Assembly (NCBI GenBank): GCA_030039005.1
Contig: JASHQT010000131.1
Coordinates: 1 to 32,462, forward strand
Length of the DNA stretch: 32,462 nucleotides
Source: Bryobacteraceae bacterium
Lineage (GTDB): Bacteria > Acidobacteriota > Terriglobia > Bryobacterales > Bryobacteraceae
Direction of reading: 5' to 3'
A program made the position numbers and the translations under genes. The notes under the pieces were generated by a model, which was not told where the DNA came from, did no database searches, and was given only the letters and a program-made list of their open reading frames with translations. Shown here one piece after another: positions 1 to 32,462 of the stretch. Position 1 is the stretch's first letter, and every line of letters starts with the position of its first letter.

Positions 1-1794
1 TCCGTAAACAACAGCAAGGCGCTCGGCAATCACCTCGTCCAATTCGGATTCCAGCTTCGCAAGGATCAGTTTGACGACTTCAACCCCACGGCCGATGTGA
101 ACGGAAGCTTCACCTTCGACGGCTCGATCACGAACGCAAAAAACAGCTCGGGCGACCCGATTAACGCACTAGCGGATTTCCTGCTGGGCGATATCAAGAC
201 CGCTTCTTATTCGCTCGCCCAGCCGCTGATCGGAAGGCGCAATTACAACTTCGGCCTATACATCCAGGACGATTGGAAGGTCACGCCACGCCTGACGCTG
301 AATCTCGGACTGCGCTGGGAATACGAATCCCCGCTCACCACCGCCAACAATGAGTATTCGCGCGTCGATCCAACCACGGGCGAAGTGCTCTTCGCGGGAA
401 AAAACGCTTCGAACGCGCTAAACCTCTCGGGATCGAAACTCAACTTCGGGCCACGCATTGGCTTCGCCTACAGCGTCACACCCAAGACCGTGATCCGCTC
501 GGCATTCGGGATTTTCTACGCCGGCATTTTCTCCGACCTGGGCGGACAGGTTCTTTTTCCCGGCTACACGGTGGAGCAGGCCTTCAATAATCTTGGCACC
601 GGCGTTCCACAGCCGTTCCAGCTCTCGCAAGGCTTGCCTCCGATCGCAGTGAACAACGTCCAAAACCCGCAAGCCAACATCGCGCAGTTCGGCTCGCCGT
701 CCAATCCGCTGACGCTGACCGATTACAACGGATTCATGCAGGCCAGCCCGCTGCCCTACACCGAGCAATGGAACTTCGGCATCCAGCGCGAAATCGCCAA
801 GAGCGCCATTGCGGAAGTAAATTACATCGGCACTCACGGCGTGCATCTACCGTTCGAACTGCCAACCAACACCGTTCCCTACAATTCAGAGATCGACGCC
901 GCCGTCGCTCGCGCCAACACCACGCTAGCCGCACAGCAAGCGCGCCCGTATCCGGACATCGGCAGTTTCAACTCCATCAACATGGAAGGCACGTCCAGCT
1001 ATCAGGCCCTCCAGGCCGGTATCCGCCGCCAGTACGGCGCGAATCTGACGTTCGTCGCCAACTATACGCGTTCAAAATCTCTGGACGATGGCAGCGGCAT
1101 TTACAACTTCTCGCAGCCGTCCGGTCTCAATGTCGGGCAGTTCCCCCAGCAGTTCCTCGGCTTGAATAAGGGACTGAGCGAATTCGACCGCCCCAACGAT
1201 TTCACCGCGGCCCTCCTCTATCGCAGCGGCGGCAATCGATGGCTGCGCAACTTCGAAGTAGCGCCGATGCTCACAGTCCACAGCGGTCTGCCGCTGTACA
1301 TCGGGCAAAGCAACGAAAATCCGGCCCAGACCGGGACCAGCCAGCAGCGTCCCTACGACGTGAACCCGGGCGTCAGCCTTTATACCGCCGAAGTGCCCAA
1401 TGGAACCGGTGTGCAATATCTTTTGCCCGCGGGCGCCGCTGATTTTCCGCTGGAGCCATCAGGGCCTCTCTATATCGGATCGGGCGCGTCGCGGACTCAG
1501 GTGTTGCCGGTGGGTATCGGAAGCCTGGGAAGAGACGTGATCCGCGCTCCGGGCGAGGTTGACCTTAACGTTTCGATTGGGCGCGCGTTCGAACTGCGCG
1601 AACGGGTTCGGCTCACGGTTCGCATAGAGGCCTACAACGCGCTGAACCACACCAATTTCGAAGCCCCCGCTTCCAGCCTCACGCTAACCACCAATTCCCT
1701 CGGCCAGCCGATCTGGAATTCACCCACTTACGGCCTCATCACCGCGGCCAATCAACCGCGCTTCCTGCAACTGGCTGGAAGACTAGACTTTTAA
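1..1794 (+). CDS. TonB-dependent receptor, Oar-like, 3' part (cut by window start)
   Basis: The reading frame is open from the first base of the window, so the start codon lies outside; a GTG at 97 is only an internal codon. About 597 residues of an outer-membrane beta-barrel are visible, with phrases typical of Oar-like acidobacterial receptors: YIQDDWKVTPRLTLNLGLRWEY, FGPRIGFAYS, RSAFGIFYAG, EQWNFGIQREI, YNALNHTNFEAP, and the C-terminal NQPRFLQLAGRLDF ending in Phe, as barrel proteins usually do. The plug and carboxypeptidase-like N-terminal domain must lie upstream. Known role of the family: energised uptake of large substrates across the outer membrane. The substrate cannot be told. Its TAA stop overlaps the stop of the convergent sigma-54 activator. 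Confidence 0.9.
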   Translation, partial: SVNNSKALGNHLVQFGFQLRKDQFDDFNPTADVNGSFTFDGSITNAKNSSGDPINALADFLLGDIKTASYSLAQPLIGRRNYNFGLYIQDDWKVTPRLTLNLGLRWEYESPLTTANNEYSRVDPTTGEVLFAGKNASNALNLSGSKLNFGPRIGFAYSVTPKTVIRSAFGIFYAGIFSDLGGQVLFPGYTVEQAFNNLGTGVPQPFQLSQGLPPIAVNNVQNPQANIAQFGSPSNPLTLTDYNGFMQASPLPYTEQWNFGIQREIAKSAIAEVNYIGTHGVHLPFELPTNTVPYNSEIDAAVARANTTLAAQQARPYPDIGSFNSINMEGTSSYQALQAGIRRQYGANLTFVANYTRSKSLDDGSGIYNFSQPSGLNVGQFPQQFLGLNKGLSEFDRPNDFTAALLYRSGGNRWLRNFEVAPMLTVHSGLPLYIGQSNENPAQTGTSQQRPYDVNPGVSLYTAEVPNGTGVQYLLPAGAADFPLEPSGPLYIGSGASRTQVLPVGIGSLGRDVIRAPGEVDLNVSIGRAFELRERVRLTVRIEAYNALNHTNFEAPASSLTLTTNSLGQPIWNSPTYGLITAANQPRFLQLAGRLDF

Positions 1795-2789
1795 GCTCGT
1801 GCCGTCTGGGGAACGATGCCCAGCTTGTGCATGCGATGCAGCAGCGTCGTGCGCGGCAAACCGAGGCGCGCAGCGGCCCCACGGCGTCCGCCGACCACCC
1901 AATCCACCTCGCGCAGCACTTCCAGAATGTGCGCGCGCTCGGCATCGGCTAAAGTCCGGGCGGCCGGCCGCGACGGCGCTTCGTTCGAAACTGTGAGATC
2001 GCGCAAAGGCGCGCAAAGGACTCTTCCCGGCGATAGGATGACCGCGCGCTCGATAAAATTCTGCAGCTCGCGAATGTTTCCAGGCCAATGGTGCCGCTCG
2101 AGCGCCTCCATCGTTGGCTCGGGGATGATGTCGATCTCCTTGTTCATGCGCTCCGAGCACTGACCGACGAAATGACGCACTAACAGCGGGATGTCATCCC
2201 TGCGTTCGCGCAGCGGCGGAAGCGCGATCGGAAACACGTGGAGCCGGTAAAACAGATCCGCCCGGAACTTGCGTTCCTCGACCAGTTTCATCAGATTCTG
2301 GTTGGTGGCGGCAACGATGCGAACATCCACGTGGATCGTATGGCTGCTTCCGAGCCTCTCGAATTCCTGCTCTTGAAGAACGCGCAGCAGCTTGGGCTGG
2401 AGCTCGAGCGGCATGTCGCCGATCTCGTCCAGGAACAAGGTGCCGCGATGGGCGAGCTGGAACCGTCCCACCGCCGAATTCAGCGCGCCCGTAAAGGCTC
2501 CGCGTTCATGGCCGAACAGCTCGCTTTCGATCAGGCCGCTGGGAATCGCGGCGCAGTTCAGCGTGACAAACGGCTCGTGCCGGCGATGACTTTGCTCGTG
2601 CACGGCCCTGGCAATCAGCTCCTTGCCGGTGCCAGTTTCGCCGTGAATCAAAACCGCCGAGTCCGTGGGAGCGACCATGTGCACCGCGTCCAGCGCTCGA
2701 CGTATCGCAGAGCTGGCGCCGACAAACTCGCGCTCATAGCGCGGGGGCTCCCGGCGGGGAAAGGGAATCGTGTTAGCCAAAGTCGCCAT
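1791..2789 (-). CDS. Sigma-54-dependent activator, orphan (AAA+ and Fis-type HTH, no receiver domain)
   Basis: 332 residues. After about 22 residues comes a full AAA+ domain: Walker A GETGTGKE at 50-57, the sigma-54 contact loop GAFTGA at 97-102, Walker B LFLDE at 118-122, and the [10 protein letters not shown] block near 235-244. A Fis-type helix-turn-helix occupies 300-324. There is no receiver, GAF or PAS domain, so activity is probably set by a partner protein, by expression level, or is constitutive as in PspF-like activators (inference). The start at 2789 is chosen because AGGAGG sits 8 nt upstream; a 12-residue longer frame has no such site. It is tail-to-tail with the TonB-receptor gene, and its targets are unknown. 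Confidence 0.93.
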   Translation of the reverse strand: MATLANTIPFPRREPPRYEREFVGASSAIRRALDAVHMVAPTDSAVLIHGETGTGKELIARAVHEQSHRRHEPFVTLNCAAIPSGLIESELFGHERGAFTGALNSAVGRFQLAHRGTLFLDEIGDMPLELQPKLLRVLQEQEFERLGSSHTIHVDVRIVAATNQNLMKLVEERKFRADLFYRLHVFPIALPPLRERRDDIPLLVRHFVGQCSERMNKEIDIIPEPTMEALERHHWPGNIRELQNFIERAVILSPGRVLCAPLRDLTVSNEAPSRPAARTLADAERAHILEVLREVDWVVGGRRGAAARLGLPRTTLLHRMHKLGIVPQTARA

Positions 2790-2797
2790 CGTGAATT

Positions 2798-2803
2798 CCT
2801 CCT
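2798..2803 (-). promoter_or_regulatory. Strong ribosome binding site of the orphan activator
   Basis: AGGAGG read on the minus strand, 8 nt before the ATG at 2789. It decides between this start and a longer in-frame alternative at 2825. Confidence 0.8.
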
Positions 2804-2893
2804 GCTGATGCGCGCCCTGGCACATTCAGCCTCGATGATTCACTTTGCGCCAATCCAGCCTGAGAATCATCCCGAGATCGGAGTCTTTTCCAA

Positions 2894-2907
2894 TACCACT
2901 GTTGGTA
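2894..2907. promoter_or_regulatory. Inverted repeat TACCA-4-TGGTA upstream of the activator
   Basis: Perfect 5-bp arms around CTGT, about 105 bp upstream of the activator start. A related element, TACC-8-GGTA with the same TACCACT core, lies about 100 bp upstream of the DoxX-like gene at 3468-3483. Operator function is a guess. Confidence 0.3.
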
Positions 2908-2954
2908 GTCTCGCGCGATAACTCGATGGGAGTACTGAAACGCCCTGAACGGAG

Positions 2955-3368
2955 TTATGGCTCGGTCCGGCGGGGAATGATGATTTCGCGGCGTCCGAAC
3001 AGGCGTGCGTCCACCGAGAAAGCTCCTGGACCCAGGCACGCGATCGCCGTGGCAACAATGGCGATCAAAATCACGGCCAGCTTAGAGTCGGCGAGGTTCG
3101 AAGCGGCCGGCGCCGGCAACAACGAAAAGCCACTACCGATGGCGCCCAATCCGGCCACCACGGCGGTAATCGGAGTCAGGATCCCGGCCAGCAAAGCCAA
3201 GCCGAGCACAAAGGCAAGAGTGGCCATCCATGTTTGCGCCATGGATTCGATTCGGCCAGTGAAATACAATCCGCCTTGAATTAACGCGAAAACTCCGACG
3301 GCGGCGCGCAACAGGAGGAGGCCTACCCCAGGCCACCCACCCGGAAACGCGGAGAATAGACGTTGCAG
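2955..3368 (-). CDS. DoxX-like integral membrane protein
   Basis: The frame encodes a small four-helix membrane protein resembling the DoxX family. It has the N-terminal signature LQRLFSAFPGGWPGVGLLLL, then hydrophobic segments (AAVGVFALIQGGLYF, TWMATLAFVLGLALLAGIL, LAVILIAIVATAIACLGPGAF) and the family-like tail LGPGAFSVDARLFGRREIIIP. The homologous part begins before any ATG, GTG or TTG; the nearest standard codon is the TTG at 3311, inside the first helix. I place the start at CTG 3368, which follows a run of seven G by 6 nt and gives 137 residues, a normal DoxX length. An indel in the G run could instead hide a start further upstream. Some DoxX relatives take part in redox or quinone-linked membrane systems; the role here is unknown. 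It lies 122 bp behind the NarL-type regulator gene. Confidence 0.65.
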   Translation of the reverse strand: MQRLFSAFPGGWPGVGLLLLRAAVGVFALIQGGLYFTGRIESMAQTWMATLAFVLGLALLAGILTPITAVVAGLGAIGSGFSLLPAPAASNLADSKLAVILIAIVATAIACLGPGAFSVDARLFGRREIIIPRRTEP

Positions 3369-3467
3369 GTGGGTCCCCCCCTGTTCCGTGTGTGCTTTTG
3401 CAGACGCACGCTTTCACAATAGGGGAACCAACCACAAAAAGAATCCCGCAAACTCGGAATCTTTGGG

Positions 3468-3483
3468 TACCACTATCGAGGTA
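3468..3483. promoter_or_regulatory. Inverted repeat TACC-8-GGTA upstream of the DoxX-like gene
   Basis: Short arms TACC and GGTA around ACTATCGA, in the gap between the NarL-type regulator stop and the DoxX-like start. It shares TACCACT with the repeat at 2894-2907. Weak evidence only. Confidence 0.25.
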
Positions 3484-3490
3484 TTAGTTT

Positions 3491-4120
3491 CTAAAGCTGG
3501 ATAATTCCACGCCGCGCGGCAATGGCGACCGCCTGCGTGCGATCGGTGGCGCCTAGTTTCTCCATGATGTGCTTGACGTGAACCTTCACCGTCTCTTCGG
3601 AGATATAGAGCCGCTCGGCGATATCGCGATTGCGGTTGCCGCCGGCAATCTGGCGCAGCACGTCGATTTCACGCGCGGTGAGCGCTTCATCGCTCAAGTG
3701 CTCGGCAAGCTGGCTGGCCACTTCGGGAGGGATGCGCTTCTTGCCTGCGTGGACCTGGCGGATCACGTCCACCAGATCCCTGGGCGCCATGCTCTTAAGC
3801 ATGTATGCGCGCGCGCCGGCTTCGAGCGCCCTCTGAATCTCCACATCGCCTTCAAAGGTAGTCAGCATGATGATGCGCGCGTCGCCGAACTCGGCCCGGA
3901 TCGCCATCATGGCGTCGATGCCGCTGGCGTCGGGAAGTCTGAGGTCCATCAAGGTCACGTCTGGACGGTGCTGGCGAAACTGCTCGACCGCGTCGCCGCA
4001 ACTGGCTGCTTCCGCCACCAGTGACATATCCGGCTGATTGTTGACGATGGCGGCGATTCCCTCGCGTACCAGCGGATGGTCGTCGACGCTCAAAACACGG
4101 ATCGGAACTGAATCGGCCAT
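3491..4120 (-). CDS. NarL/FixJ-type response regulator (REC plus LuxR-type HTH)
   Basis: 209 residues. Receiver domain at 8-120 with the acidic pair D13/D14, phospho-acceptor D59 in LMDLRLP, T87 and K109; LuxR-type DNA-binding domain at about 144-209 with the signature LTAREIDVLRQIAGGNRNRDIA and ETVKVHVKHIMEKL. The ATG lies 5 nt after the stop of the propeller sensor kinase, so the two are surely co-transcribed and cognate: the HisKA_3 kinase class pairs with this receiver class. Likely job (inference): on sensing the periplasmic ligand of the kinase, activate the receptor/GH16 operon and perhaps further genes. Confidence 0.95.
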   Translation of the reverse strand: MADSVPIRVLSVDDHPLVREGIAAIVNNQPDMSLVAEAASCGDAVEQFRQHRPDVTLMDLRLPDASGIDAMMAIRAEFGDARIIMLTTFEGDVEIQRALEAGARAYMLKSMAPRDLVDVIRQVHAGKKRIPPEVASQLAEHLSDEALTAREIDVLRQIAGGNRNRDIAERLYISEETVKVHVKHIMEKLGATDRTQAVAIAARRGIIQL

Positions 4121-4125
4121 GTTTT

Positions 4126-7100
4126 CTACTTGTCCCTCTGCTCGTCGTCAAGGTTAGATGCCACTCGTGCCGCCGCGGATGCGCTGAAATTGAATCGTGA
4201 TATCCACCGCGTGGCTCGAGTAGGCGGGCGGGATGGAAAGGCAAGATGGCTGGGCACCGAAAGCTCGACCTCGGTTCCGGCGCCTGGCCTGCTCCACAGC
4301 CGCACCTTGGCCCCGATCTTTTCGGCGCGCTCGCGCATCCCGGGCAGCCCCCAGTGTCCGTCCTTCCCTGACTGCAGCGTCTGGGGATCGATTCCCCGGC
4401 CGTTGTCCCGTACCAGCATCCGCAATCGGCTGGATGCGTACTCCACTTCCACTTCGATGCTGCGCGCCTCGGAATGACGGAACGCGTTGACCACGGCTTC
4501 GCGTCCGATGCGATAGACCTCATCGTGCAACATGGGACGCAGTGGCCGGCTCTCCCCATGGACGATCACACGAAAGCCGATGGCATGGCCGGCGGCGATT
4601 TCCTGTTGCAGCAGCGCAAACGCCTCTTCCAGGCTCATGGAGCCGCTTTCCGCCGAGCGTAGGCCGCGCACCGCATTCCGGCCTTCTTCAATCACTTGCG
4701 TCATGAGTCGCTGGACACGGCCGAGCGCCGGTTTCGAAGGAGAATCGGAGGGCAACCGGTCCACGGCGGCGTGGAGCTGCATGGAGGCGCTCAGAAAGCC
4801 TTGCAGCAGAGTGTCGTGCAACTCCCGCGCGATGCGTGTGCGCTCCCCCAGCCGCTCTTCGAAGCGCACGTTGAGTTGCTTGCTGAGCTGCCGCAGCCGC
4901 AGCCGGTAAAGCCCCAAGAAGGTAAGCGCGACGGCGAGCACGAGCGAAGCGCGAAACCACATGGTCTGCCAGAATTCAGGAGCAACGTCGAAGTCCAGCG
5001 TCGCTTCTTTTCCGTTCCACAAACCGCGGATGTCGCTGGCCATGACATGAAACTGGTACCGGCCGGGGCTCAGATTTGTGTAAATGGCCTCGCGCCGGTC
5101 TACTGGCCCGTTCCAGCCGCGATCGAAGCCATCCAACCGGAATCGATAGCGTACGCGCTCGGGAATCGAGAGATTCAATCCTACGAAATCCAGCATCACG
5201 CGCTGCCGGCCCGCCGGAATTCGGACGGAGGAGCCCATCACGATCGGTACATCATCCGCCGACACCGATTGGATTTGCGTGATCACCGGGATATTACTTC
5301 GATTAAAACGTGCGGGGTCCGCGACCGAGATGCCCCGATTTAGCGAAAACCAGATCCGCCCCAGCCGGTCCGCCACCACCGAACGCTGGCGTTTCACCCC
5401 TTCGACGCCTCGCAAGCCGTCGGCCACCGTGAACTCCCGGATGTCTCCCTCCTTCAGGAACCCGTGCATCAGCTTGGCGCGATCAATCCGCAGAACACGC
5501 TCGGAGGTTGCGATCCACAGCCCGCCGAAATGTCCCTCGGCGATCCCCAGGATCTGGTCGCGCAATTGTTCGGGAATGCCCGCGATCCCTTGAAACTGCC
5601 GCGAGGCGCGAAAGGCCAGGCCCGCCGCAGTCCCCACCCACAGCACCCCGGAGGAATCTTCGAACAGGCAATTGACGTTCTCTGAAGGCAGGCCATCGCG
5701 CGGCGCGTAGGAAATCCAGCGATCCTTGGTGAGCGCGCTCAAACCGTTCGGAGTGGCGAACCACATGGTTCCGTCCGAGGTCCGGAGTATTGCCGCCACG
5801 GTGTTCGACGCCAAGCCCTGGTCGATGGTGTACGTGGTGAATTTGCCGTCCTTCAGCCGGCTCACGCCGCCGCTCAAGGTGCCGGCCCAGACCGTTCCGT
5901 CAGGAGCCTCGTAGACCGAGTACACGCTGTCTTGCGCCAAGCCATCGGCGTACGTGTAAGTCTTGGTTGTAAACGTATCGCCATTAGCGCCTTTTTGCCA
6001 GGCTAGCCGCGTCAACCCGCCGCGCTGCCGGCCGAGCCAGAGCTCGCCATCCCGACCGTCGATCGAATAGACCACGTCGTTGTCCAACCCGGCTTGATGG
6101 ATCACGCCGTGCTGTCCGTTCTTCACCCACCACAGGCCGCCGGCGACCGGAGGAAACCACATGCGGCTTTCCTCGTCCACGTACACCGGATTGCTGCCGT
6201 CGGTGGGCAGCCCCTCCGGCGTCGAATAGGAAACGAACGGGCTATCGCGCAACCGATCCAGCCCGCTAGCGCTGCCGATCCAGAGGTTTCCTTCGCGGTC
6301 TTCGAACACGGCCGTGACGGCCTCCGGCGCCGTTGCGCCGGACAATTCCAGTGACGCGACACCCAACCGGTTGACACGCAACAGCCCGTGCGAATCGGTC
6401 CCCACCCAGAGATTTCCGTCCCGGTCGCGAGCCATCGCGAGAGCTTGGAAACCGTTCAGCTTGGGCGGCAGGGCGTCGGAGACAACCTCACGGCCGTCCC
6501 AGCGTGCGATGCCACTATCCGTTCCGATCCACAATCCACCGCCGCCGTCCGGCAGCAGACAGTTGATCTTTGCGTCCGGCAACCGCTCCCGGACGAAGGG
6601 CGCGGCGCCGCCTGATGCATGCAGCAACCCCGCGTCGCGCGTGCCGAGCCACAGATCGCCCGCGGGTGTTTCGGCCATAGACAACACCGGAGAACGAGGC
6701 ATGGAAGCGGGGGATTCGAGCATTGTGAACTCGCCACCCTTCTTACCAAACACGAAACCGCCGTCTTTTGCGATCAGAAGTTCGCCCCGTGCGGAAGTTG
6801 TCATGGCCGTGATGCTCGCATCCGACGGGAAACTGGGAGCCCGCTCAAAAACGCCGTCGTGATATCTCAACAGAATGGCCCCTTGCAGGCGGACCCAAAG
6901 GCCGCCGTCCGCCGCCGGCGCCAGCCCCAACACATTCGCGATCTGGAAATTCCGGGAGGGATCGTTGACCAGAACGAAGTTCCATCCGTCGAAGCGAATC
7001 AGGCCCGCTTGCGTCCCGATCCAAAGGTAACCGTCCGGGGTTTGCGTGATGGCATACACCGGCCCGCGCGGAAAGCCCTGCTCGGGACCCCATTGGTCGC

Positions 7101-7233
7101 GGATGTATTGCGACATCGCGCGGTCCGGGTCCATGGCCGGCGCGGGTTGCACGTTGAGGCATAGAAGGCCGATCGCCGCGAGCAAAAAACGCAGCCAACG
7201 CCCCCGGTCAAGGAAGGTACTGAAATTTCTCAA
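4126..7233 (-). CDS. Giant sensor histidine kinase: Reg_prop propeller, Y_Y_Y, HisKA_3, HATPase_c
   Basis: 1035 residues. Signal sequence in the first ~33 residues, then a long periplasmic region with about 13 propeller repeats of the form G-x-LW-[IV]-G-T-x-x-G-[LI] (for example GYLWIGTQAGLIRFDG, GNLWVGTDSHGLLRVN, GTVWAGTLSGGVSRL), a Y_Y_Y domain ending at YQFHVMASDIRGLWNG, one membrane helix at about 758-778, phospho-accepting H806 in ARELHDTLLQGF, and a HATPase_c domain with N (REAVVNAFRHS) and G1 (DNGRGID) boxes. About 40 residues follow the ATPase domain. The periplasmic part is built like that of Bacteroides hybrid two-component polysaccharide sensors, but the regulator is a separate gene, here 5 nt downstream. 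The start is TTG at 7233: an in-frame TGA is directly upstream, and the start overlaps the GH16-like gene by 26 bp, suggesting translational coupling. Confidence 0.95.
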   Translation of the reverse strand: MRNFSTFLDRGRWLRFLLAAIGLLCLNVQPAPAMDPDRAMSQYIRDQWGPEQGFPRGPVYAITQTPDGYLWIGTQAGLIRFDGWNFVLVNDPSRNFQIANVLGLAPAADGGLWVRLQGAILLRYHDGVFERAPSFPSDASITAMTTSARGELLIAKDGGFVFGKKGGEFTMLESPASMPRSPVLSMAETPAGDLWLGTRDAGLLHASGGAAPFVRERLPDAKINCLLPDGGGGLWIGTDSGIARWDGREVVSDALPPKLNGFQALAMARDRDGNLWVGTDSHGLLRVNRLGVASLELSGATAPEAVTAVFEDREGNLWIGSASGLDRLRDSPFVSYSTPEGLPTDGSNPVYVDEESRMWFPPVAGGLWWVKNGQHGVIHQAGLDNDVVYSIDGRDGELWLGRQRGGLTRLAWQKGANGDTFTTKTYTYADGLAQDSVYSVYEAPDGTVWAGTLSGGVSRLKDGKFTTYTIDQGLASNTVAAILRTSDGTMWFATPNGLSALTKDRWISYAPRDGLPSENVNCLFEDSSGVLWVGTAAGLAFRASRQFQGIAGIPEQLRDQILGIAEGHFGGLWIATSERVLRIDRAKLMHGFLKEGDIREFTVADGLRGVEGVKRQRSVVADRLGRIWFSLNRGISVADPARFNRSNIPVITQIQSVSADDVPIVMGSSVRIPAGRQRVMLDFVGLNLSIPERVRYRFRLDGFDRGWNGPVDRREAIYTNLSPGRYQFHVMASDIRGLWNGKEATLDFDVAPEFWQTMWFRASLVLAVALTFLGLYRLRLRQLSKQLNVRFEERLGERTRIARELHDTLLQGFLSASMQLHAAVDRLPSDSPSKPALGRVQRLMTQVIEEGRNAVRGLRSAESGSMSLEEAFALLQQEIAAGHAIGFRVIVHGESRPLRPMLHDEVYRIGREAVVNAFRHSEARSIEVEVEYASSRLRMLVRDNGRGIDPQTLQSGKDGHWGLPGMRERAEKIGAKVRLWSRPGAGTEVELSVPSHLAFPSRPPTRATRWISRFNFSASAAARVASNLDDEQRDK

Positions 7234-8338
7234 TCACCACCTCGACCGGATGCTGCAACGGGCTACTTTTGTTCGCGAACGGATACAGGTTCATGTGGAC
7301 CGCTTCTCCGCCCGGTAAGGGCACTCCGGAGGTAAACGTGTGCTCGGCCACGATCTCCCCGTTCGGCTGGCGAACCGTTTTGAATGTTGCGTGTCCGGGT
7401 TGCCAGTTAAACGAATACATGAGCCTTCCCTGCGGCGCCGAAAATCGGATCACGTTCGCCGGAATGTAATAAGGCTGCACAACGTACTGCGCGTTCTTGC
7501 CGTTGGGATCGCCCCAGCGGCTGATCTCGGTATCGATCTCCCGATGATTGACGTCGGTGGCCGAGTCATCCCAGGTGAACAGGCCCAGAACCGCGGCCGG
7601 TTCGAGTTCTGAAACATTGCGGACTTCAAACGAATACGATCCATATCCCAGGCTGCGTGTCAACGTAACTTCGGCGCAGGTCCATTCGCCCGAGCCGCGG
7701 GCGATGCGCAAATGCAGCCGGCCTTCGGTATCGGTCCATGCGTTATCGGGGTCGTAGTTGTTCATGGCGCCGCCACGGTTGCTCGGCACTCCGCGGATCT
7801 CCCACTCGTATCCGCTGAAATGCAACGTCCTCGACACCATCAGGTGTTCCGGCTCCCCTTGCGCAGTCGCCACGGCAATTACAGGGCCGCCTGTCTGGGG
7901 CAAACGCGCCGTCGTCTCCGGCGGTTGATATCCGGGTTCTACCAACAGCGCGGCGTAGTCGGTTCCCAAGTGAGTGTAGTTCTGCCATTTGCGGTCGGAT
8001 CGGATGTTGGTGAACGGCTGGTCGGCGAAGGGCTGGACCCACCACAGGCCGACAGGGGTCTTGGCGAAAAGAACGATCTGCTCGCCCGCGCGCGCTCCGT
8101 CGACGTGCCCTTCAATGATCGCGCGGCTTTCGGTTCCGCCGTCGTCGGATCGCGGAAGGCGGATAAATTGGATCGACGGAGCCGAGTTGGGCCGGGCAGA
8201 TCCGCAGGCATTGACGAGCGCCATTAACAGCGCAAGGGCAGCGGGTTTCCAGGGGGGAGGCGAGCTGTGCCGGGAATGCGCCAAACGGGAAATCCTCGGG
8301 CTCTCATAAGATACGGGAGGCGCGATGCTGAGTTCCAT
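7208..8338 (-). CDS. GH16-like (concanavalin-fold) lipoprotein
   Basis: 376 residues. A hydrophobic stretch at 32-44 followed by Cys45 (LVNAC) looks like a lipoprotein signal, preceded by an unusually long 31-residue N-region; a later start may be the real one. Residues about 55-165 form a beta-rich domain that I cannot name (contains GLWWVQPFADQPFT and HLGTDYAALLVEPGYQPP). Residues about 170-376 resemble family-16 glycoside hydrolases: GYGSYSFEVRNV, LGLFTWDD, then EIDTE at 267-271, matching the E-x-D-x-E catalytic motif (E267 nucleophile and E271 acid/base by analogy), and YSFNWQPG. Predicted role: outer-membrane or periplasmic endo-glucanase/galactanase or a sugar-binding relative. It lies 17 nt behind the receptor gene and overlaps the sensor kinase gene. 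The substrate cannot be told, and catalytic activity is not proven. Confidence 0.75.
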   Translation of the reverse strand: MELSIAPPVSYESPRISRLAHSRHSSPPPWKPAALALLMALVNACGSARPNSAPSIQFIRLPRSDDGGTESRAIIEGHVDGARAGEQIVLFAKTPVGLWWVQPFADQPFTNIRSDRKWQNYTHLGTDYAALLVEPGYQPPETTARLPQTGGPVIAVATAQGEPEHLMVSRTLHFSGYEWEIRGVPSNRGGAMNNYDPDNAWTDTEGRLHLRIARGSGEWTCAEVTLTRSLGYGSYSFEVRNVSELEPAAVLGLFTWDDSATDVNHREIDTEISRWGDPNGKNAQYVVQPYYIPANVIRFSAPQGRLMYSFNWQPGHATFKTVRQPNGEIVAEHTFTSGVPLPGGEAVHMNLYPFANKSSPLQHPVEVVIEKFQYLP

Positions 8339-8355
8339 GGTAACGCAGCGAGCGG

Positions 8356-11300
8356 CTAGTAGTAGAGCTTCAGTGCGATCTGCACCTGTCGCGGCTGGTT
8401 GGCCTGACTGGTAATTTGGCCGAACGTCGCGTCGCCTAGGTTGGTATCGGGCGGCCCGAACTGAACGCGATTCAAAGCATTGAATGCTTCCAGGCGAATC
8501 TGCAGCCGCGCCCCCTCCCGAAACTCGAGCGGGATCTCCTTGAACAGAGAAGCCGTCAAATTGTCAGTCCCGGGCATTCGCGCATTGGGGAGCACCCGCG
8601 GCGCATCGCCGTCGGTATAGGGGGCGGGCTGCACCGCGACCTGGGGATTCGCGAAATAGTGGTTCAAGTTGCCGGTCCCAGCCACCTTGAGCGGTGCGAG
8701 CAGATTCGGATATTGGTTGCCGTAGGTCGGCACATTGACGCTGCATCCGCCGCACAGAAAAAGCTGCAGCGGCAGCCCGTCATCGATTCGATAGATCCCG
8801 TTTACCTGCCATCCGCCGCCCAGCGCACCCGCAATCCCGCTCCAGTGCTTTCCAAACGGCAGTTGATACAGGAAAGTGAACTGCGCGATCTGCGGAATGC
8901 TGAACACCGAAAGCGACCGGTCCAGCTCCAGGTTGTTGGGATCGCGCGCGGCGGATTCGCTGGTGGTGGAGCCGCCGGTCAGAAACGAATAGCCGGAGGA
9001 GCCGAGCGACGCATCGTCGATACTCTTCTGGAACACATACGTGAAAAGGAACTGAACTCCGCCGGAGAAGCGCTTCTCGATGCGCAGCTGCCCGCCGTTA
9101 TAGATGGAATTGGCCCAGGGAACGAAGCTGCTGCTGATCCCAGTGGCGGTTCCGTTGCTGTACTGCGGATAAGGAACGTACAGCTTCCAGCGCGGGATGG
9201 TCGGCCCCGACAAATCCGCGCTTCCGCTGATGATTCCCTGGAAGGGATTCGGCAGCTGCGCCAGGTAATAGGACGGATCGGCGCGAAAAGCCGCCGCGAT
9301 ATTGGGCGGCAGCGCATCGATTTCGTCGTTATAACCCATCGCGTAGAGATGCGTTCCTTTTCGTCCGACGTATTCGATATCCAATAAGACCGACCAGGGA
9401 AGCCGGCGCTGGATCCCGAAACTCCAGGACTGCTCCTGGGGCGTCTGATTGAGGCTGCGAATCGGGATATTGGTCAGCGCCTGCCCGAGATCGGTGGACG
9501 TTCCAGCTTTATTTCCCACCGCGGTCTGAATTCCATAGGGGAAGGGATCGCGCAGGAACTCCAGCGGCAGCCAGGGCTCGCCGGGAACATTATTGACTCC
9601 TTGCGTTATGGCGTCATATCCCAGGAATCCGCCGCTCACGGAATTCCCCACCACGCCCACGTCCGAAGGATCGTAATAGATGCCGTAACCGCCGCGTACG
9701 ACCGTGCCTTTCAAAATCTCATCCGCGAACCCGAACCTCGGCCCCCAATCACGCCAGTCGGTGTTGAACTCGGTGTTGGGGTTTCCTTCCACGCCCACGT
9801 ATTCCACGGCGCCATGCAGGTTCAATCCGGGAACGGAGATCGGCGCGGGCGCCGAAGGATCGAAGTAGCTCATCTGGTTGAAGCGCTCGGTGCGCGGCGT
9901 GTTCACATCGTAGCGGAGCCCCACGTTGAGCGTCAGGTGTTGCGTCACGCGCCAGTTGTCCTGAATGAATCCGCCCGCCTGATAATTCCGCGTTGAGGTG
10001 TACGGAGGGATCTCGTATTCGGTGAATGGATTGTCGACGTAGCCGATCATCAGCCCGGCCAGCGCATCGCCGCCCACCCCGGCGGTTCCTGAAGCCGTCC
10101 CGCTATTGGTGAAGGCGAACAAGCCGTTCGGCGCGCCCGCCTGCAGAAAATTGATGCGATGCCGCCGGATCTCGCCGCCGAACTTGATCTCGTGCGCTCC
10201 GATGATGTGATCGATAGAACCCACCAGGTGCCCGGTTTCGCTCGCGAACTTGAGAATCGAATAGAACTGTCCGCCCAAACAGCCGTTGAATCCGTTGCAC
10301 CCGTAGGCGCTGAAAAGCCAGATCGAGGGCGGCGTCAGGAATCCCGATGTATCCATATAGGCCGGCATTCCCAGCTCTGTTACCGGGTTGAAACCGCCGA
10401 AAGACGCGGCCACTCCTTGGGTGGGATACCAGTTGTGTGCATATCCGATGGAAACGCTGGCAAGCGTCACGGGGCTGAAGGTGTGCTGATAATTCAGATC
10501 GCCCACCAGCGCGGCGTGTTTGGTCGGCCCCTGCGTGTTGGTGTCGTATACGGTGCCGAAGAAATTGGGATTTTCGCCCGCGTCCCACTCGTGCGAGAAC
10601 CGCACGCTGGCGGTGTTCTTGTCGCTGAAGTGCTGGTCGAGCTTGATATCGATGGATTGCTGGCTGTACGGGCTGGAAGCCGTCGTCACCCAGTTGTGAT
10701 AGGGATCGTACTGGGGAGTTCCTACGTTGAGGTTCGGCAAGGGGAAAGCCTGGATGAGCTTCGCGCCCACCGGGTCGATCAGATTTCCCGGCCGGTCCGG
10801 TAGATCGCCCAGCCCAAACGGAATGCTCGAATTGCCGGGGCTGATATAGGTGGCAAGGTTATTGAACGGGATGGGCGCGCGATTTACCGCCTGGTCCTCG
10901 GCGTTGGGCTGACCGGTGTAGGGATCGTAAATCTGCCCCGCGGGATTGGAGCAGATCCCTTCGGCGCTGAATGTGCCCCCCACGCGGCCGCACAACTCAC
11001 CGAAGTTGCCTGCGCGCTCGGCCGCGTCGGGCACGCCCGCGATGTTGGACGTGGCGCCCATGAGCGCGCGGATGCCGTTGAAGTCGAAAAAGAAGAACGT
11101 CCGATTCTTGAAGATGGGGCCGCCCGCCGTGACACCGAAGTCGTTGCGCGTCGAATGCGCCTGCCCGAGGCCGGCCGAATTGGCGAAGAAATTATTCGCG
11201 TTCAGGTCGTTGTTGCGCAGAAACTCGAACAGTTGCCCGTGGTATTCATTGGTTCCCGATTTCGTCACCACGTTGACGATGGTCCCGCCGCTGTTGCCGA

Positions 11301-12006
11301 ATTCAGCATTGAAATTCGCCTGCTGGATGGTGTATTCCTGGATTGCCTCCACCGGCGGCACATACAGCGCCTTCTGTACCCCGGGATTATTGTCGCTGTT
11401 CATGACGCTCACGCCGTCCAGCAACATATCGGCCTGGGCGTTGCGGCTGCCGTCGGAAACGAAATTGGTGACGAACCCGGGCGTGCTGATCCCGTTCCCG
11501 TATGTACTGCCCGGAGCCTGCGAGACCCCGGGTGCCAGAAAGGCTAGATCGAACGGATTGCGATCCACCAGCGGAAGGTCGTTAATCAGCTTCAGAGGCA
11601 CTGTCTCGCCGATGGCGGCGCTGTCGGACTCGAGAGGCGCATTGGCTTCTACCCTCGTCACGGCTCCTCCGACGGAGAGGGTCACATCGAGCGCTACGCT
11701 CGCATTCACCGCGACTACGATGCCGGAAGTATCGTAAGGCGCGAAGCCCGCGGCTGTGACCCGTAGCGCATAATTTCCTGGTGCGACGGACCGGAAAAGA
11801 TAGCGCCCCGTTTCGTCGGCCTGGGCGGTGTTCGCGACTCCCCGGTCATTGTCGGTGAGTGTAACCCTAGCGCCCGGAACCAATGCCTTGGAAGGATCTT
11901 TGATCGTCCCGGTCACTGATCCCGTGTATAGCTGACCCCACGCCAGCACCGACCACATGGGAAGAACCGCGCACTTCCAGAGGTTCGATACGAATCCTCT
12001 TTGCAC
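8356..12006 (-). CDS. TonB-dependent receptor, Oar-like, full length
   Basis: 1216 residues. A signal peptide of about 25 residues ending near LAWG is followed by a carboxypeptidase-regulatory-like domain at about 27-110 (GSVTGTIKDPSKALVPGARV, ETGRYLFRSVAPGNYAL), a plug domain at about 115-290 (NDLPLVDRNPFDLAFLAPGV, LDGVSVMNSDNNPGVQ, VVTKSGTNEYHGQLFEF) and a large barrel ending in VQIALKLYY. It is the first gene of a minus-strand operon with the GH16-like lipoprotein, the propeller kinase and the NarL regulator, suggesting uptake of a glycan fragment (inference). No SusD-like partner is present. The start is GTG at 12006, with only a weak ribosome site; the signal peptide right behind it supports the choice. 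Confidence 0.95.
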   Translation of the reverse strand: MQRGFVSNLWKCAVLPMWSVLAWGQLYTGSVTGTIKDPSKALVPGARVTLTDNDRGVANTAQADETGRYLFRSVAPGNYALRVTAAGFAPYDTSGIVVAVNASVALDVTLSVGGAVTRVEANAPLESDSAAIGETVPLKLINDLPLVDRNPFDLAFLAPGVSQAPGSTYGNGISTPGFVTNFVSDGSRNAQADMLLDGVSVMNSDNNPGVQKALYVPPVEAIQEYTIQQANFNAEFGNSGGTIVNVVTKSGTNEYHGQLFEFLRNNDLNANNFFANSAGLGQAHSTRNDFGVTAGGPIFKNRTFFFFDFNGIRALMGATSNIAGVPDAAERAGNFGELCGRVGGTFSAEGICSNPAGQIYDPYTGQPNAEDQAVNRAPIPFNNLATYISPGNSSIPFGLGDLPDRPGNLIDPVGAKLIQAFPLPNLNVGTPQYDPYHNWVTTASSPYSQQSIDIKLDQHFSDKNTASVRFSHEWDAGENPNFFGTVYDTNTQGPTKHAALVGDLNYQHTFSPVTLASVSIGYAHNWYPTQGVAASFGGFNPVTELGMPAYMDTSGFLTPPSIWLFSAYGCNGFNGCLGGQFYSILKFASETGHLVGSIDHIIGAHEIKFGGEIRRHRINFLQAGAPNGLFAFTNSGTASGTAGVGGDALAGLMIGYVDNPFTEYEIPPYTSTRNYQAGGFIQDNWRVTQHLTLNVGLRYDVNTPRTERFNQMSYFDPSAPAPISVPGLNLHGAVEYVGVEGNPNTEFNTDWRDWGPRFGFADEILKGTVVRGGYGIYYDPSDVGVVGNSVSGGFLGYDAITQGVNNVPGEPWLPLEFLRDPFPYGIQTAVGNKAGTSTDLGQALTNIPIRSLNQTPQEQSWSFGIQRRLPWSVLLDIEYVGRKGTHLYAMGYNDEIDALPPNIAAAFRADPSYYLAQLPNPFQGIISGSADLSGPTIPRWKLYVPYPQYSNGTATGISSSFVPWANSIYNGGQLRIEKRFSGGVQFLFTYVFQKSIDDASLGSSGYSFLTGGSTTSESAARDPNNLELDRSLSVFSIPQIAQFTFLYQLPFGKHWSGIAGALGGGWQVNGIYRIDDGLPLQLFLCGGCSVNVPTYGNQYPNLLAPLKVAGTGNLNHYFANPQVAVQPAPYTDGDAPRVLPNARMPGTDNLTASLFKEIPLEFREGARLQIRLEAFNALNRVQFGPPDTNLGDATFGQITSQANQPRQVQIALKLYY

Positions 12007-12060
12007 GTTTATGCTGTCCGTTTTCTTACGCTGCTTCGTTGTCCCACTACACGCTTAGCT

Positions 12061-12092
12061 TCCATAGTGCATTTGTGTCTGTAGGCTGTCAA
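12061..12092 (-). promoter_or_regulatory. Candidate sigma-70-type promoter of the receptor operon
   Basis: On the minus strand a perfect -35 box TTGACA (12087-12092) is followed 17 nt later by CACTAT or 20 nt later by TATGGA (12061-12066). Neither -10 is ideal. It lies about 55 bp before the GTG start. Confidence 0.4.
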
Positions 12093-12134
12093 CGACAAAC
12101 TGCGGCGCCTCAGCCGATTCGCTCCGGACCCTGG

Positions 12135-12158
12135 AGTGTGTCCGTATACGGGCACACT
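12135..12158. promoter_or_regulatory. 24-bp near-perfect palindrome, likely repressor operator (site A)
   Basis: Arms AGTGTGTCCGTA and TACGGGCACACT match at 11 of 12 pairs. Core half-sites are TGTGTCCGT and ACGGGCACA, 2 nt apart. It sits about 45 bp upstream of the receptor -35 box and about 400 bp from the efflux start. Site B at 25465-25487 has the same half-site pattern. The shape suits a TetR, MarR or HxlR-type dimer; no such regulator gene is in the window. Confidence 0.55.
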
Positions 12159-12179
12159 GTCGTCCGCTGGGCTGCGATC

Positions 12180-12203
12180 GTGAGACACTCACCAATGTTT
12201 CAC
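12180..12203. promoter_or_regulatory. Inverted repeat GTGAGACA-8-TGTTTCAC
   Basis: 8-bp arms with one mismatch, 8 nt apart, 21 bp beyond site A. It could be a second protein-binding site of the divergent region; function unknown. Confidence 0.3.
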
Positions 12204-12552
12204 GTATGCAGCCCGTGGGCGAAAAATTGCTAGTCGGACGTTGCCGCAAGTAGATTCCGATGATGATGTTGTTTATGTTACGGACCGCGGTCGGGTTTGC
12301 CCAGTTGAAGCAGCAAGCTAAATCATTGTGGGACCACTCTGTTTGCCCTGGGTCGATCATGGCGGCGGAATAGGTGTTCCCGGGCAAGCTTCGCCGTCAT
12401 GGGCGATAAACCTAGCGGCGTCATTGTTGAAGTTGCGATTTTTTCATCAGCCCGCGTAGGAAGCTGGTGTTGGAAGCTTAATCGTCATCAAGTGCATCCA
12501 TACTAGGCATAAACTCGAATGAGCTTCTGAATTCTAGCGGGAGGGAACGAGA

Positions 12553-13953
12553 GTGCTTTTCCGAAAGATTGTGATTTGGCTCGGTGGATCGATGGCTTGG
12601 TGGAGTTTCCTGATGGGCACGACGCTCTTCGGCCAGCAAAGCCAGTTTCAAGGCAGCGTGCCCACGGGAACGGCTTCCCCCACTCCGCTGGCGCTCACTC
12701 TTCGTGATGCCATCAATCGCGGACTTCGAACCAACCTGGGGCTGCTGGTCAGTGGGACTGCGAGCGATGCGGCGCGCGGCGAGCGTCTGCGTGCCTTGAG
12801 CGCGTTGCTACCGCAGGTCACGGGTGCGGTGACTTTCAACGAGCAGCAGCTTAGCCTCTCCACGATCGGATTTGACTTCCACCTCCCTGGGCTTCCGCTC
12901 CCGGCCGTGGTGGGACCGTTCCACTATACCGACGCCCGAGCCTATGCGTCGTTTAGCGTCTACGATTACACCCTGCGCAAAAACCATCTTGCCGCCAAGG
13001 AAAACGAGCGCGCGGCCCAGCTATCGCTCAAGGATGCCAACGATCTGGTGGTGCAGGCCGCGGCGAGCGCCTATCTGCTGGTCATCGCCGACTCGTCCCG
13101 GGTGGATTCGCTGGTCGCTCAAGTGACGACCGATCAGGCGATCTATGATCGCACCAGCGATCAGCACCTGGCTGGAACTGCGGCAGCCATCGACGTGCTG
13201 CGCTCCCGTGTGGAACTGCAGCAGCAGCAACAGCAACTGGTGGCGCAGCGAAATCAGCTCGCCAAGGACAAGCTCGCGTTGGGCCGCGTCATCGGTTTGC
13301 CCCTCGGTCAGGATTTCGGGATCGCAGAGCAGGTACCGTTTTCCGCCCTCGCCGCGATCGCTCCCGACGAGGCCCTGCACACCGCGTATGCGCAGCGCGC
13401 CGACTACCAGAGCGCGCAAGCCACAGTGCGCGCTGCGGAAGCCTCCGTGGAAGCCGCTCGCGGCGAGCGCTATCCGAACGTCGGCGTCACCGCCGATTAC
13501 GGGGATGTCGGTCAGACCCCCGCCGAATCGCGCGGGACATTTACCTTCCAGGCCGCCGCCAAGTTCAATATTTTTGACGGCGAACGCATCTCGGGCGACA
13601 TCATTCAAGCCCGCGCCGCCCTGAAGCAGCGCCAGGACGAACTGGACGATCTGCGCGGCCAGATCGATTATCAGGTTCGCGCCGCGCTGTTCGACCTCCA
13701 GTCCGCCGCCCAACTGGTGACGGTCGCGAGAAGTAATCTCGATCTCGCCAATCAGACCCTCGATCAAGCGCGCGACCGCTTCACGGCCGGCGTCACCGAT
13801 AATATCGAGGTCGTGCAAGCGCAGGGATCGGTGGCCATTGCCAACGACAATCTGATCTCTGCTCTGTATTCCCACAACTTGGCCAAGGTGGAATTGGCGC
13901 GTGCCACCGGCTCAGCCGAGCAGCAATTACAAAAATTCATGGAGGTGCGATAA
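12553..13953 (+). CDS. TolC-family outer membrane efflux protein
   Basis: 466 residues with a signal peptide ending near LFGQQ. The body has the two-fold repeated alpha-helical pattern of outer membrane factors: ALTLRDAINRGLRTNLGLLVSG near the start, paired long helices rich in Ala, Gln and Arg (DRTSDQHLAGTAAAIDVLRS, QQQQQQLVAQRNQLAKDKL), VEAARGERYPNVGVTADYG, and in the second half LDQARDRFTAGVTDNIEVVQAQ. It forms the outer-membrane channel of a tripartite pump with the next two genes. The start is GTG, with GGGAGGG 7 nt upstream. The stop is 2 nt before the next ATG: a tight operon. Confidence 0.93.
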   Translation: MLFRKIVIWLGGSMAWWSFLMGTTLFGQQSQFQGSVPTGTASPTPLALTLRDAINRGLRTNLGLLVSGTASDAARGERLRALSALLPQVTGAVTFNEQQLSLSTIGFDFHLPGLPLPAVVGPFHYTDARAYASFSVYDYTLRKNHLAAKENERAAQLSLKDANDLVVQAAASAYLLVIADSSRVDSLVAQVTTDQAIYDRTSDQHLAGTAAAIDVLRSRVELQQQQQQLVAQRNQLAKDKLALGRVIGLPLGQDFGIAEQVPFSALAAIAPDEALHTAYAQRADYQSAQATVRAAEASVEAARGERYPNVGVTADYGDVGQTPAESRGTFTFQAAAKFNIFDGERISGDIIQARAALKQRQDELDDLRGQIDYQVRAALFDLQSAAQLVTVARSNLDLANQTLDQARDRFTAGVTDNIEVVQAQGSVAIANDNLISALYSHNLAKVELARATGSAEQQLQKFMEVR

Positions 13954-13955
13954 CC

Positions 13956-15242
13956 ATGGCGGACGTCGAGACACCGGATCAATCCACCACTGCAACGCGG
14001 GATTCCCTCGCCCACCGCAGGCCCCCTCAAACGAAGCGCGGAAAGCTGTTACGCGCGGCCCTGCTGATCGTGATTCTGATGATCGTGGCCGCGGGAGCCT
14101 ATGCCGCCTGGAAGTATTTCGGCGCCTACGAATCCACCGACGATGCCGAGGTGGATGGCCATATTGACGCGATCAGCGCGCGCATCAGTGGCTACGTGTT
14201 GGAAGTACCGGTGGAGGATGAGACGGTTGTCAAAGCCGGCGATGTTTTGGCTCGTATCGATCCCAAGGATTACGCCGTTGCCGTCGCCAACGCGGAAGCG
14301 GACTTGGCTGCCGCGGAAGCCACTTTTCAGAGCAACCGCACGGATGTTCCTATCACGTCCACTACCACCGACAGTCAGTTGAGAAATGCGCGCTCGGGGC
14401 GGGTGGATGCCGATGCCGCGTTGCTTGGGGCACAGCGCCAGTTGAGCGCCGCCCAAGCGCGCATCGTCAATGCACAGGCGGAAGTCCGTGAAGCGGAGGC
14501 GACGTACAAAAAAGACACTGACGACGTGGCTCGTTACAAAATGCTGGTTGCCAAGGATGAAATTCCCGAGCAAACCTATGACACCGCGGTTCAAACGGCC
14601 GACGCAGCCAAAGCGACCATCGACGCACGGCGCGCTTCGGTGAACGAAGCCGAACAGAACGTACGGGTGGCGCAAGCGGCGATCGATCAGGCTAATGCCC
14701 GCATCATTCAGGCCGACACTGTGATCCAGTCCGCGCTAACGGCGCCGCAGCAGGTCGCCGTGACCCAGGCGCGCGCGAAATCCGCCGAGGCACAAGTAGC
14801 CCAAAGGAAGGCGATCCTGGAACAGGCCAAGCTGAATCTCAGCTACTGCACCATCGTGGCGCCCGTGGCCGGCATTATCGGCAAGAAGACCGTCGAGGTG
14901 GGCACCAACGTCTCACCCGGCCAGCAACTGATGGCTCTGGTTCCGCTGGATGATATCTGGATCACTGCGGATTTCAAAGAGACGCAATTACGATTGATGA
15001 AACCAGGCCAGCGCGTCACGTTCACTGTCGACGCCTATGACCGGGAATATAAGGGCAAGGTGACTGGGATCGCCGGCGCCAGCGGTTCGCGGCTCAGCCT
15101 GCTGCCGCCCGAGAATGCAACGGGCAACTACGTGAAGGTTGTCCAGCGTCTTCCTGTCCGCATCGACATCGACCCTGGCGAGAATTCCGACCATAGCCTC
15201 CGGCCCGGAATGTCCGTTGAACCTAAAGTCTATGTCCACTAG
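13956..15242 (+). CDS. EmrA/HlyD-type periplasmic adaptor of a drug efflux pump
   Basis: 428 residues. Cytoplasmic tail 1-29, one membrane helix at about 31-55 (LLRAALLIVILMIVAAGAYA), lipoyl-like half-motif DAEVDGHIDAISARISGYVLEV, a long Ala/Gln-rich coiled coil at about 105-285, the second lipoyl half and beta-barrel (LSYCTIVAPVAGIIGKKTVEVGTNV, IWITADFKETQLRLMKPGQRV), ending with the typical GMSVEPKV. It links the inner-membrane MFS pump to the TolC-like channel. GGAGGT lies 9 nt before the ATG, inside the end of the upstream gene. It overlaps the following pump gene by 11 bp. Confidence 0.94.
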   Translation: MADVETPDQSTTATRDSLAHRRPPQTKRGKLLRAALLIVILMIVAAGAYAAWKYFGAYESTDDAEVDGHIDAISARISGYVLEVPVEDETVVKAGDVLARIDPKDYAVAVANAEADLAAAEATFQSNRTDVPITSTTTDSQLRNARSGRVDADAALLGAQRQLSAAQARIVNAQAEVREAEATYKKDTDDVARYKMLVAKDEIPEQTYDTAVQTADAAKATIDARRASVNEAEQNVRVAQAAIDQANARIIQADTVIQSALTAPQQVAVTQARAKSAEAQVAQRKAILEQAKLNLSYCTIVAPVAGIIGKKTVEVGTNVSPGQQLMALVPLDDIWITADFKETQLRLMKPGQRVTFTVDAYDREYKGKVTGIAGASGSRLSLLPPENATGNYVKVVQRLPVRIDIDPGENSDHSLRPGMSVEPKVYVH

Positions 15243-16842
15243 CACCGGCACTCTGGCCACCCCTCCCGCGCCTCCGGCGCCTTGGACGCCGAAATACAAT
15301 CCCTGGCTCATCGGCGTGGTAGTGGCGATGGCTGCGTTCATGGAGGTGCTCGACACCAGCATCGCCAACGTTGCCTTGCCCTATATCGCAGGGAGCATCG
15401 GAGCGAGCAACGACGAGAGCACGTGGGTGCTTACGTCGTATTTGGTCTCCAACGCCATCGTTCTTCCGATCAGCGGCTGGCTGGCCGGGCTGTTCGGCCG
15501 GAAGCGCTTCTTCATGGTCTGTATTTGCATATTTACCGTGGCCTCGATGTTCTGTGGCAGCGCCGCTGGCCTCGGCATGCTGCTCCTGTTCCGCGTGGTC
15601 CAGGGCGCCGGCGGCGGCGGACTGCAGCCCATGGCGCAGGCCATTCTGGCCGACGTCTTTCCGCCCGCAAAGCGCGGCCTGGCGTTTGCACTCTATGGCA
15701 TCACAGCGATTATGGCGCCCACCATCGGACCGACATTAGGCGGATGGATCACCGACAACTATTCCTGGCGCTGGATCTTTTTCATCAACCTGCCGGTCGG
15801 AATCATAGCCTTGTTCCTGGTATGGCGCCTGGTGGAAGATCCGCCGTTCCTCGCGCAACGAAAAGGCGCCGGCGTGCGCGTCGATTTTATCGGCATCTCG
15901 CTGCTCGCGTTGGGCGTGGGAGCCCTTCAAGTGGTGCTCGACAAAGGACAGGAAGACGATTGGTTCGGCTCGAAGTTTATCACTCGCCTGGTCATTGTAT
16001 CGGTAGTCTGCCTGATTGGTCTCGTGATCTGGGAGTGGTTTTACAAAACACCGATCATTGAGGTGCGGTTGTTCAAGAGTTTTAACTTCGCCGCGGCGAA
16101 TGTCATGATGTTTCTTTTCGGCGTTCTGCTGTTCAGCAGCCTGGTGATGATGCCGCAGTTCCTCCAGACCGTGTTGGGATACACGGCTGAAAATGCCGGG
16201 CTGGTGCTGTCGGGAGGCGGCTTTGTCGTGCTGATGGAAATGCCCATCATCGGCCACCTTACCGGAAAATTCCCGGCCAAATACATCATCGCCGTGGGCT
16301 GGGCGGCGCTGGCGGTGGGGATGTTTGTCTCCACGCTGCAAATCGACACGTTGATCAGCTTCCGATCGGCTGCCGTGCTGCGTGTGATGCAATCGTTCGG
16401 GCTTGGCCTTCTCTTCGTTCCCATCACACTGGCTGGCTACATTGGGATGCCCGCGGAAAAGTCCAATAGTGTGGCCGGCCTCATCAATTTTATGCGCAAC
16501 ATTGGCAGCAGCGTGGGAACCTCGCTGGTCACCACCCTATTAGCGCGGCGCTCGCAATTTCACCAGTTGGTGCTGTCCCAGCACACCACTCCATTCGACC
16601 CAGTTCTTCAGAACCAGGTGAAAGGTTTGAGCCAGCAACTGGTACACTCCGGCGCCAGTGTCGCTGACGCACCCAAGCTGGCCCAGGGTTTACTTTACCG
16701 GACTGTGGGCGGCCAAGCGCAGACTCTCGCCTACATCGATACGTTTATGGTTCTGGCCATCATTGCGGGCATCATGTTTCTGCTTTCCTTCATTGTTCGT
16801 AAGAACGATCCGAAGGCGGGCGGCGGGGTTGCGGTAGGCTAA
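15232..16842 (+). CDS. EmrB/QacA-type MFS multidrug transporter (DHA2 family, 14 helices)
   Basis: 536 residues from the ATG at 15232; the frame is open 31 codons further upstream, but that part lies inside the adaptor gene. Helix 1 carries the DHA2 hallmark MEVLDTSIANVALPYIAG, then ESTWVLTSYLVSNAIVLPISG, motif A as AGLFGRKRFF, and the motif C region GPTLGGWITDNYSWRWIFFINLPVG. About 14 membrane segments can be counted. It is a proton-driven drug or toxic-compound exporter working with the two preceding gene products. The ribosome site is weak; the 11-bp overlap suggests coupling. No regulator gene accompanies the operon. Confidence 0.95.
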   Translation: MSTSTGTLATPPAPPAPWTPKYNPWLIGVVVAMAAFMEVLDTSIANVALPYIAGSIGASNDESTWVLTSYLVSNAIVLPISGWLAGLFGRKRFFMVCICIFTVASMFCGSAAGLGMLLLFRVVQGAGGGGLQPMAQAILADVFPPAKRGLAFALYGITAIMAPTIGPTLGGWITDNYSWRWIFFINLPVGIIALFLVWRLVEDPPFLAQRKGAGVRVDFIGISLLALGVGALQVVLDKGQEDDWFGSKFITRLVIVSVVCLIGLVIWEWFYKTPIIEVRLFKSFNFAAANVMMFLFGVLLFSSLVMMPQFLQTVLGYTAENAGLVLSGGGFVVLMEMPIIGHLTGKFPAKYIIAVGWAALAVGMFVSTLQIDTLISFRSAAVLRVMQSFGLGLLFVPITLAGYIGMPAEKSNSVAGLINFMRNIGSSVGTSLVTTLLARRSQFHQLVLSQHTTPFDPVLQNQVKGLSQQLVHSGASVADAPKLAQGLLYRTVGGQAQTLAYIDTFMVLAIIAGIMFLLSFIVRKNDPKAGGGVAVG

Positions 16843-16862
16843 GGGAGAGAACGAGGCGCTCC

Positions 16863-17495
16863 ATGATCCACGTCATCACCATCGATCGCGAATATGCGAG
16901 CGGCGCCGCCGGGATCGCAAGCAAACTAGCGGCCCGGCTGGGCTGGAAGCTCTGGGATGAACTGCTCACCATCGAAATCGCGCGGATTTTGGAGTGCGAT
17001 TGTCCCACCGTGGAAGAGCGCGAGGAGCGGCGCGATGCGCTGCACTACCGGCTCTTCAAGGCTTTCATGAAGGGCAGCTTCGAAGGAGCCTTGAACGCCC
17101 CTCGGCTGAAGATGGTGGATGCGGACTGTATTCGCGAAGCCGCGGAAAAGGTGGTGCGCGAGGTCGGCCGCGAGGGCCATGGCGTCATTGTCGGCCGCGG
17201 TTCGGCTTATTATCTAGAATCGAACCCAGACGCTTTTCACGTATTCATCTACGCGCCTTTTGCGGAGAAGGTCCGGCGCTTGCGCGCGATGGGCAAGAGC
17301 GAGCAGGAGGCGCAGACGCTGGCCGAAACCGTGGATCGGGACCGGGCCGAGTACATCAAGCAGTACTTCAAAGTCGACTGGCCGTTCCGGGAAATTTACC
17401 ATTTGATGATCAACTCGACCTTGGGCGAAGACACCGCGGTCGACCTGATCCTCGAGTCGGTTAAGCTCCTGGAGAGAGTGGAAGCGCACCGCTGA
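16863..17495 (+). CDS. Cytidylate-kinase-like family protein (P-loop nucleotide kinase fold)
   Basis: 210 residues. The N-terminus VITIDREYASGAAGIASKLAARLGW matches the start of the cytidylate-kinase-like family, with a degenerate glycine-rich loop, followed by LWDELLTIEIA, GVIVGRGSAYYL, an Arg-rich lid region (FAEKVRRLRAMGKSEQEA, DRDRAEYIKQYF) and YHLMINSTLGEDTAVDLI, the usual end of the fold. It follows the EmrB-like pump by 20 nt with GAGG about 7 nt before the ATG, so it is probably the last gene of the efflux operon. True CMP kinase activity is doubtful; members of this family are mostly uncharacterised. The reason for its place behind a pump is not known. Confidence 0.85.
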   Translation: MIHVITIDREYASGAAGIASKLAARLGWKLWDELLTIEIARILECDCPTVEEREERRDALHYRLFKAFMKGSFEGALNAPRLKMVDADCIREAAEKVVREVGREGHGVIVGRGSAYYLESNPDAFHVFIYAPFAEKVRRLRAMGKSEQEAQTLAETVDRDRAEYIKQYFKVDWPFREIYHLMINSTLGEDTAVDLILESVKLLERVEAHR

Positions 17496-17588
17496 TGATG
17501 GGCTTCGCGCCCGAAAAGGGAGGGTTGCTACGCTCCCACAGCCCCGCCGGCGCGGCGATCCTTTGGCTTATCCCACGTCCCCCTGGAA

Positions 17589-17612
17589 TCGAGCTTAAGG
17601 TCTTAGCTTCGA
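17589..17612. terminator. Imperfect hairpin between convergent genes
   Basis: TCGAGCTTAAG and CTTAGCTTCGA pair with two single-base bulges around GT, midway between two convergent stops (17495 and 17628). No clear T-run follows, so a bidirectional terminator is only possible. Confidence 0.25.
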
Positions 17613-17627
17613 CGCGCAGGGAAGCGC

Positions 17628-19010
17628 CTAGCTCTCGGCGACCCAACTGCCATGAAACCCGAGCGGAATGCGGACCGGCAGGTGAACGCGGGCAACCGGC
17701 TCGGCGGCGAAATCCTGGGCTGCAAGAATCACCAAATCCGAGCCGCCCCCATCGAGATCGTGAGCATAGGCCATAACATAGCCTTCGTTTTCGCCGGCAC
17801 TGAGCGACGCGGGGACAAACACGGCTTCGCCGGCTGCGCCGCGCTCGAACCGATGCTCCTCCACCGCGCCGCTTTCCACATTATGTTTGAGCAGGACATT
17901 GCCAGACCCGTGGCCCATCACGGTGTCCGGGGCGACGACGTGATCCTGAAGTTGCTTGAACGAGGTGGTATATCCGTAGCGATACGGCCGGCCGGTAACT
18001 CGATCGTCGACGCGGGGAAACTCCTCGAAGAAGCGATCACTGAGAGGGCGAAGCGTGACCTTGCCGCTGACAAGATCGATGGTCCAACGATCGAGGGTAA
18101 TGGGGCCCGGCCCGGTCATCAGCGACACATCGTATTGGCCCGCGTAGCGGCACACATCGACGATGACACGGTCACCGTCGTCGTACGCGTTGAGGGTATG
18201 AAAGACAAAGCAGGGCTCGACGGGGAACCAACACGTTCCACGTGAGCTGTCTTGACGCGAAAGCAATCCGACCCGTGCTTCATGGGCTGGATTCCAGACA
18301 TAAGGGAACCTCCCTATTTTCGCCGCATCAACACTGAACGTGACCGGCAGATCGTAGAGGACGACATATTTCCCGGTCAGGGCGAAGTCATGCATCATCG
18401 GTTTGTCGCGGACGGCAACGTCCGCTATGCGGCTCACTCGACCAGCCTTGTCGATGACGATGTGTTGGACATGATCCTGCTGATACGAGTACGCGATGGC
18501 GTGAACCTCACCCTTTCGCAGGTCGGTCTTAGTGTGCGCGGCGAAACCAGCGGGCAGAGTGCCGGCGAAATCGTAAGGCCCAATTGTGTTCAGCTCGTCG
18601 GAGATCTCGTAAGGTAGGGCGCCACCTTCAACCGTCGCGAGGATGCGGCCCGCGTGAGCGAGGATATGAGTGTTGGCGGCGAAGTCGTGCCCCCGGATGG
18701 GACCTTCTCGCCACCTTTCACCGAGCGCTTCGGCGACAGCTTTCGAACGCACCCAGCGATTGCGATACCACTCCGCTCGGCCGTCCCGCAGCCTCACGCC
18801 GTGAACCATGCCGGAGCCCAGGAACCAGTGGTGCTTACTATCGTCGATGCCGCGCATACAGTTGGGACCATTGCGCAGGTAGCGGCCATTCAACTCTGAC
18901 GGGATGCGGCCGGTGACCGGCAGGTCGAAAGCCGTGACCTCGTCCGTTACCGGGGCGAACAGCCCTTGGCGAAACCAATCCGTCGGGGCCGTTGCGGCGT
19001 GTTGCGACAT
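17628..19010 (-). CDS. Carotenoid cleavage oxygenase family protein
   Basis: 460 residues, normal for bacterial members. The four iron-binding histidines are in place: H159 (GFAAHTKTD), H207 (MMHDFALT), H271 (VFHTLNAYDDGD) and H453 near the end (GFHGSWV). Other family marks are LNGRYLRNGPN and HWFLGSGMVHGVRLRDG. The enzyme should cleave a C=C bond of a carotenoid/apocarotenoid or a stilbene-like compound with O2; sequence alone does not separate these. The ATG follows GGGGGAGAA. It lies 48 bp behind the sensor-less kinase gene and is most simply in one operon with it, under the sigma-54 promoter at 19846-19860 (inference). No carotenoid biosynthesis gene is in the window. Confidence 0.93.
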   Translation of the reverse strand: MSQHAATAPTDWFRQGLFAPVTDEVTAFDLPVTGRIPSELNGRYLRNGPNCMRGIDDSKHHWFLGSGMVHGVRLRDGRAEWYRNRWVRSKAVAEALGERWREGPIRGHDFAANTHILAHAGRILATVEGGALPYEISDELNTIGPYDFAGTLPAGFAAHTKTDLRKGEVHAIAYSYQQDHVQHIVIDKAGRVSRIADVAVRDKPMMHDFALTGKYVVLYDLPVTFSVDAAKIGRFPYVWNPAHEARVGLLSRQDSSRGTCWFPVEPCFVFHTLNAYDDGDRVIVDVCRYAGQYDVSLMTGPGPITLDRWTIDLVSGKVTLRPLSDRFFEEFPRVDDRVTGRPYRYGYTTSFKQLQDHVVAPDTVMGHGSGNVLLKHNVESGAVEEHRFERGAAGEAVFVPASLSAGENEGYVMAYAHDLDGGGSDLVILAAQDFAAEPVARVHLPVRIPLGFHGSWVAES

Positions 19011-19058
19011 AGGTTTCTCCCCCGCGCCGAGCCCTATGGTAACGCGAGCCCCGGCAAA

Positions 19059-19772
19059 TCATGCTTGCTCGAAAGCAATCCGCCCGGGTACGCACAGCTC
19101 CACCTCGGTTCCCAGGGCGGCCCGGCTCATAATGCGGAACCGCGCACCGATGCGCTCGGCTCGCTCGCGCATGCCGTGGATGCCCCACTGGCCATTGTTT
19201 CCCGGATGGAGTCTTTGTTCGTCGATTCCGCAGCCATTGTCACGCACGGCCACCCGAATCCCGGCGTGCCGGTATTCGATCGCGGTTTCGACCTTCCCGG
19301 CGCGTGAGTGGCGGTACGCATTGACAATCGCTTCGCGCCCTATGCGGTAGATCTCGTCGCCCATCCTCGCTCTCAAAACCCGCTCCCTGCCTTCCACGGT
19401 CACACGAAAGTCAACTTTGGAGGGCAATCCCAAGACAACCGGTACATTCGCCAAAGCATGCCCGAGCGAGGAATATGCCGATACGGGCGTGCGGAGGCCT
19501 TGAACAGCTACGCGTCCCTCTTCGAGGACTCGATCGCATAGTTCAGTGAGATCGCGGAAGCGAGGCTTGGCGGGACAGCACTCCGGCAACTGGTCCACGG
19601 CGTGGCGGAGTTGCATGGAGAGCGATAGGAAGCCCTGCAACAGAGTGTCGTGCAGCTCCTGCGCGAGCAGAATGCGTTCGGCGGACACTTGGTTAGGCTG
19701 ACCGGCGGTGCCGCCCGTTGATGGAAATGAGTGATTCGTACGGACCGAAGACCCATGATTAGTGAGACCCAT
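19059..19772 (-). CDS. Sensor-less soluble histidine kinase (HisKA_3 plus HATPase_c)
   Basis: 237 residues with no membrane helix and no sensory domain. After about 30 unstructured residues come the HisKA_3 box LAQELHDTLLQGF with H41, the dimerisation helices, the N box REAIVNAYRHS, the G1 box DNGCGID and GNNGQWGIHGMRERAERIGA; it ends VELCVPGRIAFEQA. It closely resembles the cytoplasmic end of the propeller kinase at 4126-7233, as if that enzyme had lost its sensor. Two ATGs lie 6 nt apart. GGAGG abuts the first (19778) but is 6 nt from the second (19772), so I choose the second. Input must come from another protein or a soluble signal. No NarL-type partner is adjacent. Confidence 0.88.
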   Translation of the reverse strand: MGLTNHGSSVRTNHSFPSTGGTAGQPNQVSAERILLAQELHDTLLQGFLSLSMQLRHAVDQLPECCPAKPRFRDLTELCDRVLEEGRVAVQGLRTPVSAYSSLGHALANVPVVLGLPSKVDFRVTVEGRERVLRARMGDEIYRIGREAIVNAYRHSRAGKVETAIEYRHAGIRVAVRDNGCGIDEQRLHPGNNGQWGIHGMRERAERIGARFRIMSRAALGTEVELCVPGRIAFEQA

Positions 19773-19778
19773 CGGCAT

Positions 19779-19783
19779 CCTCC
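19779..19783 (-). promoter_or_regulatory. Ribosome binding site that decides the kinase start
   Basis: GGAGG on the minus strand touches the ATG at 19778 and lies 6 nt before the ATG at 19772, favouring the shorter protein. Confidence 0.65.
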
Positions 19784-19845
19784 AGTTCCAACCAACTGCT
19801 CCGGCTCAACTTGGCGTCGGACCATTGGTACGGTTCACCAATGAC

Positions 19846-19860
19846 GCAAGGCAAGTTCCG
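19846..19860 (-). promoter_or_regulatory. Sigma-54 (-24/-12) promoter candidate for the kinase/carotenoid oxygenase operon
   Basis: Minus-strand reading is CGGAAC-TTGCC-TTGC, compared with consensus TGGCAC-N5-TTGC: the invariant GG and GC are exactly 12 bp apart, the -12 box is perfect and four of six -24 bases match. It lies about 75 bp before the kinase start, 3' of the gene for a sigma-54 activator, and is followed upstream by two palindromes at 19913-19946, the usual enhancer distance. Confidence 0.65.
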
Positions 19861-19912
19861 TTTCCAAGTACGTGAAAAAGATATAAATATTCGTTCGGGT
19901 GCTTCGTGGAAA

Positions 19913-19946
19913 TCGCGAATTCGCGAAGCATCTCGTGAATTCGCGA
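19913..19946. promoter_or_regulatory. Tandem palindromes, likely enhancer sites for the sigma-54 activator
   Basis: The 14-bp perfect palindrome TCGCGAATTCGCGA (19913-19926) is repeated exactly 20 bp further as TCGTGAATTCGCGA (19933-19946) with one change. Two sites on the same helix face, about 85-105 bp before the expected transcription start, is the classic arrangement for a sigma-54 activator. The sites directly follow the stop of the activator gene. Confidence 0.65.
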
Positions 19947-19956
19947 ACGCGCGCTT

Positions 19957-21789
19957 TCAAAGCCCTTTGAACCGGTACTTGTTAATCTTCAGAGACCGTA
20001 TCTTAGATTCCAGAGTGGAAGCCGGCACGCCCAGCCGTGCTGCTGCTCCAGATGCCCCTGCGATTCGGCCGGCCGTCGCCTGGAGCGCCATTTCAATCAG
20101 CTCCTTCTCGTCACGGGCCGAGTTCTTAGCGAAGGGTAGCGCGGAGCGGGAGGTTGTAGCCTCCGAGGAGAGCCAGCTTGGGTCTACCGAGAAGGGATCT
20201 GCTTCGCACACGATGACGGATCGTTCAATTACATTCTGCAGTTCCCGAATGTTTCCCGGCCAGGCGTATGATTCGAGCAGTTCCAGCGTCCTCCTCTCGA
20301 TGCGTCCCAGTTTCTTCCCGGCCTTCCGCGAATAGCGGCCGATGAAATACTCCACCAGCGTGGGGATATCCTCTTTCCGTTCGCGAAGCGGAGGAATCTG
20401 GATGGGGAAGACGTTGAGGCGATAGAAGAGATCCATGCGAAAGGCGCCGGCGGCGACCGCGCTTTGCAGGTCGCGATTGGTGGCCACGACCACCCGCACG
20501 TCGGCGCGGATAGTATGGGAGCTGCCTACGCGTTCGAATTCATGTTCCTGCAACACGCGGAGGAGCGCGACTTGAGTCTCCAGGGGGAGCTCTCCGATTT
20601 CATCCAGAAAGAGCGTACCGCCGTCCGCCAACTCGAAACGGCCCAAGCGGCGCTGCAATGCACCGGTGAAGGCTCCTTTTTCATGCCCGAACAACTCGGA
20701 GGCGATGAGCGCCTCTGGTATGGCGGCGCAGTTCACGCTGACAAACGCCCGCGAAGCTCGCTGCGAACGCTTGTGAATGGCGCGGGCAATCAACTCCTTG
20801 CCGGTGCCTGTCTCGCCGGTAATCAGGACCGTGGAATCGGTGGGAGCTACTTTAGTGACCCGGGCGAGAACAGCCTGGAGAGCGGGCGAGTCGCCGATGA
20901 TCTCCTCAAACATGGAGACCTTGTCAACCTCTTCCCGCAGAACGATATTCTCGGTAAACAGCCGCTCCTGGAGGGTTTTGATTTCGTCCAGCGCCTTGTG
21001 CAGAGCGGCCTCAGACCGCTTGCGCTCGGTGATATCGGTGACCGCTCCAACGAACTCAACCCTGCCGGACTCGTTTGTAGCAGCATGACCGACGGCGCGT
21101 ACATGCTTGACAGTTCCGTCCGGCATCAGGAGGCGATGCTCGAAATCCATCTCCTGACGATTCTGTATCACACGGTCGATGATCTGCCGGACCATCACCC
21201 GGTCCTCGGGATGGGTGCGTTCCATCACCGAGGCAATGGTGATTCTGTCGATCTCGTCATATCCGAAAATCCGAAAGCTCTCGCGCGACCAATAGATCTC
21301 ACCGCTCAAAAGATCCCAACCGAAGCTGCCGGTGTGGCTCAACCGCTGCGCTTCGGCCAAGTATGCCTCGCTGCGGCGCAAGGCGACCTCGGCCCGCCGC
21401 AACTCGTTTCTTTCCGCGGTCTCCCGCAACGCCCGTTGCACGGAAGGAACAATCCGGGAAAGTCTGGTTTTGAAGACGTAATCGGTGGCGCCGATCTTGA
21501 GGGTTTCTATGGCCAACTCTTCGTCCAGCGTTCCGGACACGAAGATGAAGGGAACACCGGGCGAGCTCTGTTGGGCGATCCGCAGCGCGGCGAGCCCATC
21601 AAAAGACGGCAGCGTATAATCGGCGAAAATGATATCGAAGCCGCCCTGCCGGAGCATCGCCGCGAAATCGGATTCCGTTTCGACTCGGATTACCGTCGTA
21701 TTGATTCCGTCCGACTCGAGTGTTTCTTGGACCAACTCCGCATCCGTGGCGTTGTCTTCCAGATGCAAGACGCGCAATAGAGACGGCAT
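19957..21789 (-). CDS. Sigma-54-dependent response regulator with PAS domain (REC-PAS-AAA+-Fis HTH)
   Basis: 610 residues. Receiver at 5-120 with E11/D12, phospho-acceptor D57 (FADYTLP), S85 and K107; PAS at about 140-258 ending DITERKRSE; a linker coiled coil at 262-290; AAA+ with Walker A GETGTGKE (325-332), GAFTGA (372-377) and Walker B LFLDE (393-397); Fis-type HTH at about 580-600. The combination of receiver and PAS allows both phosphorylation and a cofactor or ligand to control it (inference). The ATG is 3 nt behind the Rcp-type receiver gene, so it belongs to the kinase-receiver-activator operon. The promoter and palindromes just beyond its stop make the kinase/carotenoid oxygenase operon its most likely target. 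Confidence 0.95.
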
Positions 21790-21792
21790 TTT

Positions 21793-22245
21793 CTAGTTCT
21801 TCTTGATACTTCCCGGCGGAGGCTCGTTGATCACGGCCCAAAACACGCCAAGTTCCTTGATCGCGTTGACGAACTCGTGGAAGTCGACCGGCTTCACGAC
21901 ATAGGCGTTCACCCCGAGCTTGTAGCTGGCCACCATGTCTTTCTCTTCGTGCGAAGAGGTGAGCACGACCACGGGGATCAGCTTGAGCTGTTCGTTGGAC
22001 TTGATCTCCTGCAATACTTCCAGCCCGTTCACTTTAGGCAACTTCAAGTCCAGCAACAGCACGGCGGGATTCTCGCCGGCGCGGCGCATGAAGTTTCCGC
22101 GATAGAAGAGATAATCCAGCGCCTCTTCGCCATCTCGCACCACTACCACTTCGTTCGCAAGATTGTATTCTTCGAGCGCGGTCAGCGTGAGTTCGACGTC
22201 TTTAGGGTCGTCTTCGACGAGTAAGATACGGCCCAGTGTGCTCAT
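21793..22245 (-). CDS. Rcp-type single-domain response regulator
   Basis: 150 residues, receiver domain only: E11/D12/D13, phospho-acceptor D66 ([16 protein letters not shown]), T96 and K118 (YVVKPVD). The insertion [17 protein letters not shown] between beta-2 and beta-3 and the end [22 protein letters not shown] are typical of Rcp1-like receivers, which partner phytochrome-type kinases. Its ATG overlaps the kinase stop by 4 bp (ATGA), and the sigma-54 activator follows after 3 nt. It may act as a shuttle or phosphate sink between kinase and activator. Confidence 0.95.
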
Positions 22246-23795
22246 GAATTGGCTCCTTGCGATCTGGAAAGCGAGAAATAAAAAGTGGCGCCCCGGTCTA
22301 CTTCACCGTCGGCCCAAACACGCCCGCCGTGCCGGTGGACGATTCGTTGCACGGTGGCCAGCCCGATCCCCGTCCCTTCAAATGCTTCCACGGGATGAAG
22401 CCGTTGGAAAACGCCAAACAGCTTGTTCACGTATTTCATGTCGAATCCAACTCCATTGTCGCGTACGAACACGACCACTTGATTGGCGTTGTGCTCGATA
22501 CTCCCGATCTCGATTTCGGCGTGCGCCCGCGTGCGTGTGAACTTAACGGCATTCGCGACCAGATTCACTAGCGCCAGCCGGAGCATGGAACGATCGCCGT
22601 ACCAGGCGGGCAAGGCGCCGATCTTCCACTCAATGTCGCGACCGGCGGCGTCCTGGCGCACTTCCACCAGCACTTCCTGCACAAGCTGGTCCAGGTCGAC
22701 CGCCGTCTTATGCGTTTCCGCCCGGCCGATGCGGGAAAATGCGAGAAGATCGTCGATCAGATTTCCCATCTTGTCCGACGACTCCAGAATCATCGCGACG
22801 TACCTCTGGCTTTTCTCGTTGAGAAGGCCGGCCGTACTTTTCTTCAGCAACTGCGTGTAGCCGGACATGTGACGGAGCGGCGCCCGAAGGTCGTGCGATA
22901 TGGAATACGCAAAAGCTTCCAATTCCTTGTTGATGGATTCCAGCTCGGCCGTCCGCTGTCCCAACTGTTCGTTGAGTGAGGCCACTTCGAGTTCGCGGCG
23001 CTTGCGCTCACTGATGTCGTTGCCCGTCTCCAAAATGGCAACCGGCCGGTTGCTGTCATCGCGCCGCAACGCCCAGCGGCTGGCCACCACCACTTGGGTT
23101 CCGTCGCGCTTGGTGCGCCGGAACTCTCCTTGCCAGCGGCCGGCGTTCAGAAGCGCCGCATGGATTGTCTCGAGCGGCGCGGGAAACACGGTTCGCAAGA
23201 GGCCAGGCGAATTCTTGCCGAGAGCCTCCTCGGATGACCATCCATACAACTCCTCCGCGCCCCGATTCCAATAGGTAATCACGTCGTTCATGTCGCGAAC
23301 AAAGATAGTGTCGTGCGTAAGGTTCAGCAGGCTCGCTTGCTGGGTCCGTTCGGCCACTTCGATTTCCAGCCTGTCTCGAGCCTGCCGGAGGCCCACCTCG
23401 GCTTTCCTGCGCGCGCCGCTTAACCAAGTAGCTAGCAATGCAAATGCAGTGAAAATGAGAAAGTACGGAAGGTCGGAAGCGCTAATATCCAGCGAGTAGA
23501 GGGGTTCGACGAAAAAATAGTCAAAACAACCCACCGCGAGGATCAGAGCAACAGCGGCCGGCCCGGGGCCCCCGTACCAAGCTGTCAACAAAAGAGCGAA
23601 CAACAACAGCGGAACTTCGACGTCGCGAACGTGCAGACCGTTCACTAGCAGTGCCGCTCCAGTCGCCAGGGCTACTGAGAAAACCGCGACCAGATAGCGG
23701 CCCAGGATCACGAGCCGCTTTTGAGGCTGGGGTCTTCGCTCTGCCGGAGGGGTGCTTGCGTCCGTCATGAGGTGCCAGACTGGAGCAACCATCAT
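22242..23795 (-). CDS. Membrane sensor kinase: KdpD-like 4-helix region, PAS, phytochrome-type HisKA/HATPase_c
   Basis: About 517 residues. Four closely spaced membrane helices at about 28-127, of the DUF4118/KdpD type ([23 protein letters not shown]), then a coiled coil, a PAS domain at about 155-265 ([25 protein letters not shown] ... [10 protein letters not shown]), phospho-accepting H301 ([16 protein letters not shown]) and HATPase_c with [18 protein letters not shown] and [13 protein letters not shown]. The frame stays open upstream to 24413, but that extension is remnant catalase sequence. I choose the ATG at 23795 (a second ATG is adjacent, another at 23768); no clear ribosome site helps. 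It overlaps the Rcp-type receiver by 4 bp. Confidence 0.9.
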
Positions 23796-24023
23796 AACGC
23801 TTAGATGCCGGCCAGCCCGCCGGAGTCTTGTGTCTATAAGCCGTGGGTCAAACCCGGATGTGCCGGTACGTCCCGCAGAGCGGTATACGGCAGCCCTGCG
23901 AGCGGACGGTCGGGAGATGACACCGGCGGACGCTAGCGTGCACGAACCCTCCACGACGCCATACGGCTGAAGGTTCCGTCGCGCGCCACCCCGGTGTGAA
24001 ACAAAACGGCGCCCAAATGGGCG

Positions 24024-24542
24024 AGCTTCCGGATGAGCCGCCAGAAAAGCCGCCACTCTCTCCGAGTCGGGCTTCCCCGTCTTTGGGTCCGGCTGTGTCG
24101 CAACTAATCGGTGATAGAAAGCCTGCGGGGTATGCACCCCAAATACCGCTGTGTCGATCATGGCGGTGCGCCATTCTTCACCATCGCGCAGCTGGAACAA
24201 GAGCCCGAGGCCACGGACCATTTGGGGCTTGTCGGCTTGAAATGGGTTGCCGCCTGCCAGAGAGAAGCGGCCGATGAGGGGAACGCGTCCGGTTTGGAAG
24301 ACTACGGCCTTGGAAAGCCGTGTGCCCTGGCCATTGCTCTCGAAAAAGCCACTGACGCAAACACCCTTGGCATGATTGAGGAAAACCGGAATGGATTCCG
24401 TCGACGCGCTCAAAGCCGTCGGCGAAATGTCCCGGCGTCAACGCTCCAGGATTGATCCAGCCACCTTAAGATACAGAAATGCCGCGGCAGCGCACGCAAC
24501 AACGACGGCGACGCCCGCCAGTCTTGCATTTCGGGACGGCAC
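24024..24542 (-). pseudogene. Catalase-family peroxidase remnant, frameshifted and truncated
   Basis: From GTG 24542 (GGAGG 9 nt upstream) a membrane-anchor-like start reads RLAGVAVVVACAAAAFLYL, typical of catalase-related peroxidases. The frame breaks near 24438-24445 (ER|LTP), continues in a second frame as LTPGHFADGFERVDGIHSGF, and breaks again at an AAAA run, 24382-24385. It then resumes as LNHAKGVCVSGFFESNGQG, IGRFSLAGGNPF, VRGLGLLFQL, GEEWRTAM, QPDPKTGKPDSERVAAFLAAHPEA, with the catalytic His in NHAKG. Family similarity stops at about 24024: the C-terminal half with the Asn-x-Phe block and the haem-ligand Tyr is absent. The last frame runs without a stop into the sensor kinase gene. The segment 23796-24023 holds no recognisable gene. 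Confidence 0.8.
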
Positions 24543-24626
24543 TCTAACTTGCCTCCGCGTTTCTAAACCGCGCAGGAGGGCGGTTGTGGCGGATTCACAA
24601 CGTCCAGTACTTCTGCGGATTGTGAT

Positions 24627-24638
24627 GCCCCGAAGGGC
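24627..24638 (-). other. Small UUCG-tetraloop hairpin in the leader of the peroxidase remnant
   Basis: On the minus strand GCCC-TTCG-GGGC, a stem closed by C(UUCG)G, an extra-stable tetraloop, about 85 nt before the GTG. Role unknown. Confidence 0.3.
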
Positions 24639-24665
24639 GATGATGTGACAGAGAAAAAGTGCGGG

Positions 24666-24698
24666 CGGGTTCGGCCAAGCCGGACACAGGATGTCCCG
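24666..24698 (-). terminator. Compound hairpin behind the SDR gene, possible terminator
   Basis: Minus-strand stems GGACA-TCCTG-TGTCC and CGGC-TTG-GCCG sit side by side between outer arms CGGG and CCCG, about 33 nt after the SDR stop. TTTTT follows about 7 nt later, which would suit a rho-independent terminator, though spacing is loose. Confidence 0.35.
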
Positions 24699-24730
24699 TT
24701 TATTATGGACGAGGCGACCGAGGATTTGGC

Positions 24731-25423
24731 TTACGCCTCGTGCCCGTAGACCGGAATCGCCGCGCCGGTAATGTGAGCGGCGCTATCGGCAGCCAGAAAT
24801 AACACCAATTCCGCTACATCCTGAGGCGGGACCCAGCGCGAAAAATCCGCCTGGGGTTCGGCCTTCCGGTTCGCATCCGTGTTCAGGGTGCCGGGCAGGA
24901 TGGCGTTTACGGTGATGCCGGCTTCTTTATTCTCCAGCGCTGCCGAGCGCACCAGGGAGACCAGTGCTGCCTTGGACGCTGCATAGGCGGCGATATTCGC
25001 CGCCGGTTCGGCCGCCGCGCGGCTGGCGATGGCGACAATCCGGCCCGTGCCGGCCTGGCGCATATGTGGGATCACGGTCCGAAAAATGTTGAAAGCCGAG
25101 CGAAGGTTCAGATCCATCATCCGCTCCCAAGTGGCGTCATCGGTCTCGGCGATGGGCTTGCCGCCCGCGAATCCCCCCATCAGATGGGCCAACGCGTCGA
25201 TGCGCTCAAAGCGCTGGATGACAGCTTCGACGAGTTGGCCCGCGGAGACGGCGTCGGTTAAATCAGACGCTATCGCCACGAAGCGGGGGTTTTGGAAACT
25301 GGCCGCCTGGATCGACTTGGACGTGCCCACTACAGTGTCGCCGGCGGCGAGAAACGTCTCAGTGACGAAACTGCCGAGGCCACCGTTGGCGCCGGTGATC
25401 AAAACGATGCGGTTGCTGTTCAT
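24731..25423 (-). CDS. Short-chain dehydrogenase/reductase
   Basis: 230 residues, classical SDR size. NAD(P)-binding TGANGGLG at 10-17, catalytic N106 (DLNLRSAFN), S134 (IVAIASRAAAEP), Y147 and K151 (YAASK), and the usual LPGTLNTD and GAAIPVYG blocks near the C-terminus. The oxidoreductase substrate cannot be deduced. The ATG has AAGGGAG 6 nt upstream. It is divergent from the selenocysteine-type peroxiredoxin gene across 205 bp that contain inverted repeat site B, so the two are probably regulated together. Confidence 0.93.
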   Translation of the reverse strand: MNSNRIVLITGANGGLGSFVTETFLAAGDTVVGTSKSIQAASFQNPRFVAIASDLTDAVSAGQLVEAVIQRFERIDALAHLMGGFAGGKPIAETDDATWERMMDLNLRSAFNIFRTVIPHMRQAGTGRIVAIASRAAAEPAANIAAYAASKAALVSLVRSAALENKEAGITVNAILPGTLNTDANRKAEPQADFSRWVPPQDVAELVLFLAADSAAHITGAAIPVYGHEA

Positions 25424-25464
25424 GAAACACTCCCTTAGTCATTGTGCTATTGGCGCAACTTTTT

Positions 25465-25487
25465 TGTGCTCGTGCCGTACGAGCACA
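25465..25487. promoter_or_regulatory. Inverted repeat, likely operator of the SDR/peroxiredoxin pair (site B)
   Basis: Perfect 9-bp arms TGTGCTCGT and ACGAGCACA, 5 nt apart, about 45 bp before the SDR ATG and 140 bp before the peroxiredoxin ATG. The arms share the pattern TGTGYYCGT with site A at 12135-12158. Confidence 0.55.
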
Positions 25488-25511
25488 CTGGGCGGACGTG
25501 AGAGCACACTG
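25481..25511 (+). repeat. Two direct copies of GAGCACACTG, 21 bp apart
   Basis: Copies at 25481-25490 and 25502-25511; the first is part of the inverted repeat of site B. A 21-bp period puts both on the same DNA face, suggesting cooperative binding of one regulator. Confidence 0.5.
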
Positions 25512-25628
25512 CGATCGGCCCGTACTGACATAGGTGAACTGAAGTCTCACAGGGATGCACTCTCGCTTGAAGAACTGAGCGGGCGCTATCCTGGGTGTAG
25601 TTCTGCCACACGCGGGAAGAAGGGACTA

Positions 25629-26297
25629 ATGCCAAGCCTTCAGGATCGCCTGGACGAATTCAAGAAATCGTTTGAGTCCGGCGCCCCACCCTACAACGCG
25701 CCGCGGGAAGCAATCGAAAGCATGCATCGCGCCACGGCTGAGTTGAAGGCATCGGGGGCGGAAGAACGTGCGCTGAAGGCTGGAGACCGGGCCCCAAACT
25801 TCACCTTGTTCAATCAGGATCACGCACAAGTGTCCTCGAACGACCTGCTTCGCGAAGGGCCGCTTGTCGTCAGCTTCTTCCGAGGACATTGGTGACCCTA
25901 CTGCAATATGGAGCTGGAGGCTCTGCAAGAGATAACTTCCGACGTGCAGGCGCTCGGTGCACGGATTGTGACGCTCACTCCGGAAATGGAGCGGTACACC
26001 CGCAGTCTATATAAGAGGCTGAATTTGACGTTCGATATCCTGACCGATCTGCACCAAAAGACGGCAGAGCAGTTCCGCCTCGTGTTCGTTTTGCCGGACT
26101 ATTTGCGTGATCTGTACAAGTCCTTCGGCAGTTCCCTGGATAGGTTCAACGATGAACCTGAATACCGATTGCCGATGCCGGCCCGTTATGTGATCGACAA
26201 GCAAGGCATCATTCGCGCCGCCGATGTGAACGCCGATTATACGGTGCGTTCCGATCCCTACGAGACGCTAAAATCCTTGCGGGCATTATCCGGTTGA
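25629..26297 (+). CDS. Peroxiredoxin-like selenoprotein, AhpC/TSA fold, with in-frame TGA as Sec89
   Basis: Read as one frame, this gives 222 residues with TGA (25893-25895) as residue 89. N-terminal helices (LQDRLDEFKKSFESG) and LKAGDRAPNFTLFNQD lead to the active-site block VVSFFRGHW-U-PYCNMELEAL. The closest family pattern is W-C-PYC-N-x-E-L, so TGA stands exactly at the peroxidatic cysteine and Cys92 is the partner. The frame continues with no other defect: ARIVTLTPEMERYTR, FDILTDLHQKTAEQF, LPMPARYVIDKQGIIRAADVNADYTVRSDP, a normal thioredoxin-fold end. A hairpin suited to a bacterial SECIS starts 13 nt after the TGA. It should reduce peroxides in the cytoplasm. The ATG has AAGGGA about 4 nt upstream. 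Ordinary gene callers would split or shorten it. The alternative is a single nonsense mutation. Confidence 0.78.
25909..25925 (+). promoter_or_regulatory. SECIS-like stem-loop behind the UGA codon
   Basis: UGGAGC pairs with GCUCUG (four Watson-Crick pairs plus two G-U) around a 5-nt loop UGGAG. The loop begins 19 nt after the UGA and has G in its second position. Bacterial SECIS elements are short hairpins within a few tens of nucleotides of the UGA with a G at the start of the loop, so place and form both fit. Confidence 0.6.
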
Positions 26298-26324
26298 TGG
26301 GGCGGAAATCCGGCCCGGCAAGCA

Positions 26325-27620
26325 TTAGCGAGGTAGCTCCATACAAACCCGTAGGCCCGGGTTTCCATTCTCTGCCCAAACCTTGCCGTGATGAACCGCA
26401 ACGGCTCGCTGGGTGATGGCGAGGCCCAGCCCGACGCCGCCGGTGGCGCTGTCGCGCGAATCATCCACCCGGTAGAATGGCTGAAATATACGCGGCACCA
26501 ACTCTTCCGGAACGCCCGAGCCGTAATCTCGTACGCAAATATGGACGGTCTGGTGTGTAACCTTCATCTCCACGTCCACTTCGGAATCTTCCGGGGTATG
26601 GCGGATTGCGTTTCGGACTACGTTCTCCAGCGCGCGGCGCAATAGCTCCCGATCGCCGCATAGCGTTACTTGCTGATCGGCTGTCATTGTGATCATGCAG
26701 CCGCGGGCTTCCGCCTCTACCTGGCAATCGTCTACTACTTCGCAAAGCAGGTCGCCCAAGGACACGGGCTCGAAGTGTGCGGAGGTAGGATCTCCTTCAG
26801 CCCGGGTTACTTCCACAAGCGTCCCCACGAGCGAAGTTAGCCGCGCGATTTCCTTCTTGAGTCTTCCCGCCGCCCGATCGCGATCCTCGGCTGTTCGCGC
26901 CAATTCCGCGGCGAAGCTCAAGCGGGCAAGTGGTGAGCGCAGCTCGTGCGACACGTCTTGGAGCAGGCGCCTTTCGGCAGTGACGAGAGTTTCAATGCGG
27001 TCAGCCATGTGGTCGAAGCTCCGGCTGAGATCTCCAATTTCATCGCGCCGCCGCGACCGCAATCGAACGTCCAGTTCGCCGCGTCCAAACCGGTCTACGG
27101 CGCGGGAGAGATCACGCAGCGGGGTCGCGATGTTTAGGGCCAGAAGCCAGCACACTAACGCGACGGCGACAAGAATTAGGAAATAAAACGGAAATAGATT
27201 CAGAAGGGGGATCGGCGGTTCGGCCAGAGTGATCAAGCGATAACGGCCGTCGTCAGACGAATTCACAATGACGATATGGCCATCGATTTCCGGCGGGGGG
27301 GCGAAACCTGGGCGAGCCATCGTGAGCAGCGACGATAGGTCGCTTCCGGCGAGCACGTCTTTTCCGTGTGAGTCCGTGAGATAATCCTGTTCCCCAATGA
27401 AACGATGCAGCTTCGCGAAATAGTTGCGAAGCCCTTCTACGCCGCGCGATTCATAAACTTCCACTGCCTCGGCCGTCTGCCAACGATGGATGCCCGCGAT
27501 TAAGCCACGAGGTCCTGCCGCGTGGCGCGCCACAAATGTGGAGATGACAAAGAACGCGCCGAAGGACACCAGGAGCGTGACCAGGCATCCGAGCAGAATC
27601 TTCAGGTAAAGCGATTTCAT
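26325..27620 (-). CDS. Membrane histidine kinase of the EnvZ/CpxA class
   Basis: 431 residues. Membrane helix 1 at about 7-29, a periplasmic region of about 110 residues, helix 2 at about 141-163, HAMP at about 164-217 (PLRDLSRAVDRFGRGELDVRL), phospho-accepting H225 (LLQDVSHELRSPLARLSFAAEL), and HATPase_c with N box (ALENVVRNAIRHTP), DYGSGVP, FQPFYRVDDSRDSATGGVGLGL. The periplasmic part looks like that of CpxA-type envelope-stress kinases, but is not distinctive enough to name. Its ATG overlaps the stop of the OmpR-type regulator by 4 bp (ATGA): a cognate pair. Its stop lies 27 bp from that of the convergent peroxiredoxin gene. Confidence 0.95.
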   Translation of the reverse strand: MKSLYLKILLGCLVTLLVSFGAFFVISTFVARHAAGPRGLIAGIHRWQTAEAVEVYESRGVEGLRNYFAKLHRFIGEQDYLTDSHGKDVLAGSDLSSLLTMARPGFAPPPEIDGHIVIVNSSDDGRYRLITLAEPPIPLLNLFPFYFLILVAVALVCWLLALNIATPLRDLSRAVDRFGRGELDVRLRSRRRDEIGDLSRSFDHMADRIETLVTAERRLLQDVSHELRSPLARLSFAAELARTAEDRDRAAGRLKKEIARLTSLVGTLVEVTRAEGDPTSAHFEPVSLGDLLCEVVDDCQVEAEARGCMITMTADQQVTLCGDRELLRRALENVVRNAIRHTPEDSEVDVEMKVTHQTVHICVRDYGSGVPEELVPRIFQPFYRVDDSRDSATGGVGLGLAITQRAVAVHHGKVWAENGNPGLRVCMELPR

Positions 27621-28336
27621 TGCAAGTCCGATCGGGGGGCAAACAGATACCCGACGCCGCGAATGGTGTAAATCAATGCTCCGCGGGTGTCGTTGAGCTT
27701 CCGGCGCAAATGGCTGATATGAACGTCTAAGGAACGCTCGTAGGGCGTGGAAGGGCGTTGATAAAGCACCGTGGTTAGCTCGTCCCGGGAAACGGTACGC
27801 CCAGCCGACCGCACCAAAAACTCGAGAATGTCGAATTGGATGGAGGTGAGATCCACCGGTTCGCCTTGATACCAGGCTTCGCGTGTCTGAGGATTGAGCT
27901 CGACACCTCCGGCCGAAATCTTTTGCGCCCCGATGAGTTCCCCCCGTTTCGTGCGGCGCAATACCGCTCGAATGCGCGCGAGCAGTTCCTCGGGACCGAA
28001 CGGCTTGGGAAGATAGTCGTCGGCTCCGGTATTGAGACCAAGTACGCGGTCTTGTTCTGCCGTGCGCGCCGTCAACATGATCACAGGAACGCCGTTTCGC
28101 TTCCGAATCGTACTCAACAATTCAAAACCATTCAGCAATGGCAACATGACATCGAGAATGACGAGGTCGAAATTGCCTTCCAGCGCTCGAGCCAACCCGA
28201 TCCTACCCTCGTGAACAGCCTCGATCGCAAGACCGTTCGAGGAAAGAAAATCCTTCATCAGCGCGCAGAGCTCCGTATCGTCGTCAACGATCAGTATCGA
28301 TGGCGCGGATGCAGCCTGTTCCGTCTTGGTCTCCAT
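27617..28336 (-). CDS. OmpR/PhoB-type response regulator (CpxR-like)
   Basis: 239 residues. Receiver at about 12-125 with D18/D19/D20, phospho-acceptor D62 (LVILDVMLPLLNG), T89 and K111 (DDYLPKPF); winged-helix DNA-binding domain at about 140-235 with LTSIQFDILEFLVRSAGRTVSRDEL and RSLDVHISHLRRKLND ... IYTIRGVGYLF. First gene of a two-gene operon with the kinase. A divergent gene for a secreted protein starts 123 bp away, and an inverted repeat lies between. Confidence 0.95.
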   Translation of the reverse strand: METKTEQAASAPSILIVDDDTELCALMKDFLSSNGLAIEAVHEGRIGLARALEGNFDLVILDVMLPLLNGFELLSTIRKRNGVPVIMLTARTAEQDRVLGLNTGADDYLPKPFGPEELLARIRAVLRRTKRGELIGAQKISAGGVELNPQTREAWYQGEPVDLTSIQFDILEFLVRSAGRTVSRDELTTVLYQRPSTPYERSLDVHISHLRRKLNDTRGALIYTIRGVGYLFAPRSDLQ

Positions 28337-28385
28337 TCGTTCCGTTCTGGGCTGTTGTCCTCACTGTATCGCAAGCGAAAACGTT

Positions 28386-28397
28386 GCTGGAACCAGC
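28386..28397. promoter_or_regulatory. Inverted repeat GCTGG-AA-CCAGC in a divergent promoter region
   Basis: Perfect 5-bp arms between the OmpR-type regulator gene (start 28336, minus) and the secreted-protein gene (28460, plus). A binding site for the regulator is possible, but OmpR-class proteins prefer direct repeats. Confidence 0.2.
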
Positions 28398-28459
28398 GAA
28401 GCGCGAGTTTTACAAAAATTAAGGCGCATCGAAGGCCGGCCTGTTGTCCACTGTAGAAA

Positions 28460-29659
28460 ATGCTCCGGTGCACGCGGACAGTAGTCGTCTTTGCAGCCAT
28501 CATGATCGGGCGAGCATGGTGCCAGGCTCCGGCGAGTCAATCCTTTGTCGGTACGGTAGCGGCTTTCAAGCCCGACGCGCAGGTCGAAATCGCCCCTGAC
28601 AAAGGCGCGCCGGTAGATTTGAAGCTGACCCCCGATACCGTGGGCTTGAGAGTGGCGCCCGGAGAGAAGAGCTTGAAGAACGCGACGCCGGCCAAGGTAA
28701 CTGAATTGACCATCGGCGATCGCGTTTTAGTGACCCTGGAGCCTAATAGCACGAACATCCGGCGTATCGTGATCATGTCCGCGTCGGACATTCAAAAGCG
28801 CGACGAAGCCGAGCGCCAGGAGTGGAACACTCACGGCATCTCAGGCCTGGTCACCGCCATCAGCGGTAACAACATCACGTTGCGCGTTCGATCGCTCCAG
28901 GGAGAGACAACTCCCACGGTCGCGGTATCCGATCAGACCAAGTTTCGCAGGTATGCTCCCGATTCAGTTCGGTTCTCGGACGCCAAGCCAAGCATGCTGG
29001 CGGAGGTCCATGCCGGCGATCAGCTTCGCGCACGCGGCGAGAAAAGCGCCGACGGCCTTTCTCTACGCGCTGATGAAGTTGTGTTCGGAACATTTCTGAC
29101 CGTGGCCGGTTCGGTGGTGTCGGTGGATGCCTCAACCCCGGAACTTACTGTTAAGGAAATGGGGACCGGCAAGCTCCTGAGCATCAAGCTCACGCCTGAC
29201 TCCAAGATCAAACAGATGCCAAGCTTTCCGGGAGCCGGTGCGCCTCCGGGAGGCGGTAGTACGCCGCGCGGCGGCTTTCCCGGTGGTGCGCCGCAAGGTG
29301 GCTTTCCCGGCGGCCCACCTCCTGGGGGCGGCTTTGCTGGACCGCCGCCGGCAGGAGCGCCAAGCATTGCACAAATGGTTGAATCGATGCCTGCCGCAAC
29401 AGTGCAAGATTTGAAGCCGGGCGAGACGATTGTCGTCTCCAGCACGAAGGGAGAAAGTGCCGACCACCTAACGGCGATTATTCTTCTGGCAAACGCGGAA
29501 ATGCTGGTGCAGATGGCATCCAGGCAGTCGGGAGGTGCAGCCGGAACGGCTCCCGGCGCCGCCGGAGACCAGCCAGGCTTGTCACCGGGACCGACGGGAG
29601 GAGGAGCGGATTTGGGCGGCATGCTCGGAGGCATCGGTTTGTCGGGAATCGGGCCGTAA
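28460..29659 (+). CDS. Secreted DUF5666-like protein with a Gly/Pro-rich segment
   Basis: 399 residues. Signal peptide of about 21 residues (VVVFAAIMIGRAWC, then QAPAS). Three repeats of a small beta-barrel-like unit follow at about 27-110, 120-205 and 210-255 (SFVGTVAAFKPDAQVEIAPD, GISGLVTAISGNNITLRVRS, TVAGSVVSVDASTPELTVKE), the pattern of DUF5666 domains. Then come a Gly/Pro-rich stretch at about 257-300 (GGFPGGAPQGGFPGGPPPGG), another folded part (ATVQDLKPGETIVVSSTKGE), and a second Gly-rich tail. No enzyme motif is seen. There is no clear ribosome site before the ATG. The next gene, a TonB receptor, follows after 38 nt; its visible C-terminal part has similar Gly/Pro-rich sequence, suggesting the two act together at the cell surface (inference). 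Confidence 0.8.
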   Translation: MLRCTRTVVVFAAIMIGRAWCQAPASQSFVGTVAAFKPDAQVEIAPDKGAPVDLKLTPDTVGLRVAPGEKSLKNATPAKVTELTIGDRVLVTLEPNSTNIRRIVIMSASDIQKRDEAERQEWNTHGISGLVTAISGNNITLRVRSLQGETTPTVAVSDQTKFRRYAPDSVRFSDAKPSMLAEVHAGDQLRARGEKSADGLSLRADEVVFGTFLTVAGSVVSVDASTPELTVKEMGTGKLLSIKLTPDSKIKQMPSFPGAGAPPGGGSTPRGGFPGGAPQGGFPGGPPPGGGFAGPPPAGAPSIAQMVESMPAATVQDLKPGETIVVSSTKGESADHLTAIILLANAEMLVQMASRQSGGAAGTAPGAAGDQPGLSPGPTGGGADLGGMLGGIGLSGIGP

Positions 29660-29697
29660 CCACCCCTCCAGTCAACCAAAGACGAAGAGTTCTGATC

Positions 29698-32462
29698 ATG
29701 AAGAGATTGCAACGATTATTGACAATCAGTGTGTGCCTTGCCGGCTTGGCACTGCCCGTGTTGCTACTGGCGCAATCTGGGTCTGCCAGTTTGCACGGAA
29801 CGATCACCGATCCCTCGGGCGCCTTGGTCCCAAAGGCATTGGTCCAGTTGCGCGGCCCTGGCGGCGAGCACCGGGCTACGACGGACGATTCCGGCAAATA
29901 CGCCTTTGCAGCATTACCGGCGGGAAAATACGACGCGCGCGTCATCGCGAAAGGTTTCACCGTCGGCGAACGCCGGGATCTCGAAATCAGCGGTCCGGCC
30001 GTATTCGATTTCCAGCTCACCATTGAGGCCGAATCCCAGGTCGTGAACGTTGATGAAGAAGCGAACCGGGTTACGGTCAGCACGGACCCGAGCTCGAATG
30101 GCGGCCAACTGGTTCTGAGGCAGAACGAGCTGCAGGCGTTATCGGACGATCCCGACGAACTTGCGCAACAGTTGCAGGCGATGGCGGGGCCCGGAGCGGG
30201 TCCCGAAGGCGGGCAGATTTATATCGACGGTTTCACCGGCAACAACCTTCCTCCAAAATCGCAGATTCGGGAAGTACGCATCAATTCGAATCCGTTCTCG
30301 CCCGAATACGACAGGCCCGGTTTTGGGCGCATCGAGATCTTCACGAAGCCGGGCACGAACGATTTTCACGGACAGGCCTTTTTCCAATTTAACGATCAAT
30401 ACCTGAACACTCGCAGTCCTCTTTATACGCAGTCGTCGTCGCTTCCGCCCTATAAGAACCTGTTCTTCGGAGGTGAACTCACCGGCCCTATTAAGAAAAA
30501 TAAGGCATCGTTTACGCTCGACTTGGAACGCCGAAATATTACCGAGAACGCGTTTATTCTAGCCACGGACTTGAATTCCAGTTTGCTGCCGCAAACGATC
30601 AACCAGGCCTTGCTGACGCCGCAGACTCGCACGACCATTGCTCCGCGCGTGGACTACGCCATCAACCAGAACAATACACTGGTGCTGCGCTTTCAAGACG
30701 TGAGCATCGGCCTGAATAACCAACTTGGCACGAATGCCCAGGCGGCGGGCCCGGCTGCGAGTTCGACCAGCAGCACCTTTAATCTGCCAACTACCGCGTA
30801 CAACGAGCGCACGGGCGAAAAAGACGTGCAGGCCATCTTTACCACCATCATCAGCCCGACGGTCATTAACGAAGCACGCTTTCAATACATGCGGACCACG
30901 AGCGGATATTTCGGAGCCGGCGACCAGCCCAGCATTTCGGTGGAGGATTCGTTCACCGGCGGCAGCGCGACCGTGGGGAGTTCCAACAACCATACCAACA
31001 AGTTGGAGCTGGACAACATGACGACGGTGACGCACGGCGCGCACACCATCAAATGGGGCGGACGCGTGCGGCAATCGTTCAACAACGATTATTCCAACAC
31101 CAATTTCAACGGGACGTTCACGTTTCTGGGCGGACAGGGCGAGGGGTTGAATTCCGACGGCCAGCCGATCCCGGGGAGTTCGGTCGCGCTCACGGCGCTC
31201 CAAGTCTACCAACTGACGCTGCAACTCCAACAGGAAGGCTACACGCCGGCTGAGATCCGTGCCGCCGGCGGAGGCGCGTCCTTCTTCTCATTGAACGCGG
31301 GAAATCCGCTGACGCGTGTGGCGCAGTTCGACGTGGGCCTATACGCCAATGACGATTGGCGCGTGAGGCCAAATTTCACCTTGAGCTATGGCTTTCGCTA
31401 TGAAACGCAGACCAACATTCATGATTACGCCGATTGGTCGCCGCGTCTGGGGATTGCCTGGGGTATCGATGGCGGCGCGCACAAAGCGGCGAAAACCGTA
31501 TTGCGAGCCGGCTTCGGGATTTTCTACGACCGCGTCGCCGACACCGAAACGCTGGATGCGATCCGCTACAACGGCGTCACGCAGCAATCGTATCTGATTT
31601 CAAATCCCGACTTTTTTCCAACCGTTCCGGCGCTCAGTTTGCTGGCAGGCAGCGCGCAGCCGCAGACACTGCAGTTGCTCGCGCCGGATGTGAAGGCGCC
31701 GCGAACGTATCAAGCGAATGTGGGAGTGGACCGGCAAATCAATCGTTACTTCCGGCTAAGTGCCAATTACATCGCGAGCCGGGGGATTCATTTGCTGCAG
31801 CAAACCGACGCCAATGCACCCTATCCAGGAACTGAAACTTATCCCTACGGCGATGACACCGTGCGACTCCTGACTGAGTCCGTCGGGTATAGCCGAACCA
31901 GCCAGCTCTTCATCAACCCGCAGGTAAATTACAAAAAGCTTTTCCTGTTCGGCTTCTACGCGCTCTCCTACGGCGAAGACAATAACGAGGGGCTGCCGGC
32001 CAACCCGTACGATCTGCGGGCCGAGTGGGGGCCCTCGTCTTACGGCGATGTTCGCCATCGCGCCGTACTTGGCACCGGCATACCGCTGCCCTGGAAGATC
32101 AGCCTGAGCCCGTTTTTCACCGCCAGCAGTGGAACGCCCTACGACATTACGACTGGTTTGCCCGATCCGGATGGCGATGGCAGTGCGGTGCAACGTCCCG
32201 CGCTGATGGATTTGTCCGCGTCGGCTTGCACGGGTACATATCTTAAGTACGAGCCCCGCTATGGTTGTTTCAACTTGAACCCTGCTCCCGGAACACCGAC
32301 GATCGAGCGCAATGCCGGACGCGGTCCAGCGGCCGTGACGCTGAATTTACGCATTTCGCGCACCTGGGGATTCGGGAGCCTCGGCGAATCCGGGCCAGCG
32401 GATAAGAATGCTCCGCCGCCTGGAATGGGCGGGGTGCGTGGCGGCCCTGGTCCGGGCGGTCC
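29698..32462 (+). CDS. TonB-dependent receptor with carboxypeptidase-like domain, cut by window end
   Basis: 921 complete codons are visible, with no stop. Signal peptide of about 25 residues (VCLAGLALPVLLLAQ), then a carboxypeptidase-regulatory-like domain at about 28-110 (SLHGTITDPSGALVPKALVQ, DDSGKYAFAALPAGKYDARV). A short plug region follows (IYIDGFTGNNLPPKSQIREV, FGRIEIFTKPGTNDFHGQAF), then barrel strands including YANDDWRVRPNFTLSYGFRYE and RAGFGIFYDR. Near the window end the chain becomes Gly/Pro-rich (PPPGMGGVRGGPGPGG), before the expected final strands. The plug is shorter than that of the other receptors in the window. The ATG at 29698 has GAAGAG 8 nt upstream and lies 38 nt behind the DUF5666-like gene. 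Substrate unknown. Confidence 0.92.
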   Translation, partial: MKRLQRLLTISVCLAGLALPVLLLAQSGSASLHGTITDPSGALVPKALVQLRGPGGEHRATTDDSGKYAFAALPAGKYDARVIAKGFTVGERRDLEISGPAVFDFQLTIEAESQVVNVDEEANRVTVSTDPSSNGGQLVLRQNELQALSDDPDELAQQLQAMAGPGAGPEGGQIYIDGFTGNNLPPKSQIREVRINSNPFSPEYDRPGFGRIEIFTKPGTNDFHGQAFFQFNDQYLNTRSPLYTQSSSLPPYKNLFFGGELTGPIKKNKASFTLDLERRNITENAFILATDLNSSLLPQTINQALLTPQTRTTIAPRVDYAINQNNTLVLRFQDVSIGLNNQLGTNAQAAGPAASSTSSTFNLPTTAYNERTGEKDVQAIFTTIISPTVINEARFQYMRTTSGYFGAGDQPSISVEDSFTGGSATVGSSNNHTNKLELDNMTTVTHGAHTIKWGGRVRQSFNNDYSNTNFNGTFTFLGGQGEGLNSDGQPIPGSSVALTALQVYQLTLQLQQEGYTPAEIRAAGGGASFFSLNAGNPLTRVAQFDVGLYANDDWRVRPNFTLSYGFRYETQTNIHDYADWSPRLGIAWGIDGGAHKAAKTVLRAGFGIFYDRVADTETLDAIRYNGVTQQSYLISNPDFFPTVPALSLLAGSAQPQTLQLLAPDVKAPRTYQANVGVDRQINRYFRLSANYIASRGIHLLQQTDANAPYPGTETYPYGDDTVRLLTESVGYSRTSQLFINPQVNYKKLFLFGFYALSYGEDNNEGLPANPYDLRAEWGPSSYGDVRHRAVLGTGIPLPWKISLSPFFTASSGTPYDITTGLPDPDGDGSAVQRPALMDLSASACTGTYLKYEPRYGCFNLNPAPGTPTIERNAGRGPAAVTLNLRISRTWGFGSLGESGPADKNAPPPGMGGVRGGPGPGG

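Follow-up and report, generated by a model that had tools for sequence, protein, structure and literature searches.

A peroxiredoxin-like UxxC protein of Acidobacteriota with a conserved in-frame UGA codon that is very likely read as selenocysteine

Results and discussion

A peroxiredoxin-like gene with a single in-frame TGA codon

The window analysed here is a 32,462-nucleotide stretch of a Bryobacteraceae contig (JASHQT010000131.1). It carries a peroxiredoxin-like (Prx-like) gene whose reading frame is open except for one in-frame TGA, at codon 89, and the final TGA (Table 1), in line with the single interrupted frame described by the first-pass annotation. Pfam matches to AhpC-TSA (PF00578; E 6.2e-24, 84.8 bits against a cut-off of 26) and Redoxin (E 4.8e-16, 59.3 bits against a cut-off of 26.6) both span the TGA. 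The motif at this codon reads RGHW-U-PYC-NMEL (U89-P-Y-C92, where U is selenocysteine, Sec). Relatives begin at the same place as the ATG at 25629, and an AAGGG located approximately five bases before it probably supports that start. The neighbouring genes, a short-chain dehydrogenase (SDR) upstream and a histidine kinase downstream, are both on the opposite strand, so the Prx-like gene probably stands alone. Scanning the window against Rfam and for tRNAs gave no matches.

Table 1. Positions of features of the Prx-like gene within the window.
Feature	Coordinates	Strand	Remarks
Sec-encoding Prx-like gene (very likely)	25629..26297	+	222 residues, Sec at 89
TGA codon, very likely read as selenocysteine	25893..25895	+	Residue 89, first of UxxC; TGA also in 18 relatives
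Cys92 codon	25902..25904	+	Second residue of UxxC; aligns with the peroxidatic Cys of PrxQ/Bcp
Spurious 129-aa ORF	25908..26297	+	Restart at downstream ATG; near-identical products deposited from other contigs
SECIS-like hairpin	25909..25925	+	Stem TGGAGC(T)/(G)GCTCTG, apical GGA
Pro184 codon	26178..26180	+	Aligns with the 'LPTS' Pro of ResA, in a very weak stretch, and with the 'KRAVF' Arg of Prx

The TGA codon is shared by acidobacterial relatives

TGA occupies this codon in 18 acidobacterial relatives with 40-84% protein identity as well. Bacterial selenoproteins are recognised by a TGA at a redox position that is occupied by Cys in homologues, and this pattern was found here in 19 TGA genes (the window gene, L001-L008, L078, L080, L090, L091, L110, L112, L113, L115, L116 and L118) and 13 Cys genes (L092-L098, L111, L114, L117 and L119-L121). 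A separate alignment of database proteins took in 53 of 120 listed proteins.

A scan of a species-genome collection yielded 33 loci. Nine of these (L001-L009) come from acidobacterial MAGs (Acidiferrales, Sulfotelmatobacter, Acidobacteriaceae and Terriglobales) and are closely related; these nine were the loci examined at the motif, the 24 further loci having 23-30% identity. TGA was present in all eight close-relative loci that cover the site; L009 is a fragment without it. Searches of taxonomic samples gave 5 matches in 4 of 399 genomes of the class (E 1e-55), 7 matches in 6 of 396 genomes of the phylum (E 1e-45) and 15 matches in 13 of 300 genomes of the family (E 1e-45), while a search of ten genomes at E 1e-15 returned 21 matches, two of them fragments without the site. 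These samples overlap, and the motif was counted in distinct genes. Two TGA genes occur in each of the genomes G001 (L001, L091), G002 (L002, L080) and G004 (L004, L090). Among plasmids, 74 records match, every one with less than 60% identity.

A second, Cys-type paralogue (L092-L098; RGRWCPFC, 31-35% identical) without the SECIS-like hairpin is present in seven of ten relatives' genomes. An automated count had assigned a TGA to one of these paralogues, L093, which was rejected since its motif codon reads TGC.

A SECIS-like hairpin is conserved downstream of the TGA codon

The first-pass annotation had proposed a SECIS-like hairpin with an early G in its loop, and the comparison of relatives bears this out. 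The hairpin is written TGGAGC/TGGAG/GCTCTG in the window, with the loop beginning 19 nt past the TGA. It occurs at the same register in all 19 TGA genes, and its GAGC/GCTC core is invariant. A scan for hairpins of at least 6 bp, with a G in the first two loop positions and located 16-37 nt after the codon, identified one in 19/19 TGA genes and in 0/12 Cys genes scanned (L114 lay outside the scan). As a background, other codons of the TGA genes covered by one of the two scans, with three G-C pairs also demanded, had a hairpin at 138 of 2,301 positions.

The stem is also frozen at synonymous sites. Codons 95-98 (GAG CTG GAG GCT) are identical in 11/11 sequences without synonymous variation, the strongest such stretch in the gene. 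The share of same-codon pairs is 0.93 for codons 95-99 against a mean of 0.49 for invariant-amino-acid columns outside codons 90-102, and the value for codons 95-99 was reached in none of 200,000 amino-acid-matched resampling draws. Four pairs of the stem are constant across the 19 TGA genes, and the outermost pair is U-A in 11, U-G in three, C-G in three and broken in two. Pairing is observed in 97.7% of cells, compared with 37.6-53.4% when the partner is slid. Covariation is slight, with two-sided change in one pair that was matched by 344/500 shuffles; column shuffles reached the covariation score in 12/500 cases and the paired share in 27/500.

Folded alone (20 nt), the hairpin has energies of -6.2 to -7.5 kcal/mol in the ten relatives folded, and the alignment consensus hairpin energy is -7.51. 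The 42-nt region of the window takes a different fold (-9.1 kcal/mol), and single-sequence folding was rejected as support for a SECIS element, the 61-nt minimum-energy fold being without the hairpin (z of 0.31 against shuffles). A 2026 review (PMC13188914) limits bSECIS elements to a loop of 3-9 nt, a stem of 4-16 bp, a loop 16-37 nt after the UGA, a G in the first two loop positions and -7.5 kcal/mol or lower. The window hairpin has this geometry (a loop 19-20 nt after the UGA, depending on whether a U-G pair is counted, a stem of 6-7 bp and the G), and on its own, at -6.5 kcal/mol, it falls short of the published energy limit. As judged from these alignments and folds, the evidence for a SECIS element is comparative, not thermodynamic.

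The family has probably switched between Sec and Cys

In a tree of 64 proteins built with the Sec column masked, the window gene falls within a 22-row clade (100/100) that consists of 11 TGA genes and 11 database proteins. A tree of 44 proteins (19 Sec, 25 Cys) needs at least four changes of state, and its starred branches alone force two. A single origin of Sec was rejected on the 44-protein tree (p-AU 2.5e-9), a tree in which long branches meet. The phylogeny suggests that the family changed between Sec and Cys four times or more, a count that carries no direction. With the hairpin in all 19 Sec genes and in none of the 12 Cys genes scanned, the family offers a natural series in which the reasons for retaining or losing Sec can be studied.

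Sec machinery is present in the relatives' genomes

Insertion of Sec at UGA requires dedicated machinery, and the first-pass annotation had named the absence of selB or tRNA-Sec as a reason to discard a selenoprotein. Searches of relatives gave no such reason: SelB exceeded the cut-off in all ten genomes (G001-G009 and G320), and a tRNA-Sec with a UCA anticodon (tca) was identified in eight of the nine genomes G001-G009. Among these nine, tRNA-Sec was not found in G007, where an Rfam match was rejected as ARAGORN calls it a tRNA-Ser. A profile search of the same nine detected SelA in eight (not in G005) and SelD in all nine, with TGA reported in seven of the latter by an automated count. In G007, selB (L007 758-1855 (-)) is located approximately 3.8 kb from the Prx-like gene (5669-6328 (+)) on the same contig.

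Formate dehydrogenase alpha (TIGR01553) was over the cut-off in nine of ten genomes, with TGA reported in eight by an automated count. The idea that most relatives lack formate dehydrogenase, which came from TIGR01591 (3/10 at E 1e-100, none over the cut-off), was dropped on this result. The relatives' genomes thus probably also hold a Sec-containing formate dehydrogenase. Together with the Sec machinery this means that Sec decoding looks ordinary in the group, and is not kept for the Prx-like gene alone. We infer from these genomes that the window organism has Sec machinery of its own.

Residue 89 is the first position of a probable UxxC pair

In alignments to PrxQ/Bcp-type proteins, position 89 falls on the Ser/Thr of (S/T)xxC and Cys92 on its Cys. 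When the gene product is aligned with ResA and with a thioredoxin-family protein, position 89 matches the first Cys of their CxxC. The first-pass annotation had placed the TGA at the peroxidatic cysteine; these alignments do not support that placement, the peroxidatic column being occupied by Cys92. The canonical peroxiredoxin motif PxxxTxxC is absent, with the invariant Arg85 at its Pro and Sec89 at its Thr/Ser. The conserved Arg of canonical peroxiredoxins is also absent: the Arg of KRAVF in 2ywn and 4g2e, which we take to be this catalytic residue, aligns with Pro184. Judged by alignment, Sec89 is therefore the first residue of a thioredoxin-type U-x-x-C and is not at the peroxidatic Cys position. 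The most fitting classification for the protein is that of a Prx-like UxxC selenoprotein, and it probably functions as a Sec-dependent thiol-disulfide oxidoreductase or an atypical peroxidase.

In the mechanism that we propose, Sec89 and Cys92 would constitute a U-x-x-C pair of the thioredoxin type within a peroxiredoxin scaffold. The Sec89 selenolate would attack a disulfide or peroxide, Cys92 would resolve it as a selenenylsulfide, and a thioredoxin-like donor would then reduce the selenenylsulfide. A Sec-containing peroxidase in which Sec itself is peroxidatic shares the Sec decoding and differs in its chemistry alone. The AhpC/TSA fold is consistent with such an enzyme, as is a structure comparison in which AhpE and Bcp are nearest and PrxQ is further down the list, but the alignment of Sec89, Cys92, Arg85 and Pro184 described above makes it an unlikely reading, to which we give a minor share of our confidence. 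Some peroxidase activity through Sec89 is still conceivable.

Database entries misrepresent the gene

The Prx-like gene, seemingly cut in two by a stop codon, is misread by gene finders. The expectation that standard annotation would truncate it or restart at the downstream ATG is borne out by NCBI protein P0013, the identical 129-aa product of the window itself, and by P0014 and P0015, which are also 129 aa, are 98-99% identical and begin at the downstream ATG. At the Sec column, the 11 database proteins of the window's clade have Trp (six), Arg (two), Leu (one) or Cys (two). The Trp rows (P0002-P0005, P0009 and P0011) are from JGI relatives and read W-W-PYC. Arg (P0006, P0012) and Leu (P0010) occur in proteins whose remainder looks intact, and Arg and Leu codons can each be one base from TGA. 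Variants of tRNA-Sec that read sense codons are known elsewhere, and in the Arg and Leu rows (perhaps also the Trp rows) a tRNA-Sec with a changed anticodon might insert Sec at a sense codon with the same SECIS element. We regard this as very doubtful; these rows are more likely Sec losses, sequencing errors or translation artefacts. The gene clearly illustrates how databases mishandle a selenoprotein, either by reducing it to a false protein of 129 residues or by giving a different residue at the Sec column.

The UGA codon is very likely decoded as selenocysteine

The explanation we favour is that the UGA is decoded as Sec by the bacterial SelA/SelB/SelC/SelD system, with the hairpin directing insertion, to give a 222-residue AhpC/TSA-fold redox protein. 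We hold Sec decoding to be highly likely, and the proposal of a real selenoprotein is supported by a TGA and a hairpin common to 19 genes and by Sec machinery in relatives. Confidence in selenoprotein status is high for the group and somewhat lower for the window strain, in which Sec insertion would follow from the conserved TGA, the hairpin and the relatives' machinery.

It is very improbable that the gene is a pseudogene, its TGA having recently arisen from a Cys codon by nonsense mutation. The 13 Cys relatives would fit such an origin, and the Sec genes are known from relatives' genomes rather than from the window strain itself. The TGA is, however, no lone random mutation, as it is common to 18 relatives with mostly differing gene surroundings; the frame has no other defect, conservation among relatives extends to residues past the TGA and the hairpin is synonymously frozen. 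Taken as a sequence comparison, the 19 genes refute a pseudogene for the group. Equally improbable is a table-4-like code that reads UGA as tryptophan: the six JGI relatives are deposited with Trp at the site, but this may be a translation artefact, other relatives have Cys there, Sec machinery is present in relatives, and the code is not table 4 because TGA also seems to be the final stop in the window gene, L001, L007 and L008.

Relation to known selenoproteins

The Sec-containing peroxiredoxins (TxxU; peroxi_PrxU, NF040737) share the fold, but their Sec is peroxidatic and the Sec of the window gene lies three residues earlier. NF040737, which we take to be the TxxU type, scores 21.1 bits against the window gene (cut-off 270), and the SelL-related redox protein profile (NF040769) scores 31.5 bits (cut-off 120). 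Proteobacterial Cys proteins annotated 'peroxiredoxin-like family protein' are 53-58% identical to the window gene (aligned rows P0016 onward); P0016 and P0022 (Proteobacteria) have RGVWCPYCNMEL, with Cys replacing the window's Sec. Table 1 of PMC13188914 also lists a peroxiredoxin-like UxxS selenoprotein of AhpC/TSA type (cd02970), which has UxxS where the window gene has UxxC.

Prx-like UxxC selenoproteins, described as thiol:disulfide oxidoreductases (PMC1088965, PMC2398784, PMC13188914), combine a PF00578 domain with U-x-x-C, and the window gene has both. They are predicted in bacteria, and the examples given there are marine, deltaproteobacterial or clostridial, likened to the window gene by description and not by sequence, whereas the window form is acidobacterial and has 222 residues. 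A Sargasso Sea paper of 2005 placed Prx-like UxxC among selenoprotein families already known (PMC1088965), Prx-like selenoproteins were counted in bacterial genomes (PMC1794560) and in ocean metagenomes as 'Prx-like 1' (PMC2398784), a table gives the figures 28 and 32 for them (PMC5029168), and the 2026 review includes Prx-like UxxC in its Table 1 (PMC13188914). Published counts give three families and four selenoproteins for Acidobacteria (PMC1794560) and three known selenoprotein genes in one acidobacterium (PMC12013277). Among the titles and abstracts listed in literature searches, with most subscription papers outside their reach and 10 of 16 papers listed in one of them, none dealt with an acidobacterial Prx-like UxxC form.

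The protein is very probably an ordinary representative of a family of selenoproteins that was already known by 2005. What it adds is modest, namely the lineage, the misannotation and four or more switches between Sec and Cys, and the gene places a Sec-dependent, thioredoxin-like redox protein in soil Acidobacteriota.

Neighbourhood and other features of the window

Comparison of 20 window genes with ten loci gave no clue to function from the neighbourhood: the Prx-like gene alone has close matches (70-84%), the others having 25-34% identity. The window SDR (24731-25423 (-)) is divergently upstream of the Prx-like gene, and an SDR approximately 31% identical to it is directly upstream in L002 (7156-7932 (+)) and L005 (4621-5370 (+)). 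Because SDRs are common and the gene has different neighbours elsewhere, this adjacency is possibly accidental. In the ORF at 22242-24413 (-), approximately 140 N-terminal residues match Pfam Catalase (E 5e-12) and are followed by a DUF4118/PAS/HisKA sensor kinase; a truncated gene of catalase type may here continue in frame as the kinase. Two large frames (97-1794 and 8356-12006) have the look of beta-barrel outer-membrane proteins, judging from their translations, and on the same basis the second opens with a carboxypeptidase-regulatory-like stretch. Beta-barrel proteins with such an opening are typical of Acidobacteriota.
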